Assembly: GCF_029223545.1 (NCBI RefSeq)
Contig: NZ_CP097870.1
Coordinates: forward strand, 3,410,001-3,474,000
Direction: 5' to 3'
Source: Thauera sp. GDN1
Lineage (GTDB): Bacteria; Pseudomonadota; Gammaproteobacteria; Burkholderiales; Rhodocyclaceae
Length of the DNA stretch: 64,000 nucleotides
Shown here: piece by piece, positions 1 to 64,000 of the stretch
Numbering within the stretch: the first letter of the stretch is position 1
Layout of the letters: each line of letters begins with the position of its first letter
The notes under the pieces: generated by a model
What the model was told of the DNA's origin: nothing
The model's database searches: none
Seen by the model: the letters and a program-made list of their open reading frames with translations, nothing else
Program-made: the position numbers and the translations under genes

Positions 1-2
1 TC

Positions 3-1373
3 GAGATCGGCATGGTGATCGGCATCCTGCTGGTCAATTACGACGCGGTGTTCGCCCTCATCACGCTCGCCGCGCTGACGATCTACATCGTGTTCACCGT
101 CAAGGTGACCAACTGGCGCACCGCGCTGCGGCGCGAGGCCAACGAACTCGACTCGGCCGCCAACGCGCGCGCCATCGACAGCCTGATCAACTACGAGACG
201 GTGAAGTACTTCAACAACGAGGAGTTCGAGGCCCGGCGCTACGACGAGCAGCTGCAGAAGTGGACCCGTGCCCAGGTCACCAACCAGTACTCGCTGTCTG
301 CGCTCAACGTCGGCCAGGCGGCGATCATCGCAGTCGCGGTCACCGCGATGATGTGGCAGGCGGCCGACCGGGTGGCCAGCGGCGAGATGACGATCGGCGA
401 CATCGTGCTGGTCAATGCCTTCATGATCCAGCTCTACATCCCGCTCAACTTCCTCGGCGTGCTGTACCGCGAGATCCGTCAGTCGCTCACCGACATCGAG
501 CGCATGTTCGGCCTCATGCACACCCACCGCGAGATCGCCGACGCGCCCGATGCCCACGTCCTGCCCGCTGGCCCGGCGAGCGTGCGATTCGAGCACGTGG
601 GCTTCGCCTACGACGCCAAGCGCCCGATCCTGTTCGACGTCGACTTCGACATCCCCGCCGGCAGCACGGTGGCGGTGGTCGGCCACTCCGGCTCGGGCAA
701 ATCCACGCTCGCCCGCCTGCTCTACCGCTTCTACGACGTGCAGGGTGGGGCGATCCGCATCAATGGCCACGACCTGCGCAGCCTCACCCAGGACAGCCTG
801 CGCGCGGCGATCGGCATCGTCCCCCAGGACACGGTGCTGTTCAACGACACGCTGTACTACAACATCCACTACGGCCGCCCCGGCGCCAGCCGCGAGGAGG
901 TCGAGGCCGCCGCGCGCGCCGCGCAGCTGGAAGACTTCATCCGCCAGTTGCCGGAAGGCTACGAGACCCGCGTCGGCGAACGCGGACTGAAGCTCTCGGG
1001 TGGCGAGAAGCAGCGCGTCGCCATCGCACGCGCGCTGCTGAAGAACCCCGCCATCCTGATCTTCGACGAGGCCACCTCGGCGCTCGACTCCAAGACCGAG
1101 AAGGCGATCCAGGCCCAGATCGAGCGCGCGGCCCAGGGTCGCACCGCGCTGGTCATCGCCCACCGTCTGTCGACGATCATGGATGCCGACGAGATCATCG
1201 TGCTCGACACGGGCCGCATCGTCGAACGCGGCCGCCACACCGCGCTGCTGGCGCAGGGCGGCGCCTACGCGCAGATGTGGATGCTGCAGCAGCAGGAAGA
1301 GGCGGCAGGCGCCATCGACAAATCGGAGACGGATGCCGACGTCGCAGGCGCGCCGGCGGGCGGCGTGGCGTAG
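3..1373 (+). CDS. Atm1/HMT1-type ABC exporter (5'-truncated by window edge)
   Basis: Half-transporter ABC exporter whose frame is already open at the first bases, so its N-terminus lies outside the window. The visible part holds the last membrane helices, with the family stretch AINSLINYETVKYFNNE-like segment (here IDSLINYETVKYFNNEEF) that is typical of the Atm1/HMT1 heavy-metal or glutathione-persulfide exporters. It is followed by a complete nucleotide-binding domain: Walker A GHSGSGKST, signature LSGGEKQRVA, Walker B ILIFDEAT and the H-loop IAHRLST. Family knowledge suggests export of a glutathione-linked sulfur or metal species from the cytoplasm. The C-terminal tail after the NBD is short and Ala-rich. 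Downstream neighbours are unrelated transport and amino acid genes. Confidence 0.88.
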   Translation, partial: EIGMVIGILLVNYDAVFALITLAALTIYIVFTVKVTNWRTALRREANELDSAANARAIDSLINYETVKYFNNEEFEARRYDEQLQKWTRAQVTNQYSLSALNVGQAAIIAVAVTAMMWQAADRVASGEMTIGDIVLVNAFMIQLYIPLNFLGVLYREIRQSLTDIERMFGLMHTHREIADAPDAHVLPAGPASVRFEHVGFAYDAKRPILFDVDFDIPAGSTVAVVGHSGSGKSTLARLLYRFYDVQGGAIRINGHDLRSLTQDSLRAAIGIVPQDTVLFNDTLYYNIHYGRPGASREEVEAAARAAQLEDFIRQLPEGYETRVGERGLKLSGGEKQRVAIARALLKNPAILIFDEATSALDSKTEKAIQAQIERAAQGRTALVIAHRLSTIMDADEIIVLDTGRIVERGRHTALLAQGGAYAQMWMLQQQEEAAGAIDKSETDADVAGAPAGGVA

Positions 1374-1404
1374 ACTATCCGAATAGTCTCTCGACGACGC
1401 CCGC

Positions 1405-3162
1405 ATGGACGCACACGGCAGCTTCCCCTTCCTCAAGGAAACCATCCTCTTCCTCGCCCTCAGCGGCGTGCTGATGCCGCTGCTGTCGCGCCTGCGCATC
1501 AACGCGGTGCTGGGTTTCCTGTCGGTGGGCGTGCTGCTCGGCCCCTACGGCCTGGCCTCGCTGGCGGGCACCTGGCCGGCGCTGTCCTGGTTCACCTTCG
1601 CGCGCCCGGAGGACGTGGAGTTCCTCGCCGAGCTCGGGGTGATCTTCCTGATGTTCATGATCGGCCTGGAGATGTCGGTCGAGCGCCTGTGGTCGATGCG
1701 CCGCCTGGTGTTCGGGCTCGGCGGGCTGCAGGTCGCGCTGTCGGCAGCGGCGGTCGGCGGGCTGGCGCTGTGGTTCGGCAACAGCATCGAGGCGGCGGTG
1801 ATCCTGGGCGTGGTGCTGGCGTTCTCGTCGACGGCGATCGTCATGCAGCTGCTGATCCAGCGCCGCGAGCTGGGGACGCCGCTCGGGCAGTCGGCGTTCG
1901 CGATCCTGCTCTTCCAGGACCTCGCGGTGGTGCCGCTGCTGGTGCTGATCAGCATCCTCGGCGCCGCTTCGGGCGAAGGCAGCTTCGCCAGCCTGCTCGG
2001 CACCGCGGTGGTGAAGGGCGTGCTCACCGTGGTAGGGATCTACCTGGTCGGCCGCCGCGTGGTGCGGCCGCTTTTCCACCAGATCACGGTCGATAAGCAG
2101 CCCGACACCTTCACCGCGCTCACCCTGCTGACCACCCTCGGCGTCGCGGCGCTCACCTGGTACGCCGGCCTGTCGATGGCGCTGGGCGCGCTGCTCGCCG
2201 GCCTGATCATCGCCGAGACCGAGTTCCGCCACGAGGTCGAGATCACCATCGAGCCCTTCAAGGGCCTGCTGATGGGTCTGTTCTTCATGTCGGTGGGCAT
2301 GGGCATCGACCTGCGCGCGCTGCTTGCCGAACCGCTGTGGATCCCGCTGTCGGTGGTCGGCCTGCTGGCCATGAAGGCGGCGATCATTTTCGTGCTGCTG
2401 CGCGTCTTCGGCCTGTCCTGGGGGCGTTCGGCCGAAGGCGGCCTGCTGCTCGGCCAGGGTGGCGAGTTCGCCTTCATCGTCATCGGCATGGCGCTGACGC
2501 TGGGCCTGCTCGAACGCCAGGTCGGCCAGTTCATGCTGATCGTGGTCGGCGTGTCGATGCTGGTCGCACCGGTGGTCGCCCGCCTCGGCCAGAGCCTGGG
2601 CGACAACATCGACCGCCGCGCCGCGCCGCCTGCGCCCGAGGACACCGAACTCGGCGAGCTTGGCGGCCACGTGATCATCGCCGGCTACGGTCGCGTCGGG
2701 CAAATGGTGGGGCAGATGCTGGCCGAACAGGGCGTGGCCTTCGTCGCCATCGAGAACGACGCCAAGCTGATCGCCCACCAGCGCAAGGCGGGCGTGCCGC
2801 TGGTGTTCGGCGACGCCAGCCGGCCCGAGCTGCTGCGCAAGCTGCGCATCGACCAGGCGCGCGCGGTGGTGCTGACCATGGACCACACCGCGGCGGCCAT
2901 CCACGCGGTGCAGGGCATCCGCCGCCTGATGCCGATGATGCGCGTCATCGCCCGCGCCCGCGACGAGAAGCACGCGCTGCTGCTGCGCGAGGCCGGCGCC
3001 TCGGTCGTGGTGCCGGAGACCCTGGAATCCAGCCTCAAGCTCACCGGCTGGGTGCTGGAGACGCTCGGGGTGCCGCCCGATGCCACGCTGCGCCTGCTGG
3101 AGCAGGAACGCGAACGGCGCATCGTCGCGCTGCGCGACACGCCGCCGGGCGGCGGCGCCTGA
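1405..3162 (+). CDS. CPA2-family monovalent cation:proton antiporter with RCK domain
   Basis: A 585-residue inner-membrane protein. Residues about 10-390 form the hydrophobic CPA2 exchanger domain with many helices. Residues about 420-545 form a Rossmann RCK/TrkA-N domain with the nucleotide motif GYGRVG. The arrangement matches KefB/KefC/YbaL potassium or sodium/proton antiporters gated by nucleotide or glutathione ligands. A KefF/KefG-like quinone reductase partner is not next to it. It starts 31 bp after the ABC exporter and may be cotranscribed with it. The exact cation cannot be read from sequence. Confidence 0.85.
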   Translation: MDAHGSFPFLKETILFLALSGVLMPLLSRLRINAVLGFLSVGVLLGPYGLASLAGTWPALSWFTFARPEDVEFLAELGVIFLMFMIGLEMSVERLWSMRRLVFGLGGLQVALSAAAVGGLALWFGNSIEAAVILGVVLAFSSTAIVMQLLIQRRELGTPLGQSAFAILLFQDLAVVPLLVLISILGAASGEGSFASLLGTAVVKGVLTVVGIYLVGRRVVRPLFHQITVDKQPDTFTALTLLTTLGVAALTWYAGLSMALGALLAGLIIAETEFRHEVEITIEPFKGLLMGLFFMSVGMGIDLRALLAEPLWIPLSVVGLLAMKAAIIFVLLRVFGLSWGRSAEGGLLLGQGGEFAFIVIGMALTLGLLERQVGQFMLIVVGVSMLVAPVVARLGQSLGDNIDRRAAPPAPEDTELGELGGHVIIAGYGRVGQMVGQMLAEQGVAFVAIENDAKLIAHQRKAGVPLVFGDASRPELLRKLRIDQARAVVLTMDHTAAAIHAVQGIRRLMPMMRVIARARDEKHALLLREAGASVVVPETLESSLKLTGWVLETLGVPPDATLRLLEQERERRIVALRDTPPGGGA

Positions 3163-3207
3163 GCCGCGGCCTCCACCCTTCGTTCAACCCGCCTTCCCTT
3201 CCAGACC

Positions 3208-4188
3208 ATGCGCAAACCCCGCATCGCCCTGCTCGCCACCGGCGGCACCATCGCCGGCACCGCCGGCTCGGCGACCGACACCAGCGGCTACACCGCCGGC
3301 CAGCTCGGCGCCGACGCCCTGATCGCCGCCGTGCCGCAGCTCGCCTCGCTGGCCCGCCTGTCCGCAGAGCAGCTCTTCAACATCGACAGCAAGGACATGA
3401 CGCCGCAGCACTGGCTCATGCTGTCGCGCCGGGTGCAGGCGCTGGCCGACGATCCCGCGGTGGACGGCGTCGTCATCACCCACGGCACCGACACGCTGGA
3501 GGAAACCGCCTACTTCCTGCAGATCACGCTGGCGGCGAGCAAGCCGGTGGTGATGACCGCAGCCATGCGTCCGGCGACCGCGCTGTCCGCGGACGGACCG
3601 CTGAACCTGTACCAGGCGGTGGCGCTCGCCTGCCGCCCCGCCGCCGGGCGCGCCGGCGTGCTCGCCGTGCTCGGCGACCGCATCCTGCCGGCGGACACGA
3701 TCGCCAAGCGCCATCCCTCGGCGGTGGACGCATTCACGCACGCGGGCGCGCTCACCACCCTGGCCAGCGACGCCGCGCTGCAGGCGCTCGCCCCCCGCCG
3801 CAACAGCCGCATCGCCCTGCCTCCGGAAGTGCAGATGCTGCCGGCGGTGGAGTTGCTCACCGTGGCCGCAGGCAGCTCGCCGGCGCTCGCGCGCGCGCTC
3901 GCCAGCGCCGGTCTGTCCGGCGGAGTTGCCGGCGTGGTCCTGGCCCTGCCCGGGAATGCCAGCCTGCCGGAGGCGTGGCTGCCGGCGCTGGAGGAGTTGC
4001 CGCCGACGGTGCCGCTGGTGCTGGCCAGCCGCTGCGGCGGCGGCATCGGCAGGCAGCGCGCCAACGCCCCCGCCAACTGGCTCGACGCCGGCGCGCTCGA
4101 TCCGCTCAAGGCCCGGGTGCGCCTGATCGCCGGCCTCGGCGCCGGCCTGCGCGGCGCGCGCCTGCGGCGCTGGTTCGAACGCGGGTGA
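3208..4188 (+). CDS. L-asparaginase family amidohydrolase
   Basis: A 326-residue protein with both catalytic threonine motifs of bacterial asparaginases: ATGGTIAG near the N-terminus (nucleophile Thr) and VVITHGTDTLEETAYF around residues 90-106 (second Thr and the Asp of the TDT triad). It hydrolyses asparagine, possibly also glutamine, to the acid and ammonia. There is no signal peptide before the first motif (MRKPRIALLATGG), so it should be cytoplasmic unless the start is further upstream. Length is typical of the family. It converges with the CysB-type regulator gene only 6 bp away. Confidence 0.88.
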   Translation: MRKPRIALLATGGTIAGTAGSATDTSGYTAGQLGADALIAAVPQLASLARLSAEQLFNIDSKDMTPQHWLMLSRRVQALADDPAVDGVVITHGTDTLEETAYFLQITLAASKPVVMTAAMRPATALSADGPLNLYQAVALACRPAAGRAGVLAVLGDRILPADTIAKRHPSAVDAFTHAGALTTLASDAALQALAPRRNSRIALPPEVQMLPAVELLTVAAGSSPALARALASAGLSGGVAGVVLALPGNASLPEAWLPALEELPPTVPLVLASRCGGGIGRQRANAPANWLDAGALDPLKARVRLIAGLGAGLRGARLRRWFERG

Positions 4189-4194
4189 ACCCGC

Positions 4195-5136
4195 TCACAG
4201 CCCCGGGTCGGTGCCGCCGCCGGCGAGCGCGGCCTCGACCATGCGCCGCGACAGGTGCGGCGCGAAGCCCTCGATGAAGGCATAGACGTAGGCGCGCAGC
4301 CAGGCGCGCTTGCGCAGGCCGATCCGCGTCGTGCTCGACTCGAACAGGTGCGCGGCGTCGACCATGCCGAGCTTGCGGTCCTCCGCGGGGTCGTAGGCCA
4401 TGCGCGCAAGGATGCCGATGCCCAGGTCCATCTCGACGTACTTCTTGATGACGTCCGAGTCGATCGCGGTCAGCACCACCTTGGGCTTGAGGCCGCGGCC
4501 GAGGAAGGCCTTGTTGATCTGGCCGCGGCCGGTGAAGGCATCGTCGTAGGTGATCAGCGGATAGCGCGCGATCGCCTCCAGCGTCAGCGGCGCGGCCTGC
4601 AGGATCGGGTGGCGGGGCGTGGCGACCACGCAGCGGTTCCACTGGTAGCAGGGCAGCATCACCAACTCGTCGTATTCGGCGATGGCCTCGGTCGCGATCG
4701 CGATGTCGGCGGTGCCGTCGAGCGCCATCTCGCACACCTGGCGCGGGTTGCCCTGGTGCAGCTCGAGCTTGACCTGTGGATAGCGCTGCATGAAGCGCCG
4801 GATGACGTCGGGCAGCACGTAGCGCGCCTGGGTGTGGGTGGTGGCGATCGACAGGCGCCCGACCGCCTCGTTGGCGAATTCCTCGCCCACCTGCTGCAGG
4901 TTGTCGAGATCGCGCAGCACGCGCTCGGCGATCGCCAGCACCGAGCGTCCGGGCTCGGTGACCGCGACCAGGCGCTTGCCGTGGCGGGTGAAGATCTCGA
5001 TGCCGAGCTCGGTCTCGAGCAGGCGGATCTGCTTCGACACCCCCGGCTGCGAGGTGAACAGCGCCTCGGCGGCATCGGACACGTTGAGCCCGCGGCGGGC
5101 GACTTCATGCACGTAACGCAGTTGCTGCAGGTTCAT
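4195..5136 (-). CDS. cysB: CysB-type LysR-family regulator
   Basis: LysR-type regulator of 313 residues. It has an N-terminal winged helix-turn-helix (MNLQQLRYVHEVARRGLNVS, then AAEALFTSQPGVSKQIRLLE), followed by a ligand-binding domain. The N-terminus reads as CysB/Cbl rather than a generic LysR protein. Those proteins sense O-acetylserine/N-acetylserine and activate sulfate assimilation genes. It is divergent from the sulfur gene run that starts with the TSUP permease, which supports that role. The shared 104-bp intergenic region would hold its binding sites. The start ATG lies at 5134-5136. Confidence 0.88.
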   Translation of the reverse strand: MNLQQLRYVHEVARRGLNVSDAAEALFTSQPGVSKQIRLLETELGIEIFTRHGKRLVAVTEPGRSVLAIAERVLRDLDNLQQVGEEFANEAVGRLSIATTHTQARYVLPDVIRRFMQRYPQVKLELHQGNPRQVCEMALDGTADIAIATEAIAEYDELVMLPCYQWNRCVVATPRHPILQAAPLTLEAIARYPLITYDDAFTGRGQINKAFLGRGLKPKVVLTAIDSDVIKKYVEMDLGIGILARMAYDPAEDRKLGMVDAAHLFESSTTRIGLRKRAWLRAYVYAFIEGFAPHLSRRMVEAALAGGGTDPGL

Positions 5137-5240
5137 GGTGGCATCGATATAACAATCAGTTCTTAAAGTCTAACCGCAAACCGCTTCTTGCGCTTAAACG
5201 AAGCCCTTACGATGCGCCGCACCATCCAGGAGCGCATCAC
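5137..5240. promoter_or_regulatory. Divergent control region between cysB and the sulfur operon
   Basis: The 104 bp between the two divergent start codons are visibly more AT-rich than the surroundings (5148-5200 holds several A/T runs). On the minus strand TTATAT at 5147-5152 could serve as a -10 for cysB. On the plus strand TACGAT at 5209-5214 could serve as a -10 for the permease operon, but no -35 is well spaced. As CysB-type proteins bind degenerate AT-rich half sites in such regions, this is the natural place for autoregulation and operon activation. Position of the actual boxes is uncertain. Confidence 0.35.
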
Positions 5241-6023
5241 ATGGACTTCGCCTACACCATCGCCGGTTTCGCAGTCGGTGCCATCGTCGGTCTCACCGGC
5301 GTTGGAGGCGGTTCGCTGATGACGCCGCTGCTGGTGCTGATGTTCGGCATCCACCCTTCGGTCGCGGTCGGCACCGACCTGCTCTACGCCGCGATCACCA
5401 AGGCCGGCGGCACGCTGGCGCACGGCCTCAAGGGCACGGTGGACTGGAAGATCACCCGCCTGCTCGCCACCGGCAGCCTCCCGGCCGCGGCGATCACGCT
5501 GGTGCTGGTGGGCCGCTACGCCCCCGGCGGTATCGAGGGCGCGGCCAGCCTGATCCAGGTCGCGCTCGGCGTCGCCCTGGTCCTGACCGCGGTGGCGCTG
5601 ATCTTCCGCAAGCGCATCCAGGCTTTCGCGCTCGCCCGCTCCGGCGGCCGCACCCCGGATCCGGCGCGCACCGCCCGCCTCACCATCCTGACCGGCGCAG
5701 TGCTCGGCGTGCTGGTGTCGATCTCCTCGGTGGGCGCCGGCGCGCTCGGCGTCACCGCGCTGTTCTTCCTCTACCCGGCGATGCCCGCGCTGCGCATCGT
5801 CGGCTCCGACATCGCCCACGCCGTGCCCCTGACCGCGGTCGCCGGCATCGGCCACTGGTTCCTCGGCAGCGTCGACTGGTTCCTGCTCGGCAGCCTGCTG
5901 GTCGGCTCGCTGCCCGGCATCTGGCTCGGCAGCCACATCTCGACCAAGGTGCCCGACCGCATCCTGCGTCCGATCCTGGCCACGATGCTGGTGCTGGTGG
6001 GCGCCAAGCTGATGGCGCACTGA
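5241..6023 (+). CDS. TSUP/TauE family sulfite or sulfonate permease
   Basis: A 260-residue polytopic membrane protein of the TauE/SafE (TSUP) family, with the duplicated glycine-rich motif seen in GLTGVGGGSLMTPLLVLM near the start and VSISSVGAGALGVTALFF in the second half. Members move sulfite, sulfoacetate or other small sulfur anions. It precedes the sulfite reductase gene by 73 bp and follows the CysB-controlled region, so either sulfite export or uptake of a sulfur oxyanion in sulfur assimilation is likely. The direction of transport is not evident. An SD-like AGGAG lies before ATG 5241. Confidence 0.82.
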   Translation: MDFAYTIAGFAVGAIVGLTGVGGGSLMTPLLVLMFGIHPSVAVGTDLLYAAITKAGGTLAHGLKGTVDWKITRLLATGSLPAAAITLVLVGRYAPGGIEGAASLIQVALGVALVLTAVALIFRKRIQAFALARSGGRTPDPARTARLTILTGAVLGVLVSISSVGAGALGVTALFFLYPAMPALRIVGSDIAHAVPLTAVAGIGHWFLGSVDWFLLGSLLVGSLPGIWLGSHISTKVPDRILRPILATMLVLVGAKLMAH

Positions 6024-6096
6024 TCCGAACCCAAGAACGACGTCCTCCACGGACGACGCCCCGAACACGAATTCGAATTCGACAGAGAGACCCCTC

Positions 6097-7779
6097 ATGT
6101 ACCAGTACGACGAACACGACCAGCGCCTGCTCGACGAACGCGTCGCCCAGTTCCGCGACCAGATGCACCGCCACCTCGCCGGCGAACTGAGCGCCGATGA
6201 GTTCCGCCCGCTGCGCCTGCAGAACGGCCTGTACATCCAGCGCCAGGCGCCGATGTTCCGCATCTCGGTGCCCTACGGCCATCTCGCCAGCCGCCAGTTG
6301 AGGAAGCTCGCCCACCTCGCGCGCAGCTACGACCGCGGCTACGCCCACTTCACCACCCGCACCAACGTCCAGTTCAACTGGCCGAAGCTGGAAGACGTGC
6401 CCGAGATGCTCGCCGAGCTGGCCACCGTGCAGATGCACGCCAACCAGACCTCGGGCAACTGCATCCGCAACATCACCGCCGACCCCTTCGCCGGCGTGGC
6501 CGCCGACGAGGTCGCCGATCCGCGCCCCTTCGCCGAGATCCTGCGCCAGTGGGCGACCTACAACCCGGAATTCGCCTTCCTGCCGCGCAAGTTCAAGATC
6601 GCCTTCAACAGCGCCGCCGAGGACCGCGTGGTGCTGCGCGTCTACGACATCGGCCTCGACCTCGTCCGCAACGAGGCCGGCGAGCTCGGCTTCCGCGTGC
6701 TGGTGGGCGGCGGCCTCGGCCGCACCCCGATCCTGGGCGAGGAGATCAAGCCCTTCCTGCCCTGGCAGCACCTGATCAGCTACTGCGAGGCCATCCTGCG
6801 CGTCTATAACCGCTGGGGCCGCCGCGACAACCTGTGGAAGGCGCGCATCAAGATCCTGGTCAAGGCGCTCGGACCGGAGGAGTTCGGTCGCCAGGTGGAG
6901 GAAGAGTGGGCCAATGGCAAGGACGGCCCGAACACAATCACCGAGGCCGAGCTCGCCCGCGTGGCGGCCCACTTCGCCCCGCCCGCCTACGAGACACTGC
7001 CCGCGCACGACGCCGCCTTCGACGAACTGCTCGCCGACAACAAGGCCTTCGCCACCTGGGTGAAGCGCAACGTGCGCGCCCACCGCCAGCCCGGCTATGC
7101 CGCGGTGGTCCTGTCGCTGAAGAAGACCGGCACCGCGCCGGGCGACGTCACCGCCGAGCAGATGGACCTGATCGCCGACCTGGCCGACCGCTTCAGCTTC
7201 GGCGAGGCGCGCATGCTCCACGAGCAGAACGTCGCGCTCGCCGACGTGCGCCGCGCCGACCTGTTCGCGCTGTGGCAGGCGGCGCGCGACGCCGGCCTGG
7301 CGACGCCCAACATCGGCCTCCTGACCGACATCATCTGCTGCCCCGGCGGCGACTTCTGCAGCCTCGCCAACGCGCGCTCGATCCCGGTGGCCGACGCCAT
7401 CCAGCGCCGCTTCGACGACCTCGACTACCAGCACGACATCGGCGAAATCGATCTCAACATCTCGGGCTGCATGAACTCCTGCGGCCACCACCACGTCGGC
7501 CACATCGGCATCCTCGGCGTCGATAAGAACGACGCGGAGTGGTATCAGGTGAGCATCGGCGGCACCCAGGGCAACGGCACCACGCTCGGCAAGGTGATCG
7601 GCCCGTCCTTCGCCCAGGACGAGATCGTCGGCGTGATCGAGAAGCTGCTCCAGACCTACGTCGAACTGCGCCATGAGGACGAGCGCTTCATCGACACCGT
7701 ACAACGCGTCGGCACCGAGCCCTTCAAGGCGCGCGTGTATGCCGACCGCCAGCCGCAAAGGAAAGCCGCCCATGTCTGA
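6097..7779 (+). CDS. cysI: Siroheme/[4Fe-4S] sulfite (or nitrite) reductase, CysI type
   Basis: A 560-residue siroheme-dependent reductase. The cluster-binding cysteines are plain: CCPGGDFC (C-x5-C) near residue 415 and SGCMNSCGHHH (C-x3-C) near residue 455. Together they ligate the coupled [4Fe-4S]-siroheme centre. The ferredoxin-like half domain HFTTRTNVQFNW sits near residue 85. The reaction is six-electron reduction of sulfite to sulfide. Its 3' end overlaps the DUF934 gene by 8 bp, and cysH, cysD and cysN follow, so assimilatory sulfite reduction is more likely than nitrite reduction. There is no CysJ flavoprotein next to it, so the electron donor is probably a ferredoxin or another reductase. 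Confidence 0.88.
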   Translation: MYQYDEHDQRLLDERVAQFRDQMHRHLAGELSADEFRPLRLQNGLYIQRQAPMFRISVPYGHLASRQLRKLAHLARSYDRGYAHFTTRTNVQFNWPKLEDVPEMLAELATVQMHANQTSGNCIRNITADPFAGVAADEVADPRPFAEILRQWATYNPEFAFLPRKFKIAFNSAAEDRVVLRVYDIGLDLVRNEAGELGFRVLVGGGLGRTPILGEEIKPFLPWQHLISYCEAILRVYNRWGRRDNLWKARIKILVKALGPEEFGRQVEEEWANGKDGPNTITEAELARVAAHFAPPAYETLPAHDAAFDELLADNKAFATWVKRNVRAHRQPGYAAVVLSLKKTGTAPGDVTAEQMDLIADLADRFSFGEARMLHEQNVALADVRRADLFALWQAARDAGLATPNIGLLTDIICCPGGDFCSLANARSIPVADAIQRRFDDLDYQHDIGEIDLNISGCMNSCGHHHVGHIGILGVDKNDAEWYQVSIGGTQGNGTTLGKVIGPSFAQDEIVGVIEKLLQTYVELRHEDERFIDTVQRVGTEPFKARVYADRQPQRKAAHV

Positions 7780-8326
7780 CAAGATCATCAAGAACGGCCG
7801 CGTCGTCACCGACGACCGCCTGACCGTCGCCCTCGCCGAGGGCGAGGCCCCTGCCGACATCGCCGTGCCCGCCGGTCCGGTGCTGGTGCCGCTCGCCGTG
7901 TGGCAGGCGCGCCGCGACGAATTGCTGGCGCGCGCGCGCAGCGGCGAAGTCGGCGTGTGGCTGGCCGCGGGCGAGGACGTCGTCGCCCTCGCCGACGACC
8001 TCGAGCTGCTGCAGGTGATCGGCCTGCACTTCCCGAAGTTCACCGACGGCCGCAGCTACTCCGCCGCCACCCTGCTGCGCACCCGCCACCAATACAGGGG
8101 CGAGCTGCGCGCGATCGGCGAGGTGCTGCGCGACCAGTTCAACTACATGACGCGCTGCGGCTTCGACGCCCTGCAACCGCGCGCCGAGCGCTACAGCGAC
8201 GAACAGCTCGCGGCCGCGGTGGCCAGCATCGACGACTTCACCGAGCCCTACCAGCGCTCGGTGAAGGATCCGCTGCCGCTGTTCCGCCGTGTCGACCGCG
8301 GCGCTGGTTCGCAGGTGCAGGCATGA
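7772..8326 (+). CDS. DUF934 protein linked to sulfite reduction
   Basis: A 184-residue soluble protein of the DUF934 family, recognisable by the core around LQVIGLHFPKFTDGRSYS and LRTRHQYRGELRAIGEVLRD. These proteins are nearly always encoded directly after a CysI-type reductase in beta- and alphaproteobacteria and are annotated as probably involved in sulfite reduction; no reaction is established. ATG 7772 overlaps the end of the reductase by 8 bp, and its stop overlaps the cysH start (ATGA), so the three are translationally coupled. An electron-transfer or assembly role for the CysJ-less reductase is a reasonable inference. Confidence 0.8.
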   Translation: MSDKIIKNGRVVTDDRLTVALAEGEAPADIAVPAGPVLVPLAVWQARRDELLARARSGEVGVWLAAGEDVVALADDLELLQVIGLHFPKFTDGRSYSAATLLRTRHQYRGELRAIGEVLRDQFNYMTRCGFDALQPRAERYSDEQLAAAVASIDDFTEPYQRSVKDPLPLFRRVDRGAGSQVQA

Positions 8327-9093
8327 ACGCCAGCGTCTCGTTGCTGCGCCCGGCCGCCGGCAACCCCGCCACCCGCCCTGAGCTGACCGACGCGCTGCGT
8401 GCCATCGTCGGCGCCAAGGCCGCAGCCGCGCTCGCGCTGCTGCGCGAGGCCGTGGCCGAGTTCGGCGACCAGGGCGAACTGGTGTTCGCCAACAGCTTCG
8501 GCGCGGAGGACATGGTGCTGACCGACCTGATCCTGTCCAACGGCCTGCCGATCACGATCTTCTCGCTCGACACCGGCCGCCTGCCGGCCGAAACCTACAC
8601 CCTGATCGGCGAGGTCGAGCAGCGCTACGGCACGAAGCTCGAGATCTACTTCCCGGACGCGGCCGCGGTCGAGACCTACGTGCGCAGCCACGGCATCAAC
8701 GCCTTCTACGACTCGGTCGAGCTGCGCAAGGCCTGCTGCGGCGTGCGCAAGATGGAACCGCTGCGCCGCGCGCTCGCGGGCCGCAAGGCCTGGATCACCG
8801 GCCTGCGCGCCGCGCAGTCGGTCACCCGGGCCGGGCTGCCGGTGCGCGAGTTCGACGCCGGCAACGGGCTGGAGAAGCTCAACCCGCTGTCGGACTGGAC
8901 GGAAGCAGAGGTGTGGGCCTATATCCGGATTAACGAGGTGCCCTACAACGCGCTCCACGACCAGTTCTACCCGAGCATCGGCTGCGCCCCGTGTACGCGC
9001 GCCATCGCCGTCGGCGAGGACGTGCGCGCCGGGCGCTGGTGGTGGGAGAACCCCGAAACCAAGGAGTGCGGTCTGCACGCCAAGGAGGGTTGA
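8323..9093 (+). CDS. cysH: Adenylyl-sulfate (APS) reductase
   Basis: A 256-residue thioredoxin-dependent reductase of the CysH family. It carries the two cysteine pairs that bind a [4Fe-4S] cluster, KACCGVRKMEPL and GCAPCTRAI, which mark the APS-using subtype rather than the cluster-free PAPS reductase. The catalytic C-terminal motif ECGLH is also present (KECGLHAKEG). The product is sulfite for the upstream reductase. ATG 8323 overlaps the DUF934 stop by 4 bp. No cysC (APS kinase) is seen in the operon, consistent with direct APS reduction. Confidence 0.92.
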   Translation: MNASVSLLRPAAGNPATRPELTDALRAIVGAKAAAALALLREAVAEFGDQGELVFANSFGAEDMVLTDLILSNGLPITIFSLDTGRLPAETYTLIGEVEQRYGTKLEIYFPDAAAVETYVRSHGINAFYDSVELRKACCGVRKMEPLRRALAGRKAWITGLRAAQSVTRAGLPVREFDAGNGLEKLNPLSDWTEAEVWAYIRINEVPYNALHDQFYPSIGCAPCTRAIAVGEDVRAGRWWWENPETKECGLHAKEG

Positions 9094-9097
9094 GACC

Positions 9098-9250
9098 ATG
9101 AACGGCAAGCATCCCGCCCAAGCCCCGCACAGCCCGGCGATCGGCGCCGACCGCCGCAGCCTGCAGCACCGCCTCGGCGCCCTGCGCGCCGGCCTCAAGG
9201 CCGCGCTGCGCGCATTCAGAACACACCCGCTCAAGCATCCGCAACGGTAA
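9098..9250 (+). CDS. Small basic 50-residue ORF between cysH and cysD
   Basis: An open frame starting ATG 9098 and ending TAA 9248-9250 encodes 50 residues, beginning MNGKHPAQAPHSPAIG, then a Leu/Ala/Arg-rich amphipathic middle (LQHRLGALRAGLKAALRAF) and a His/Pro tail. The Shine-Dalgarno AAGGAGGG at 9082-9089 with 8-bp spacing is among the best in the window. The gene fits between cysH (4 bp upstream) and cysD (7 bp downstream), so it has the position of an operon member. I do not recognise a family. It could be a small accessory or leader protein, or a nontranslated coincidence. Confidence 0.5.
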   Translation: MNGKHPAQAPHSPAIGADRRSLQHRLGALRAGLKAALRAFRTHPLKHPQR

Positions 9251-9257
9251 TCACATC

Positions 9258-10172
9258 ATGTCGACGCTGACCAAACAGACGCTGTCCCACCTCGACTGGC
9301 TCGAGGCCGAAGCCATCCATATCCTGCGCGAAGTCGCCGGCCAGTGCGCCAACCCGGTGCTGCTGTTCTCCGGCGGCAAGGATTCGATCTGCCTGCTGCG
9401 CCTGGCCGAGAAGGCCTTCCGCCCGGGCCGCTTTCCCTTCCCGCTGATGCACATCGACACCGGCCACAACTACAAGGAAGTGACCGACTTCCGCGACAAG
9501 CGCGCCGCCGAGCTGGGCGAGCGCCTGATCGTGCGCTCGGTGGAAGACTCGATGGCGCGCGGCACCGTGGTGCTCAAGCACGCCGGCGAGTCGCGCAACA
9601 AGCACCAGTCGGTGACGCTGCTCGAGGCGATCGAGGAGTTCGGCTTCGACGCCTGCATCGGCGGCGCCCGCCGCGACGAGGAGAAGGCGCGCGCCAAGGA
9701 GCGGATCATGAGCTTCCGCGACGAGTTCGGGCAGTGGGACCCGAAGAACCAGCGTCCGGAGCTGTGGAACCTGTACAACGCGCGTTCGCACAAGGGCGAG
9801 AACATCCGGGCGTTTCCGATCAGCAACTGGACCGAGCTCGACGTGTGGCAGTACATCCAGCGCGAGCAGCTGGAGCTGCCGTCGATCTACTTCGCCCACA
9901 CCCGCCCGGTAGTGCGCAAGGCTGGCCTGCTGCAGCCGGTGACCGAGCTGACGCCGGCGAAGGCCGACGATGTGGTCGAGGACGTGCTGGTGCGCTTCCG
10001 CACCGTGGGCGACATCACCTGCACGGCGCCGGTGGAATCCGACGCGGATACGGTGGACAAGATCCTCGCCGAGACCGCGACCACGACGATCACCGAACGT
10101 GGGGCGACGCGGATGGACGACCAGACCTCCGAAGCGTCGATGGAGCAGCGCAAGAAAGAAGGCTACTTCTGA
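9258..10172 (+). CDS. cysD: Sulfate adenylyltransferase small subunit
   Basis: A 304-residue ATP sulfurylase subunit of the PP-loop family. The signature loop FSGGKDS is near residue 38 (VLLFSGGKDSICLLRLAEKA), and the family C-terminal end KKEGYF is intact. With CysN it forms APS from sulfate and ATP in the cytoplasm, feeding CysH upstream. Length is typical. cysN follows after 32 bp. Confidence 0.95.
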   Translation: MSTLTKQTLSHLDWLEAEAIHILREVAGQCANPVLLFSGGKDSICLLRLAEKAFRPGRFPFPLMHIDTGHNYKEVTDFRDKRAAELGERLIVRSVEDSMARGTVVLKHAGESRNKHQSVTLLEAIEEFGFDACIGGARRDEEKARAKERIMSFRDEFGQWDPKNQRPELWNLYNARSHKGENIRAFPISNWTELDVWQYIQREQLELPSIYFAHTRPVVRKAGLLQPVTELTPAKADDVVEDVLVRFRTVGDITCTAPVESDADTVDKILAETATTTITERGATRMDDQTSEASMEQRKKEGYF

Positions 10173-10204
10173 CCCGCGCCCGAACACAGAGAATTGAAGG
10201 AACC

Positions 10205-11491
10205 ATGACCATGTCCGCCCCCGAGAACCTGCCCGAGATCGACAACGGCCTGCTGCGCTTCCTCACCTGCGGCAGCGTCGACGACGGCAAGAGCACCCTG
10301 ATCGGCCGCCTGCTGTTCGACACCAAGACCATCCTCGCCGACACCCTCAACGCCATCGAGAAGACCTCCGCCAAGCGCGGCATGAGCGCGGTCGACCTGT
10401 CGCTCCTCACCGACGGTCTGCAGGCCGAGCGCGAACAGGGCATCACCATCGACGTCGCCTACCGCTACTTCTCCACCGGCCGGCGCAAGTACATCATCGC
10501 CGACGCCCCCGGTCACGAGCAGTACACCCGCAACATGGTGACCGCCGCGTCCACCGCCAACCTCGCCATCATCCTCATCGATGCGCGCAAGGGCGTACTG
10601 ACCCAGACCCGCCGCCACTCCTACCTCGCCAGCCTGGTCGGCATCCCCCACCTGCTGGTCGCGGTGAACAAGATGGACCTCGTCGACTACGACCAGGCCG
10701 TGTTCGAGCGCATCAAGGCCGACTACCTCGCCTTCGCCGCCAGGCTCGGCATCAAGGACGTGCGCTTCATCCCGATCTCGGCGCTCGAAGGCGACATGAT
10801 CGTCGACCGCGGCGAACGCCTGTCCTGGTACGACGGCCCGACGCTGCTCGACATCCTCGAGAGCGCGCCCGCCGCCCACACCGAGCAGGCCGAGGACTTC
10901 CGCTTCCCGGTGCAGTTCGTGTGCCGCCCGCAGGACTCCGCCAACCCCGAACTCCACGACTACCGCGGCTTCATGGGCAGGGTCGAATCGGGCGAGATCG
11001 CGGTCGGCGACGCTGTCACCGTGCTGCCCTCGGGCGCGACCAGCCGGGTGAAGAAGATCGAGCTCGGCGGCGTGGTGCTGCCGCGCGCGATCCACGAGCA
11101 GTCGGTGACCCTGCTGCTGGAGGACGAGATCGACATCTCGCGCGGCGACGTCATCGTCAAGTCCGCCGAGGCGCCCGAGCCCGTCAAGCAGATCGACGCC
11201 ACCGTGTGCTGGCTGTCCGAGGCCCCGCTGTCGCCGGCGCGCACCTACCTGGTCCGCCACACCACCCGCGAGGTCAAGGCCAAGCTGGCGAAGATCGACT
11301 ACCGGCTGGACGTGAATACGCTCGAGCAGGAGAGCGTGAGCGGCCTGGCGATGAACGACATCGCCCGTGTCACCCTCAAGCTCGCGCAGCCGATCGTCGC
11401 CGACCGCTACGCGGAAAACCGCGCCACCGGCGCCTTCATCATCATCGACGAGAGCACCAACAACACCGTGGGCGCCGGCATGATCGGCTGA
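10205..11491 (+). CDS. cysN: Sulfate adenylyltransferase GTPase subunit
   Basis: A 428-residue translation-factor-like GTPase with G1 GSVDDGKSTLIG, G3 DAPGHEQYTRNMV and G4 NKMDL, followed by beta-barrel domains. GTP hydrolysis drives APS formation by the CysD partner. It lacks a fused CysC kinase domain, so this is the short CysN form, in line with an APS-reductase pathway. The start could be ATG 10205 or ATG 10211; GAAGG at 10196-10200 precedes both, with 4 or 10 bp spacing. The operon ends in the hairpin terminator at 11517. Confidence 0.94.
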   Translation: MTMSAPENLPEIDNGLLRFLTCGSVDDGKSTLIGRLLFDTKTILADTLNAIEKTSAKRGMSAVDLSLLTDGLQAEREQGITIDVAYRYFSTGRRKYIIADAPGHEQYTRNMVTAASTANLAIILIDARKGVLTQTRRHSYLASLVGIPHLLVAVNKMDLVDYDQAVFERIKADYLAFAARLGIKDVRFIPISALEGDMIVDRGERLSWYDGPTLLDILESAPAAHTEQAEDFRFPVQFVCRPQDSANPELHDYRGFMGRVESGEIAVGDAVTVLPSGATSRVKKIELGGVVLPRAIHEQSVTLLLEDEIDISRGDVIVKSAEAPEPVKQIDATVCWLSEAPLSPARTYLVRHTTREVKAKLAKIDYRLDVNTLEQESVSGLAMNDIARVTLKLAQPIVADRYAENRATGAFIIIDESTNNTVGAGMIG

Positions 11492-11516
11492 GCGCCACCA
11501 GCCTCCCGCCCCCGCA

Positions 11517-11553
11517 GGACCCCGGCGCCGCAAGGCGTCGGGGTCCTTTTCTT
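11517..11553 (+). terminator. Rho-independent terminator of the cys operon
   Basis: A GC-rich stem begins GGACCCCGGCGCC at 11517-11529, has a GCAA loop, and returns through GGCGTCGGGGTCC to 11546. TTTTCTT follows immediately. The arms pair almost throughout, with one internal mismatch. It stands 25 bp after the cysN stop and is a textbook intrinsic terminator. Confidence 0.88.
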
Positions 11554-11593
11554 GGACCCCCGCTCCCACGGCGGTCTGCGCCGTACGCCCCCT

Positions 11594-11622
11594 TTGCGCA
11601 CTGGTTCCACGCTGCAGATAAT
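11594..11622 (+). promoter_or_regulatory. Sigma70-like promoter for the Hsp15 gene
   Basis: TTGCGC at 11594-11599 and GATAAT at 11617-11622 are separated by exactly 17 bp, giving a plausible -35/-10 pair just after the cys terminator and about 48 bp before the ATG at 11670. Confidence 0.5.
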
Positions 11623-11669
11623 GGCGGCGTAACCCATTTCACCTGTTCCCATCCCCCTGCTGTCGTCCG

Positions 11670-12071
11670 ATGAGCCTTCCCGCCACCACCGACTCCGCCC
11701 GCACCCGCCTCGACAAGTGGCTGTGGGCCGCACGCTTCTTCAAGCACCGCACCGGCGCCACCGAGGCGGTCGAAGGCGGCAAGGTCAAGCTCAACGGCAT
11801 GACGGTGAAGCCGGCGCGCGAGCTCAAGATCGGCGACCGGCTCGACATCACGATCGGCGAGGACGCGCGCACGGTGATCGTGCGCGCGATCGCCGACAAG
11901 CGCGGCTCGGCCACGGTGGCACAGACGCTGTACGAGGAAACGGCGGAGAGCATTGCGGCCCGCGAGCACGCCCGCGAGCTGCGCAGGTTCGCCGCCACTC
12001 CCGGCGCCGACCTGCACGGCCGTCCGACCAAGCGCGACCGGCGACGGATGGACCGCTTCGGCGGACTCTGA
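11670..12071 (+). CDS. hslR: S4-domain RNA-binding protein, Hsp15-like
   Basis: A 133-residue basic protein whose first ~65 residues are an S4 RNA-binding fold (RLDKWLWAARFFKHRTGATE, then GKVKLNG and KPARELKIGD). The tail is rich in Arg and ends in a basic segment (PTKRDRRRMDRF). This matches Hsp15, which binds stalled 50S subunits carrying nascent peptidyl-tRNA and helps recycle them. It stands as a single gene with its own promoter. Confidence 0.88.
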   Translation: MSLPATTDSARTRLDKWLWAARFFKHRTGATEAVEGGKVKLNGMTVKPARELKIGDRLDITIGEDARTVIVRAIADKRGSATVAQTLYEETAESIAAREHARELRRFAATPGADLHGRPTKRDRRRMDRFGGL

Positions 12072-12159
12072 GCCCCCGTTTCCTTCGCGCGCGCAAGGAG
12101 GTGCTGCCTTCCTTCGCGCCCGCGCGCGGAACGCATCCTGCTCCGCTCACGCTGCCGAG

Positions 12160-12207
12160 TTCGCCGGTCCGGCGAACTTGTGCGCCCGAACTACACTCCG
12201 ACTGATA
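12160..12207 (+). promoter_or_regulatory. 17-bp perfect dyad beside a putative promoter for nfeD
   Basis: TTCGCCGG-T-CCGGCGAA at 12160-12176 is a perfect inverted repeat with a single central base, shaped like a dimer binding site rather than a hairpin. Directly after it TTGTGC (12178-12183) and CTGATA (12202-12207), 18 bp apart, could be a weak -35/-10 pair for the nfeD-slipin operon whose ATG is at 12253. Confidence 0.35.
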
Positions 12208-12252
12208 GCCCGCGCCGCCAGCCGGCGACGCCGACCGCCGGAGGTCATCGGG

Positions 12253-13794
12253 ATGCCCGTGAGTGGATTCGCTTCGATGCGCAAGCCCTTCGCCGTGCTG
12301 CTGCTCATGCTCGCCATGGCGCTCGCACTGGCGAACACGCTCCTTGCCCAGGGCAGCGCTGCCGTCCTCGTGATGCGCGTGGACGGTGCGATCGGTCCGG
12401 CGAGCGCCGACTACATCCACAGGGGGCTGACGCGTGCAGCGGCCAGCGACGCGCAACTGGTGGTGATCGAGATCGACACCCCGGGCGGGCTCGACACCTC
12501 GATGCGCACGATCATCAAGGACATCCTCGCCTCGCCGGTGCCGGTGGCGAGCTTCGTCGCCCCCGAGGGCGCGCGCGCCGCGAGCGCCGGCACCTACATC
12601 CTCTACGCCAGTCACATCGCCGCGATGGCACCGGCCACCAACCTCGGCGCCGCCACGCCGGTGGCCATCGGCATCGGCGGCGCCCAGCCGGGTCAGACCT
12701 CGCCGCGCGAGGACGCCGACCCGGGAGCCGGCGAAGCGGCCGACGCCCCCGCCTCCTCGGCCCCCGCAGGCAAGGACGACCAACAGGCAGCGGATGCCAG
12801 TGCGCCAGCCCAAGCGGGCCGCAGCGCCGAAAAGCGCCGCCCGGCAGCCGCGCCGGCCGACGCCATGGCCGCCAAGTCGATGTCCGACGCCACCGCCTAC
12901 ATCCGCAGCCTCGCCCAGCTGCGCGGCCGCGACGTGGACTTCGCCGAGCGCGCGGTACGCGAGGCCGCCAGCCTGTCGGCCGAGGAAGCGCTGGCCCAGG
13001 GCGTGATCGACGTGATCGCGTTCGACACCGCCGATCTGCTGAAGAAGCTCGACGGCCGCGAGCTCGCCGTGCTCGACGGCAGGCGCACGCTCGCCACCGC
13101 CGGCCTCGCCATCGAGCGCATGGAGCCCGACTGGCGCAACCGCGTGCTCGCCGCGCTCGCCAACCCGCAGCTTGCGCTGATCCTGATGATGATCGGCATC
13201 TACGGCCTGTTCTTCGAGTTCACCTCTCCCGGATTCGGCGTGCCCGGGGTGGCGGGCGCGATCTCTCTGCTGATCGCGCTCTACGCCTTCCAGCTGCTGC
13301 CGGTGAACTGGGCCGGGGTGATGCTGCTGGCGGTCGGCGCGGCACTGATGCTGGCCGAGGCCTTCCTGCCCAGCTTCGGCGTGCTCGGTGTGGGCGGCAT
13401 CATCGCCTTCGTGGTCGGCGGACTGTTCCTGATGGACGCCGACGTACCCGGCTTCGGCGTCCCGCTCGCGCTCATCGTCGGCATGGCGCTGGCCAGCGCG
13501 GCGATCATCATCGCCATCGGCACCTTCGCCGCCCGCAGCCTGCGCCGCCCGGTGGTCAGCGGCAGCGAGGAGATGCTGGGCGCCGTCGGCACGGTCGAAG
13601 CTGCGGCCGAGGGCGGCGGCTGGTGGGTCGCGATCCATGGCGAGCACTGGCGCGCGCGCGACCTGCACGGCCTCGCGGCGGGCGGGCGCGTGCGCGTGAC
13701 CGGCATCGACGGCCTCACGCTCGAAGTGGCGCCGCTCGACGCCGTGGGCGACCCGCCCCACCCCTCTCACCTCGACTCCGGGAGCGCACCATGA
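12253..13794 (+). CDS. NfeD/ClpP-like membrane-bound serine protease (long form)
   Basis: A 513-residue long-form NfeD. A signal/anchor helix lies at residues 9-33. A ClpP-like serine protease domain follows, with the catalytic region [16 protein letters not shown] (Ser) and the Lys in [23 protein letters not shown]. Four to five membrane helices come next, then a C-terminal OB-fold (NfeDC). The stretch of about 60 residues between the Ser and Lys segments (about 155-200) is a low-complexity Ala/Pro/Asp insert. Long NfeD proteins cleave the C-terminus of their partner stomatin, whose gene overlaps by 4 bp here. GGAGG at 12240-12244 sits 8 bp before ATG 12253; ATG 12277 is an alternative. Confidence 0.9.
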
Positions 13795-14567
13795 TCCTCG
13801 ACCTCCAGTTCGGGCTCGCCCCGCTCTTCCTGCTGCTCATCTTCCTCGTCGTCGCCTCGCTCAAGATCCTGCGCGAGTACGAACGCGGCGTGATCTTCCT
13901 GCTCGGCCGCTTCTGGCGCGTCAAGGGTCCCGGCCTGGTGATCGTGATCCCCGGCATCCAGCAGATGGTGAAGGTGGACCTGCGCGTGGTGACCATGGAC
14001 GTGCCGCCGCAGGACGTGATCTCCAAGGACAACGTCTCGGTGAAGGTGAATGCGGTGGTGTATTTCCGCGTCGTCGACCCGGAGAAGGCCATCATCCAGG
14101 TCGAGAACTACCTGGTGGCGACCAGCCAGCTCGCGCAGACCACGCTGCGCGCGGTGCTCGGCAAGCACGAGCTCGACGAGATGCTGGCAGAGCGCGAGAA
14201 GCTCAACCTCGACGTGCAGCAGATCCTCGACGCCCAGACCGACGCCTGGGGCATCAAGGTCGCCAACGTGGAGATCAAGCATGTCGACCTCAACGAGAGC
14301 ATGGTGCGCGCCATCGCCCGCCAGGCCGAGGCCGAGCGCGAGCGGCGCGCCAAGGTGATCCACGCCGAGGGCGAGAAGCAGGCCGCCCAGGCCCTGCTCG
14401 AGGCCGCGCAGATGCTGTCCCAGGAGCCGGCGGCCATGCAGCTGCGCTACCTGCAGACGCTGACCCAGGTGGCGGGGGACAAGAGTTCGACGCTGGTGTT
14501 TCCGGTGCCGGTGGATCTGCTGGGCAAGCTGATGGGCACAGCAGGATCCGGCAAACCGGATGTCTGA
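13791..14567 (+). CDS. Slipin/stomatin-like SPFH-domain membrane protein
   Basis: A 258-residue SPFH protein with one N-terminal membrane hairpin (residues about 5-24), the slipin core ([45 protein letters not shown]) and a C-terminal coiled-coil with [22 protein letters not shown]. Such proteins form large ring oligomers in membrane microdomains. Together with NfeD, encoded immediately upstream with an ATGA overlap, it forms the classic stomatin-protease pair thought to maintain membrane or protein quality. Confidence 0.92.
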
Positions 14568-14584
14568 CACGCACGCGCCTCGCG

Positions 14585-15049
14585 TCACTCCTCCAGGGGC
14601 CTGAACACCCACTCCGCGTAGCTCGCCGCACTTCCAGCCACATCCCCCAGTTCGGGGGGAAAGCCCTCGCGCCGGATCGGCGCCTGCGTCGACAGGCTAT
14701 GCACCGCGAGGATCGCGTTGCCGTCGCGCTCGATGCCCCACTCCGTCGTGCCGGTCATCGGATCGCGATAGACCTTGCGCAGATGGCGGCGCGGCGTGGG
14801 CCAGCGCTTGTCCTCGACCAGCTGCGCGAGCTCGGTGGGCCGGGAGGGTGTGCCGACCGGAGTTTCGCGCGCATAGCTGGCGAGCGCGCGCGCCATCTCG
14901 ACGCCGATCGCGATCAGCTCGGCTTCGCGCTCGCGCTGCGCGACCTGCTGCCACACCACCCCGGTGCGCGCTGCGAACAGGCCGAGGCCGGCGACCAGGA
15001 ACAGCACCAGCAGATAAGTGTAGCCACGCTGGCCGGACCGTCCCGCCAT
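14585..15049 (-). CDS. Pseudopilin-like protein, last gene of secretion system X cluster
   Basis: A 154-residue protein with a pilin-like N-terminus: a basic leader MAGRSGQRG, then YTYLLVLFLVAGLGLFAA as the hydrophobic helix. The prepilin peptidase site G|Y is present but the usual Glu at position 5 of the mature helix is replaced by Leu, unlike the two pseudopilins upstream. The globular part contains a Gly/Pro/Tyr-rich family stretch with RDPMTGTTEWGI. ATG 15049 was chosen because it leaves a 4-bp gap after the upstream stop; a TTG at 15067 is the alternative. It is the promoter-distal member of the minus-strand cluster. Confidence 0.75.
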   Translation of the reverse strand: MAGRSGQRGYTYLLVLFLVAGLGLFAARTGVVWQQVAQREREAELIAIGVEMARALASYARETPVGTPSRPTELAQLVEDKRWPTPRRHLRKVYRDPMTGTTEWGIERDGNAILAVHSLSTQAPIRREGFPPELGDVAGSAASYAEWVFRPLEE

Positions 15050-15053
15050 GGCC

Positions 15054-15446
15054 CTACCACTCGGCAAAGGGCCGCCCGTCGCGGCCGCTGCCGCGCGCGC
15101 CGCTGCGCACGTCCCATACCCCGCTCTCGTTGGGGTCGGGCGGCGGCACCAGCTCCCAGGTCTCGGCCGATTCGGTGATCGGATCCACCGGCAGCTTGCG
15201 CAGGTAGCGCTTCTCGACCAGCTCGTTCAGCGTCGCGGGGTACTTGCCGGTGTCCGCGCGGAACTTGTCGATCGCGTCGCGCATCACCTCCAGCGACTGC
15301 ATCAGCGCCTTCTCGCGCGCGACGTCCACCTGGCCGAAGTAGCGCGGCGCGGCGATGCTGAGCAGGGTGGCGATGATCGCCATCACCACCAGCAGCTCGA
15401 TCAGCGTGAAGCCGCGGCGCAGGGCCGGCGCGACGGAGCGGGTCAT
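15054..15446 (-). CDS. GspG/PulG-like pseudopilin
   Basis: A 130-residue pseudopilin. The leader MTRSVAPALRRG is followed by FTLIELLVVMAIIATLL, with the canonical G|F cleavage site and Glu5. The rest has a helix and the Pro-rich loop RKLPVDPITESAETWELVPPPDPNE-like segment, then a short tail with SGARGSGRDGRPFAEW. It would be processed by a prepilin peptidase and assemble into a short periplasmic pseudopilus. It lies 4 bp from the previous gene's stop (15451). Confidence 0.85.
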   Translation of the reverse strand: MTRSVAPALRRGFTLIELLVVMAIIATLLSIAAPRYFGQVDVAREKALMQSLEVMRDAIDKFRADTGKYPATLNELVEKRYLRKLPVDPITESAETWELVPPPDPNESGVWDVRSGARGSGRDGRPFAEW

Positions 15447-15450
15447 GGAC

Positions 15451-15927
15451 TCACCATTCCTTGTAGGGTACGCCGTTGAGCCCGGTGCGCTCCGACAGCG
15501 AGTACACGTCGTACACGTCCTGGCCCTCGCGCGGCGCCTCGGGCGGGCTGGCGTAGCTGCGCCGGCCCCAGGTGCGCTCGGCGTCCACGGTGGCATCGGT
15601 GTGCATCGGGTCGCGCGGCAGCCGGCGGAGGAAATAGATGCGGCGCCCCTCCTCGTCCTTGACGTCGGGCACGCCCTCGACCAGCACCCGCAGGTTGGGC
15701 GGGTAGCCCGAGGCCTCGGCCTTCTGCTCGATGCGCCCCTGGTCGTAGGCCGCCTTGTAGGCATCGAGCGCGTTGCGGATCTGGCGCAGCACGGTGCGCA
15801 GCTCGGACTCCTTGCTGCGCTGCGCGGCCAGCTCCGCGAGCGGCAGCACGCCGGCGGCGAGCACGCCGATGATGGCCAGGGTGACCACCAGTTCGATGAG
15901 CGTGAAGCCGCGCAATGGGCGAGTCAT
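15451..15927 (-). CDS. GspG/PulG-like pseudopilin
   Basis: A 158-residue pseudopilin with leader MTRPLRG, cleavage before FTLIELVVTLAIIGVL and Glu5 in place. The globular domain includes RRLPRDPMHTDATVDAERTW and ends YSLSERTGLNGVPYKEW, much like the neighbouring pseudopilin, so the two look like diverged tandem copies. The 177-codon frame extends upstream, but the ATG at 15927 directly precedes the short leader and is the only sensible start. Confidence 0.86.
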   Translation of the reverse strand: MTRPLRGFTLIELVVTLAIIGVLAAGVLPLAELAAQRSKESELRTVLRQIRNALDAYKAAYDQGRIEQKAEASGYPPNLRVLVEGVPDVKDEEGRRIYFLRRLPRDPMHTDATVDAERTWGRRSYASPPEAPREGQDVYDVYSLSERTGLNGVPYKEW

Positions 15928-15952
15928 TGGAGAGCGCGTCACCAGGGCCGCG

Positions 15953-18202
15953 TCATTGGGCCAGCAACTGCACCGCCGCCGCACCCGAGGCGGGAATCGG
16001 CACCTGGCGCCCGCCGAGGTCGAAGATCAGGCCGTTGATGCGCACGTTGGCCGTGCCGGTCGCGCCCTCCTTGACCTTGAACGCGATCGGCACCGACGTC
16101 GGCAGGTTGCCCGCGGGCAGCGCGGTGCTGGCCCGTCCGCTGTCGGACGGCGCGAAACCCACCGGTTCGAGGCGCTCGACGTCGTAGTCGAACTCGACCA
16201 GCACGCCATTGTGCCCGCCCGTGCCATCGAGCTTGAGCGACAGGGTCAGCATGCCGCCGGGGGCCGCGCTTTCCGGTGCGGCCAGATCGACCACGACGCT
16301 GCCCGGATCGATCTCGGCCTCGCCCGACGGCAGCAGCGGCGTGGCCGCGGCGCTCGCCACGGCCGCCGCAGCGCCGGGCTGGCCGCTGCCGCTGACCAGC
16401 AGGCTCTGCGGCGCCATCGGCCCGATGCGCAGCGGCGGTGCGCCCACCAGGGCCTCGGTGCCGGCGGCGAGGTCGTCGCGGGTGAAGGCGGGGGCAATGA
16501 CGTTGCGCACGATGCGCGGGGTGATCAGCAGCACGATCTCGGTGCGCGCCGCCTGGTCGCGTTCGGACGAGAACAGGCGGCCGAGCACCGGCAGATCGCC
16601 CAGCCCCGGCAGGCGCAGGTTGACGCCGCGCTCCTCGTCGTTGATCAGCCCGGCGAGCACCTGGGTCTCGCCATGCTTGAGGCGCAGCGTGGTCGCCGCG
16701 CTGCGGGTGCCGATCTGGTAGGCGAGCGAGCCCTCCGGCCCCGGCACCTCGCGCACGATGTTGCTGACCTCGAGCGCGACCTTGATCGCGACCTCGTCGT
16801 CCAGCGTCACGCTCGGCTGCACGTCGAGCTTGAGGCCGACGTCGAGGTAGCTGACCGAGGCCGCGACCCCGACGTTGGCGGTGGAGGTGGTGGTGAACAC
16901 CGGTACCTTCTCGCCGATATGGACCTTGGCCTCGGTGCGGTTCTTGACGCGGATGCGCGGATTGGCGAGCAGGATGGTGTCGCCGTCTTCGGCGCGCAGG
17001 CGCAGCACCGCGGCGGGGTTCGACACGAAGGGCACCAGCCCGCCGGTATCGTTGAGGTTGATCACGCCCTCGCGCAGCTCGCCGACGTTCTGGCCGTCGA
17101 TCGAGCCCCAGCCGATCTCCTGCGGAAACTCGAGGCCGATCTGGCGCAGCTTGTTGCGGCTGACCTCCAGCACCTCGACCTCGAGCATCACCTCCGGCTC
17201 GGCGACGTCGAGCGAGGCGATCAGGCGTTCGGCCAGGCGCATCGCCTCGGGGGTGTCCTTGATGACCAGCAGATTGAGCTTCTCGTCGATGAACACGTCG
17301 CGCGACTTCACCACCTGCTTGATCAGGTTGAGCGCCTGCTTCACGTCGGCGTTGGCGAGGTAGAAGCTGCGCGACACCAGCTCCTGGTATTCGCGCTGCT
17401 TGGCGGGCGTGGCCGGGTAGATCAGCACCGAGTTGGCGTTGAGCAGCTTGCGGTCGATCTGCTGGGTGGCGGTGAGCAGCTTGATGACCTCGTCGACCGA
17501 GGTGTCGCGCACGAAGATGCTGACCAGGGCGTCGTCGCGCACCTCGCTGTCGAACACGAAGTTGAGCCCGGCCGCACGCGACAGGGCCTCGAACACCACG
17601 CGCAGCGGCGCATCGCGGAACTGCAGGTTCACCTTCTTCGCCAGCGGCCCGGCGAGCGACTCGACCGGCGGCTGCAGCAGGCGGCGCTCGTCGAGCTCGC
17701 GCAGCAGGCGGCGGGCGCGCTGATTGGCCGGCGCCTCGGCGAGCACCGAGCGCACCAGGCGCTCGGCGTTCGCGCTGTCGCCACGCGCGTAGGCGGCCTC
17801 GGCCTCCTCCAGGCGCTGCAGGCGGCGACGCTCATCGACCAGGGTTTCGAGGCCGGTGCGCGCGCGCGCATTGGCCGGGTCGATGCTCAGCACCTCGCGG
17901 TACAGGCGCTCGGCCTGCTCGAACTGGGCGAAGGCGCGCGCACGTTCGGCCTCGTTGAGCCAGCCCTGCGCGAGCGCATCGCGGCGGGCGAGATAGCGCG
18001 CGCGCAGGTCGGCGTTGCGCGGCTCGGCGACGATGGCCTTGCCGAGGCGGCGCAGCTCGGCGACCGGATCGGCGTCTGCCGCGCTGGCATCGTGCGGCAT
18101 CTCCGGCAGCGGCGTGGCACAGCCGGCGAGCAGCCCGGCCGCCAGCGCGGCCACGCCGAGCGCGCGACGCGCACGCAGGTTCTTGCTTGCGGATTTTTTC
18201 AT
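15953..18202 (-). CDS. gspD: GspD-like secretin with C-terminal cohesin-like domain
   Basis: A 749-residue outer-membrane secretin. The N-terminus MKKSASKNLRARR plus a hydrophobic stretch ending LLAGC looks like a lipoprotein signal (Cys about residue 28). A TPR-like helical region follows (to about 190). Next are secretin N-domains with a 'secretin and TonB N-terminus' segment (KVNLQFRDAPLRVVFEALSR) and GspD N1-type domains (VDEVIKLLTATQQ, VFIDEKLNLLVIKDTPEAM). The secretin core (VGEKVPVFTT through GLPGLGDLPVLGRLFSS) is present. After the core, residues about 630-749 form a cohesin-like beta domain (VVVDLAAPESAAPGG, then VEFDYDVERLEPVGF). It would be the outer-membrane channel of this machine. 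Confidence 0.88.
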   Translation of the reverse strand: MKKSASKNLRARRALGVAALAAGLLAGCATPLPEMPHDASAADADPVAELRRLGKAIVAEPRNADLRARYLARRDALAQGWLNEAERARAFAQFEQAERLYREVLSIDPANARARTGLETLVDERRRLQRLEEAEAAYARGDSANAERLVRSVLAEAPANQRARRLLRELDERRLLQPPVESLAGPLAKKVNLQFRDAPLRVVFEALSRAAGLNFVFDSEVRDDALVSIFVRDTSVDEVIKLLTATQQIDRKLLNANSVLIYPATPAKQREYQELVSRSFYLANADVKQALNLIKQVVKSRDVFIDEKLNLLVIKDTPEAMRLAERLIASLDVAEPEVMLEVEVLEVSRNKLRQIGLEFPQEIGWGSIDGQNVGELREGVINLNDTGGLVPFVSNPAAVLRLRAEDGDTILLANPRIRVKNRTEAKVHIGEKVPVFTTTSTANVGVAASVSYLDVGLKLDVQPSVTLDDEVAIKVALEVSNIVREVPGPEGSLAYQIGTRSAATTLRLKHGETQVLAGLINDEERGVNLRLPGLGDLPVLGRLFSSERDQAARTEIVLLITPRIVRNVIAPAFTRDDLAAGTEALVGAPPLRIGPMAPQSLLVSGSGQPGAAAAVASAAATPLLPSGEAEIDPGSVVVDLAAPESAAPGGMLTLSLKLDGTGGHNGVLVEFDYDVERLEPVGFAPSDSGRASTALPAGNLPTSVPIAFKVKEGATGTANVRINGLIFDLGGRQVPIPASGAAAVQLLAQ

Positions 18203-18206
18203 CGTG

Positions 18207-18719
18207 TCAGTCCTGCCCGGTGTCGAGCACCTGCCGTTGCTGCATCGGCAGGTAGGTGAATTCGATCTGCGTCGGCGTCACGCGCTCGACACGGTAGCGG
18301 TCGCCGATGCGCTCGCGCGCACCCACCAGATGGAGTTCCTCGCCCTCCATCAGCATCACCGTGCGCCGTCCGCCGCGCTCGATGCTGCCGACGAAGGTGA
18401 AGGGCAGCGGCGGCGCGGTCGGTGCCACCACTGCCGGCGCGGTGCTGGCCCGTCCCTGCGCGGCGAGCGGCGGCTGCAGCAGGCCTGCGCCTTCCGCCGG
18501 CCACGGTTCGCGGACGATGGCGAGTTCGCCGGCGGTGGCCGGCGCCGCCGCAGCTGCGCGGGCGCCCGCCGCGGTCGCCGGCACGCGCTGGGTGCGCGGG
18601 GCCGGCGCGACCACCTCGGCGAGCTCGCCGCCCCCGCCCTCCTCCACCTGCGCGGCCCACCAGGTCGCCGCCAGCGTCAGCCCCAGCGCAGCGAGCAAGG
18701 TCCATTGCCGCGCCTTCAT
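18207..18719 (-). CDS. PilP/GspC-like inner-membrane protein of secretion system X
   Basis: A 170-residue protein with one N-terminal membrane helix (LLAALGLTLAATWWAAQV), an Ala/Pro-rich linker, and a small C-terminal beta domain containing LPFTFVGSIERGGRRTVMLMEGEELHLV, the pattern of PilP/GspC homology regions. Such proteins link the inner-membrane platform to the secretin, encoded 4 bp downstream. In related genomes this position carries the odd label 'secretion system X translation initiation factor', which I consider a misnomer. Confidence 0.7.
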   Translation of the reverse strand: MKARQWTLLAALGLTLAATWWAAQVEEGGGGELAEVVAPAPRTQRVPATAAGARAAAAAPATAGELAIVREPWPAEGAGLLQPPLAAQGRASTAPAVVAPTAPPLPFTFVGSIERGGRRTVMLMEGEELHLVGARERIGDRYRVERVTPTQIEFTYLPMQQRQVLDTGQD

Positions 18720-19270
18720 GCCGGTGTCCTCCGCACGAACACCAGCAGGCGCAGCTCGCCTTCGACGAAGCCGCTACCGGTGTCGTTGCGGCGCAGGCTC
18801 AGGGCCTCCAGCCCCACATGCGGCGAGGAGGCGATCAGCTCGGAGAGCCAGCCGTAAAGCACGCCGAACTCGGCCCGCACCGGCAGGCTCAGCACTACCC
18901 GCTGCAGGGGCGCGGCGGTCTCGTCGGCGATGCGGTAGTCGCTGCGTTCGATGTCCACACCGTGGGCCTCGGCCTGGACCTGGAGCGCGGACAGCAGCGC
19001 CGGCAGCTCCGCGCGCGCCGGAAAGCCGTCGTAGAAGGCGCGCAGCGTGTCGCGATCGATGCCGGTGCGCTGCGGCTGCGCCGCTTCGCCGTCGCGCAGC
19101 AGGCTGGCCCGCTCCGCGGCCAGCGCCGCCCGGCGCGCTTCGAAAGACCCTGCCGCGTGCTGGTCGATCGCCACCGCCAGTGCGAGCAGCAGCCCCCCCG
19201 CCGCCCCGGCCCAGCCGGCCCGGCGCAATGCGCGACGCAGCGCCTCGCGGATCCGTAGCGCGGTCGTCAT
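18716..19270 (-). CDS. PilO/GspM-like inner-membrane protein
   Basis: A 184-residue bitopic protein with a basic N-terminus (IREALRRALRRAGW), one membrane helix (residues about 21-38), a coiled stretch, and a ferredoxin-like C-terminal domain typical of PilO/GspM (VVLSLPVRAEFGVLYGWLSELIASS). It overlaps the genes on both sides by 4 bp, which ties it into the same translational unit. The role is in the inner-membrane assembly platform. Confidence 0.72.
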   Translation of the reverse strand: MTTALRIREALRRALRRAGWAGAAGGLLLALAVAIDQHAAGSFEARRAALAAERASLLRDGEAAQPQRTGIDRDTLRAFYDGFPARAELPALLSALQVQAEAHGVDIERSDYRIADETAAPLQRVVLSLPVRAEFGVLYGWLSELIASSPHVGLEALSLRRNDTGSGFVEGELRLLVFVRRTPA

Positions 19271-19824
19271 GACGCCGGCCTCCATTGCGCGGTCAGCACG
19301 AAGCGCACCACCATCTGCGGCCCCTGGCTCACCCATTCGTGGCTGTCGATGCGCGCCTCGCGCAGCATGCCGGCGCGCTGCAGCTGCTCCAGCCAGGCGA
19401 ACGCCGCCTCCACCGACTGCGCCTCGCCGACGATGCGCACGCTGCCGCGCCCGGCCTCGCCCTGGAGCTCGAGCAGCGCGACTTCCGGATGGCCGGCGCT
19501 CTCGAGATCGGCAAAGAAGGCCGCCCAGTCGGCATTGAGCGCGGCGGCCACACGCTCGGCCGGCTCGCGCTCCTCGGCGCTGACCGGCGCCGCAGCGCGC
19601 GCCGGCTGCGCCGGTCGCTCCTGGCGCAGCTCGGTGCGCAGGCGGGCGAGCAGCGCTTCGCGCTCGGCGAGGTCGCGCTCGGCCGCCCACATCTCCCAGG
19701 CGGAGAGCCCGGCGGCGAGTACGCCGACCGCCAGCAGCGCCCAGCCGAGCACGCCCGGCCGGCGCCTGCGCGGCGGAGCGAAATCCAGATCGACCGTGGC
19801 GGGGGCGTTGGAAAGCAGCTTCAT
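19267..19824 (-). CDS. PilN-like inner-membrane protein
   Basis: A 185-residue bitopic protein: a short cytoplasmic N-terminus with an LDFAPPRRRRPG motif, one helix (GVLGWALLAVGVLAAGLSAW), a coiled coil (AERDLAEREALLARLRTELRQE) and a PilN-like alpha/beta domain. PilN pairs with PilO in pilus systems and corresponds to the periplasmic half of GspL. The N-terminal cytoplasmic peptide would contact the PilM-like protein encoded immediately upstream. Confidence 0.72.
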   Translation of the reverse strand: MKLLSNAPATVDLDFAPPRRRRPGVLGWALLAVGVLAAGLSAWEMWAAERDLAEREALLARLRTELRQERPAQPARAAAPVSAEEREPAERVAAALNADWAAFFADLESAGHPEVALLELQGEAGRGSVRIVGEAQSVEAAFAWLEQLQRAGMLREARIDSHEWVSQGPQMVVRFVLTAQWRPAS

Positions 19825-20600
19825 GCCCCACCCCCCGGCTCGTGGCCCACATCCCGTCCCGTCACCTCGCCCCGCTGCCAGCCCGCGGGCACGGCGCCAT
19901 GGTAGCCGGCGGCGTGGATCACCCCGCCGGGCTCGGCATGCCCGCCCGCATTCGCGCCCGGCGCGCCCGCAATCCCGGCTTCGCGCCCCCAGGCTTCGAG
20001 CATCAGGCGCAAGGCGCCACTACCGTCGTCGCGCACCGACTGACTGCGGATCCCGCGCCAGGCGCCACTGCGCCACAGGCCGACGGTCAGCCGCCCCTCT
20101 TGCAGCACCGCAAGCGCCGCCGCCACGCCGTCCGCCTCGCCGAAGCGCGAACGCAGACGATTGTAGGTAGCGACGAAATCCGCCTCGATGCCCGCCAGCC
20201 TGTAGCCGTGGCGGTCAGCGAAGGCTTGCGCCGCGGCAACCACGGCGGCGGGCGCGGCGCAGCCGAGCGCGGGCAGATCGTGCGCGTCGCGGTCGACCTG
20301 CATCACCCATTCGGGCGCTTCGACGCCATGCACCTCGGCGAAGCGATGGGCGAGGAAGGCGGCGCGCTCGCCGGCGGTACGCAGGCCCGGCGGCCAGCTC
20401 ACGACCAGGTAGCGCAGCCAGGCGTCTCCGATGCGCACCCGCAGCGGCCGTCCGCGTCCGGCCGCCGGCGGCTGCAGCGCATCTAGCGCCGCCGCCGGCG
20501 TGCCGCCGTCGAGCACACGGCGCGACCTGCCGTCCGCGCCGTCGAGTACCCAGGCCTCGCGTTCGAGCCTCAGCAGGGTCTCAGCCGTGGAGCGTGACAC
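19821..20600 (-). CDS. PilM/GspL cytoplasmic-domain-like protein
   Basis: A 259-residue soluble protein without membrane segments. Its position (after the ATPase, before the PilN-like gene) and fold-like pattern (AWVLDGADGRS, RVRIGDAWLRYLVVSWPPGLRT) suggest a reduced actin-like PilM or GspL cytoplasmic domain, but sequence support is weak. The C-terminal 60 residues are Gly/Ala-rich and probably disordered. It overlaps the end of the ATPase gene by 20 bp and the next gene by 4 bp. Confidence 0.6.
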   Translation of the reverse strand: MSRSTAETLLRLEREAWVLDGADGRSRRVLDGGTPAAALDALQPPAAGRGRPLRVRIGDAWLRYLVVSWPPGLRTAGERAAFLAHRFAEVHGVEAPEWVMQVDRDAHDLPALGCAAPAAVVAAAQAFADRHGYRLAGIEADFVATYNRLRSRFGEADGVAAALAVLQEGRLTVGLWRSGAWRGIRSQSVRDDGSGALRLMLEAWGREAGIAGAPGANAGGHAEPGGVIHAAGYHGAVPAGWQRGEVTGRDVGHEPGGGA

Positions 20601-22269
20601 GGTTCAGTTCCTCCAGCGTGGTCTCGCCCGCGGCAACCAGTTCGATCACCGCTGCGCGCAGGTTGCGGAAACCGCGCCGCGATGCGGCCTCGCGCACGGC
20701 CCGGGCGGGCGCGCGGGCGAGGATCAGCTCGCGCACCTCGTCGTCGAGCAGCAGCACCTCGGCCACCGCGCGCCGGCCGCGGTAGCCGGAGCCGCGGCAG
20801 TGGCCGCAGCCGTGGCCGGCGCGGAAGCGGAAAGCGGACACGTCGCCCAGGCCGGAATCGGCCACCAGCGTGCGATCGGGCACGATGTCCTCGCTGCAGT
20901 GCGGGCAGTTGATGCGCACCAGGCGCTGGGCAACCACGCCGTTGAGCGCGGCGACCAGGTTGTAGGGGTCGATGCCCATGTGCATGAAGCGGCCGATGAC
21001 ATCGAACACGTTGTTGGCGTGCACCGTGGTGTAGACGAGGTGGCCGGTGAGCGCGGCCTGGATCGCGATCTCGGCGGTCTCGCCGTCACGGATCTCCCCC
21101 ACCATGATGCGGTCGGGGTCGTGGCGCAGGATGGAGCGCAGGCCGCGCGCGAAGGTGAGGCCCTTCTTCTCGTTCACCGGGATCTGCAGCACGCCGGCGA
21201 GCTGGTACTCCACCGGGTCCTCGATGGTGATGACCTTGTCCGTGCCGCGGTTGGTCTCGCCCAGCACCGCGTACAGCGTGGTGGTCTTGCCGCTGCCGGT
21301 GGGGCCGGTGACGAGCAGCATGCCGTAGGGCTCGTTGGCGAGGCGGCGCAGCACGCGCCGCGCCTCGGCGTCGAAGCCGAGCACCTCCAGGCTGAGCCCG
21401 CTCATCTCGCGACTCAGGTGCTCCTTGTCGAGCACGCGCAGCACCGCGTCCTCACCGTGGATGCTGGGCATGATGGAGACGCGGAAGTCGATCTCGCGCC
21501 CGCCCGCCTGAGCCTTGAAGCGGCCGTCCTGCGGCACGCGGCGCTCGGCGATGTCGAGCTCGGCCATCACCTTCAGGCGCGAGATCGCCTGTTCGGCCAG
21601 GTCGGGCGCCGACACCGTACCGACCCGCGACAGCACGCCGTCGATGCGGTACTTGATGACCAGGCCGCCGGGCTGGGACTCGAGATGGATGTCGCTCGCG
21701 CCCTGCTTGAGCGCGTCGTACAGCGTGGAATTGACCAGCTTGACCACCGGACTCGCGCCGGCGGTGATGCGCTGCAGCGAGAGGTCCTCGACCTCGCCGC
21801 CACCGGTACTGCCCTGGCGCTCCTCGTCCAGGCCGGCGGCACGCCGCACCTGGTCCTCGTGGCGGGCGAGGCAGGCGGAGAGGTCGTCGCGGTCGGCGAT
21901 CGCCAGCTCGAAGGGCTCGATCAGGCGCGCGGCGAGACCGTCGAGCAGGTCGTTGTCGAAGGGGTTGGCGAGCACCAGCACCAGGCCGCCGGCCTCGTCG
22001 CGCAGGGCAACGCACTCGTGGCGGACCGCGGTCTCGAAGCCCACCGCGGCGAAGTCGGGCGTGCGCCCCATCAGCGTGGCGTGGCCGAGCACCGGCAGGC
22101 CGCAGGTGGCGGCGATGCGGGCGAGGCGTGCGTCGGCGTCGGGGACCTGCTCGGCGAGCGCGTCCAGCAGGCGGCTGCCGGCGGCGCGCGCAGCGGCCAG
22201 TTCCGCGCTCGAGAACGGCCGCGCCGGCGCGAGCGCGGGCTCGTGACGGATGTCGGGCACGGCGCTCAT
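20581..22269 (-). CDS. gspE: GspE/PilB-type secretion ATPase
   Basis: A 562-residue ATPase. An N-terminal N1E-like domain (to about 160) is followed by the RecA-like core: Walker A GPTGSGKTTTLYAVLG, Asp box IEDPVEYQ, Walker B with VGEIRDGETAEIAIQAALTGH and the His box HANN. The tetracysteine zinc module CPHC...CGHCRGSGYRGR is near the C-terminus. It powers pseudopilus assembly at the inner membrane. The start ATG 22269 overlaps the stop of gspF by 4 bp; the longer 911-codon frame upstream is antisense noise in gspF. Confidence 0.93.
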   Translation of the reverse strand: MSAVPDIRHEPALAPARPFSSAELAAARAAGSRLLDALAEQVPDADARLARIAATCGLPVLGHATLMGRTPDFAAVGFETAVRHECVALRDEAGGLVLVLANPFDNDLLDGLAARLIEPFELAIADRDDLSACLARHEDQVRRAAGLDEERQGSTGGGEVEDLSLQRITAGASPVVKLVNSTLYDALKQGASDIHLESQPGGLVIKYRIDGVLSRVGTVSAPDLAEQAISRLKVMAELDIAERRVPQDGRFKAQAGGREIDFRVSIMPSIHGEDAVLRVLDKEHLSREMSGLSLEVLGFDAEARRVLRRLANEPYGMLLVTGPTGSGKTTTLYAVLGETNRGTDKVITIEDPVEYQLAGVLQIPVNEKKGLTFARGLRSILRHDPDRIMVGEIRDGETAEIAIQAALTGHLVYTTVHANNVFDVIGRFMHMGIDPYNLVAALNGVVAQRLVRINCPHCSEDIVPDRTLVADSGLGDVSAFRFRAGHGCGHCRGSGYRGRRAVAEVLLLDDEVRELILARAPARAVREAASRRGFRNLRAAVIELVAAGETTLEELNRVTLHG

Positions 22270-23441
22270 CCGATGCTCTCCGCAAGCTGGAAGATGGGCA
22301 GGTACATCAGCACCACGATCAGGCCGATCGCGCCGCCGATCACCAGCATCAGCACCGGGCCGAACAGGCGGGTCAGCCACTCGATCTCGCGCGCGGTGTC
22401 TTCCTCGTGGAATTCCGCCGAGCGGGTGAGCATCTCGCCGAGGTTTCCGGCGCGCTCGCCGACCGCGAGCATGCGCTGCGCGACCGGGGTCGCCAGTCCG
22501 CAGGCGGCGAGCGTGGCGGTGAAGGGCTGGCCCTCGCGCACGCGCTCGATCGCCAGCTCCAGGCTGGCGCGCAGCGTCGGCGACAGCAGGCCGGACACCA
22601 TGCGCAGCGCGGCCACCGCCGGAATGCCGCCCGACAGCAGCATGCCCAGCGTGCGGTAGAAGCGCGCGAGCTCGAAGGCGCGCAAGCGCTCGCCGATGCC
22701 CGGCGTGCGCCAGGCCTGGCGTCCTACCGCCGCCCACACCGCCTCGCTGCGCGCGGCCAGCACCAGCGCGGCGATCAGCGCCAGCAGCACGCCGCCCATC
22801 GCCAGCGCATGGGCCTCGACCAGCCGCCCCCAGTCGAGCAGCAGTCGCGACAGCCACGGCAGGTCGCTGCCGACGTCCTCGTAGATGTGGGAGAAGCGCG
22901 GCACCACGTAGCCGAGCAGGAACAGGACCACCAGCCCGCCGACGCCGATCAGCAGCGCGGGGTAGATCGCCGCGCTGACCAGCTTGCTGCGCAGGCTGTC
23001 GACCTGCTGCTGGTAGGCGACGTAGCGCTCGAGCGCGCGCTCGAGGTCGCTGGTGCGCTCGGCGGCGCGGATCATCGCGACGTAGAGGTCGGGAAAGGCC
23101 TGCGGGGCGCGTTCCAGCGCGCGCGACAGCGGCTGGCCCTCGCGCAGCGCGGAAACCAGATCGGACAGCACGCCGCGCACCGGACCGCGCGTCTCCTTCT
23201 CGGACAGCGCGGTAACCGCCTCGGCGAGCGGGATGCCGGCGCGCAGCAGGGCGAGCAGTTCCTGATTGAACAGCAGCAGCGGGAAGCGCGCACGGCCGCC
23301 GCCGCGACCCGCGCATGCGAGCGACAGCACGACCAGCCCGCGGGCGGCGGCGAGCGCACGCGCCTCGGCTTCCGAAGGCGCGTCGAGCTCGGTATCGACG
23401 ACCCGCGCGTCGGACCCGACCGCCTTCACCCGGTAGCGCAT
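22266..23441 (-). CDS. gspF: GspF/PilC-type inner-membrane platform protein
   Basis: A 391-residue polytopic protein with two T2SSF repeats: FPLLLFNQELLALLRAGIPLAEAVTAL and FELARFYRTLGMLLSGGIPAVAALRM. Each is followed by a helical bundle and membrane helices, with the typical final hydrophobic segment ending LIVVLMYLPIFQLAESIG. It is the membrane platform that couples the ATPase to pseudopilin extraction. Its stop overlaps the gspE start; gspG ends 12 bp upstream. Confidence 0.92.
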   Translation of the reverse strand: MRYRVKAVGSDARVVDTELDAPSEAEARALAAARGLVVLSLACAGRGGGRARFPLLLFNQELLALLRAGIPLAEAVTALSEKETRGPVRGVLSDLVSALREGQPLSRALERAPQAFPDLYVAMIRAAERTSDLERALERYVAYQQQVDSLRSKLVSAAIYPALLIGVGGLVVLFLLGYVVPRFSHIYEDVGSDLPWLSRLLLDWGRLVEAHALAMGGVLLALIAALVLAARSEAVWAAVGRQAWRTPGIGERLRAFELARFYRTLGMLLSGGIPAVAALRMVSGLLSPTLRASLELAIERVREGQPFTATLAACGLATPVAQRMLAVGERAGNLGEMLTRSAEFHEEDTAREIEWLTRLFGPVLMLVIGGAIGLIVVLMYLPIFQLAESIG

Positions 23442-23453
23442 GAGCGGCTCACC

Positions 23454-23858
23454 TCACCAGTTGGCGATGTCGGCGTCGGTGCCTTCCCCGCCGGGCTGGC
23501 CATCCGCACCGTAGGAGAAGATGTCGTATTCGCCATGTTCGCCGGGGTGGCGGTAGCGATAGGGGTTGCCCCAGGGGTCGGCGGGCACCGCCTTGCGCAG
23601 ATAGGGCCCCTGCCAGCGCGACTCGCCGGCGGGCGCGGCCATCAGCGCCTGCAGCCCCTGCTCGGACGACGGATAGCGCCCGAGGTCGAGGCGGTACTGG
23701 TCCAGGCCCTTCTCGAAGGCGTCGATCTGCGCCTTCGCGGTATTCACCTCGGACTTGCCGATCTGGGAAAAGAAGCGCGGGCCGACATAGCCGGCCAGCA
23801 GGCCGATGATGACCATCACCACCAGCAGTTCGAGCAGGGTAAAACCGCGTTGCCTCAT
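23454..23858 (-). CDS. gspG: Major pseudopilin GspG, first gene of secretion system X cluster
   Basis: A 134-residue major pseudopilin. The very short leader MRQRG is cleaved before FTLLELLVVMVIIGLLAGYV. The C-terminal half has the GspG hallmarks LGRYPSSEQGLQALM, GPYLRKAVPADPWGNPYRY and GEYDIFSYGADGQPGGEG, including the calcium-binding loop region. This is the canonical T2SS GspG, and its presence ahead of gspF and gspE marks the likely promoter-proximal end of the cluster. AAGGA precedes ATG 23858. The 177 bp upstream (23859-24035) hold no other gene. Confidence 0.93.
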   Translation of the reverse strand: MRQRGFTLLELLVVMVIIGLLAGYVGPRFFSQIGKSEVNTAKAQIDAFEKGLDQYRLDLGRYPSSEQGLQALMAAPAGESRWQGPYLRKAVPADPWGNPYRYRHPGEHGEYDIFSYGADGQPGGEGTDADIANW

Positions 23859-24035
23859 GATCCTTTCTTCCTGAACAGGCGCCTGGCCGGCAGCCGGCGC
23901 ACGAGGGTGCGCCAGGGCGTGCAAGGGGACGACCGGGGCCACGACACCGCTCAAGTCTGCCACAGGCTTTGTGAATGTTTCGATCACGAGACAGTCGTTT
24001 TCCCGTCACCTCGCTGAAATATAGACCCGGGAGCC

Positions 24036-24911
24036 TCAGCCCAGCACCAGCGCGAGCGCGATCGGCAGGAATACCACCGCGGCGACGTTGCCGATCAGCA
24101 CCATCGAGGCGACCTTGTCGGGCTCCTGATGGTAGCGCTCGGCGAACATGTAATTGAGCACCGCCGGCGGCAGCGCACCGAAGACGAGCACCAGCGCCTG
24201 CTCGCGCGGCGGCAGATCGATCAGCCACATCGCCACCCACGCCAGCGTCATGCCGACCAGCGGGCGCGCGACCGCGCCCAGCACGCCGACACCGACCGCG
24301 GTGATGCGCGAGTCCGCCAGGCGCACGCCGAGACCGAACAGCATCAGCGGGATGGAGATCTCGCCCAGCATGCGGATCGCGGTCAGCAGCGGCGGCCAGA
24401 CCTCGAACTGAGTCAGGCTCACCGTCAGGCCGGCCAGGGTGGCGAGCACCGATGGCACCTTCCAGATCGTCAGCAGGCGCACGCGGTGATCCAGCAGCCA
24501 GGCGCCGAAGGAGAAGTGGATCAGGTTCGACACCATGAACAACACCACCATGGGAGCGAGCGCCACCTCCCCGAAGGCCAGCACGGCGAGCGGCAGGCCG
24601 AGGTTGCCGCAGTTGTTGAACATCAGCGGCGGCACCAGGGTCTTGGGCGCGAGGCCGGTCGCACGCGCGAGCGCCCAGCCCGCCAGCCCGGAGCCGATCA
24701 CGCCGAGGGCGCCCGCCGCAATCAGCGGCAGGTAGGCGCCGACGTCGAAGGCCTTGTTGGCGAGCGCGGCGAACACCAGCGCCGGCACGAACACGTCCAT
24801 GTTGAGCTTGTTGGCGTGCGCGAGGTCCGGCTTCATGCGCCGGCCGACGAAGAAGCCGAGTGCGGTGATGGAAAAGAGCGGGAAGAGGATTTCGACGATG
24901 CGGATCAGCAT
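24036..24911 (-). CDS. AEC-family permease
   Basis: A 291-residue membrane protein of about ten helices with the auxin efflux carrier family pattern: FPLFSITALGFFVGRRMK at the start, FVPALVFAALANK, and a conserved MFNNCGNLGLPLAVLAFG in the centre. Bacterial members carry malonate, malate or related organic anions. Substrate is not evident. It lies between the secretion cluster and hslU on the same strand but is separated from hslU by a REP-like inverted repeat. Confidence 0.85.
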   Translation of the reverse strand: MLIRIVEILFPLFSITALGFFVGRRMKPDLAHANKLNMDVFVPALVFAALANKAFDVGAYLPLIAAGALGVIGSGLAGWALARATGLAPKTLVPPLMFNNCGNLGLPLAVLAFGEVALAPMVVLFMVSNLIHFSFGAWLLDHRVRLLTIWKVPSVLATLAGLTVSLTQFEVWPPLLTAIRMLGEISIPLMLFGLGVRLADSRITAVGVGVLGAVARPLVGMTLAWVAMWLIDLPPREQALVLVFGALPPAVLNYMFAERYHQEPDKVASMVLIGNVAAVVFLPIALALVLG

Positions 24912-24968
24912 GTGGGCTGCTCAGGTTCTGGACCTGTCTGGGAGCCCCGGGGAGCGGGGCCGGAAGCA

Positions 24969-25037
24969 TTCGCGGGCAAGCCCGCTCCCGCGGCGAGAGC
25001 AGCCGTCTTCGCCGATGGGAGCGGGCTTGCCCGCGAA
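24969..25037. repeat. REP-like inverted repeat pair (BIME-like) downstream of hslU
   Basis: Two 21-bp arms, 24969-24989 and 25017-25037, are perfect reverse complements and each contains the palindromic core GCGGGCAAGCCCGC. The 27-bp spacer holds a smaller CGGCGA/TCGCCG dyad. Transcribed from hslU it would form a long stable hairpin. The same core recurs at 63072-63091, so this belongs to a dispersed family similar in sequence to REP elements of Pseudomonas. It probably acts as terminator or transcript stabiliser. Confidence 0.75.
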
Positions 25038-25053
25038 CAGGACTGCGGCAGGA

Positions 25054-26391
25054 TCAAAGCACGTAACGCGCCAGATCCTCGCGCTGCGCCAGCATGTCGA
25101 GGCGCGAATCGACGTAGGCGGCGTCGACCACCACGGTCTGCGTCGCGCTGCTGCGGCCGGCCGCGAAGGACACCTCCTCGAGCAGTTTCTCCATCACCGT
25201 GTACAGGCGGCGGGCACCGATGTTCTCGGTCTTCTCGTTGACCTGGTAGGCGATCTCGGCGAGGCGACGGATGCCGTCGGCGGTGAATTCGAGCTTCACG
25301 CCATCGGTGGCGAGCAGGGCCTCGTACTGGCGGGTCAGGCAGGCGTCGGTACTGGTCAGGATGCGTGCGAAGTCCTCCACCGACAGCGACTCGAGCTCGA
25401 CGCGGATCGGAAAGCGGCCCTGCAGCTCGGGAATGAGATCGGACGGCTTGGACAGGTGGAAGGCACCACTGGCGATGAACAGGATGTGATCGGTCTTGAT
25501 CATGCCGTACTTGGTGGAGATCGTCGTGCCCTCGACCAGCGGCAGCAGGTCGCGCTGCACGCCCTGGCGGGACACGTCGGCGCCGCCCACGTCGCTGCGC
25601 GCGGCGATCTTGTCCACCTCGTCGAGGAACACGATGCCGTTCTGCTCGACCGCACGCACGGCTTCGAGCTTGACCTCCTCGTCGTTGATCAGGCGCACAG
25701 CCTCCTCGTCGGCGAGCAGCTTCAGCGCCTCGCGGATCTGCAGCTTGCGCTGCTTCTTCTTGCCACCGCCGAGGTTCTGGAACATGCCCTGGATCTGCTG
25801 GGTCAGTTCCTCCATCCCCGGCGGGGCGAAGATCTCGGCCTGCATCGACGGCGCGGCGACCTCGATCTCGATCTCCTTGTCGTCGAGCTCGCCCTCGCGC
25901 AGCTTCTTGCGGAATTTCTGCCGGGTGGCGGAATCCTGCGCCGGCTCGGGTTCGGCGTTGAAGCCCACCGGCCGCGCCGGCGGCAGCAGGGCGTCGAGCA
26001 CACGGTCCTCGGCGGCGTCGAGCGCACGGTCGCGCACCGACTTCATCGCGCGCTCGCGGCCGTCCTTGATCGCGATCTCCATCAGGTCGCGGATGATGGT
26101 GTCCACGTCGCGGCCGACATAGCCGACCTCGGTGAACTTGGTCGCCTCGATCTTGATGAAGGGCGCGTTGGCCAGGCGCGCCAGGCGGCGCGCGATCTCG
26201 GTCTTGCCGACGCCGGTGGGGCCGATCATCAGGATGTTCTTGGGCGTGATCTCGCTGCGCAGCGGCTCCTCGACCTGGGCGCGGCGCCAGCGGTTGCGCA
26301 GCGCGATCGCGACCGCCTTCTTGGCCTTGTCCTGGCCGACGATGTGCTTGTCGAGTTCGGAGACGATCTCCGGCGGGGTCATCTGGGTCAT
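25054..26391 (-). CDS. hslU: ATP-dependent protease ATPase subunit HslU
   Basis: A 445-residue AAA+ unfoldase. It opens [20 protein letters not shown], has Walker [14 protein letters not shown], Walker [11 protein letters not shown], an I-domain rich in charged residues (about 115-235) and the C-terminal sensor-2/tail sequence ending LARYVL, which docks into HslV. It pairs with HslV, encoded 10 bp upstream, to degrade misfolded and regulatory proteins in the cytoplasm. Length matches E. coli HslU within a few residues. Confidence 0.96.
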
Positions 26392-26401
26392 GCGTTCGGC
26401 C

Positions 26402-26938
26402 TCAGTCCAGCACTTCGATGGTGTGGTGGTGATTGGTGTAGATGCACAGGTCGCCGGCGATGCCGAGCGCCTTGGACACGATGTCCCTGGGCTCGAGCTC
26501 GGTGTTCTCGAGCAGCGCACGCGCCGCGGCCTGGGCATAGGCGCCGCCACTGCCGATGGCGACGATGCCCTGCTCGGGCTCGAGCACGTCGCCGTTGCCG
26601 GTGATCACCAGCGAGTGTTCGCGGTCGGCCACCGCCAGCATGGCCTCCAGCCGGCGCAGCATGCGGTCGGTGCGCCAGTCCTTGGCGAGCTCGACCGCGC
26701 TGCGCAGCAGGTTGCCCTGGTGCTTGTCGAGCTTGGCCTCGAAGCGCTCGAACAGGGTGAAGGCGTCGGCCGTGCCGCCGGCGAAACCGGCGAGGATCTG
26801 GCCGTTGTACAGCGTGCGCACCTTGCGCGCCGAGGCCTTGATGACGATGTTGCCCAGGGTGACCTGGCCGTCCCCGCCGAGGGCGACGCGGTTGCCGCGC
26901 CGCACCGACAGGATGGTGGTGCCGCGATATTGTTCCAT
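26402..26938 (-). CDS. hslV: ATP-dependent protease peptidase subunit HslV
   Basis: A 178-residue N-terminal-nucleophile peptidase of the proteasome beta type. The precursor MEQYRG is removed to expose the catalytic Thr of [23 protein letters not shown]. The substrate pocket sequence [17 protein letters not shown] and the family tail are intact. It forms double hexamers capped by HslU. The pair is probably heat-shock induced, but no sigma32 box was identified with confidence. Confidence 0.96.
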
Positions 26939-26980
26939 TGCTCTTCTCCGCCCGCGGCCGCGCCGGGGCTGATCGATTGT

Positions 26981-28147
26981 TCAGGGACGCAGGGTGACGT
27001 GGGCGACCTGGTCCACGCTCATGACGCGCAGCAGGCCCGCCACCATGGCGTTGACGTTGACGAAGCTCACGAGTTTACCCTGAGCCTGCAAGGTGACGAG
27101 AATGTTGAACAGGGTGCCGGCGCAGACGAAGTCGATCCGCCGCAGGCGGGCGCAGTCGATGCGCAGCTCGCGGCGGTCCGCAGCGAAGGCGGCGAGGCGC
27201 TTCAAGGTCTCGTTGCCCGCGCCGGTCAGCTCGCCCTCGAACACGAACCCGTCCGCATCGGCCTGCGCCACCGGGACGGCCGCTGCGGCCACGCAGGCCG
27301 GCGGCAGGCCGACGCGACACTCCCAGGACGGCGGCGACTCCTCGAAGGTCACCGCGTAGTCGACCGCGAGATCCTCGAAACGCGCCTGATCGCCCGCATA
27401 CTGCAAGAGTTCGAGCAGCATCAGCCAGGTGTCGCGCTCCTCGGCACGTCCCGGCACCAGTCGCCCGGCGAGCACCTCGGCGAGCGCCTGCACGTTGAGC
27501 AGGGCGACGCCGATCCGCTCCGCCGCGAGCTCGGCGAGCAGCCGGCGCCAGACGCCGCAGCCGGCGTCGTCCACCCCGCGCACCTTGCCGACGTCGATGC
27601 GCACGCCGCCGCTGCGCCGGGCGATGGCGGCGATCTGCTCGAACTGTTTCGCAGCCGCGGCGGACAATTGCCCGTTGAGATTGACCAGGGGAGGCAGGGC
27701 CGATTTCGCCCTGCCCGCCTCCGGCGACAGATCCTCCCAGGGCGGCGGCGAACGCTCGAAGCGCCTGGCGTAGTCGAGCACCCGGGCCTCGAAGCGCTGC
27801 CGATGGCCACCCAGGCGGTACAGGTCCAGCAGCATCAGCCAGGCGCTCTCGCCCACCGTGCCGCCCTCGGTCGGCACCGCCGCCTCGAGCAGGGCGAGCG
27901 CCTCGCCGTCGTTGCCATTGGCGTACAGCACCGCGGCCTCCTCGAAGGCCGCGCCGATGCCGGCGCCGCATTCCTGGACCTCGACCTGGCCGGCCTCGTG
28001 CGCCAGTCCCCTATCGTGGTCCGACCCAGTGAAATCCAGCCCCGACAACTCCGTCGGCGGCGGCCCGTCACCTGCAGCCGCACGCTCTTCAGGCGCTGCC
28101 GCGGGCCTGGGCGGAGCAGACTTCCTGCCGAAGAAAGGGAGCGCCAC
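26981..28147 (-). CDS. Tandem STAS-domain protein with internal duplication
   Basis: A 388-residue soluble protein built from two repeated modules. Each has a helical segment (WLMLLDLYRLGGHRQRFEAR at about 103-122; WLMLLELLQYAGDQARFEDL at about 241-260) that ends in a conserved SPPxWE motif, followed by a STAS-like domain (about 152-232 and 300-386, the latter with ELRIDCARLRRIDFVCAGTLFN). The N-terminal 50 residues are Pro/Ala-rich. STAS domains usually act in anti-sigma antagonist or lipid/nucleotide binding roles; no clear phosphorylatable Ser is placed as in SpoIIAA. It is 42 bp upstream of hslV on the same strand. Function unknown. Confidence 0.7.
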   Translation of the reverse strand: MALPFFGRKSAPPRPAAAPEERAAAGDGPPPTELSGLDFTGSDHDRGLAHEAGQVEVQECGAGIGAAFEEAAVLYANGNDGEALALLEAAVPTEGGTVGESAWLMLLDLYRLGGHRQRFEARVLDYARRFERSPPPWEDLSPEAGRAKSALPPLVNLNGQLSAAAAKQFEQIAAIARRSGGVRIDVGKVRGVDDAGCGVWRRLLAELAAERIGVALLNVQALAEVLAGRLVPGRAEERDTWLMLLELLQYAGDQARFEDLAVDYAVTFEESPPSWECRVGLPPACVAAAAVPVAQADADGFVFEGELTGAGNETLKRLAAFAADRRELRIDCARLRRIDFVCAGTLFNILVTLQAQGKLVSFVNVNAMVAGLLRVMSVDQVAHVTLRP

Positions 28148-28306
28148 GTTCCTGTTCCCGCGTATCCGGCGCGCCGCACGAACCAGCCCGGGGCACGGGC
28201 CCCGGGGGCGACGCCGGGAAGAATAACATTTCGATAAAACTGCTTTTGCGACAAGCGCTAAGCGGCGATCGTGAAAGCAGTCATCACCATTTGCAACAGA
28301 CGTGCA

Positions 28307-28331
28307 CCGAGCCTGAATGCTCGGCTAGAAT
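28307..28331 (+). promoter_or_regulatory. Putative promoter with embedded dyad for the ybgC-tol operon
   Basis: TAGAAT at 28326-28331 is a good -10 box. Immediately upstream CCGAGC (28307-28312) and GCTCGG (28319-28324) form a dyad with a 6-bp centre lying across the spacer. No convincing -35 is present at 16-18 bp, which would fit an activator- or repressor-controlled promoter. Transcription would begin near 28338, favouring the ybgC start at 28380. Confidence 0.4.
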
Positions 28332-28379
28332 GTTGCGATGCAACCGAGAATCGAGCGCAACAATGCCCGTGCATGCGAC

Positions 28380-28796
28380 ATGCCGGCATCGTCGCAACCA
28401 TTCGTCCTGCCGGCCCGAGTCTATTACGAAGATACCGACGCCGGGGGAGTGGTTTACTACGCAAACTACCTCAAATTCTGCGAGCGTGCGCGTACCGAGT
28501 GGCTCAGGACGCTCGGCGTGAGCCAGCAGGCGCTGCTCGAGGAGCAGGGACTGGGTTTCGTCGTGCGTTCGCTCGAGGCCGATTATCTCGCCTCGGCACG
28601 CCTCGACGACGCGCTCGAGGTCGTGACCCGCGTTGCCATGCTGCGCCGCGCCAGCATCCTGTTCGAGCAGCAGGTCATGCGCGGCCAAGAACGAATATTC
28701 ACCGTCCGGGTCCTCCTTGCCAGCGTCGACCTGCGCCGGCAGAAACCCGTCGCCATTCCGGCTTCACTGCACGCCCTCCTCGAAAGCACAGCATGA
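28380..28796 (+). CDS. ybgC: Tol-Pal associated acyl-CoA thioesterase YbgC
   Basis: A hot-dog fold thioesterase of 138 residues from ATG 28380. The motif VYYEDTDAGGVVYYANYLKFCERARTEW carries the active-site Asp and the family Tyr/His-like positions. YbgC acts on acyl-ACP/acyl-CoA and is linked to phospholipid metabolism at the Tol complex. The frame is open from ATG 28338 (152 residues). I prefer 28380 because it gives the usual 10-12 residues before the catalytic motif and lies downstream of the likely transcription start. The gene overlaps tolQ by 4 bp. Confidence 0.92.
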   Translation: MPASSQPFVLPARVYYEDTDAGGVVYYANYLKFCERARTEWLRTLGVSQQALLEEQGLGFVVRSLEADYLASARLDDALEVVTRVAMLRRASILFEQQVMRGQERIFTVRVLLASVDLRRQKPVAIPASLHALLESTA

Positions 28797-29461
28797 CCGT
28801 CACCCACGACCTCTCCATCCTCAGCCTGATCTCCCAGGCGAGCGTCCTCGTCCAGCTCGTCATGGCCCTGCTGGCCACCCTGTCGCTCGTCTCGTGGTAC
28901 TGGATCTTCCGCAAGTCCTTCCAGATCCGCCAGGCGCGCACCGAGACCGACAACTTCGAGCGCGACTTCTGGAGCGGCGGCGACCTCAACACGCTGTACG
29001 AATCCGCCAGCCGCCACCAGGCCGAGGGCATGGAGCGCATCTTCGAGGCCGGCTACCGCGAGTTCACCAAGTTGCGCGCCAAGGGCCACGACCACGGCGC
29101 CACGCTCGACGGCGCCCGCCGCGCGATGCGCGCGACGCACCAGCGCGAGATCGACGACCTCGAAGCCCACCTCGCCTTCCTCGCCTCGGTCGGCTCGGTG
29201 TCGCCCTACATCGGCCTGCTCGGCACCGTGTGGGGGATCATGAACTCCTTCCGCGGCCTGTCCAGCGTCGGCGCCGCCACCCTCGCCCAGGTCGCGCCCG
29301 GCATCGCCGAGGCCCTGGTCGCCACCGCGATCGGCCTGTTCGCAGCAATCCCGGCGGTCGTCGCCTACAACCGCTTCGCGCACGACATCGACCGCCTCGG
29401 CATCCGCTTCGAGAGCTTCATGGAAGAGTTCTCCAACATCCTGCAGCGCAACCTGCGCTGA
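28793..29461 (+). CDS. tolQ: Tol-Pal system protein TolQ
   Basis: A 222-residue inner-membrane protein with three helices (about 16-38, 130-155, 165-190) and the MotA/TolQ/ExbB pattern VGSVSPYIGLLGTVWGIMNSF and LVATAIGLFAAIPAVVAYN. With TolR it forms the proton-driven stator that energises TolA. Start ATG 28793 overlaps the ybgC stop. Confidence 0.96.
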   Translation: MTVTHDLSILSLISQASVLVQLVMALLATLSLVSWYWIFRKSFQIRQARTETDNFERDFWSGGDLNTLYESASRHQAEGMERIFEAGYREFTKLRAKGHDHGATLDGARRAMRATHQREIDDLEAHLAFLASVGSVSPYIGLLGTVWGIMNSFRGLSSVGAATLAQVAPGIAEALVATAIGLFAAIPAVVAYNRFAHDIDRLGIRFESFMEEFSNILQRNLR

Positions 29462-29480
29462 CGCGGACGGAGACCGACCG

Positions 29481-29897
29481 ATGCGCCAACGCCGTCTCAT
29501 GAACCAGATCAACGTCGTGCCCTACATCGACGTGATGCTGGTGCTGCTGGTGATCTTCATGGTCACCGCGCCGATGATCCAGCAGGGCACCATCAACATC
29601 CCGTCCGCGGGCGCCGGCACTCCGCCGCCGCAGGCGGAGGCGATCTTCATCGAGGTCAAGGCCGACGGCGCGCTCGCCCTGCGCCCGAGCACCAGCGGCA
29701 GCCCCCGTGCGATCCGCAAGGACCAGCTCGGCATCGCGCTGCAGGACGCGCTCGCCAAGAATCCCGAGCAGGCCTTCCTGGTCGCGGCCGACAGCAAGCT
29801 GGACTACCAGAAGGTCATCGACGTGCTCGAAGTCGCACGCGGCGCGGGCGTGCGCAAGATCAGCCTCGTCACCCAGAGCGCGACGACCCAGAAATGA
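29481..29897 (+). CDS. tolR: Tol-Pal system protein TolR
   Basis: A 138-residue ExbD/TolR protein. The single helix contains the proton-conducting Asp in [19 protein letters not shown], and a periplasmic alpha/beta domain follows. GGAG precedes the ATG at 29481. The end overlaps tolA by 4 bp. Confidence 0.96.
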
Positions 29898-30820
29898 GGG
29901 CACGCGCAGCACAGCCCCGCCGCGAGGCGCCGGGCAAGTGGCAATCCCTGGGTCTGACCGTCGCGGTCCACCTGGGGCTTTTCCTGTTCCTGTTCTTCGG
30001 GATTCGCTGGCAGAGTCCGCCGCCCGCGGCGCTGGAGGTGGGCCTGGCCGCCGTGCCCGCGCGCTCGGGCGCCCCCGTCGCACGTCCGCAACCCGCGCCG
30101 ACGCCGCCAAAGCCGGAGCCGCAACCCGAACCCAAGCCCGAGCCGAAACCGGAGCCCAAGCCCGAACCCAAGCCTGAGCCCAAAGCGGAGCCGCCCAAGC
30201 CGGCGCCCGCCCCGGTACCCAAGCCCGAGATCGCCACCAAGGCCCCCGAGAAGAAACCGGAGCCGCCGAAGCCCGCGCCCAAGCCGGAGCCGAAACCGGA
30301 GCCCAAGCCCGAGCCGAAACCGCAGCCCAAACCCGAACCGAAGCCGGAACCCAAACCCCAGCCCAAGCCAGAGCCCAAGCCGCAGCCGAAACCCGAACCC
30401 AAGCCGGTTCCGGATCCGACCGCGCAGCGTCTGGAACAGGAACTCCAGCGCGCGGAACAGGCACGCCTGGCCAGCCTGATGCAGCAGGAAGGCGCGCGTG
30501 CGGCCGCCCAGGGTGCGGCGCGCCAGGGCGCCCCCGGCGGGGACATCGACAAGTACCGCGCGGCGATCGCCGCCAAGGTGCGCGGCAACCTGCTGCGTCC
30601 GCCCGGCCTCACCGGCAACCCGGAGGCGATCTTCGAGGTCGACCAGCTGCCCAGCGGCGAGGTGCTCAACGTCCGCCTCAAGCGCTCGTCGGGCGTGCCG
30701 GCGCTGGACGAGGCGATCGAGCGTGCGATCCGACGCTCGAGCCCGCTGCCGCTGCCGGAAAACCGCAACCAGTTCCAGCGCACGCTGGAACTGAAATTCC
30801 GTCCGCTGGCGGACGAGTGA
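29894..30820 (+). CDS. tolA: Tol-Pal system protein TolA with TonB-like Pro-Lys-Glu linker
   Basis: A 308-residue protein with one inner-membrane helix (residues about 19-37), a long linker (about 64-172) made almost wholly of alternating Pro with Glu/Lys/Gln, a short helical Gln/Ala segment (about 175-205) and a C-terminal TolA domain III (about 216-308, with [21 protein letters not shown] and [20 protein letters not shown]). The linker has the X-P repeat character of TonB rather than the Ala/Lys/Glu helix of enterobacterial TolA. It spans the periplasm and pulls on Pal and TolB. Confidence 0.94.
30110..30415 (+). repeat. Coding tandem repeat (Pro-Glu-Pro-Lys units) inside tolA
   Basis: Imperfect 12-bp units encoding PEPK-type tetrapeptides recur along this stretch, with variants PQPK, PAPK and one interruption around 30200-30260. 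Codons for Pro and Lys vary between units, so the repeat is held more by protein than by exact DNA identity. Such tracts are prone to length change between strains. Confidence 0.85.
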
Positions 30821-30860
30821 GTCCGTCATGTCTATAATCCGCGGCTGGAGAAAATCCCGC

Positions 30861-32138
30861 ATGATCAAGAGCCTCTACACCTTCCGCCTCTTTCTCGCCG
30901 GCCTGCTCGCCAGCCTGGCGCTGAGCGCGCACGCCCAGCTGTCGATCGAGATCACCGGCGCGGGCGCCTCGCGCTTCCCGGTCATCATCCCGATCTTCGA
31001 GAACGAGGGTCGCCTGCCGCAGAGCGTGACCGACGTCGTGCGCGCCGATCTCGAGCGCAGCGGCCTGTTCACGCTGATCGACACCGGCCCGCTGCCGATG
31101 CCCGAGTCGGTGATGCCGGATCTTGCCGGCGTGCGCGCCCGCGGTGCCGACGCGGTGCTGACCGGCAGCCTGATCCCGATGGGCGACGGTCGCTACGAGG
31201 CGCGCTTCCGCCTGTTCGACGCGCAGAAGCAGCAGGAGCTCGGCGCCATGGCGCTGCCGATGAGCCCGGCGCAGAACCGCCTGGTCGGCCACCGCATCGC
31301 CGACTTCGTGTACGAGAAGCTCACCGGCCTGCCCGGCTACTTCGCCACCCGCGTCGCCTACGTGATCAAGTCCGGCACGAACTTCGAGCTCCAGGTCGCC
31401 GACGCCGACGGCATGAACGCCGCCACCGCGCTGCGCTCGCGCGAGCCGATCATCTCGCCGGCGTGGTCGCCCGACGGCCAGCGCCTCGCCTACGTGTCCT
31501 TCGAGCAGAAGAAGCCGATCATCTACGTGCACACGCTGGCCACCGGCCAGCGCCGCGTGGTGGCCAACTTCAAGGGCTCGAACTCGGCCCCGGCGTGGTC
31601 GCCCGACGGCAGCCAGCTCGCGGTCGTGCTGACCAAGGACGGCCTGTCCCAGCTCTACGTGGTCGGCGCCGACGGCTCCGGCGTGCGCCGCCTGGCCCAG
31701 TCCTCCGGCATCGACACCGAGCCCTTCTGGGGCGCGGACGGCCGCATCTACTTCACCTCCGATCGCGGCGGCAGTCCGCAGATCTATCGCATTCCTGCCA
31801 GTGGCGGCGGCGCCGAGCGCGTGACCTACGACGGCAACTACAACGTTTCGCCGCGACTCTCGTTCGACGGCAAGCTGCTCGCCTTCATCACCCGCAATGC
31901 CGGCCGCTTCCAGGTCGCCGTGCAGGACCTGGCCACGCGGCAGACCACCATCCTCACCGATTCGGCACGCGACGAATCGCCCAGCTTCGCCCCCAACGGC
32001 CGCATGATCCTCTACGCCACCGACAGCGGTGGCCGCGGCGTGCTGTCGGCGGTGTCGACGGACGGGCGCATCCGCCAGCGGCTGACGGTGCAGGCCGCCG
32101 ATGTCCGCGAACCCGCCTGGGGTCCGCAGATCCGGTAA
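30861..32138 (+). CDS. tolB: Tol-Pal system beta-propeller protein TolB
   Basis: A 425-residue periplasmic protein. The signal peptide (MIKSLYTFRLFLAGLLASLA) ends at AHA before QLSIEITGAG. An N-terminal alpha/beta domain follows (to about 165), then a six-bladed propeller with repeated SPAWSPDG-type TolB motifs (ISPAWSPDGQRLAYV, SAPAWSPDGSQLAVV). It bridges Pal and TolA. The start 30861 was preferred over ATG 30828 because it begins the signal peptide directly and has CTGGAG at 30845-30850. Confidence 0.95.
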   Translation: MIKSLYTFRLFLAGLLASLALSAHAQLSIEITGAGASRFPVIIPIFENEGRLPQSVTDVVRADLERSGLFTLIDTGPLPMPESVMPDLAGVRARGADAVLTGSLIPMGDGRYEARFRLFDAQKQQELGAMALPMSPAQNRLVGHRIADFVYEKLTGLPGYFATRVAYVIKSGTNFELQVADADGMNAATALRSREPIISPAWSPDGQRLAYVSFEQKKPIIYVHTLATGQRRVVANFKGSNSAPAWSPDGSQLAVVLTKDGLSQLYVVGADGSGVRRLAQSSGIDTEPFWGADGRIYFTSDRGGSPQIYRIPASGGGAERVTYDGNYNVSPRLSFDGKLLAFITRNAGRFQVAVQDLATRQTTILTDSARDESPSFAPNGRMILYATDSGGRGVLSAVSTDGRIRQRLTVQAADVREPAWGPQIR

Positions 32139-32208
32139 TCCAAGAAGCGGCACCCAAGCCGCACATTCCTTTCTGCTGTCTTTCAACACAAGTACTGGAG
32201 CAATACCC

Positions 32209-32721
32209 ATGAAGAAACTCGTCCTCCCGGCCCTGCTGGCCCTGACCCTGGCTGCCTGCTCGAGCACCGGCCCCGAAACCGCCGGCACCTCGGTCGAGGA
32301 CCGTGGCGCGGGCGTCGCCACCGTGACCGCCGGCAGCGCCAGCGGCAGCGGCATCGCGGCCCTGACCGACCCGAACAACATCCTGTCGAAGCGCAGCGTG
32401 TTCTTCGACTTCGACAGCTTCGTCATCAAGCCCGAAGCCCGTCCGCTGATCGAAGCCCACGCCCGCTTCCTGGTGCAGAACCCGCAGATGAAGATGCTCG
32501 TCCAGGGCAACACCGACGAGCGCGGCAGCCGCGAGTACAACCTGGCGCTGGGCCAGAAGCGTGCCGACGTCGTCAAGCAGGCCCTGATGCTGCTGGGCGC
32601 CAAGGAAGCGCAGATCGAGTCCGTCAGCCTGGGCGAAGAGAAGCCGCGCTGCGACGACCGTACCGAGACCTGCTACGCCGAGAACCGTCGCGGCGACATG
32701 CTGTACTCGGGCGAGTTCTAA
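32209..32721 (+). CDS. pal: Peptidoglycan-associated lipoprotein Pal
   Basis: A 170-residue outer-membrane lipoprotein. The lipobox LAAC places the lipidated Cys at about residue 17. An Ala/Gly/Thr linker leads to the OmpA-type peptidoglycan-binding domain with VFFDFDSFVIKPEARPLIE and the diaminopimelate-binding region VQGNTDERGSREYNLALGQKRA. CTGGAG at 32195-32200 precedes ATG 32209. Confidence 0.97.
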   Translation: MKKLVLPALLALTLAACSSTGPETAGTSVEDRGAGVATVTAGSASGSGIAALTDPNNILSKRSVFFDFDSFVIKPEARPLIEAHARFLVQNPQMKMLVQGNTDERGSREYNLALGQKRADVVKQALMLLGAKEAQIESVSLGEEKPRCDDRTETCYAENRRGDMLYSGEF

Positions 32722-32733
32722 GAGAGTTCCGTC

Positions 32734-33474
32734 ATGAAACGCCTTCTGCCGCTCGCCGCAGTGTTTGCCCTCGCCCCGGCCGCGCCGGTGCACGCCCAGC
32801 TGTTCGGGGGTGATACCGAGGCCCGCAACCAGATCATCCAGCTCCGGCAGGATGTCCAGGGCCAGATCGAGACCACCAGCCGCGGCCAGCTCGAGCTCGC
32901 CATGCAGAACGAACAGATGCGTGCCGAAGTGGCCCGCCTGCGTGGCCAGATCGAGCTGCTGATGAACGAGGTGGAAACGCTCAAGCAGCGGCAGAAGGAT
33001 TTCTACGTCGATCTGGACGCGCGTCTGCGCCAGATCGAGACCGGCGGCAGCGCCGCGGCCCCGGCGAACGGGACCGCGGCGCCGGCCGGCGGCGCCGATC
33101 CGGCAGCCGAGTCGGCCGACTACGAGGCCGCACTGACCCTGCTCAAGAACGGCAAGAGCAAGGAGGCGCTCGCCGCCTTCGACAGCTTCACCAAACGCTA
33201 CCCTGCCGGCAACTTCACCGCCGGCGCCCACTTCTGGGCGGGCAATGCCGCAATGCAGGCCAAGGACGTCGCCAGCGCCGGCCGCCACTTCAAGACCGTG
33301 CTCGACAAGTGGCCGAACGAGAACGTCGCACCCGACGCCATGCTCGGCCTCGCCAACAGCCAGCAGGCCATGGGCGACGCCACCGGTGCGCGCAACACGC
33401 TGAAGTCGCTGACCGAACGCTACCCGCAGAGCAACGCCGCACAGGTCGCCCGCCAGCGCCTGGCCACGCGCTGA
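32734..33474 (+). CDS. cpoB: Tol-Pal cell division coordinator CpoB (YbgF)
   Basis: A 246-residue periplasmic protein. The signal peptide ends at VHA before QLFGGD. An N-terminal trimerising coiled coil (about 25-100) and a Gly/Ala-rich linker precede a C-terminal TPR domain (about 125-246) with three repeats such as YPAGNFTAGAHFWAGNAAMQ. CpoB coordinates peptidoglycan synthesis with outer-membrane constriction via TolA. It is the last gene of the classic operon; queE starts 4 bp later. Confidence 0.94.
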   Translation: MKRLLPLAAVFALAPAAPVHAQLFGGDTEARNQIIQLRQDVQGQIETTSRGQLELAMQNEQMRAEVARLRGQIELLMNEVETLKQRQKDFYVDLDARLRQIETGGSAAAPANGTAAPAGGADPAAESADYEAALTLLKNGKSKEALAAFDSFTKRYPAGNFTAGAHFWAGNAAMQAKDVASAGRHFKTVLDKWPNENVAPDAMLGLANSQQAMGDATGARNTLKSLTERYPQSNAAQVARQRLATR

Positions 33475-33478
33475 GGCC

Positions 33479-34150
33479 ATGCCGGGCGTGGATACCGGGA
33501 CGGCCGCGGCCGTCCGCCTTCGCATCACCGAAATCTTCGCCTCGGTGCAGGGCGAGTCGAGCCGGGTGGGCCTGCCCACGGTCTTCGTCCGCCTCACCGG
33601 CTGCCCGCTGCGCTGCACCTGGTGCGACACCGCCTACGCCTTCACCGGCGGCAGCCAGCGCACGCTCGACGACATCCTCGCCGAAGTCGCCCGCCACGGC
33701 CTGCGCCACGTGTGCGTGACCGGCGGCGAGCCGCTCGCGCAGAAGGGCTGCCTGGCACTGCTCGGTGCGCTGTGCGACGCCGGCTACGACGTCTCGCTCG
33801 AGACCAGCGGCGCACTCGACATCGCCGAAGTCGATCCACGCGTGGCGCGCATCATGGACCTCAAGGCCCCCGGCTCGGGCGAGGTCGCGAAGAACCGCTA
33901 CGAGAACATCCCGCTGCTGCGCGCCCACGACGAAGTGAAGATCGTGCTCGCCGACGCCGCGGACTACGATTGGGCGAAGCAGCAGCTCGCCGAGCACCGC
34001 ATCGCCGAACGCTGCAGCGTGCTGCTGTCGCCGGTCGCCGGCGCACTGGACCCGGCCGCGCTGGCCGAATGGATCGTGCGCGACCGCCTGCCGGTGCGCT
34101 TCCAGCTCCAGCTCCACAAGATCCTGTGGAACGACGCGCGCGGGCGCTAG
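33479..34150 (+). CDS. queE: 7-carboxy-7-deazaguanine synthase QueE
   Basis: A 223-residue radical SAM enzyme. The cluster motif CPLRCTWC is in the QueE-type CxxxCxxC form with the following DTAYAF, and TGGEPL is the SAM-binding GGE motif. It converts carboxytetrahydropterin to 7-carboxy-7-deazaguanine in queuosine synthesis. It is encoded directly after cpoB, a frequent linkage in proteobacteria, and 61 bp before queC. Confidence 0.94.
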
Positions 34151-34211
34151 CCTTGCGCGCGCAGCACCCGACGCCGAGCCCCGCCCGCCCGCGCCGGCCC
34201 GGCCTCCCCCG

Positions 34212-34919
34212 ATGGATACTGCCGACATGAACACCCCACCCCGCGCCGTCGTCCTCCTTTCCGGCGGCCTCGACTCCGCCACCTGTCTCGCGATCGCCCG
34301 CGACATGGGCTTCGAAACCTACGCGCTGTCGGTCGCCTACGGCCAGCGCCACGCCGCCGAGCTCGACGCGTCCACCCGCGTCGCCGCGGCCCTGGGGGCG
34401 AAGGAGCACCGCACCGCCAGCGTCAATCTCGGCCAGTTCGGCGGCTCCGCGCTCACCGACCCCGGCATCGCGGTGCCGATGGACGAGGACGCGGGCGGCA
34501 TCCCGGTCACCTACGTGCCGGCGCGCAACACCGTGATGCTGTCGATCGCGCTGGCCTGGGCCGAGGTGCTGGGCGCCAACGACATCTTCGTCGGCGTCAA
34601 TGCGGTCGACTACTCCGGCTATCCCGACTGCCGACCCGCGTTCATCGCGGCCTTCGAGCACATGGCCAACCTGGCCACCAAGGCCGGCGTCGAGGGCGCC
34701 CGGCTGCGCATCCACGCGCCGCTGATCGACCTCTCCAAGGCCGACATCATTCGCCGCGGCGTGGCGCTCGGCGTGGACTACGGCATCACCGTCACCTGCT
34801 ACCAGGCCGACGACGCCGGCCGCGCCTGCGGCCGCTGCGAGGCCTGCCGCCTGCGCGCCGCCGGCTTCGCCGCCGCCGGCGTGCCCGACCCCACGCCTTA
34901 CCAGCCGCAATCCGCCTGA
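34212..34919 (+). CDS. queC: 7-cyano-7-deazaguanine synthase QueC
   Basis: A 235-residue PP-loop ATPase: [15 protein letters not shown] at the nucleotide site, and a C-terminal zinc-binding set [20 protein letters not shown]. It makes preQ0 from the QueE product using ammonia and ATP. ATG 34212 and ATG 34227 ([14 protein letters not shown]) are both possible; the second is nearer to family length. queD and queF are not in the window. Confidence 0.95.
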
Positions 34920-34977
34920 GGGCCGGTCCGGCCTTTCCGGTTAAACTTCCGCCTCCCGCAGCTTTCCGGTCCGCATC

Positions 34978-36084
34978 ATGGAACAAACCCTGGTCTCCGC
35001 CTCGACCATCGTCTGGCTCGCCTTCACCATCGGCGCCGTGTTCGGCGTGGTCGCCCACCGCACCAACTTCTGCACCATGGGCGCGGTGTCCGACATCGTG
35101 AACATGGGCGACTGGAGCCGCATGCGGATGTGGGCGCTCGCGATCGCGGTCGCCATCCTCGGCACCGGCGCGCTGCAGTGGCTGGGGCTTCTCGACGTGT
35201 CCAAGACGCTGTACACCGGCAGCCGCCTGACCTGGCTGGGGCACCTGCTCGGCGGCGCGTGCTTCGGCGTCGGCATGACGCTGGCCTCGGGCTGCGGCAG
35301 CAAGACCCTGATCCGCATCGGCGGCGGCAACCTGAAGTCGATCGTGGTCTTCGTATTCCTCGCCATCGGCGCCTCCATGACGATCCGCGGGCTGTTCGGC
35401 GTATGGCGGGTCAATCTGATCGAGCCCTTCTCCACCCAACTGCCGCATGGCCAGGACATCCCCGCCTTCCTCGCCGCCGCCGGGCTCGAGCCCACGACCG
35501 CGCTGCTGCTCGTCAGCGCGGTGATCGGCGGTGGCCTGCTGCTGTGGTCGCTGGCGAGCCGCGAGGCCTGGCGCGCCGACGTGCTGCTCGGCGGCATCGT
35601 GGTGGGCGCCACCGTGGTCGCCGGCTGGTACGTCTCCGGGCACATCGGCTACGTCGCCGAGCACCCCGAGACCCTGGAGGAAGCGTTCATCGCAACCAAC
35701 AGCGGCCGCGCCGAATCGCTGACCTTCGTCGCCCCGCTCGCGTACACGCTCGAGCTGCTGCTGCTGTGGAGCGACACCAGCCGCGTCGTCACCTTCGGCA
35801 TCGCCAGTGCGCTGGGCGTCATCGCCGGCGCCGCCGCGCATGCGCTGCTCACCCGCGGCTTCCGCATCGAGGGCTTCCGTGACTCGGGCGATCTCGTTCG
35901 CCACATGGTCGGCGGCCTGCTGATGGGCTTCGGCGGCGTCACCGCGCTCGGCTGCACCATCGGCCAGGGCATCACCGGACTGTCGACGCTGGCAGTCGGC
36001 TCGGTGCTGACCACGGCCGCCATCATCGCCGGCTCGGCGGTCACGCTGAAGATCCAGTACTGGTTGCTGATGCGCGAAGCCTGA
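34978..36084 (+). CDS. YeeE/YedE-family sulfur (thiosulfate-type) permease
   Basis: A 368-residue membrane protein. The three conserved cysteine motifs of the TsuA/YeeE family are present: HRTNFCTMGA near residue 25, LASGCGSKTL near residue 105 and LGCTIGQGITG near residue 325. In TsuA such cysteines relay thiosulfate through the pore. No YeeD/TusA-like partner is adjacent. It may supply reduced sulfur to the cys pathway encoded in the same window, though it is not in that operon. It starts 58 bp after queC. Confidence 0.86.
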   Translation: MEQTLVSASTIVWLAFTIGAVFGVVAHRTNFCTMGAVSDIVNMGDWSRMRMWALAIAVAILGTGALQWLGLLDVSKTLYTGSRLTWLGHLLGGACFGVGMTLASGCGSKTLIRIGGGNLKSIVVFVFLAIGASMTIRGLFGVWRVNLIEPFSTQLPHGQDIPAFLAAAGLEPTTALLLVSAVIGGGLLLWSLASREAWRADVLLGGIVVGATVVAGWYVSGHIGYVAEHPETLEEAFIATNSGRAESLTFVAPLAYTLELLLLWSDTSRVVTFGIASALGVIAGAAAHALLTRGFRIEGFRDSGDLVRHMVGGLLMGFGGVTALGCTIGQGITGLSTLAVGSVLTTAAIIAGSAVTLKIQYWLLMREA

Positions 36085-36122
36085 AGCGCTGCGCGGCGCC
36101 GGCATTTTCTGCGGTTGCGCGC

Positions 36123-36152
36123 TTGACGCATTTCGGCACGGGAATTTATAAT
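36123..36152 (+). promoter_or_regulatory. Sigma70 promoter of the tRNA-Lys gene
   Basis: TTGACG at 36123-36128 and a perfect TATAAT at 36147-36152 are 18 bp apart. The tRNA begins 15 bp after the -10 box. The GC-rich stretch GCCTCG right after the -10 box resembles a stringent discriminator. Confidence 0.8.
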
Positions 36153-36167
36153 TCGGCCTCGTTTTTC

Positions 36168-36243
36168 GGGTCGTTAGCTCAGCTGGTAGAGCAGCGGACT
36201 TTTAATCCGTTGGTCGCAGGTTCGAATCCCGCACGGCCTACCA
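36168..36243 (+). tRNA. tRNA-Lys (anticodon TTT)
   Basis: A 76-nt cloverleaf with CCA encoded. The anticodon loop is CTTTTAA, the D arm TAGCTCAGCTGGTAGAGCA and the T loop TTCGAAT. The 5' half matches the common bacterial tRNA-Lys. The 3' half creates G1:U72 and U4:G69 wobbles in the acceptor stem and an A51:C63 mismatch in the T stem. It is a single gene with its own promoter and terminator. Confidence 0.95.
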
Positions 36244-36255
36244 AGAAAACAGGAA

Positions 36256-36288
36256 AATGCCTCGGCTTCGGTCGAGGCATTTTCTTTT
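36256..36288 (+). terminator. Terminator of the tRNA-Lys transcript
   Basis: AATGCCTCG (36256-36264) pairs perfectly with CGAGGCATT (36273-36281) around an 8-nt loop and is followed by TTCTTTT. It lies 12 bp after the tRNA CCA end. Confidence 0.88.
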
Positions 36289-36684
36289 CCGCTGCCGGCA
36301 AGGCTTTGCAACATGTTCGCGGCTGCCGCGCATGGACCGGGGGCGGGTTTTCCGGTATAGTTTCCGTTGAAATTTTTCCCGGATCGGAATGTACGCGTTT
36401 AATCCGGGACGCGGCAGATACTGCGCCGCACACCACCCTTTCCGGCAGCGATCCCGAGCGCCTCGCGTACGCTCCACTTTCTCGCCTTCGCTGCCCGTGC
36501 CCTGCGTCTCGTCGCAGGCATGCCACCGCAACAGCCCCGCCGGCCCGCCAGCCACGTGCCGATTCCATCCGTTCCATGCTGCGCCACCGCACGGCATGGC
36601 TGACGATCAGGCTTGCCACGGCGGAGCGAGCCTTCCCGGCGCCGCACACAGGTCGGCGCCGGCACCACGACAAGGAGCCCGAAC
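36289..36684 (+). other. Gene-poor 396-bp region upstream of infA
   Basis: No credible coding frame is seen here; the frames that cross it lack ribosome binding sites and family likeness. An inverted repeat CCCGGAT (36378-36384) / ATCCGGG (36402-36408) lies beside a local AT-rich patch (36360-36377) with TTGAAA at 36367, so the infA promoter and a long 5' leader of roughly 280 nt may be located here. A regulated leader is possible but not shown. Confidence 0.4.
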
Positions 36685-36951
36685 ATGGCCAAGGAAGAAC
36701 TCATCGAGATGCACGGATCCGTCACCGAGGTGCTGCCGGATGGCCGCTACCGCGTGACGCTGGACAACGGTCACAACCTGATCGCCTACTCGGGCGGCAA
36801 GATGCGCAAGCACCACATCCGCATCATCGCCGGCGACAACGTCTCGCTGGAAATGTCGCCCTACGACCTGAGCAAGGGTCGGATCACCTTCCGTCACCTC
36901 CCCGGCCGTCCCGCCGGCGCTGCCTCCGCGCCGCCCCCGCGCCGCCGCTGA
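36685..36951 (+). CDS. infA: Translation initiation factor IF-1 (extended paralogue type)
   Basis: An 88-residue S1-like OB-fold protein: [20 protein letters not shown], then [19 protein letters not shown] and [20 protein letters not shown]. It has the IF-1 core of about 72 residues plus a Pro/Arg-rich tail ([16 protein letters not shown]). Betaproteobacteria often carry two infA genes; this isolated one with an extended tail looks like the second copy rather than the ribosomal-operon one. AAGGAG at 36672-36677 fixes ATG 36685. IF-1 blocks the A site during initiation; the tail may add RNA binding. Confidence 0.92.
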
Positions 36952-36994
36952 TCCCCGCGGCCGCTTGCGGCGGCCGGCGGCTCGCGCCGCCCCG

Positions 36995-39604
36995 TCAGCC
37001 GCCGTCCCCCCTGCCGAAGCACGGCAGGCGGGCAAAATCCGCGGCCTCCACCGGGCGGCTGAACAGGTAGCCCTGGTAGGCGCTGCACCCGAGTGCGCGC
37101 AGGATGTCGAGCTGCGCCTCGGTTTCCACCCCTTCCGCAGTGGTCGTGAACCCCAGGCTGCGCGCCATGGCGATCGTCGCGGTGACGATCGCACGATCGC
37201 TCTCCTCTGCGGCGATGCCGCGCACGAAGCTCTGGTCGACCTTCAGCTTGCCGATCGGGAAGCGCTTCAGGTAGGCCAGCGAGGAATAACCCGTCCCGAA
37301 GTCGTCCACCGCCAGCGCCACCCCGAGCGCGCGCAGCATGTGCAGGGTCTGCACGGCCTGCTCCACGTCGTCCATCAGCGCCGACTCGGTGATCTCCAGT
37401 TCCAGCCGATGGGCCGGCAGACCCGTTTCGCGCAGCACGTCGGCGACCAGGGTGACCAGGCTGCGCTCATGGAACTGGCGCACCGACAGGTTGACCGAGA
37501 CCGCCCCGAACTCCAGCCCCGCATCCAGCCAGGCACGCGCCTGACGGCAAGCCTCACGCAGGACCCAGGCACCGATCGGCACGATCAGCCCGGTTTCCTC
37601 GGCCAGGGGAATGAAGCGGTCGGGCCGCACGAGCGCCTCGCCGGGCGGCTGCCAGCGCAGCAGCGCCTCGGCTCCGATCGGGCCGCCCTCCAGGCTGACC
37701 AGCGGCTGGTAGTGGATCAGCAGCTCGCCGCGCTCGAGCGCACGGCGTAAACCCATCTCCATCTGCATGTGCTCGCTGACCGCCGCGGTCAGCGCGCTCG
37801 AATAGAAGCAGAAGCTGTCGCGGCCGCGCGCCTTCGCCTGATAAAGCGCCGCGTCCGCATGCTGGATGAGCCCGGTCGCGGTGTCGCCGTCATCCGGAAA
37901 CAGGCTCACGCCGATGCTGGCGCTGACGATGACCTCCTGGCCGTCGGCGACGCAGAACGGTTCCTGCACCAGTCGGGTGAGCTTGCTCGCAACGCTGGCC
38001 GCGGCATCCGCGGACTCGAGATCCTCGATGACGACCAGGAACTCGTCGCCGCCCAGGCGCGCCAGCGTGTCCTCGTCGCGCAGGCCATCGCGCAGGCGGG
38101 TGGCGACCGCCTGGATGAGCGCATCCCCCGCCGGATGCCCGAGGCTGTCGTTGACGTTCTTGAAGCGATCGAGATCGACGAACAGTACACCCACCCTGCT
38201 GCGATGGCGGCGCGCCTGATCGATCGCATGCTCGAGGCGCGACTGCACCAGCAGGCGGTTGGGCAGGTCGGTGAGCGGATCGTAGTGGGTCAGGTGTTCG
38301 AGCTGCTGCTCGGAGCGCTTGAGCTGGGTGAGGTCGGTGAACACGCCAACGTAGTGGCTGGGCTCGCCGGTTTCGTCGCGCACCGTGCTGAGCGTGAGCC
38401 ATTGCGGATACACCTCGCCGTTCGCGCGCCGGTTCCATACCTCGCCCTGCCAGTAACCGAGCTGCTTCAGCCCGGCCCACATCGCCTGATAGAAGGCGCG
38501 ATCATGGCGCCCCGAACGCAGCAGGCTGGGATTGAGGCCGATCACCTCGTCGGCGCGGTAGCCGGTGATTTCCGTATATGCCGGATTGACCGCCACGATG
38601 CGCGGCTCGAGGGTGGTGATCACCACTCCGTCGCGCGTGCTCTCGAATACCGCCGACGACTGCCGCAGCGCCGCCTCGGCACGCACCTTCTGCACCGCCA
38701 GTGCAGTGATGCGGGCAAACTCCTCCACTAGGTCGATCTCGTCCTGATCGGGTTTGTGGGGCGTGTCGTGATAGCTGGCGAAGGTGCCGAGCACCTGCCC
38801 GCCGGGATCCTTGAACGGCACCGACCAGCACGCACGCACGCCGGCGCGCGCAGCCACGTCATGGAAGCCGTTCCACAGGGAGTCGTTCGCGATGTCCTCC
38901 ACGATCACGCGCTCGCCACTCAGCGCAGCGGTACCGCATGCCCCCCGCCCTTCGCCGATCGCCAGTCCGTCGACCGCGGCATTGTAGAAATCCGGCAGGC
39001 GCGGCGCCGCACCGACATGCAGCCGTGCGCGGTGGGCATCGAGCAGCAGGATCGACACCCGCATCTCCGGCATCAGGTCCTCGAGGCTGCGCGCGACCGT
39101 GTCGAGGATCGCCGGAAGCGGCTGGCTGGCGACCACGCCGTCGAGCACCGCGGCACGCGCGGAACGCAGCTGCTCGGCCCGCCTCGTCGCGGTGATGTCG
39201 GTCCACGCCCCCGCCACCTCGAGCGCTTCATCCGCCCGCCGCGGCACCAACCTCAGTTCGTCACGCACCCAGATCATCCGTCCGTCGCGGCAGCGGAAGC
39301 GGTACTCGTGGCTCAACGCGCCTTCGTCGATCACGCGGGCGGAACGGGCGAGGACTTCGTCGCGCATGGCCGGATCGAGGTTGGCGACCCACCAGCCGGG
39401 CGCGAGCACGTCGGCGGCGGAGTGGCCGGTCAGGCGCTCGATGTTGTCGCTGACCCAGGTCGGCACCAGCGTGTCGCCCTCCATCCGCAGGCCGTACAGC
39501 ACGGTGGAGCCGGTCGCGAGCAGGCGCTCGAGACGCTCGGAGGTCATGCGCAACTGGATGCGCTCATGGTCGATCAGGGCCCGGCGCAGGACCTTCTGCA
39601 GCAT
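36995..39604 (-). CDS. PAS-GAF-PAS-GGDEF-EAL cyclic-di-GMP signalling protein
   Basis: An 869-residue soluble regulator. Order: PAS (about 25-150), GAF (about 165-315, with [18 protein letters not shown]), PAS/PAC (about 318-440, with [20 protein letters not shown]), GGDEF (about 445-610) and EAL (about 620-865). The GGDEF motif is intact (ARLGGDEF), with an inhibitory I-site RDED five residues before it. The EAL motif (GAEALLRW), DDFGTGYSS and QGYLFSRP are also intact, so both cyclase and phosphodiesterase activity are possible. No membrane segment is seen. ATG 39604 was chosen; two TTG codons lie just upstream and an internal ATG at 39547 is another option. It is convergent with infA. Confidence 0.92.
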
Positions 39605-39771
39605 CAACAACCCAACTCGGGAACATTAGGAGCCGGTATGTTACTTTTCCAGCGGGCGATTCGGAACGTCTTGACATAAATGGTTGTCGTTGACGGATCT
39701 TTCGTGCAGAGACCACGCTCCGGCCCGCAGCGCATTCATGGAATCGGAACCACACAGAGGAGACACCAACG

Positions 39772-40659
39772 ATGAAGACGATGGACCCCGAAACCGATCG
39801 CCCGCAGTTCGACAGCCTGCTTCCCGCCGCCCGCCTCGATCGCCGCGGCTTCGTCACCACCCTTGCCGCCGCCGGCTTCGCGCTCGCCGTGCAACCGGTG
39901 CAGGCCAGCACCACGATCAGCACCGACGCCACCGGGCTGAGCACCGGCGAAGCCGGCATCGCGGTCGAGGGCGGCACGCTGCCGGTCTATTTCGCGCGCC
40001 CGGCGGGCGGGTCCAAGCTGCCGGTGGTGCTGGTGGTGCAGGAAATCTTCGGCGTCCACGAGCACATCCGCGATGTCTGTCGTCGCCTCGCCCATCAGGG
40101 CTATCTGGCGATCGCCCCCGAGCTCTTCTTCCGCCAGGGCGACCCGCGCACGATCGAGAACGTCGCCGAGATCCTTCAGTCCATCGTCGCCAAGGTGCCG
40201 GACGCCCAGGTCATGGCCGACCTCGACGCCTGCGCCGCATGGGCGGTAGTGGCCCAGAGTGGCGATCCGGACTGGCTCGCCATCACCGGCTTCTGCTGGG
40301 GCGGCCGCATCACCTGGCTGTACGCGGCGCACAACCCCAGGCTCAGGAGCGGCGTGGCCTGGTACGGCCGCGTCGACGGCGCGCCGTCCGACAACACGCC
40401 CAGGCATCCGATCGATGTCGCCGACGCGCTGCACGCCCCGGTGCTGGGCCTCTACGGCGGACAGGACCAAGGCATTCCGCTGACCGACGTCGAGATGATG
40501 AACGAGGCGCTCGCGAAAGCCGGCAGCAGGAGCACGATCCACGTCTATCCCGACGCACCGCACGCCTTCCACGCCGATTACCGCCCGAGCTACCGCAAGG
40601 CCGAGGCCGAGGACGGCTGGAAGCGCATGCTGGAGTGGTTCGCCCGCCAGCGCGGCTGA
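39772..40659 (+). CDS. Dienelactone hydrolase-family protein with Tat-like N-terminus
   Basis: A 295-residue alpha/beta hydrolase. The catalytic triad is visible as Cys in GFCWGGR, Asp in YGGQDQGIP and His in PHAFHADYR, as in carboxymethylenebutenolidases. The N-terminus has [19 protein letters not shown] ending VQA, which resembles a twin-arginine signal peptide and suggests a periplasmic location. Substrate is unknown. GGAGA at 39759-39763 precedes ATG 39772. It is divergent from the GGDEF-EAL gene across 167 bp that contain TTGACA at 39671 but no matching -10. Confidence 0.85.
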
Positions 40660-40707
40660 GCACGACCTGCGGCCCCGCGTAGCGCTCGGGGCCGTGAGCC
40701 CGGCACG

Positions 40708-40905
40708 TCAGTCGATCGTTCTCGGATCCGGGCGCACGGTCTCGCCATCGCATGGGCGCAGCGCGTGGGGGTCCGCAGCCTCAGGCGCGGACACGACCGC
40801 GCTGCCGGCAGCCTGCACCAGCCCGGTACCCGCAACCCAGCCGAAGATCAGACCGAAGACGATCGCCAGTACGGCGCTCAGCCATTTCCACCAGCTTCCG
40901 CGCAT
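40708..40905 (-). CDS. Small single-span membrane protein
   Basis: A 65-residue protein with one strong hydrophobic helix (WLSAVLAIVFGLIFGWVAGT) preceded by MRGSWWK and followed by a short polar tail ending RPDPRTID. GGAGGA lies 4-9 bp before ATG 40905, a strong ribosome binding site that supports translation. It is the last gene of the rapZ-NusG II-Gx run, 66 bp after the Gx transporter. I do not recognise a family; it could be a small subunit or regulator of the transporter. Confidence 0.65.
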   Translation of the reverse strand: MRGSWWKWLSAVLAIVFGLIFGWVAGTGLVQAAGSAVVSAPEAADPHALRPCDGETVRPDPRTID

Positions 40906-40971
40906 GTCTCCTCCGTGCGTCGCGCAGGCCGTATGGCCGCCTGCAGTGCCCGGTTGGACGACGACGGGCGG

Positions 40972-41559
40972 TCAGCGTTCCGGAGAATCCCGTGCGGGCG
41001 CGGACTGCTCGGCCGGCGCCACCGTGTGCCGGTCGCCGCGCGCCGGGGAAAGCTCGGCCAGCAGGCGCGCCGCGACCAGCCCGTTCACCAGGCCGAACAC
41101 CACCGCGGCGAGCGCGAACACCGGCAGCAGGTAGAACACCCCGTCGTGCGGCACCAGCCACAGCCGCGCCACCACCAGCTGCGCGCCGATGTGCGCGAAC
41201 GCGGCCAGGATGCTGTGGCTGACCGGACCGAACCAGCGCCGCGGCAGGTGCATCGCCAGCCCGAGCACGAGCAGGCTCGCGAGCGCGCCCGACAGGCTCA
41301 GGAAGAAGCCCGGCGCCAGGAACTGGCCGAGCAGCAGGCTGCCGGCGAGCACGCGCAGCAGCGACACCCACACCGCCTCGCGCCAGCCCCAGCGCGCGAG
41401 CACGACCAGGGTGACGATGTTCGCCAGCCCGGGCTTGACCCCCGGCAGCGGCAGCGGGATCGCGGCCTCGGCCACGGTCAGCACGATCGCCGCCGCGGCA
41501 TGGCGGGCGATGCGCCGGTCCTCGGCCGTGGGCCGCAGTTCAATAGTTGAGGGAGTCAT
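40972..41559 (-). CDS. Gx transporter family membrane protein
   Basis: A 195-residue polytopic protein (five to six helices) with the family opening AAAAIVLTVAEAAIPLPLPG followed by KPGLANIVTLVVLARWG. This is the Gx transporter/'heptaprenyl diphosphate synthase component I' family, an ECF-S-like fold despite the name. It is typically encoded beside a NusG domain II protein, as here (20-bp overlap). Such pairs are found near Rnf or flavin-transfer genes in other bacteria; the ligand is unknown. The C-terminal 35 residues are polar. Confidence 0.78.
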   Translation of the reverse strand: MTPSTIELRPTAEDRRIARHAAAAIVLTVAEAAIPLPLPGVKPGLANIVTLVVLARWGWREAVWVSLLRVLAGSLLLGQFLAPGFFLSLSGALASLLVLGLAMHLPRRWFGPVSHSILAAFAHIGAQLVVARLWLVPHDGVFYLLPVFALAAVVFGLVNGLVAARLLAELSPARGDRHTVAPAEQSAPARDSPER

Positions 41560-41929
41560 AATCCGCGGCGCGGCCGGTGAGGCTCAGGCTGACTTCGTTG
41601 GGTGCGCAGATCGCCACCGCGCCGGCCTGTGTCAGCCAGCCCTGGCGCACGCAGTACTGGCGCGGGCCGGGATCGGAGGCGACGCGCGCCCGCCCGGGGC
41701 GGATCTCGATCACGGTGACGCCGAGCGGGCCGGGCACCTCGATCAGGCGCTCGCGGCTCAGATCGACCTCGGCCACCACGCGGCCGCCGGCACGCACCAC
41801 CGCGCCGTCGGGCGCCCCGCCCCGCCACAGGGCCACGACCGCATACACGCACACCGTCAGGCCGGCGACGACGAGCAGGACGTCACCCGGCCGCAGCAGC
41901 GCCCGCCACCGTGCTGCATCGAAGCTCAC
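41540..41929 (-). CDS. NusG domain II-containing membrane-anchored protein (GTG start)
   Basis: A 129-residue protein: one N-terminal helix ([20 protein letters not shown]) followed by a NusG domain II-type beta domain containing [43 protein letters not shown] and a C-terminal Leu/Tyr tail. The start is GTG 41929, which overlaps the rapZ stop in a GTGA quartet; a much longer ATG frame begins inside rapZ and would add an unrelated Arg/Pro tail. The periplasmic domain probably works with the Gx transporter encoded next. Confidence 0.8.
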
Positions 41930-42822
41930 TGCGTGCTTCCGTTCCCCGCATCGTGGCTGCCCGCGGCGCGGTCGGCCGCACGCCGCGCCGCCGAACGATG
42001 GCGCACGAGGACGTCGAGCTGGTCGCGGAACTGCCCCGCCAGCCACTCGGCCAGATATACCGAGCGGTGCTGGCCGCCGGTGCAGCCGATCGCCACCGTC
42101 AGGTAGCTGCGGTTGTCGCGCAGGTAGGCCGGCAGCCAGTTGGCCACGAACTGGCGGATGTCCTGCGCCATGCGCCCGACCTCGGGAATCTTCTCCAGGA
42201 ACTCGATCACCGGCTGGTCGCGCCCGGTCAGCGGGCGCAGCTTCAGGTCGTAGTGCGGATTGGGCAGACAGCGCACGTCGAACACCAGGTCGGCGTCGAG
42301 CGGGATTCCGTACTTGAAGCCGAAGGACTCGAACATCAATGTCATGCCTTCGGTCGAAGGCATCTGGATGAAATCCTTGACCCAGGCCCGCAGCGTGTTC
42401 GGGTGCAGCTCGCTGGTATCGATGCGATGGCCGAGCTCGGCGATGCTCTCGAGCGCGTCGCGCTCGCGATGGATCGCCTCCTCCAGACTGACGTCGTCGA
42501 TGGCGAGCGGATGGCGGCGGCGGGTCTCGGAGAAGCGCGCGATCAGCGCATCGTCGCGCGCCTCGAGGAAGATGAAGCGCAGATCGCGGACGCTGGCACG
42601 CAACGCCTCGACCTGCTGCGGCAGGACCGCGATGCTGACGCCGGAGCGCATGTCCACCGCCACCGCCACCCGCCGCCAGCCGGCCGCGCGCAGGTGGTCG
42701 ACCAGCTGCGGCAGCAGCGCGGCGGGAAGGTTGTCCACCACGTAGTAGCCGGCGTCCTCCAGCACGTTGAGCGCGATGCTCTTGCCCGAGCCCGACAGGC
42801 CGCTGATGAGTACGATCTGCAT
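41926..42822 (-). CDS. rapZ: RNase adapter protein RapZ
   Basis: A 298-residue protein: Walker [21 protein letters not shown] at the N-terminus, a conserved [10 protein letters not shown] segment and the C-terminal domain with [17 protein letters not shown]. RapZ senses glucosamine-6-phosphate and directs RNase E to GlmZ-type RNAs in enterobacteria; in betaproteobacteria a more general regulatory role is likely. The usual ptsN/hprK neighbours are absent. The AGCS terminator upstream isolates it from that gene. Confidence 0.92.
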
Positions 42823-42837
42823 GGGTCCTTCGAATGT

Positions 42838-42875
42838 AAAAAGCCCGCCGACACTATAACCCAGCGTCGGCGGGC
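42838..42875 (-). terminator. Terminator after the AGCS symporter gene
   Basis: On the minus strand GCCCGCCGAC (42875-42866) pairs perfectly with GTCGGCGGGC (42852-42843), loop 13 nt, then TTTTT at 42842-42838. It ends transcription of the symporter gene 38 bp after its stop and just before rapZ. The loop contains TTATAG on the minus strand, which could serve as a -10 for rapZ. Confidence 0.88.
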
Positions 42876-42912
42876 GGGTCCTGCACGCGGGACTTGCTGC
42901 CCGCGGATGCGA

Positions 42913-44367
42913 TCAGGCGCCGCGCTTGCGCTTGTCGGCGACCTTCTCCCACAGCTGGGCGTTCTCGATCCCGAGCGGGCGCGGATCGAACTCGGGCTCG
43001 GCGCGGCCGCGTGCCTGCTGCGCCTCGTAGTCCTTGAGCGCCACCAGCGCCGGCTTCTGCAGCACCAGGATGGCGACGATGTTGAGCCAGGCCATCAGAC
43101 CGACGCCGATGTCGCCCAGGCCCCAGGCCAGGTCGCTGGTGCGCACGCAGCCGTACAACGCGGACGCGATCAGGGCCACGCGCAGCACGAAGATCAACGA
43201 CTCGGAACGCAGGTTGCGGGTCAGGTAGGCGAGGTTGGTCTCGGCAATGTAGTAGTAGGCGAGCACCGTGGTGAAGGCGAAGAAGAACAGCGCGACCGCC
43301 ACGAACATCGAGCCGAAGCCGGGCAGCACCTGCTCCATCGCAGCCTGGGTGAAGCCGGTGCCCGCAGCGATGTTGGCGAGGCCGGTGAACACCTGCTGGC
43401 CGTCCGCGCCGGTCACGTTGTAGGTCCCGGTGATCAGCACCATGAACGCGGTCGCCGAGCACACGAAGAGCGTATCCACATACACCGAGAACGCCTGCAC
43501 CAGGCCCTGCGCGGCCGGGTGCGGCACTTCGGCGGCGGCGGCGGCGTGCGGGCCGGTACCCTGGCCCGCCTCGTTCGAATACACCCCGCGCTTGACGCCC
43601 CACTGGATGGCCAGGCCGATCATCGCGCCGAAACCGGCGTCGAGGCCGAAAGCGGAGGACAGGATCAGGCTGATGACCTCGGGCACCTTCTCGACGTTGA
43701 GCGCCACCACCACGGCCGCGGCCAGGATGTAGCCGAGCGCCATGAAGGGCACGACCACCTGGGTGACCTGGGCGATGCGGCGCACGCCACCGAAGATGAT
43801 CAGGCCGAGCAGGATCACGATCAGGGTGCCGGTCACCGCCGGCGCCACGCCGAAGGCGTTCTCCATGCTGGCCGCGATGCTGTTGGTCTGCACCCCCGGC
43901 AGCAGCAGGCCGCAGGCGAACACCGTCACCACGGCGAACACGATCGCGTACACGCGCCAGCCCAGGCCCTTCTCGATGTAGTAGGCGGGGCCGCCGCGGT
44001 ACAGCCCGTGGTGCTCGGTCTTGTAGATCTGGCCGAGCGCCGACTCGATGTAGGCGGTCGCGGCGCCGAGGAAGGCCACCATCCACATCCAGAAGATGGC
44101 GCCGGGACCGCCGAAGCCGATCGCGGTGGCGACGCCGGCGATGTTACCGGTGCCCACACGCCCCGACAGCGCGATGGTCAGCGCCTGGAAGGACGACACG
44201 CCCGCGGCCGAGCTCTTGCCGCGGAACATGGCGCGCACCATCTCGCCCATGTGGCGCACCTGCATGAAACGGGTGCGGATCGAGAAATACAGGCCTACCA
44301 GCAGGCAAAGGTAGACGAGTGCTGGGCTCCATACCCAGCCGTTGATCCAATCGACGGTCTCTTGCAT
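42913..44367 (-). CDS. AGCS-family alanine/glycine:cation symporter
   Basis: A 484-residue inner-membrane protein with about eleven helices. Family signatures are ALSGRVGTGNIAGVATAIGF near residue 75 and the central GVKRGVYSNEAGQGTGPHAAAAA. It takes up alanine, glycine or related small amino acids with sodium or protons. It is a single gene bounded by a terminator at its 3' end and an operator-like dyad upstream. The start MQETVDWINGWVW at ATG 44367 matches the family; a much longer open frame upstream belongs to no gene. Confidence 0.93.
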   Translation of the reverse strand: MQETVDWINGWVWSPALVYLCLLVGLYFSIRTRFMQVRHMGEMVRAMFRGKSSAAGVSSFQALTIALSGRVGTGNIAGVATAIGFGGPGAIFWMWMVAFLGAATAYIESALGQIYKTEHHGLYRGGPAYYIEKGLGWRVYAIVFAVVTVFACGLLLPGVQTNSIAASMENAFGVAPAVTGTLIVILLGLIIFGGVRRIAQVTQVVVPFMALGYILAAAVVVALNVEKVPEVISLILSSAFGLDAGFGAMIGLAIQWGVKRGVYSNEAGQGTGPHAAAAAEVPHPAAQGLVQAFSVYVDTLFVCSATAFMVLITGTYNVTGADGQQVFTGLANIAAGTGFTQAAMEQVLPGFGSMFVAVALFFFAFTTVLAYYYIAETNLAYLTRNLRSESLIFVLRVALIASALYGCVRTSDLAWGLGDIGVGLMAWLNIVAILVLQKPALVALKDYEAQQARGRAEPEFDPRPLGIENAQLWEKVADKRKRGA

Positions 44368-44396
44368 GAGGGGACATCCGGAAAAATGAGGCGCTG

Positions 44397-44430
44397 ATTG
44401 TATCCGCTTGTTGCGGATCGCTGAGCGGAT
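44397..44430 (-). promoter_or_regulatory. Promoter and operator-like repeats upstream of the AGCS gene
   Basis: On the minus strand TACAAT (44402-44397) is a good -10 box 30 bp before the start codon. Overlapping it is the dyad ATCCGC-TTGTT-GCGGAT (44402-44418), and a third GCGGAT follows at 44425-44430. This arrangement resembles a repressor or activator site covering the promoter. Confidence 0.45.
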
Positions 44431-44441
44431 GCGACGTTCGG

Positions 44442-44464
44442 AAAAACCCGGACACGCACGTGTC
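44442..44464 (-). terminator. Probable terminator overlapping the CcmF-like stop codon
   Basis: On the minus strand GACAC-GTGC-GTGTC (44464-44451) forms a short hairpin. CGGG and TTTTT (to 44442) follow. The stem overlaps the last codon of the CcmF-like gene. It is weak by stem length but well placed to end the long qhp-linked run. Confidence 0.4.
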
Positions 44465-46652
44465 ACTGCATCGAGGGATGACTCTTTCGGAGCGTCTTGC
44501 GCGAGCCCACCAGGGCCAGCCACGCACTGCCGAACAGGACCAGGAGCAGCCCGCTCCACAACAGGGAAATGAAGGGGAAGACCTTCACCACCACGATCAC
44601 CGCGCCGCCGGCGCGCCCGTCGATCGCCTCGACCACCGCGGCAGGCGCCACCCAGAACTGCACTGCGCGCATCCAGCCCTGGTCGATCAAGGGTTGCAGC
44701 AGATATCCGGGCGTGCCGACGTGGCGCGCATAGCGATAGTCCAGCAGCTCGCACACCTGGCGCAGTGGCCCGTCGAAGCGCTCGGACGGCGCCCGCGCAT
44801 CCCGGTACAGGGTCTGGCCGTCCAGCCTTTCCCCCGTCGGCCCGCGCACCTCGATCGTGGTCAGCGCCTGCACCGCGGCCGGCGCAGCGCTGGCCCCGTC
44901 GAGCGCGGGCCCGATGCGGATGTCCGCGAGCCGGAACGCGTAGCCATGGCGATCCTTCGCCCACGCGCTCGGCCCGCCGTCGAAGACGATCTCGTGCTGC
45001 GTGTAGCTGTTGAGCGCGGTCGCCAGCAATCCGCCCCACAAGGCGAGGGCGACACCGGCATGGATCGCCGCCAGCGGGACCACCGTCGCCACCGCCTTGC
45101 GGCCCTGCCGATGCAGGACCTGAACCGCCCAGGCAAGGCCGCCGAGCGCGAGATAGGCACCACCGACCAGGCTGGCGTCGAGCCACGGCAGCACGGCCAC
45201 GATCTGCTGCGACAGGATGCCGGCTCCCGTGTACTGCCGCGTCACTGCACCGCCCCACAGCGCGTTGGCTCCCATTGCCAGCAGGACCAGCAGCAGGGTT
45301 CCGCGCCCGGCCGCCACCGAGATCCGGCGGAAGAAGTACCAGCCGCCCACCAGCCCGAATCCGGCCAGCGGCAGCAGTAGAAGACGCGCGAGCACGTAGC
45401 CGTCCACGTCCCACTGCTCGAAGGCTGCGCGCAGGGCCGCGAGCTCGCCGCCGGTGGTGAGGTTGCCCAGCATGGCGAGGAAGGGCTTGTATTCCTCCGG
45501 ACGGGGCAGATGGAGCACGCCCGCGCCGAAGGCGAACAGCAACTGCCCGGCGGCGACCGCAGCGGCCCCCACGAAGCACAGTTGAGCCAGCCACAGCCCC
45601 GAGGGCAGGCGCCAGCCCGTGGGTGAGGCCGCCTTTCCCGCCCGCCGCCCCGCGATCGCGCATGCGACGCCCGCCAGCAGCAGCACGCCAGCGAGCACGA
45701 GGTGGGCGATCCAGGAGTCGGCGCCCACGTAGCGATGCGAGCTCGCGAGCACCGGATTGCGCGTCACCGCCATCACCAGCGGCACCGCCGCGGCTGCGAG
45801 CACGCCGGCCCACGGCATCGTCCGCCAGTGCGGGCGCCCCACGCCCCAGCCCGCCACCCCGTGGAGGTGGGCGCCGAGCACGCACCACAGGCAGAACACC
45901 GCGGTCTGCACCGGATCCCAGTGCCAGACCTGGCCGTACATCGCATCCTCGAACGCCCACAGCATGCCGAAACCGATGCCGGCGGTGAGCACCAGCCAGG
46001 CCCGGCGCGCATGCGCACGGGCGAGCACCGGCCACGGTGCCGGCACCCCGCGCAAGGCGTCGAGAGCGGGCGCGGCGAGTGCCAGCGTCCACGCATAGGC
46101 GGCCAGCACCAGCGGCGCATGGAACAGCATCCACGGCTTCATCAGGTGGGCGTTCATGCCTTGCGACGGCGCCTGCGCCAGCCACCCGGCCGGTGTCGCG
46201 GCGAAGGGCGTCAGCCACAATGCGGTGAACGCGACCCAGGCGGCGATCGCGGCCGCGACCGAATGGCGGCCCCGATCGCCGCCGGCGCGCGCCCTGCCAG
46301 CGGCAAGACCGAGGCAGCAGGCAGCGAGCATCAAGGTCGTGCCCTCGTCGCCCCCCCACACGTTGGCGATCTTCAGGTGCAGCGGCAACTCGGCGCTGCT
46401 GTACAGCCACACGTAGCGCACCCCGAAACCGTCGGCGGCGAAATGCCAGCCCAGGGCCAGCACACAGGCCCATGCCAGGGCCGCCGCGAGCGCGAGCGCG
46501 GCGGCCCGCCCAACCGCCCGGAACGCCGCATGCACGGTGAGTCCCAGCGCCACCGCGAGGAGCGACTGCCCCGCCGCCGGCCACATCGCCACCAGCGGCA
46601 CGGCCAGCGCCACGACCGCTACCGGCGCCACCCCACGCGGCACGGCCCGCAT
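44463..46652 (-). CDS. CcmF-like cytochrome c haem lyase
   Basis: A 729-residue protein with about fifteen membrane helices. It carries the CcmF pattern: LHLKIANVWGGDEGTTLML (in place of VWGGHEGS), the conserved His in PWMLFHAPLVLAAYAW, and a WWD-like segment GQVWHWDPVQTAVFCLWCVL. A periplasmic domain (about 560-680) precedes the last helix. CcmF ligates haem to CXXCH apocytochromes in the periplasm. No other ccm gene is near, so it looks like a paralogue dedicated to a special cytochrome. It starts 1 bp after the UbiU-like gene's stop and is the third member of that unit. The diheme QhpA encoded on the same strand is an attractive client (inference). Confidence 0.8.
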   Translation of the reverse strand: MRAVPRGVAPVAVVALAVPLVAMWPAAGQSLLAVALGLTVHAAFRAVGRAAALALAAALAWACVLALGWHFAADGFGVRYVWLYSSAELPLHLKIANVWGGDEGTTLMLAACCLGLAAGRARAGGDRGRHSVAAAIAAWVAFTALWLTPFAATPAGWLAQAPSQGMNAHLMKPWMLFHAPLVLAAYAWTLALAAPALDALRGVPAPWPVLARAHARRAWLVLTAGIGFGMLWAFEDAMYGQVWHWDPVQTAVFCLWCVLGAHLHGVAGWGVGRPHWRTMPWAGVLAAAAVPLVMAVTRNPVLASSHRYVGADSWIAHLVLAGVLLLAGVACAIAGRRAGKAASPTGWRLPSGLWLAQLCFVGAAAVAAGQLLFAFGAGVLHLPRPEEYKPFLAMLGNLTTGGELAALRAAFEQWDVDGYVLARLLLLPLAGFGLVGGWYFFRRISVAAGRGTLLLVLLAMGANALWGGAVTRQYTGAGILSQQIVAVLPWLDASLVGGAYLALGGLAWAVQVLHRQGRKAVATVVPLAAIHAGVALALWGGLLATALNSYTQHEIVFDGGPSAWAKDRHGYAFRLADIRIGPALDGASAAPAAVQALTTIEVRGPTGERLDGQTLYRDARAPSERFDGPLRQVCELLDYRYARHVGTPGYLLQPLIDQGWMRAVQFWVAPAAVVEAIDGRAGGAVIVVVKVFPFISLLWSGLLLVLFGSAWLALVGSRKTLRKSHPSMQ

Positions 46653-46653
46653 C

Positions 46654-47667
46654 TCAGCGCGCCTCCGCCCGCAACACCTCGGGGTAATAGCACATGTAAC
46701 CGGTGGCGCAATGCGCTTCCGAAGGCCGCAGCTTCATGGCGAATTCACGGACATCGGCGTCGTCCTCACCGCAGCGCACGCGATCCAGCACGGATCTGAC
46801 CATGCGCACGCTCGCCAGCTTGCGCGCGGTGGGCGCCTCGCGCCCGGCGATCTTGATCGCCGCCACCCGCCCGCGCCGCAGCGCGGGCACGGCACACAAG
46901 CCGCAAGGTCCGTAGGGCAGGCCTTCGGGCGTGGTGCTGAAGCCGCAGGAGAAGCGGTACCACAGCCAGCGCTCGTACTCGGCGTCGTTCTCCTGCAGAC
47001 GCGCCGCCAGCCGCGGCGACACGTCGCTGCCGTCGCGACGGCGGTAACGGTATTCGAAGCGATCGAGGCAGATCGGCCCGCCGAGCTGGCCCGGCAGGTG
47101 GATGGTGTGGCAGGCGCCTTCCTCGAAGATGCAGCCGTCGTTGAGCACGAAGGCCTCGATCTCGATGTCGGGCACCTCGGCGGCGATGCTGGCGGCCTCG
47201 GCCAGGGTGACGTCGCGCGGCAGGATCAGGCGTTGCGCGCCGAGCTCGCGGCACAGCCGTGCCGCCCCCGCGTTGCGACAGGTCGCCACCGAGCTGACGT
47301 GCATGCGCAGCGCCGGAAAGCGCGTCGACAGCGCATGGAGCAGGCCGAGGTCGCTGATGATCAGCGCATCGCCGCCCAGCGCCGCGAAACGCCCGGCGAT
47401 TTCCTCCGCGGCACCGATCTGGGCGGCGGAATAGTGCTGGGCGTTGAGCACCAGCGACACGGTTGCCTCATGCGCATGAGCGATGTCGATCGCGCTCGCC
47501 AGGTCCTCGTAGCGCGTCAGGTTGCCCGAGGGGCGGCGATTGGCATTGATCGCATGGAAGCGCCCCAGCCAGTCGGGCGGCACCAGGCCGCAGTAGAACT
47601 CGTTCGCGCCCGCCTGCGCCAGCGGCTCGATCTCGGCGACGCGCGATACCGGGGCAACGATCCTCAT
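46654..47667 (-). CDS. UbiU-like U32-family protein
   Basis: A 337-residue U32-family protein. It begins MRIVAPVSRVAEIEPLAQAG, as in U32 TIM-barrel proteins, has SSVATCRNAGAARLCRELG and RLILPRDVTL, and a cysteine set led by CIFEEGAC that parallels CIMSEGRC of E. coli UbiU. Further Cys at PICLDRF, FSCGFST and CGLCAV would complete an iron-sulfur site. UbiU works with UbiV in oxygen-independent hydroxylation during ubiquinone synthesis; no peptidase activity should be assumed. Here it overlaps the UbiV-like gene (ATGA) and precedes a CcmF-like gene. The divergence from true UbiU and the context suggest a different substrate. Confidence 0.78.
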   Translation of the reverse strand: MRIVAPVSRVAEIEPLAQAGANEFYCGLVPPDWLGRFHAINANRRPSGNLTRYEDLASAIDIAHAHEATVSLVLNAQHYSAAQIGAAEEIAGRFAALGGDALIISDLGLLHALSTRFPALRMHVSSVATCRNAGAARLCRELGAQRLILPRDVTLAEAASIAAEVPDIEIEAFVLNDGCIFEEGACHTIHLPGQLGGPICLDRFEYRYRRRDGSDVSPRLAARLQENDAEYERWLWYRFSCGFSTTPEGLPYGPCGLCAVPALRRGRVAAIKIAGREAPTARKLASVRMVRSVLDRVRCGEDDADVREFAMKLRPSEAHCATGYMCYYPEVLRAEAR

Positions 47668-48530
47668 AGCGGCGCTCCCGGCACGACCAGGCGGGCGACA
47701 CGCTTGCCGTCGACCGCCTGCCTCAGGCTGTGCGCCATCGCCGCCGAATGGCGGCTGAACAAGGTGTTGCCCAACTGCACACTGGCCCCCGCATCGGCCC
47801 GCCCGGGACGCGAGGCCAGCGCCGAGAAGCGCAGGCATTCCTTCTGGCAGCGGCGGCCGACGGCGAATCGCTCCGGCCCCTTCACCGCGAGCGAGCCCGC
47901 CCGACACATGCGGCCCTTGGCCACATAGACGTAGGGCAGGTGCACCGCGGTGGGCAAGGGCAGGTCGGCGAACGCCGCGTCGTCGGCGAACAGCGGCACA
48001 TCGATCTCCAGGCTCCGGATGCCCAGGCGTGCGAACAGGCCGCGCATCGTCGGCGCCGCGAGGCCATGGCCGCAACGGCCGGCCCAGCCCGCATCGAGCC
48101 GCGGATCCTTGGTCATGCGGCACAGCACCCGCCCGGCCACCGGACGCAAGTCCGGGAAACGGCTCGCCAGCTCGTGCGCGACGCCCCAGTCATTGACCAC
48201 CACCTCGCTGCCGGCCGGCAGCATGGTCAGCAGGGCGTCGAGTCGCGCAAGGACCTCGGGCGAGGCCACCGGGCTCAGCAGGACCAGACGCAGGCCGGCG
48301 CTCTCCGCCTGGCGCAGGGCCTCGCGCAAGGCCCGCGTGGACGGCAGCAGGTGTTCGCAGAACTCGCTGCCGAAATACAGATGGGTGGGCTGCAGCGGCG
48401 CCAGCCAGGCCGCCAGCTCGGCATCGCCATGGATGCGCTGCCAGTGGCGTGCGCGCTCCGCGGGCGCGGCCGCGATCCAGGTCAGATCGAGCGCATGGCA
48501 GGCTGCCACCGCCAGTTCGGGGGCATTCAT
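47664..48530 (-). CDS. UbiV-like U32-family protein
   Basis: A 288-residue protein with the layout of UbiV: THLYFGSEFCEHLL (compare YLGEAVCSKRR in E. coli UbiV) supplies the first Cys. A later group MCRAGSLAVKGPERF with GRRCQKEC supplies three more in a C-x18-C-x3-C arrangement, wider than the C-x12-C-x3-C of UbiV. These four are expected to hold a [4Fe-4S] cluster. AGGAGG sits about 7 bp before ATG 48530. It is separated from the aldehyde dehydrogenase gene by two strong hairpins and overlaps the UbiU-like gene by 4 bp, so the two proteins probably form a heterodimer. Confidence 0.75.
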   Translation of the reverse strand: MNAPELAVAACHALDLTWIAAAPAERARHWQRIHGDAELAAWLAPLQPTHLYFGSEFCEHLLPSTRALREALRQAESAGLRLVLLSPVASPEVLARLDALLTMLPAGSEVVVNDWGVAHELASRFPDLRPVAGRVLCRMTKDPRLDAGWAGRCGHGLAAPTMRGLFARLGIRSLEIDVPLFADDAAFADLPLPTAVHLPYVYVAKGRMCRAGSLAVKGPERFAVGRRCQKECLRFSALASRPGRADAGASVQLGNTLFSRHSAAMAHSLRQAVDGKRVARLVVPGAPL

Positions 48531-48557
48531 TCCCTTTCCTCCTCGCGGCCGCCGGGG

Positions 48558-48621
48558 CCGCGGGCCGGTGGCCCGCGGAACCCGCCCTGCGCGCCGCCGG
48601 CCACGCCGCGGCGCGCAGGGC
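48558..48621 (-). promoter_or_regulatory. Two strong GC hairpins between aldehyde dehydrogenase and U32 genes
   Basis: Hairpin one: 14-bp perfect arms 48584-48597 and 48608-48621 with a 10-nt loop, starting 2 bp after the aldehyde dehydrogenase stop. Hairpin two: 9-bp perfect arms CCGCGGGCC (48558-48566) and GGCCCGCGG (48570-48578) with a 3-nt loop. Neither has a U tract, so transcript stabilisation, pausing or partial attenuation between the two gene groups is more likely than full termination. Confidence 0.6.
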
Positions 48622-48623
48622 GC

Positions 48624-50126
48624 TCACAGGGCCATGATCACCGACTTGCTCTCGGTATATAGATCGAGCACCGCGCGCCCCATCTCGCGACCGATGCCCG
48701 ACTGCTTGTAGCCGCCGAAGGGCATCGAGGCGTCGAGGATGTTGTGGCAGTTGACCCACACCGTTCCGGCCTTGATCTTCGGCAGCAGCCGATGCACCCG
48801 CGACAGGTCGTTGGACCAGATGCTGGCACCCAGGCCGTAGGGCGTGTCGTTGGCGCGGCGGGCGACCTCGTCGAGATCGTCGTAAGGCATCGCGACCACC
48901 ACCGGGCCGAAGATCTCCTCGCGCACCACCTTCATGTCGTCACGGGTGTCGACCAGCACGGTGGGCTTGACGAAAAAGCCCTCGCCCTCGCCCGCCGCGC
49001 CGCCCGCCAGGGCGCGCGCGCCCTGGTCGAAGCCGCTGCGGATGTAGCCGAGCACGCGCTGCTGCTGGGTGGCCGAGACCAGCGGACCGATCTGGGTCGT
49101 GGGGTCGATGCCGGCACCGAGCTTCATGCCGGCGGCGATCTCGGACAGGCCCTCGACCACGCGTTCGAAGCGGCTCTTGTGCACATACAGGCGCGAACCC
49201 GCGCAGCACACCTGGCCCTGGTTGAAGAAGATCGCCTGCGCCGCGCCCGCGGCCGCCACCGCCGGATCGGCATCGTCGAGCACGATCACCGGGCTCTTGC
49301 CGCCGAGTTCCAGCGACACCCGCGTCATGTTGTCGAGCGCGGCCTTGCCCACCAGCTTGCCGATCTCGGTCGAGCCGGTGAAGGCGACCTTCTCGATACC
49401 GGTGTGCGCGGCCAGCGCGGCGCCCGCGGTGTGGCCGTGGCCGGTCACCACGTTGAACACCCCGGCCGGGTAGCCCGCCTCCAGCACCAGCTCGGCGAAG
49501 CGCAGCGCCGACAAGGGGGTTTCCTCCGCCGGCTTGAGCACCATGGTGCAGCCGGAGGCCAGCGCCGGTCCCGCCTTCCACGCCGCCATCAGCAGCGGGA
49601 AGTTCCACGGGATGATCGCGCCGACCACGCCCACCGGCTCGCGCCGGGTGAAGCCGAAGAACTCGCGGTTGCGCACCAGCGGCACCGACACTTCCATCGT
49701 CGAGCCCTCGAGCTTGGTCGCCCAACCGGCCATGTAGCGCAGGAAATCCACCATCAGCGCCAGGTCGACCGCGCGCGCCATGGTCACCGGCTTGCCGTTG
49801 TCGAGCGCCTCGATCTCGGCCAGCTCCTGCGCGTTCGCCTCGACCAGGTCGGCCAGGCGCAGCAGCAGGCGCTCGCGGTCCACCGGGCGCATCTTCGGCC
49901 ACTCGCCCTGCTCGAAGGCCTTGCGCGCCGCCGCCACTGCGCGGTCGATGTCGGCCGCCTCGCCCGCCGGCACGCTGGCAAACACCTGCGCGCTGGCCGG
50001 GTCGACCACCTCCAGCGTGCCGCCACCGACGGCCTCCAGCCACTCGCTGCCGATCAGCATGCGTTTGGGCTGGGCCAGGAACCGGCGTGTGTTGGCGCTC
50101 AGCAATTCACCCTTGTATCGATCCAT
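48624..50126 (-). CDS. NAD(P)-dependent aldehyde dehydrogenase
   Basis: A 500-residue aldehyde dehydrogenase. The motifs are PWNFPLLMAAWKAGPALASG, GFTGSTEIG-type FTGSTEIG, the general base Glu in LELGGKSP and the catalytic Cys in NQGQVCCAGSR. There is no signal peptide, so it is cytoplasmic. In the qhp context it would oxidise the aldehyde released from a primary amine to the acid. The frame reaches 50177, but ATG 50126 (MDRYKGELLSANTRRF) has GGAGA 7 bp upstream and does not run into the porin stop, so it is preferred. Confidence 0.92.
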   Translation of the reverse strand: MDRYKGELLSANTRRFLAQPKRMLIGSEWLEAVGGGTLEVVDPASAQVFASVPAGEAADIDRAVAAARKAFEQGEWPKMRPVDRERLLLRLADLVEANAQELAEIEALDNGKPVTMARAVDLALMVDFLRYMAGWATKLEGSTMEVSVPLVRNREFFGFTRREPVGVVGAIIPWNFPLLMAAWKAGPALASGCTMVLKPAEETPLSALRFAELVLEAGYPAGVFNVVTGHGHTAGAALAAHTGIEKVAFTGSTEIGKLVGKAALDNMTRVSLELGGKSPVIVLDDADPAVAAAGAAQAIFFNQGQVCCAGSRLYVHKSRFERVVEGLSEIAAGMKLGAGIDPTTQIGPLVSATQQQRVLGYIRSGFDQGARALAGGAAGEGEGFFVKPTVLVDTRDDMKVVREEIFGPVVVAMPYDDLDEVARRANDTPYGLGASIWSNDLSRVHRLLPKIKAGTVWVNCHNILDASMPFGGYKQSGIGREMGRAVLDLYTESKSVIMAL

Positions 50127-50176
50127 CTCTTGTCTCCGACTACTTGTGTATTGGTCTGGGGAAGGCGTCGTCGCCA

Positions 50177-51493
50177 TCAGAAGTTGAACAGCATCACCGC
50201 CTGCAGATAGACGTTGCGCCGGTCGTTGCCCTGCGCCGCCTTCACGCTGTCACCGCGCGGCTCGTAGATACCGATCAGCGGCACGAAGGTGAAGTTGTCG
50301 TTGATCTGCCAGAAGGCGAACAGGTCGATCTCGCGTCCGTCGAGATCCGGGGCGTCGCCGATGGACTTGATGTCCCAGTACTGCAGGCTCACCGACAGGT
50401 CCGCACGCGGGGCCACCGTCAGCTCGACGCGATCGAGCTTGTTGCCGCTGTTGGCCGGGCCGGCATAGTTGGCGGCGACCTCGCCCTGGAACCAGGTGCC
50501 GAGGCCGCGGCTGAGGCCGAAGAACAGCGGATCGAAGGCCTCGTTGCGATCGGTCCCCGCCTTGTCGGCCGAGAAGCGCGCATGACGGTAGTTCAGCGTC
50601 GGGCTCCACGGCAGGTCGGCGAAGGTCCAGCCGCCCTCGACGGTCCACGCGTCGGCGTCGTTCTTCACCACGTCGCTGCCGCCACGCTGATCGACGTACT
50701 CGAAGGACAGGAGCAGGTTCTCCACCCCCAAGCTGCCCTGGCCACGCAGGCTGGTGATGCGCATGCCGTCGCGGCGGTCGAAGATGCCCAGCCCGGCGCC
50801 CTTGTCCACGTCGAGCACCTTCATCCAGCTCAGGCCCAGGGTGCCGTGGGTCTCGGACACGTACTCCACATTCAGGCCGCCAAGCTCGGTGTCCTGCTGG
50901 TAGGGATTGTCCGACTGCAGCCAGAAGGCGTCGCCGCGCACGGGGCCATCCGGATCGACACGCAGGATGGCGGTGTTGCCGAAGCTCTTCTTCGCCGCCA
51001 GGTAATAGGCGCCACCGCGGTCGACGTCGGCACCGCCGAGCAAGGCCCCCTTGCCGAGGTTGATGCGGTCGCCCGCGATCAGGAAGCCGTCTCCGAGCTG
51101 GAACTGCTGGCGGCCGAAGGAGAAGTCGAGCAGGCCGCCGGCGCTGCGCCAGCCGAGGTAGGCGTCCTCCAGATCGACATCGCGCTCGCGTCCGCTGGTG
51201 TAGCCGCCGGCGTCGCCGTCGCCCCAGGTGCCCTGCGCGATCGCGCCCAGCCCGCCATACAGTTCACCCTCGCCGGCGCGGGTCTTGCCGACCAGCACGC
51301 CATGCACGAAGGCTTCGCGCCACTTCTTGCCGCCCTCGGCAAGATAGTCCTCGCTCGTCGAAAAGGCGCCGGCCATGCCGTCCACGTTGAAACCCAGGGT
51401 GGTGCCATCGCGTTCGTAGAAATCTGCGGCCTGCGCGCTGCCCAGCGTGGCCAGGCCCGCGAGCACGGCGGCCAGCGTCGTTTGAATGCGCAT
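50177..51493 (-). CDS. Outer-membrane beta-barrel porin
   Basis: A 438-residue outer-membrane protein. The signal peptide MRIQTTLAAVLAGLATLGS ends at AQA before ADFYERDG. The rest is alternating amphipathic beta-strand sequence with conserved repeats such as LDFSFGRQQFQLGDGFLI, and it ends in Phe (MLFNF) as barrel proteins do. It resembles alginate-export/DUF1302-like porins. Located between qhpB and the aldehyde dehydrogenase gene, it may admit amines to the periplasm; that role is inferred from position only. Confidence 0.82.
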   Translation of the reverse strand: MRIQTTLAAVLAGLATLGSAQAADFYERDGTTLGFNVDGMAGAFSTSEDYLAEGGKKWREAFVHGVLVGKTRAGEGELYGGLGAIAQGTWGDGDAGGYTSGRERDVDLEDAYLGWRSAGGLLDFSFGRQQFQLGDGFLIAGDRINLGKGALLGGADVDRGGAYYLAAKKSFGNTAILRVDPDGPVRGDAFWLQSDNPYQQDTELGGLNVEYVSETHGTLGLSWMKVLDVDKGAGLGIFDRRDGMRITSLRGQGSLGVENLLLSFEYVDQRGGSDVVKNDADAWTVEGGWTFADLPWSPTLNYRHARFSADKAGTDRNEAFDPLFFGLSRGLGTWFQGEVAANYAGPANSGNKLDRVELTVAPRADLSVSLQYWDIKSIGDAPDLDGREIDLFAFWQINDNFTFVPLIGIYEPRGDSVKAAQGNDRRNVYLQAVMLFNF

Positions 51494-51607
51494 GATGTTC
51501 GTCTCCTGATTGATTGTTTTGGGGTGCGCGGGACCCTCGGGGCCGGTGAGGGCCCCGATGAATGCCCCGCGACGCGGGTCAGCGGATCAGTGCTTGGGAG
51601 TTCGGGC

Positions 51608-52744
51608 TCAGCGCACGAAGACCTGCCCGGTGCCGAGCGACATGTCCCCGCCCGGCAGCGTCACCTGGCCGACCTTGGCCAGGGTGTCGGCGTCATGGAT
51701 GGAGATGTCGTTGAAGGTGCCGGTGAGATAGAGCCGGCTGCCTGACTGATTGGCCAACACCGTGTAATAGGTGTGGTCCAGTTCGGCGGCCTGCAGCAGC
51801 TTCTGCTGGGCGATGTCGTACTTGGTCAGGCGATGCAGCAGGCCGTAGATGATGTTGCGGTCTTTCGGCGAGCGGATGCCGGTGAAGTAGATCTCGGTCA
51901 GCGGGCCGAACTCGCGCGCCTCGGTCTCACCATTCTTCAGGTTGACGTTCAGGAAACCGTATTGGTACTCGGCGGTCGCCATGTCCTGCTTGTCGTCCTG
52001 GAACTTTGCCGTGGTGTACAGAATGGTGAAGTCCCGGGTGGGCGTCTGTACCGGCCACAGGTAAAGCACATCGAGCGGAGCGTGGGTCGAACGTTGCCAG
52101 TCCCGGATCGGCAGCGCCACCGTCATGGCACCGGTCTTCACATCCACCTTGTAGATGTTCGGGCCCGCCAGGTAGACCGCGCCGTCGTCGCCCGACTGCA
52201 TGATGTTGGCCTGGCGCGGGGCCGGGAACGTGCGCACCGGCCTGGCCTCCAGGCCGGCACCGGTGTCGTAGACCGCGAAACGTGGCTCGCCGACACGATA
52301 GTGGTCGCGGTTGATCGTGGTCGGGTTCTGCACCGCATACAGCTCCTTGCCATCGGGGCTGATGGTGAAGGAACCGATCGACTTGGCGCGCTCGTTGTCG
52401 CCCTGCGACATCTCGGCGCGGAAGGTGAGCTTGCAGGTATCGAGATCGACGCCGTAGATCGTGCCGAAGCGGTTGTTCAGCACGTAGGCGGTGCGGCGGT
52501 CGGGCGCGATCTGCGTGATGCCCGGCCCGAAGGCGTCGGGCAGCTTGCAGGTCTTGTAGACGCTGTCGCTGGCCAGGTCGACCACGTTCAGGTTGTTCGG
52601 GTAGTTGGCCACCATCAGGTATTCGCTGCCGGGCTTGAGCGCCAGCGACTCGTTGGCGGCGGCGGCATGCAAGGTGCCGGCGGCCAGGCAGGCAAGCGCA
52701 GCCGCGCTGCGGCGCAGGGCGCCACCGATCATCGTCTTCTTCAT
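51608..52744 (-). CDS. qhpB: Quinohemoprotein amine dehydrogenase beta subunit
   Basis: A 378-residue periplasmic protein. The signal peptide MKKTMIGGALRRSAAALACL ends near HAAAA, and a seven-bladed YVTN-type beta-propeller follows (YLMVANYPNNLNVVDLASDS, AYVLNNRFGTIYGVDLDTCK). In QHNDH the beta propeller holds the gamma subunit and shapes the active site. Gene order A-D-C-B is the same as in Paracoccus denitrificans. The gene begins 11 bp after the qhpC stop. The longer upstream frame to 52921 runs antisense-like through qhpC and is not used. Confidence 0.92.
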   Translation of the reverse strand: MKKTMIGGALRRSAAALACLAAGTLHAAAANESLALKPGSEYLMVANYPNNLNVVDLASDSVYKTCKLPDAFGPGITQIAPDRRTAYVLNNRFGTIYGVDLDTCKLTFRAEMSQGDNERAKSIGSFTISPDGKELYAVQNPTTINRDHYRVGEPRFAVYDTGAGLEARPVRTFPAPRQANIMQSGDDGAVYLAGPNIYKVDVKTGAMTVALPIRDWQRSTHAPLDVLYLWPVQTPTRDFTILYTTAKFQDDKQDMATAEYQYGFLNVNLKNGETEAREFGPLTEIYFTGIRSPKDRNIIYGLLHRLTKYDIAQQKLLQAAELDHTYYTVLANQSGSRLYLTGTFNDISIHDADTLAKVGQVTLPGGDMSLGTGQVFVR

Positions 52745-52755
52745 GTCCGCCCCCT

Positions 52756-53082
52756 TTACAGCTTGTCGCCCGGGAAGACCGAGCCGAGATTGCGCCAGTC
52801 CTCGCGGGTGTTGGCCGCGTCCTTGTTCCAGTCCGGGTAGGTGTTCATCACGTCCGGCACCTGCGCCGGCCACCAGCACGGGTCGGCACAGCCGTAGAGG
52901 TCCGACTCCATCGGCTGGCACAGCGATGCCACGCCGCCGAAGGCGTCCACTTCCCAGCCCGGGTCCACCGTCGCGGTGCAGCCGGCGATGGCGCTCATCG
53001 CCACCACTTCCTCGACCCGGTCCTCCGCGACCGCCTTGTCCAGCAGCCGCGCCTTGTTGTTGATCGCCTTGAGATGTTTCAT
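52756..53082 (-). CDS. qhpC: Quinohemoprotein amine dehydrogenase gamma subunit precursor (CTQ peptide)
   Basis: A 108-residue precursor. Residues 1-28 form a leader ([16 protein letters not shown]...), and the mature chain begins near Met29. With an offset of 28, every crosslink residue known from the P. denitrificans gamma subunit is present: Cys35-Glu44, Cys55-Asp61 and Cys69-Asp77 for the thioether bonds, and Cys65 with Trp71 for cysteine tryptophylquinone (mature 7/16, 27/33, 41/49, 37/43). The peptide is made in the cytoplasm, crosslinked by QhpD, hydroxylated, cleaved by QhpE and exported by QhpF. GAGGAGGG precedes ATG 53082, which overlaps the qhpD stop. Confidence 0.95.
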
Positions 53083-54509
53083 GACGCCCTCCTCGGGGAA
53101 ATATGCTTTTCGATGAAGGCCGGATTGCCGGCCATGATGCGGCTGTAGACCTCGATGCCGAAGTCCACCCAGTCCCGCATCAGATCGCAGTAGTGATAGG
53201 TGGGGTGTGCCGGATCGCCGTAGCGCGCGTAGCTCTCGTGGTAGCAGCCGCCCGAGCACAGGTTGCGGATGCGGCAGCTGGCGCAGCCGGTATCGGTGCG
53301 ATCCAGGCGCTGGGACAGGAAGTCGCCGAGCTGCTCGCGCTTGATGCCGTTCTTCACGTCGCCGAAGGTCGGCAGCGTGGAGCCGGTGAAGCGGTGGCAC
53401 AGGTTCAGTTCGCCCTTGTGATCGACCGCCAGCATCTTCAGCCCGGCACCGCAGGGCAACGCCTTCTTGTGGCCTTCGTGCAGGTCGGTGATCAGCTGGT
53501 GCATGTTGGAGAAGCCGATGTTGCGCCCCTCCAGCGCCGCCTCCAGGTAGCGCGCACCGAGCCGCTTGAGCCCGGCGAAGACCTCGACCAGCTCCTCGCC
53601 CGTCAGGTTGAAGGTGCTGATGTCGCCCGAGGTCACCGGCGCGAAGCCGACTTCGGCAAAGCCGAGCTCGTTGAACAGGTGGTCCCAGATGCGCTCGACC
53701 TCGGTGGTGCCGTGGGTCAGCGTGACGCGCGCGCCAACCGGCCGCGCGTCGTAGCGCGACAGCAGGCGCTCGGCCTTGCGCCGCACGGTCTCGTAGGTGC
53801 CCTGACCACCGACGGTGAGCCGGTTGCGGTCATGGATCGCCTTGGGGCCATCGATGCTGATCGACAGGCCGAAGCGGTGGGCGTTGAGCCAGTCGATGGT
53901 GTCGTCGGAGAGCAGGGTCGCGTTCGTGGTCATGACGAAATCGACCTGCTTGCCGAGCTCAGGGAAGCGCGTCTCGCAGTACGCCACCACGTCCTTTATC
54001 AGCGGCAGGTTGCTGAGCGGCTCGCCGCCGAAGAAGACGACGTTGTAGCGCGGCTCGTCGGGCGACTCGCGCAGCATCATCTCGATCGCATCTCGTGCGG
54101 TCTCGAAAGCCATCTTGCGGCCCGCCGAGGGCTTGTCGAGATCTTCCTTGTAGCAGTAGGTGCAGCTCAGGTTGCAGCCGGTGTTGACGTTGAGCACCAC
54201 CGTGGTGAGCGGGAAACGCTCGAAGGTGTGCGCGAGCGCCCCGGCGCCGGCCGGGCGGCCGTCGTCGATGAGCTCGAGCGCCACCAGCTCGCGGATCGCA
54301 TCGGCCACCTCCGCGGCGTCGAACTCGGTGCGCAATCCGTCGATCAGGGCCTCGGCGGTGAGGCTCTGGCGACGGATGCGATCGATCAGCGCCGCAGTCA
54401 GCGGGTCGAGCGCGAACAGCGAACTGCTCGGGATGTGGAACAGCATGCGCGTTTCATCGACGCGCAGCTCGTGCAGGTTGTTCTGCACCAGATTCAAGAC
54501 GGCACCCAT
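53079..54509 (-). CDS. qhpD: Radical SAM peptide-crosslinking enzyme QhpD
   Basis: A 476-residue SPASM radical SAM enzyme. Residues 1-110 contain a peptide-recognition-like region. The cluster motif CNLSCTYC uses Cys112, Cys116 and Cys119. FFGGEPL is the SAM site. The C-terminal SPASM domain has [26 protein letters not shown] and a last HYCDL for two auxiliary clusters. It forms the three intra-peptide Cys-to-Asp/Glu thioether bonds in QhpC. ATG 54509 is preceded by GGAGG. The 903-codon frame reaching 55790 lies antisense to nothing real and is rejected. Confidence 0.94.
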
Positions 54510-54577
54510 GGGAGCCTCCTTCGGTGTCGGGATTGCGGGGGGCAGGCGGCGCCTGCCGGAACACAGCGCACCACCGA

Positions 54578-56179
54578 TCAGGGCAGCGGCGGGTTGTTCC
54601 AGCGCGGCGGCGCCACGATGACCTGACCTTCGCCCCGCAGCCTTTCGCCACCCTGCTCCACCTCGGCCACCACCTTGAGGTTGCCCACGTTGCTCGCCGA
54701 CATGCGGCGTGCCGGGTTGGGACCAGCGTCTCCGGGCACGAATACGCCGCTCGCGGCATCCATCAGACCGGCGAACTTGACGTCCTGGTCGTGCGCAGAC
54801 ACCTCGTTGAAGGGCTCCACCGACCACTTCGCCGGCATCACGCCGATGCGGAAATCGTCCTCGGTGCCGGCCTTGCCGTCGGCGCCAGCCGCCCACGCCT
54901 CGGCATCGAAGCGCGCCTCGACCTTGGCCGTCGGCGTACCGTTGCCGCCAATGCGTGCGACCGCGAACGCCGGCAGCACCTTCACCGCGGCCACGCTGTC
55001 GTACAGCGCCAGCGCGCCGCCCGAAACCTTGCCGACCGCCACCGGGTGCACGCCGCGCGCCGCGGCATCGGCCTGCACGCGAACCACCACCTCGGTCGCA
55101 GAGCGCTTGACCGTGTCGATCAGCTTCACGCCCGCGGGCAGCGTCACGTCGCCCGCCAGACCGGAACCGACGATGCGCAGCTCGGCGGTCTCGCCGGCCT
55201 TCAGGTACGAAGGATGCACCGCCAGCACGCGGCTGTTGCCGGCCTGCTGCAGGCTGGCGACCACATCGGCACCGACCTCGTCCTGGTCGCGCAGGAACAT
55301 GCGGCCGCGCATCACGCCGTCTTCCACCGCGAACACCTGGCGCATCGGCGTGCCATCGATCACCAGGTCGCCGCGCCACTCGTAGCCGGTGTAGACCAGC
55401 GCCTGCCCCCTGCCCTTCATCGGCCTGCCGTCGTCCCAGTGGCCTTCGAAGGCGAGCGCATAGCGGTCCTGGCCCTCGCCAGCCGCCACCTTCATCACGC
55501 CCGCGAAGCCGCCGCGGCCGGTCATGTGGCCGCTCAGGCTCCACTCGCCCTTGACCGCCTGCGGCGCGCGCGCCTGCCACTGCTTCCAGGCTTCGGACTC
55601 CAGCGGCAGCTTGCTCGCCAGCTCGGGCACCATCTCCTTCAACGCGATGCCGAACCAGTCGCGGTCGCGGCCCAGGGCCTGGTATTCGGCGGTGGGGTAC
55701 TGACCGAGGTGGAAATGCACCAGGTGCTCCCACTCCGACGCGGGGCGGCGCTGCAGCAGCACACGGGCGCCGGTATGGCAGCGCGCGCACATCTGGGTGA
55801 ACTGCTCCGACTCGAAGGCCTCCATGGTGTTGAGGCGACGCTCCATCGCATAGCGCGCACCGGCGGTCTCAGACGGCGCCAGGCCCTGGGTGTCGGCCAG
55901 GTGCTTGACCACCGTGCGGCGCTCCTCGTCGGTGATCTTGAGGCCGTGGATGATCTGCATGCGCGCCACCGACATCAACCAGCCCTCGGGCGTCTTGCGC
56001 TGGTGGCTGATGCGGCTGATGCCGTCATCGCTTTCGGTATGACAGGGCAGGCATTTGGCGCGGATCAGCGCTTCGGCCGAGGCGTGGGCCGGGGGGGCCG
56101 CCAGCGAGATGCCGAGCGCAGCCAGGCTGCTCATGGCAGTGGCAAGGGTTCTGATTTTCAAGACCGGTCTCCTCTTCAT
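54578..56179 (-). CDS. qhpA: Quinohemoprotein amine dehydrogenase alpha subunit (diheme)
   Basis: A 533-residue periplasmic protein. The signal peptide ends AHA at residue 33. Two haem c sites follow, CLPCH (43-47) and CARCH (131-135), in the N-terminal cytochrome domain. About 350 residues of beta-sandwich domains come after, with the family sequence GEWSLSGHMTGRGGFAGVMKV. Electrons from CTQ pass through the hemes to a cytochrome or azurin. ATG 56179 (MKRRPVLKIRTLATAM) is used; AAAGGA is only 1-2 bp away, whereas TTG 56161 has AGGAG at 7 bp, so the true start could be either. The gene is first in the qhpADCB run. Confidence 0.93.
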   Translation of the reverse strand: MKRRPVLKIRTLATAMSSLAALGISLAAPPAHASAEALIRAKCLPCHTESDDGISRISHQRKTPEGWLMSVARMQIIHGLKITDEERRTVVKHLADTQGLAPSETAGARYAMERRLNTMEAFESEQFTQMCARCHTGARVLLQRRPASEWEHLVHFHLGQYPTAEYQALGRDRDWFGIALKEMVPELASKLPLESEAWKQWQARAPQAVKGEWSLSGHMTGRGGFAGVMKVAAGEGQDRYALAFEGHWDDGRPMKGRGQALVYTGYEWRGDLVIDGTPMRQVFAVEDGVMRGRMFLRDQDEVGADVVASLQQAGNSRVLAVHPSYLKAGETAELRIVGSGLAGDVTLPAGVKLIDTVKRSATEVVVRVQADAAARGVHPVAVGKVSGGALALYDSVAAVKVLPAFAVARIGGNGTPTAKVEARFDAEAWAAGADGKAGTEDDFRIGVMPAKWSVEPFNEVSAHDQDVKFAGLMDAASGVFVPGDAGPNPARRMSASNVGNLKVVAEVEQGGERLRGEGQVIVAPPRWNNPPLP

Positions 56180-56637
56180 ATCCTTTGATGAGGCGTCCTC
56201 CCACCGGGCCGGCCCTGGCCGTCCATGCACGGAGAACACCGCAGCGCTGCACAGACCGAGGACGACCACGGACGCCGCGCGCAACGGGCGATCCGATCCT
56301 GTCTCCTCCTCACGCCACCGCAAGGTCACGCGAGTCCGCGTCCAGCCCTTCTGCGAGGGCCTGCACAGCTGCTGGCTTTGCCTCCAGCTGTCCGGTCGGC
56401 GCCGGATCCATGCAGAAGGCGAGCAGATCGTAGGCGCGGACCTTCCGTGCGCGTTATCCGAAAACGGCAAGCGAGGGCGAGGGCCCGGCCACGGCTCCAG
56501 GTTGCAAAGTCACCCACCACCGTGCCATCCTGAAAACCGACCGCGCAGCAGGGGAGAAACGTTCACTTAACCCCTGTTCCGGCAGGGACATACATAACGA
56601 CAAGCACGATCGGACACCGATCGAGAGAGGACGAGAC
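56180..56637. promoter_or_regulatory. 458-bp divergent control region between qhpA and the qhpR leader
   Basis: No coding frame with family likeness crosses this region. Near the qhpR side a perfect dyad CGATCGG-ACA-CCGATCG lies at 56607-56623, just before the leader ribosome binding site, and CATAAC at 56592-56597 is a possible -10. Near the qhpA side no clear sigma70 box was seen, in keeping with activation by an AraC-type protein. The QhpR sites should lie here but cannot be assigned by eye. Confidence 0.45.
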
Positions 56638-56685
56638 ATGTTCACCAACGCCACCTGGCACCTGCCGAGGGGGTGCGGGCAATGA
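56638..56685 (+). CDS. 15-codon leader ORF translationally coupled to qhpR
   Basis: ATG 56638 opens a 15-residue frame, MFTNATWHLPRGCGQ, ending at TGA 56683-56685. AGAGAGGA at 56624-56631 gives a good ribosome binding site. The stop overlaps the qhpR ATG (56682) as ATGA, the standard sign of translational coupling. The ORF may set the level of QhpR or act as a regulatory leader. No known family is recognised and it could be fortuitous. Confidence 0.5.
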   Translation: MFTNATWHLPRGCGQ

Positions 56686-57668
56686 GCCCGGCTGCCCAGC
56701 CTTCGGTTCGCGCCCCCTACTCCTACACCTTGCGCGACACGCTCGACGCCGATGATCACGCGGCCTGCCTGACCAACTGGCAGCAGCGCTACGACCAGCT
56801 GACGGCGGGCGCTTTCGCCGGCGTGTTCGAGGAGTTCTGCTTCGGCAAGGTGCAGCTCTTTCGCGAGGGCCTGAACCAGTCGGTGCATCAGGCTGGCGGC
56901 GCGTGGCGCGGCTCACGCACCTTCGCCGTGCCGATCGCGATCGAAGGCACGGGCTGGTTCGGCGGCGAGGTCTATGACGCGCAGTCCATGCTGACCCTCG
57001 GGGGCGACGACGAGCTCGATTTCCGCACCCCGCGCCGGCTCGAGATCCTCGCCTGTACCGCCGATTCGGCGGCGCTCCACGACTATGCGCAGCAGGTGGA
57101 CCACCGCAACCTCGAGGCCGAGCTCGCCGGGCGCAAGCTGGCGCCCGCCACGCCCGAGGGAATGACAGCGCTCGGCCAACTGCTGGCGACCATGATGGCC
57201 AGCCTGCGTGCGACCCCCGAACTGCTGCTCCACCCGCAGATGCGCAAGGCCATGGAGCAGGCCTTGTTCGCCACCCTGCTCGACACGCTGTCGGTCGGCA
57301 GCGGACAGGCGGCACCGGCCCCGTCCTGTCGCGCCCGCCAGCTCGTGGTGGCGCGCGCACGTGCCTACATGGAGGCCCACATCGACGAGCCGATCACGGT
57401 CGCCGACCTGTGCATCGAGCTCGGCGTGTCGCGCCGCACCCTGCAGTACAGCTTCCAGGACGTGCTCGATCTCAACCCGGTGAGGTTCCTGCGCGCCATC
57501 CGCCTGAATGCGGTGCGCCGCGCGCTCAAGGCCGCCGACCCCAGCGGCCGCAGCACGGTCGCCGACATCGCCGCGCGCTGGGGCTTCTGGCACCTGTCGC
57601 ACTTTTCCGCCGAGTACAAGACGATGTTCGGCGAACTACCGTCGGACACGCTCAGGCGTGCCGGCTGA
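56682..57668 (+). CDS. qhpR: AraC-family activator QhpR
   Basis: A 328-residue regulator. An N-terminal ligand/oligomerisation domain (to about 215) precedes a C-terminal AraC DNA-binding domain with two helix-turn-helix units: ITVADLCIELGVSRRTLQYSF and TVADIAARWGFWHLSHFSAEYK. The N-terminal half has the AraC-N style seen in OruR/QhpR proteins. It is divergent from qhpA and convergent with qhpG, as expected for the amine-responsive activator of the cluster. ATG 56682 was chosen over GTG 56673. A palindrome GGCGCGCGCGCC plus T-rich run at 57677-57702 may end its transcript. Confidence 0.88.
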   Translation: MSPAAQPSVRAPYSYTLRDTLDADDHAACLTNWQQRYDQLTAGAFAGVFEEFCFGKVQLFREGLNQSVHQAGGAWRGSRTFAVPIAIEGTGWFGGEVYDAQSMLTLGGDDELDFRTPRRLEILACTADSAALHDYAQQVDHRNLEAELAGRKLAPATPEGMTALGQLLATMMASLRATPELLLHPQMRKAMEQALFATLLDTLSVGSGQAAPAPSCRARQLVVARARAYMEAHIDEPITVADLCIELGVSRRTLQYSFQDVLDLNPVRFLRAIRLNAVRRALKAADPSGRSTVADIAARWGFWHLSHFSAEYKTMFGELPSDTLRRAG

Positions 57669-57770
57669 AGCGGAGCGGCGCGCGCGCCAAATAGATTTTT
57701 TTGCTGGAACCATTAGCCCAAATCGGCAACGCGCTCTCCGCTTCGACCACAAAATTCCTGCCGTCAGCGT

Positions 57771-59114
57771 TCAAACGAGCCAGTTCTGGGCCTGCATCCA
57801 GGCCAGCAAGGCCGCAGCGCGCGCCGGCTCGAGTCCGAAACGGGCACACAGCAGTGCCTCGCACCTTCCTTTGTCGGACGAAGAGCCGCCCGCCGCACGC
57901 AAGGCGGCCAGCATGGGCGCCACCGCCAGGCCGTCGACGTGCCACACGCCGAGCGGCTGGTCGGGCGTCACCATCACGTCCTCCTCGACGATCCGTCCCG
58001 CGCACACCACCGGCGCGCGCGCGACACGCACGGTCTCGGGCGTCACCGCGGCGTGCAGCGGTGCGGCATCCGGCCAGCCGCGGCGTGCGGCCCAGAACGG
58101 GGCCTGGGGCCAACGCGTTTCCTGGGCGTAGAAGTCGCGCCCGATGCGGGCGAAGCGGAAGAACAGATGCTCGATCCGACGCGTGTGGAACTGTCGCGCA
58201 AGCGCGGCGCGGCGGGGGTCGTGGCGCAGGGTGGCCACCACGGCCGGCGCCTGCAGTGCGGACGACAGGGCCTGGAAGATGCCATTGCCCGACAGCGGAT
58301 CGACCGCCATTGCCGCATCGCCGACGCGGATCCAGTCATCGCCCGCCGCCACTTCGTTGAGCACCGCCGTGCTGGTGCGCGCGTGCGGTTCGCCGACCGG
58401 CTCCGCATCGCGCAGGAAAGGCGCCGCTGCCTCCACCGCGCGAAACCGTGCGCTGCAGTAGTCGCCGAGCGCCTTCTTCGGCGGCAGGTCGGCGCTGGCG
58501 ACGTCCATCGTCAGCTGGAGGTAACGCCGCCCGTCGGCCAACGCGGCCATCCACATCCAGCCATCCTCGACGCTGAGCACCGCCGAAGCCGCCGCGCCGG
58601 GCGGTCCCTGCCAATACTGCAGCAGCGACACCGTCTCCACCCCGCGCACGCGCGGCGCTCCGCCACCGGGCGCGGCACGGCCACGGGCTTCGACGAGGAA
58701 GTCCGCCGCCAGCGTGCGTGGCCCGGCGTCGGAGTCGATCTCCAGTTCGTGACGTCCGGGCGCCGAATGCAGTGCCGTCACCCGGCCGCGCACCACCGGC
58801 ACGCCGAGGCGTTCGAGATCGTCGAGCAGCCCGCGGTCGAAGCGCTGGCGGTCGACCAGGCTTTCCACGTTGGCTTCGGTATAGGTGCCATTCCACACCG
58901 CCCGCCGCGGCGAGGGCGGCGCAAAGGCCGTCAGCGCCTGCTGCAGACCGAGGCCGCGCAAGGCGTCGATGACGCGCGCCGACACGCCTTCCACCGCGGC
59001 GAAGCGGCGCGGCTCGCCCACCAGCGTCACCGGCTCGCCCATCCGCGCCAGCCCGATCGCCGCTGCCGCGCCCGCAGGCCCGGCGCCAATGATCACAATG
59101 CCTTCAGCCGCCAT
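57771..59114 (-). CDS. qhpG: FAD-dependent monooxygenase QhpG
   Basis: A 447-residue flavoprotein of the tryptophan-halogenase/p-hydroxybenzoate hydroxylase type. It has the dinucleotide motif IVIIGAGPAGAAAAIGLARMG at the start and the second FAD motif RVGDAAMAVDPLSGNGIFQAL near residue 270. QhpG adds two hydroxyls to the CTQ Trp of QhpC using oxygen and reduced flavin. The gene start overlaps the qhpE stop by 11 bp. Neighbours F and E confirm the assignment. Confidence 0.9.
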   Translation of the reverse strand: MAAEGIVIIGAGPAGAAAAIGLARMGEPVTLVGEPRRFAAVEGVSARVIDALRGLGLQQALTAFAPPSPRRAVWNGTYTEANVESLVDRQRFDRGLLDDLERLGVPVVRGRVTALHSAPGRHELEIDSDAGPRTLAADFLVEARGRAAPGGGAPRVRGVETVSLLQYWQGPPGAAASAVLSVEDGWMWMAALADGRRYLQLTMDVASADLPPKKALGDYCSARFRAVEAAAPFLRDAEPVGEPHARTSTAVLNEVAAGDDWIRVGDAAMAVDPLSGNGIFQALSSALQAPAVVATLRHDPRRAALARQFHTRRIEHLFFRFARIGRDFYAQETRWPQAPFWAARRGWPDAAPLHAAVTPETVRVARAPVVCAGRIVEEDVMVTPDQPLGVWHVDGLAVAPMLAALRAAGGSSSDKGRCEALLCARFGLEPARAAALLAWMQAQNWLV

Positions 59115-59787
59115 GATGTCTGCTCCTCGGATTGTCCACGCCGTGGTGGCTGGCCTGCTCCGCCAGCCAGGCGCGCAGGGTGCCTACGCCCCCACCGTCC
59201 GCCAGGTGCCGCGCCGCCTGGCCGCTGAGCCAGGCGCAGGCCATGCTCGCGCCCGCGCCGGCGAGACCGCCATCGAGCGGGCGCACATGGGCACCGAAAT
59301 CGACCTCGGCGGAGCAGATCGCGGCGAGCTCGCCAGGCGCGCAGCGCGCATCGCCGCTCACCCGCAGCACACCCGCGAAGCCTGCCGGATACACCGCATC
59401 GCCGCGCGCCGGCGCCGCCGCGCACAGCACGACACCGGCCGCCACCGCGCGCGCGCAGGCTTCGGCCAGCGCCGGCCGCGGTTCGCGCAGGCCCAGGCTG
59501 AGATTGACGAGTTGGGCGCCGTTCGCCACCGCCCAATCGATCGCCGCCGCCACCTGCGTCGCAGTGGTCGTCAGACGATCGCGGAACACCTGGGCGACCA
59601 GCAGCTCGGCCTGCGGCGCGCAATGCAGCAGGATGTCGGCCACGCGGCTGCCGTGGCCGAGCGCGTCGGCGGTCACCGGCTCCTGGCGAACGCCGCTGTC
59701 ATCGAGCACGAAGGCAGCCGCCGCCCGCACCCGCAATGCATGCACCGCGGCGCAGCCACTATCGACCACCGCGATCCGCGCTGCCAT
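59104..59787 (-). CDS. qhpE: Subtilisin-like leader protease QhpE
   Basis: A 227-residue compact subtilase without prosegment or signal peptide. The triad is Asp9 (AVVDSG), His45 (GHGSRVA) and Ser181 (GASMACAW). It removes the 28-residue leader of crosslinked QhpC in the cytoplasm. The usual oxyanion Asn segment (AAGN-like) reads CAAAPARGD here, so that residue is missing or supplied elsewhere. It lies 2 bp after qhpF. Confidence 0.9.
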   Translation of the reverse strand: MAARIAVVDSGCAAVHALRVRAAAAFVLDDSGVRQEPVTADALGHGSRVADILLHCAPQAELLVAQVFRDRLTTTATQVAAAIDWAVANGAQLVNLSLGLREPRPALAEACARAVAAGVVLCAAAPARGDAVYPAGFAGVLRVSGDARCAPGELAAICSAEVDFGAHVRPLDGGLAGAGASMACAWLSGQAARHLADGGGVGTLRAWLAEQASHHGVDNPRSRHHGG

Positions 59788-59789
59788 CC

Positions 59790-61514
<1,725 letters not shown>

Positions 61515-61608
61515 GACCTGGCTCGCGGCGACAGCGCGTTCGTTTGGCCAGCATCCCACGGCCGGTCGCGCACGACGAAGAGGCGGCCGAGCACGCGCAT
61601 CACCCGGC

Positions 61609-62529
61609 TCAGCTGGCCACCAGCATGCCGTGCTCGCGCCGCGCCACGCCGGCGCGTTCGAGCTCCTTCACCAGCCAGCCGGCGAGCGCGTCCGGCGCCA
61701 CACCGAGGAAGCGGCGGTTGGCTTCGCGGTACAACGGCGTCTCGTCGAGATGGCGCGGCAGCTCGTCCAGCGCCATGCTGCGCACTTCGAGCAGCTTGAA
61801 GGTGACGCAGGCGCGGATGGCGTTGCGCGCCATGCGCGCGCCGTCGGCCTCGAAGGCCTGCAGGCGGGCGAAGGCGCGCTCGAGCGCGTCGTCGAATTCG
61901 ACGAAGGGTGCGCCGTGACCGGGGATCACCACGTCCACCGCCAACCGGCCGATGCCCTCCAGCGTGCGCCGGGCCTCGCCCAGCCCGTCGCCGGTGCCGA
62001 GCACGTCGGCGAACAGGATGCCGAAGCCGTCGCGCCACAGCGCATCGCCCGACATCAGGATGCGGCGCTCGGCGTTGTAGTAGGCGAGCGCGTCCATGTC
62101 GTGGCCGGGCGCGGCGATCGACTGCCACTCGAGTTCGCCGGCGAGGAAGCGGTCGCCGGGCATGAGCGTGGCATCCGCGTGAAAGCGCTCGCCGGCCTGG
62201 GCGGCGGTGCTCAGCAGCAGCGCGGCTTCGTCCCAGTGCGTCACCGCGCGCTCCATGCCCACCGGCACCGTGATCGTGCACCCGAAGGCGCGCTGCACGC
62301 TGGCGTTGCCGCCGATGTGATCGGAGTGCGAGTGGGTGTTGATCAGCCGCCTCAGGCCGCGACCGTCGAGCGCGGCGCGCAGCAGCGCCACGGTCTGCGC
62401 GGCATGGGTGACATAGCCGGAATCGACCAGCGTCGCCTCGCTGCCGTCGAACATCAGCACGTTGTTGGCCGACAGCCAGCCGCGCTCGAAGACCTGGACG
62501 GTGTCGGGCAGGCGGGGTCGCGGGCTCAA
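61609..62529 (-). CDS. Metallo-beta-lactamase fold hydrolase (TTG start)
   Basis: A 306-residue MBL-fold hydrolase. Metal ligands are visible in THSHSDHIGG, in AAPGHDMDALAYYN and in MSGDAL. A helical C-terminal extension of about 100 residues follows. ATG codons near the start would remove the first beta strand, while TTG 62529 overlaps the DUF1289 stop as TTGA and gives MSPRPRLPDTVQVFERGW, so it is chosen. It ends 95 bp before qhpF on the same strand, so cotranscription with qhpFEG is possible. Substrate unknown; glyoxalase II-like or quinol-related hydrolysis are options. Confidence 0.8.
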   Translation of the reverse strand: MSPRPRLPDTVQVFERGWLSANNVLMFDGSEATLVDSGYVTHAAQTVALLRAALDGRGLRRLINTHSHSDHIGGNASVQRAFGCTITVPVGMERAVTHWDEAALLLSTAAQAGERFHADATLMPGDRFLAGELEWQSIAAPGHDMDALAYYNAERRILMSGDALWRDGFGILFADVLGTGDGLGEARRTLEGIGRLAVDVVIPGHGAPFVEFDDALERAFARLQAFEADGARMARNAIRACVTFKLLEVRSMALDELPRHLDETPLYREANRRFLGVAPDALAGWLVKELERAGVARREHGMLVAS

Positions 62530-62720
62530 TCGCTGCCCTCCCCGAGCTGGGCGGCGACGTTGGGGGGCAGCGCGGGCTGCTCGTTCGCGGGCTGCAGCGC
62601 CTCCGGGAGAGGCGCTACCGGCACGCCGTTGATCTCGTCGGCGGTACGACCGCAGCCCAGGCACACGCCCGAATCCCAGTCGATCATGCACACCCCGACA
62701 CAGAGCACGTCGCCGCTCAT
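62526..62720 (-). CDS. DUF1289 protein (second copy)
   Basis: A 64-residue protein with the DUF1289 cysteine pattern CVGVCMIDWDSGVCLGCGRT (four Cys in CxxxC...CxxC), followed by a Pro/Ala-rich tail. The four cysteines suggest a small metal or iron-sulfur site. ATG 62720 overlaps the first DUF1289 gene's stop and the gene's own stop overlaps the MBL start, so all three are coupled. The variant lacks the WSRMSDxE-like segment of typical members. Confidence 0.75.
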   Translation of the reverse strand: MSGDVLCVGVCMIDWDSGVCLGCGRTADEINGVPVAPLPEALQPANEQPALPPNVAAQLGEGSD

Positions 62721-62917
62721 GCGCGCGTCTCCACGCTGTGGCCGGCCTCGGCCAGCCATTCGCGGCGCTCGCCGATCGCGGCGAGGATGGCGCGACGGTC
62801 ATCGTCAGTCGTGCGGCTCCAGCGCGTGATTTCCTCGATCGTGCGCTGGCAGCCTTCGCACCAGCCGGTGTCCGGACTCATGCGGCAGACGTTGGTGCAG
62901 GGGGAAGGAACACTCAT
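62717..62917 (-). CDS. DUF1289 protein (first copy)
   Basis: A 66-residue protein: SPCTNVCRMSPDTGWCEGCQ provides four Cys, then RTIEEITRWSRTTDDDRRAILAAIGERR, which is the standard DUF1289 helical part. Function of the family is unknown; it is a frequent small-protein companion of metabolic genes in beta- and gammaproteobacteria. ATG 62917 is used; the frame upstream to 62968 lacks a ribosome binding site. It heads a three-gene operon with the second DUF1289 and the MBL gene. Confidence 0.82.
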   Translation of the reverse strand: MSVPSPCTNVCRMSPDTGWCEGCQRTIEEITRWSRTTDDDRRAILAAIGERREWLAEAGHSVETRA

Positions 62918-63071
62918 GGGGACGATCTCTGTTGGTTGCGGGCCGCGCATGCGTGTGCGCCGCCTCATTGATGACCAGGGCGATTATGAACGAGCCGCGG
63001 CGCGGCGCGACAGGCAAAGGCCGCACAAACTGCGCGAACCGGTCGACGCACAGCCATCCCGGTCGGCCCTG

Positions 63072-63091
63072 TTCGCGGGCAAGCCCGCGAA
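63072..63091. repeat. REP-like palindrome downstream of HMG-CoA lyase
   Basis: TTCGCGGGCAAGCCCGCGAA is a perfect palindrome with an AA/TT-type centre and shares its core with the pair at 24969-25037. As there, it lies just downstream of a minus-strand gene (10 bp after the lyase stop). Confidence 0.7.
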
Positions 63092-63101
63092 CGTCATCCC
63101 C

Positions 63102-64000
63102 TCAAGCGCAGGCGGATTTCGCACGCTTGGCCAGCACCGCGCGCGCCACCCGCGAAGCCGGCTCACGGCCGAGCTGGGCGCTGATCCAGGCGGCGGTGTC
63201 GACCAGCGCATCGAGATCGATGCCGGTGGCGATGCCCAGCCCGTTGAGCAACCAGACCACGTCCTCGGTGGCGACGTTCCCCGAGGCGCCCGCCGCGTAG
63301 GGACAGCCGCCGAGGCCGCCGACCGAGGCGTCGAAGACCGCCACGCCCATTTCCAGCGACGCATACACGTTGGCCACCGCCATGCCGTAGGTGTCGTGGT
63401 AGTGGCCGGCGAGCTTGTCCACCGGCACGCGCCTGCCCACCGCCTCCAGCATGCGGGCGATGCTGGCCGGCGTGCCGACGCCGATGGTGTCGCCGAGCGA
63501 GACCTCGTAGCAGCCCATCTCCATCAAGGTCGCAGCCACGTCCGCCACCGCCTGCGGCGCGATCGCGCCCTCGTAGGGGCAGCCGACCACGCAGGAGACG
63601 TAGCCGCGCACGCGCACCCCGGCCGCGTGCGCCGCCTCGGTGACGGGGCGGAAGCGCTCCAGCGACTCGGCGATCGAGCAGTTGATGTTCTTCTGGCTGA
63701 AGGATTCGGAGGCGGCACCGAACACCGCGACCTCCTTCGCACCGGCGGCGAGCGCGGCCTCGAAGCCCTTGAGATTGGGGGTCAGCACCGGGTAGGCGAC
63801 GCCGGGCGCGGCGGCGGCGAGCACGCGCGGCAGCAGTTCGGCGTTGTCGCCCATCTGCGGCACCCACTTGGGCGACACGAAGGAGGTGGTCTCGATCGCC
63901 TTCAGCCCCGCACGCTCGAGGCGGCGCACGAGTTCGAGCTTGGTGTCGGTGGAGACGAGCTGCTTCTCGTTCTGCAGGCCATCGCGCGGGCCCATCTCGA
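63102..64000 (-). CDS. Hydroxymethylglutaryl-CoA lyase (5'-truncated by window edge)
   Basis: A DRE-TIM-type aldolase. [10 protein letters not shown] at the visible N-terminus is the DRE-like metal/catalytic loop, [10 protein letters not shown] and [14 protein letters not shown] carry the family His ligands, and [14 protein letters not shown] contains the active-site Cys loop. It splits HMG-CoA to acetoacetate and acetyl-CoA in leucine degradation. The frame stays open past 63995 (preceded by a Glu codon), so the true start is outside the window. No leucine-catabolic neighbours are visible. Confidence 0.93.

What the first reader, a model, noticed from the sequence alone, without database searches (positions are those of the whole stretch)
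44463..48530. UbiV/UbiU-like U32 pair and CcmF-like haem lyase linked to the QHNDH cluster
Directly seen: three tightly packed minus-strand genes (ATGA overlap, then 1 bp) follow qhpADCB-porin-aldehyde dehydrogenase on the same strand. Known: UbiU-UbiV and other U32 proteins carry out oxygen-independent hydroxylation, while ubiquinone hydroxylation in air uses FAD monooxygenases; QhpG, an FAD monooxygenase, hydroxylates the CTQ Trp. Inference: by analogy, this divergent pair could supply an oxygen-independent route for Trp hydroxylation of QhpC in a facultative anaerobe, with the CcmF paralogue loading haem on QhpA. The cysteine spacing (C-x18-C-x3-C in the UbiV-like protein) differs from true UbiV. 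If right, this is an undescribed maturation branch. A plain UbiUV pair or a separate cytochrome unit are the rival readings.
Basis: partly seen in the sequence, partly recalled or inferred. Interest (0 to 1): 0.85.

Follow-up and report, generated by a model that had tools for sequence, protein, structure and literature searches.

The report
Candidate oxygen-free protein cofactor hydroxylase
Two neighbouring genes look like a way for bacteria to finish a quinone built into an amine-degrading enzyme without oxygen, in place of the oxygen-using enzyme described for that step.

Summary
The U32 pair (window 46654-48530) is neither UbiU nor UbiV: each forms its own clade, and this genome keeps canonical UbiU/UbiV elsewhere. 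The pair belongs to the qhp system: of 50 genomes chosen for carrying it, 43 pass the cut-off for the maturase QhpD, 5 fall just under it, 1 has a fragment, 1 has none. In 80 QhpD-positive genomes, QhpG (the O2-dependent Trp dihydroxylase) and the pair are distributed as QhpG only 42, pair only 24, both 13, neither 1. After qhpADCBFE the pair follows in 22 of 41 clusters, QhpG in 16. In Bacilli the pair is inside the operon in 7 of 7 sampled genomes. The QhpC acceptor residues are intact in 49 of 49 loci. The genome without QhpD has the pair overlapping a LodA-like gene, another cysteine-tryptophylquinone enzyme. Best reading: an Fe-S heterodimer that hydroxylates the cofactor Trp without O2. 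The CcmF-like gene is qhp-linked but not part of this unit. The reaction is inferred; the kinship-aware test was underpowered.

The parts
47664..48530 (-). U32B: divergent UbiV-like subunit, 288 aa; invariant C58, C209, C228, C232 as likely 4Fe-4S ligands
   Evidence: (profile alignment puts the four Cys on the UbiV ligands)
46654..47667 (-). U32A: UbiU-like subunit, 337 aa, PF01136; E171, C179, C186 and C200 match the U32 hydroxylase motif; extra conserved C255-x2-C258, C320, C326
44463..46652 (-). CcmF/NrfE-like membrane protein, 729 aa, PF01578; qhp-linked accessory gene, probably a haem lyase for QhpA (inference)
48624..50177 (-). aldehyde dehydrogenase
50177..51493 (-). porin-like outer-membrane protein (PF13372)
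51608..52744 (-). qhpB, QHNDH beta subunit (start is my estimate)
   Evidence: TIGR03907 493 bits
52756..53082 (-). qhpC, gamma subunit with the CTQ precursor Cys and CWW motif (start is my estimate; named by sequence and position, not scanned against a family)
53079..54509 (-). qhpD, radical SAM maturase that crosslinks QhpC
   Evidence: TIGR03906 743.5 bits
54578..56179 (-). qhpA, dihaem alpha subunit (start is my estimate)
   Evidence: TIGR03908 713.5 bits
57771..59114 (-). qhpG, FAD monooxygenase: the O2-dependent route in the same cluster
   Evidence: NF049967 551.1 bits
59104..59787 (-). qhpE-like subtilase (leader protease)
   Evidence: PF00082
59790..61559 (-). qhpF-like ABC exporter (ABC family, the name from its place in the cluster)

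Best explanation
U32B and U32A form a heterodimeric Fe-S enzyme of the U32 hydroxylase kind that inserts the oxygens into the tryptophan of QhpC which becomes cysteine tryptophylquinone (CTQ), without O2. It acts in the cytoplasm on QhpC already crosslinked by QhpD, before QhpE and QhpF process and export it. It replaces QhpG in qhp operons that lack QhpG, and gives hosts that carry both, such as this Thauera-like genome, an anoxic route beside the O2 route. This is the same division of labour as UbiUV beside the O2-dependent ubiquinone hydroxylases, and TrhP beside TrhO. By analogy with RlhA and TrhP the oxygen may come from prephenate. Shown here by computation: family identity, operon linkage, complementarity and positional replacement with QhpG, intact QhpC acceptor residues, conserved Cys, and a second link to a LodA-like CTQ oxidase. 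Inferred: the reaction, the heterodimer, the cluster, the oxygen donor, and dihydroxylation rather than one hydroxylation.
For: 1) Specificity: of 50 genomes chosen for having U32A, 43 pass the QhpD cut-off, 5 Bacilli score 410-449 bits (cut-off 453) inside qhp operons, 1 has a contig-edge fragment (258.6 bits), 1 has only a distant match (124 bits). 2) Complementarity in 80 QhpD-positive genomes collected without regard to the pair: QhpG only 42, both 13, pair only 24, neither 1 (Fisher p 4e-10, or 1e-6 without the genus g40, not corrected for kinship). Pair hits score 529-614 bits and no other place in these genomes passes E 1e-45. The 50 and the 80 overlap and are not to be added up. 3) Position: of 41 clusters with the order A-D-C-B-F-E the pair follows in 22, QhpG in 16 (14 of them behind the CcmF-like gene; 2 of these 14 also have the pair on the other side), neither in 3 (many clusters are from close relatives). 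4) Bacilli sample: 7 of 398 genomes have QhpD-like genes (418-449 bits, under the cut-off), and in 7 of 7 the pair lies between qhpB and qhpF with no QhpG match in the fetched region. 5) Not ubiquinone: of 48 pair-bearing genomes that I chose, 42 have canonical UbiU over the cut-off as well; the 6 that do not are the 6 Bacilli among them. 6) The QhpC CTQ residues (Cys and CWW) are intact in 49 of 49 loci that show both qhpC and U32A (3 of these have QhpG in the locus), so a Trp hydroxylation is still needed. QhpG adds two oxygens in an O2-dependent reaction, none from water (PMC7876137). 7) Ligands: UbiV C39/C193/C197 align with C58/C228/C232, C180 with C209 in the profile alignment; UbiU E161/C169/C176/C193 align with E171/C179/C186/C200. 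UbiU/UbiV ligands from PMC6747719; the Glu and Cys essential in TrhP/RlhA from PMC6599085. 8) The genome without QhpD has a lodA-like gene overlapping U32B by ATGA and U32B overlapping U32A; the LodA-like protein passes PF17990 and PF18417 and keeps the Cys of the LodA alignment and a WWP. 9) A genome whose U32A is 99.7% identical to the Aromatoleum aromaticum protein has one qhp cluster with the pair and no QhpG, and one with both. A paper title seen in two reference lists reports that two QHNDHs start anaerobic amine degradation in A. aromaticum EbN1.
Against: No biochemistry. The kinship-aware test (67 of the 80 genomes) had only 4 independent pairs and was not significant. One QhpD genome (680 contigs) has neither system. 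No enrichment of FNR-type boxes upstream of pair-bearing operons. The fourth UbiU ligand C232 aligns with Leu in most relatives, so U32A must use another Cys, probably C255 or C258; C200 is missing in 5 of the 58 relatives compared. U32B's membership of the U32 fold rests on a modest profile match (60% with UbiV, 87% with U32A, 0.03% with UbiU) and a TIM-barrel model. 13 of the 37 pair genomes among the 80 also have QhpG, so the two are not exclusive. Some pair-bearing Bacilli (Aneurinibacillus) are, as I recall, aerobes, so anoxia is not the only niche. The LodA case is one metagenome-assembled locus; the WWP falls on the LodA WWP only in a third stretch of -1.0 bits, and that genome also has QhpG-related FAD proteins of 145 and 132 bits elsewhere, so it may not lack a LodB.
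Confidence: 0.8

Rival explanations
1. The pair serves QHNDH/CTQ maturation but in another step: for example as a chaperone, protease or redox partner for QhpC or QhpD, while Trp hydroxylation without QhpG is done by an unlinked enzyme.
For: Only linkage is shown. The family is annotated as peptidase U32. QhpG also assists the QhpD reaction as a binding partner (PMC7876137), so a replacement could be structural.
Against: qhpE and qhpF are present in the A-D-C-B-F-E-pair operons and in the Bacilli operons, so leader cleavage and export are covered there. In 44 pair-bearing loci (39 distinct clusters) 36 had no further conserved frame of 100 aa or more inside the operon span; in the other 8 such frames were CcmF-like or aldehyde dehydrogenase genes or were not identified. 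The pair stands where QhpG stands in related operons. Link to LodA without QhpD. U32 members described are hydroxylation factors.
Confidence: 0.13
2. A plain second UbiU-UbiV for ubiquinone, linked to qhp by chance.
For: U32A aligns with UbiU (hhalign probability 99.95) and U32B weakly with UbiV.
Against: Separate clades with support 99/97 to 100/100; canonical UbiU kept in 42 of the 48 pair genomes searched; the pair occurs inside qhp operons of Bacilli with no UbiU match over the cut-off, which as I recall make menaquinone.
Confidence: 0.02
3. The three genes are one unit for haem handling on QhpA or another cytochrome, with the U32 pair acting on haem or on the lyase.
For: Directly adjacent in Thauera loci; the CcmF-like gene is qhp-linked in several lineages, among them four alphaproteobacterial-type loci with the pair and no QhpG in the locus.
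Against: Of 27 fetched clusters with the pair and no QhpG match only 1 has the CcmF-like gene, whereas 14 of 23 with QhpG and no pair do. No CcmF-like match in the Bacilli loci. The LodA-like enzyme is, as I recall, no cytochrome.
Confidence: 0.03

Closest known systems
UbiU-UbiV (anaerobic ubiquinone hydroxylase, E. coli YhbU/YhbV)
   Same: two adjacent U32 genes, one PF01136-type and one diverged; four conserved Cys in the UbiV-like partner; counterpart of an O2-dependent flavin monooxygenase route
   Different: separate clades; below the NCBIfam UbiU cut-off; spacing C-x18-C-x3-C instead of C-x12-C-x3-C; U32A lacks the Cys at UbiU C232 and has extra conserved Cys; linked to qhp and once to lodA; present in Bacilli
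TrhP and RlhA (prephenate-dependent RNA hydroxylation)
   Same: E...C-x6-C core motif; U32 family; TrhP runs beside an O2-dependent enzyme (TrhO)
   Different: single-gene RNA factors, longer proteins; different places in the tree
QhpG (FAD-dependent peptidyl Trp dihydroxylase)
   Same: proposed same step and same place in the operon
   Different: unrelated protein; needs O2 and FAD
LodB/GoxB (flavoprotein partners of LodA/GoxA)
   Same: proposed analogous step next to lodA in L081
   Different: unrelated protein; flavoprotein; that lodB usually neighbours lodA is recalled
CcmF/NrfE haem lyase subunits
   Same: PF01578; WWD-type motif and four His aligned with the genome's own CcmF
   Different: 30% identity over 317 residues to the genome's CcmF, below the NCBIfam cut-offs, qhp-linked

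Membership tests
UbiU (NF047963) | score over the equivalog cut-off of 440 bits | tested here: not met
   91.5 bits
UbiU/UbiV | falls in the UbiU or UbiV clade | tested here: not met
   U32A, U32B, UbiU and UbiV are four separate groups, support 99/97 to 100/100
UbiV | four conserved Cys, CXnCX12CX3C | tested here: inconclusive
   four invariant Cys, but the spacing is C-x18-C-x3-C
UbiU | Cys ligands C169, C176, C193, C232 | tested here: not met
   three of four aligned; the fourth column is Leu in the window, other Cys may substitute
Peptidase family U32 (PF01136) | Pfam gathering score, U32A | tested here: met
   132.6 bits, cut-off 22.4
Peptidase family U32 (PF01136) | U32B matches the family | tested here: inconclusive
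U32 hydroxylases | essential E and C-x6-C motif (TrhP E162, C170, C177) | tested here: met
   E171, C179 and C186 in 58 of 58 relatives; essentiality from PMC6599085
U32 hydroxylases | Fe-S cluster binding and O2-independent hydroxylation | not testable with these tools
   needs protein
QHNDH maturation (qhp) system | genetic linkage to qhpA-F | tested here: met
CcmF/NrfE | PF01578 | tested here: met
   50.7 bits, cut-off 29.9
CcmF/NrfE | NCBIfam CcmF/NrfE cut-offs | tested here: not met
   59.8 of 569.05 and 59.4 of 927.3 bits

The most novel reading that the evidence does not exclude
A general O2-independent hydroxylase of a protein side chain: an Fe-S U32 heterodimer that makes tryptophylquinone cofactors in at least two unrelated enzyme families (QHNDH and LodA-like oxidases). 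It would be the anoxic counterpart of QhpG and LodB, perhaps with prephenate as oxygen donor, and would show that CTQ biogenesis does not require air.
Probability: 0.6. Interest if true: 0.95.

Novelty: new variant of a known kind. Interest (0 to 1): 0.9.

Why it matters
The described routes to tryptophylquinones use O2 or flavin chemistry (PMC7876137), yet QHNDH is reported to start anaerobic amine degradation (title), so how the oxygens get into the Trp there is an open question. This gives two genes to test. If right, it extends U32 hydroxylases from RNA and lipid quinones to protein side chains, explains qhp operons without qhpG, and gives a role to proteins now annotated as hypothetical protein or U32 family peptidase.

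Tried and rejected
Tried and weak or negative. FNR-type boxes (at most 1 mismatch) upstream of pair-bearing operons: no enrichment (1 of 39 qhpA upstream regions in clusters with the pair, 0 of 19 separate U32B, 0 of 10 Bacilli qhpC, against 2 of 27 in QhpG clusters). Independent-pairs test on a QhpD tree of 67 of the 80 genomes: 4 pairs, median p 0.5. Sequence search of the PDB with both profiles: only chance hits. Plasmid collection with U32A at E 1e-20: no match. FAD proteins of 156-185 bits over about 300 residues of the QhpG model were not counted as QhpG: such a protein is a second match in 8 genomes that have a QhpG over the cut-off (G472, G506, G621, G650, G661, G746, G800, G803), and the only match in G541.

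Rejected: plain UbiUV copy; one haem unit of three genes. Rows dropped: one QhpD genome (G862) was left out because a call takes at most 80. Of the 80 loci, 50 were given to the whole-genome searches; of the other 30, three (L012, L016, L023) lie in genomes already included. In one search, G045 counts as QhpG-negative, but it has two QhpG-like fragments (122 and 114 bits), one on the contig of its QhpD fragment, and may be a false negative. For 4 Bacilli (G898, G1000, G1020, G1145) and 6 of the 7 Alphaproteobacteria only the fetched cluster was examined, not the whole genome; G225 was in the 80-genome searches. Of the 3 A-D-C-B-F-E clusters followed by neither enzyme (L176, L193, L198), all three genomes have U32A elsewhere: on another contig in G779 and G483, 14 kb away in G456. 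The five duplicates among the 44 loci were recognised from equal contig lengths. Cluster states rest on tblastn with the window's proteins (over 150, 200 and 120 bits for CcmF-like, U32A and QhpG), so diverged copies may be missed. The JB 2019 paper on A. aromaticum was not readable, so it may already mention these genes.
Full report
WHAT IS THERE. The three genes are real and arranged as described. U32A belongs to Peptidase_U32, U32B has no Pfam or NCBIfam match, and the third gene is CcmF/NrfE-like. The window also holds a complete qhp set: qhpA, B and D pass their NCBIfam cut-offs, qhpC lies between B and D, qhpE and qhpF are recognisable, and qhpG is present at 551 bits. The genome is one contig of 3.87 Mb with five U32 places in the Pfam search: the pair's U32A, canonical UbiU and UbiV about 60 kb away, and two more that group with TrhP and RlhA.

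THE PAIR IS A DISTINCT FAMILY. In a tree of 62 proteins U32A, U32B, UbiU and UbiV are each one group with support 99/97 to 100/100 (the program warned of long branches joining U32B with the RlhA rows). U32A scores 91.5 bits against the UbiU model with cut-off 440. U32B is recognisable as UbiV-like only by profile comparison: 252 aligned columns, probability 60% with UbiV, 87% with U32A, 0.03% with UbiU. Models have mean pLDDT 84.0 and 83.7. The solved U32 protein 5d88 is the best Foldseek match for U32A; for U32B it is Foldseek rank 5 and the first VIA row, there tied with CutC.

CYSTEINES. Four Cys of U32B are invariant in 66 of 66 and fall on the UbiV cluster ligands, three in the multiple alignment and the fourth in the profile alignment. 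In U32A, E171, C179 and C186 are invariant and C200 is present in 54 of 59. The UbiU ligand C232 has no counterpart, but C255-x2-C258 are invariant and C320 and C326 are in 58 of 59, so a different fourth ligand or a second cluster is possible. The model is of low confidence at residues 183-203, which hold two of these Cys. Ligand data for UbiU/UbiV come from passages of PMC6747719, for TrhP/RlhA from passages of PMC6599085.

LINK TO QHP. A scan of a species-level genome collection with the U32A profile found 108 relatives and kept 80 loci. U32B lies directly upstream of U32A in 78 of 80; 49 of 80 loci, and 38 of 44 with 9 kb or more on both sides, carry at least two of qhpA-D. Whole-genome searches of 50 of these genomes found QhpD over the cut-off in 43, at 410-449 bits in 5 Bacilli, a fragment in one, and only a distant match in one. 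QhpG was over its cut-off in 18 of 50.

COMPLEMENTARITY. QhpD-positive genomes were collected without regard to the pair: 7 of 398 from the phylum, 54 of 395 from the family, 24 of 25 from one further genus (the three sets overlap, 81 genomes in all). Of these, 80 were searched for QhpG and U32A: QhpG only 42, both 13, pair only 24, neither 1. Ten genera have only QhpG, seven only the pair, three are mixed. Fisher's p of 4e-10 ignores kinship; the kinship-aware test had 4 pairs and says nothing firm. Of 42 U32A genes 35 lie within 20 kb of qhpD, and in 30 clusters the distance is 3.6-6.8 kb. Several of these 80 genomes are also among the 50 above.

POSITION. Of the clusters read from the regions have the order A-D-C-B-F-E. 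Next comes the pair in 22, QhpG in 16 (14 of them behind the CcmF-like gene), neither in 3; many are from close relatives. In Bacilli, sampled evenly, 7 of 398 genomes have QhpD-like genes, all under the curated cut-off, and 7 of 7 have C-A-D-B-U32B-U32A-F-E. In Alphaproteobacteria (class inferred from its not being the window's class), 7 of 385 have QhpD; 6 have a QhpG match in the cluster, one lies on a short contig, and no pair was seen in these clusters. Some loci found through the pair, such as Magnetospirillum and Terasakiella, do have it with qhp.

NEED FOR A HYDROXYLASE. The QhpC Cys and the CWW motif that become CTQ are intact in 49 of 49 pair-bearing loci with qhpC. QhpG adds two oxygens to this Trp when O2 is supplied, and label from water did not enter (PMC7876137: introduction and discussion read; passages). 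Operons without QhpG therefore need another source. In 44 pair-bearing loci (39 distinct clusters) 36 had no further conserved frame inside the operon span; the other 8 hold CcmF-like, aldehyde dehydrogenase or unidentified frames.

SECOND CTQ ENZYME. The one genome of 50 without a QhpD, a Myxococcaceae bin, has a 673-aa gene that passes LodA_N and LodA_C, with L-lysine 6-oxidase as best solved relative. Its stop overlaps the U32B start (ATGA), and U32B overlaps U32A. Its Cys 599 falls on the Cys of the second aligned stretch; a WWP falls on the LodA WWP only in a stretch of -1.0 bits. That LodA's CTQ is Cys516-Trp581 and that lodB usually neighbours lodA are recalled. The genome also has QhpG-related FAD proteins under the cut-off elsewhere. 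LodA shares CTQ with QHNDH but, as I recall, no subunit, crosslink or c-haem, so this locus argues that the pair acts on the tryptophylquinone itself. It is one locus.

ANAEROBIC USE. One genome, whose U32A is 99.7% identical to the Aromatoleum aromaticum protein P0174, has two qhp clusters: one with QhpG and a nearby divergent pair, the other with the pair alone. The title of Schmitt et al. 2019, seen in two reference lists, says that two QHNDHs initiate anaerobic aromatic amine degradation in strain EbN1. The paper itself was not held.

CCMF-LIKE GENE. It differs from the genome's own CcmF (30% identity over 317 residues) but keeps its WWD-type motif and four aligned His. It is in 28 of 76 fetched qhp clusters: 6 with both enzymes, 14 with QhpG only, 1 with the pair only, 7 with neither in view. 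It is a qhp accessory, perhaps a haem lyase for QhpA, and not a partner of the pair.

NOVELTY. No paper on U32 proteins in QHNDH or CTQ maturation turned up in searches of the open library (listings only, apart from the passages and sections named). NCBIfam 20.0 gave no model that either protein passes. The library holds openly licensed papers only.

HOW IT PROBABLY WORKS. QhpD crosslinks QhpC. U32A-U32B binds the crosslinked QhpC and, through Fe-S clusters and a donor such as prephenate, hydroxylates the Trp, in the end at C7 and C6 as proposed for QhpG. QhpE removes the leader and QhpF exports the subunit. Final oxidation to the quinone would use the haems of QhpA, as proposed for the QhpG route. 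All steps of the pair are inference.

Noticed in passing
   Followed up: partly
G490:C1:4840801-4845348, and G613, G638, G708, G745, G768, G779, G790: Three tandem U32-like frames about 2 kb apart (84-103 bits against UbiU); two of the three were listed for G659. Apparently another undescribed U32 set
   Followed up: no
rows of 156-185 bits such as G472:C1:4376342, G621:C1:428472: A recurring FAD protein related to residues 1-300 of the QhpG model, apart from the QhpG gene; may be LodB/GoxB-like
   Followed up: no
G494:C1:1535982 and 3162553: Two canonical UbiU genes with identical scores in one genome
   Followed up: no
window 42913-44370, minus strand: Probable amino-acid carrier symporter (named by eye, not scanned) downstream of the CcmF-like gene; also downstream in Thauera loci L006, L008 and L010
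   Followed up: no
neighbours listed: A 620-aa probably exported protein and an RND-like exporter (both named by eye) recur beside pair-bearing clusters, in 18 of 44 loci each
   Followed up: no
G852 (L017, L221) and G844 (L015, L224): Pseudomonas genomes where the pair is not beside qhp: 368 kb from the nearest qhpD on its contig in G852, on a contig without qhpD in G844
   Followed up: partly
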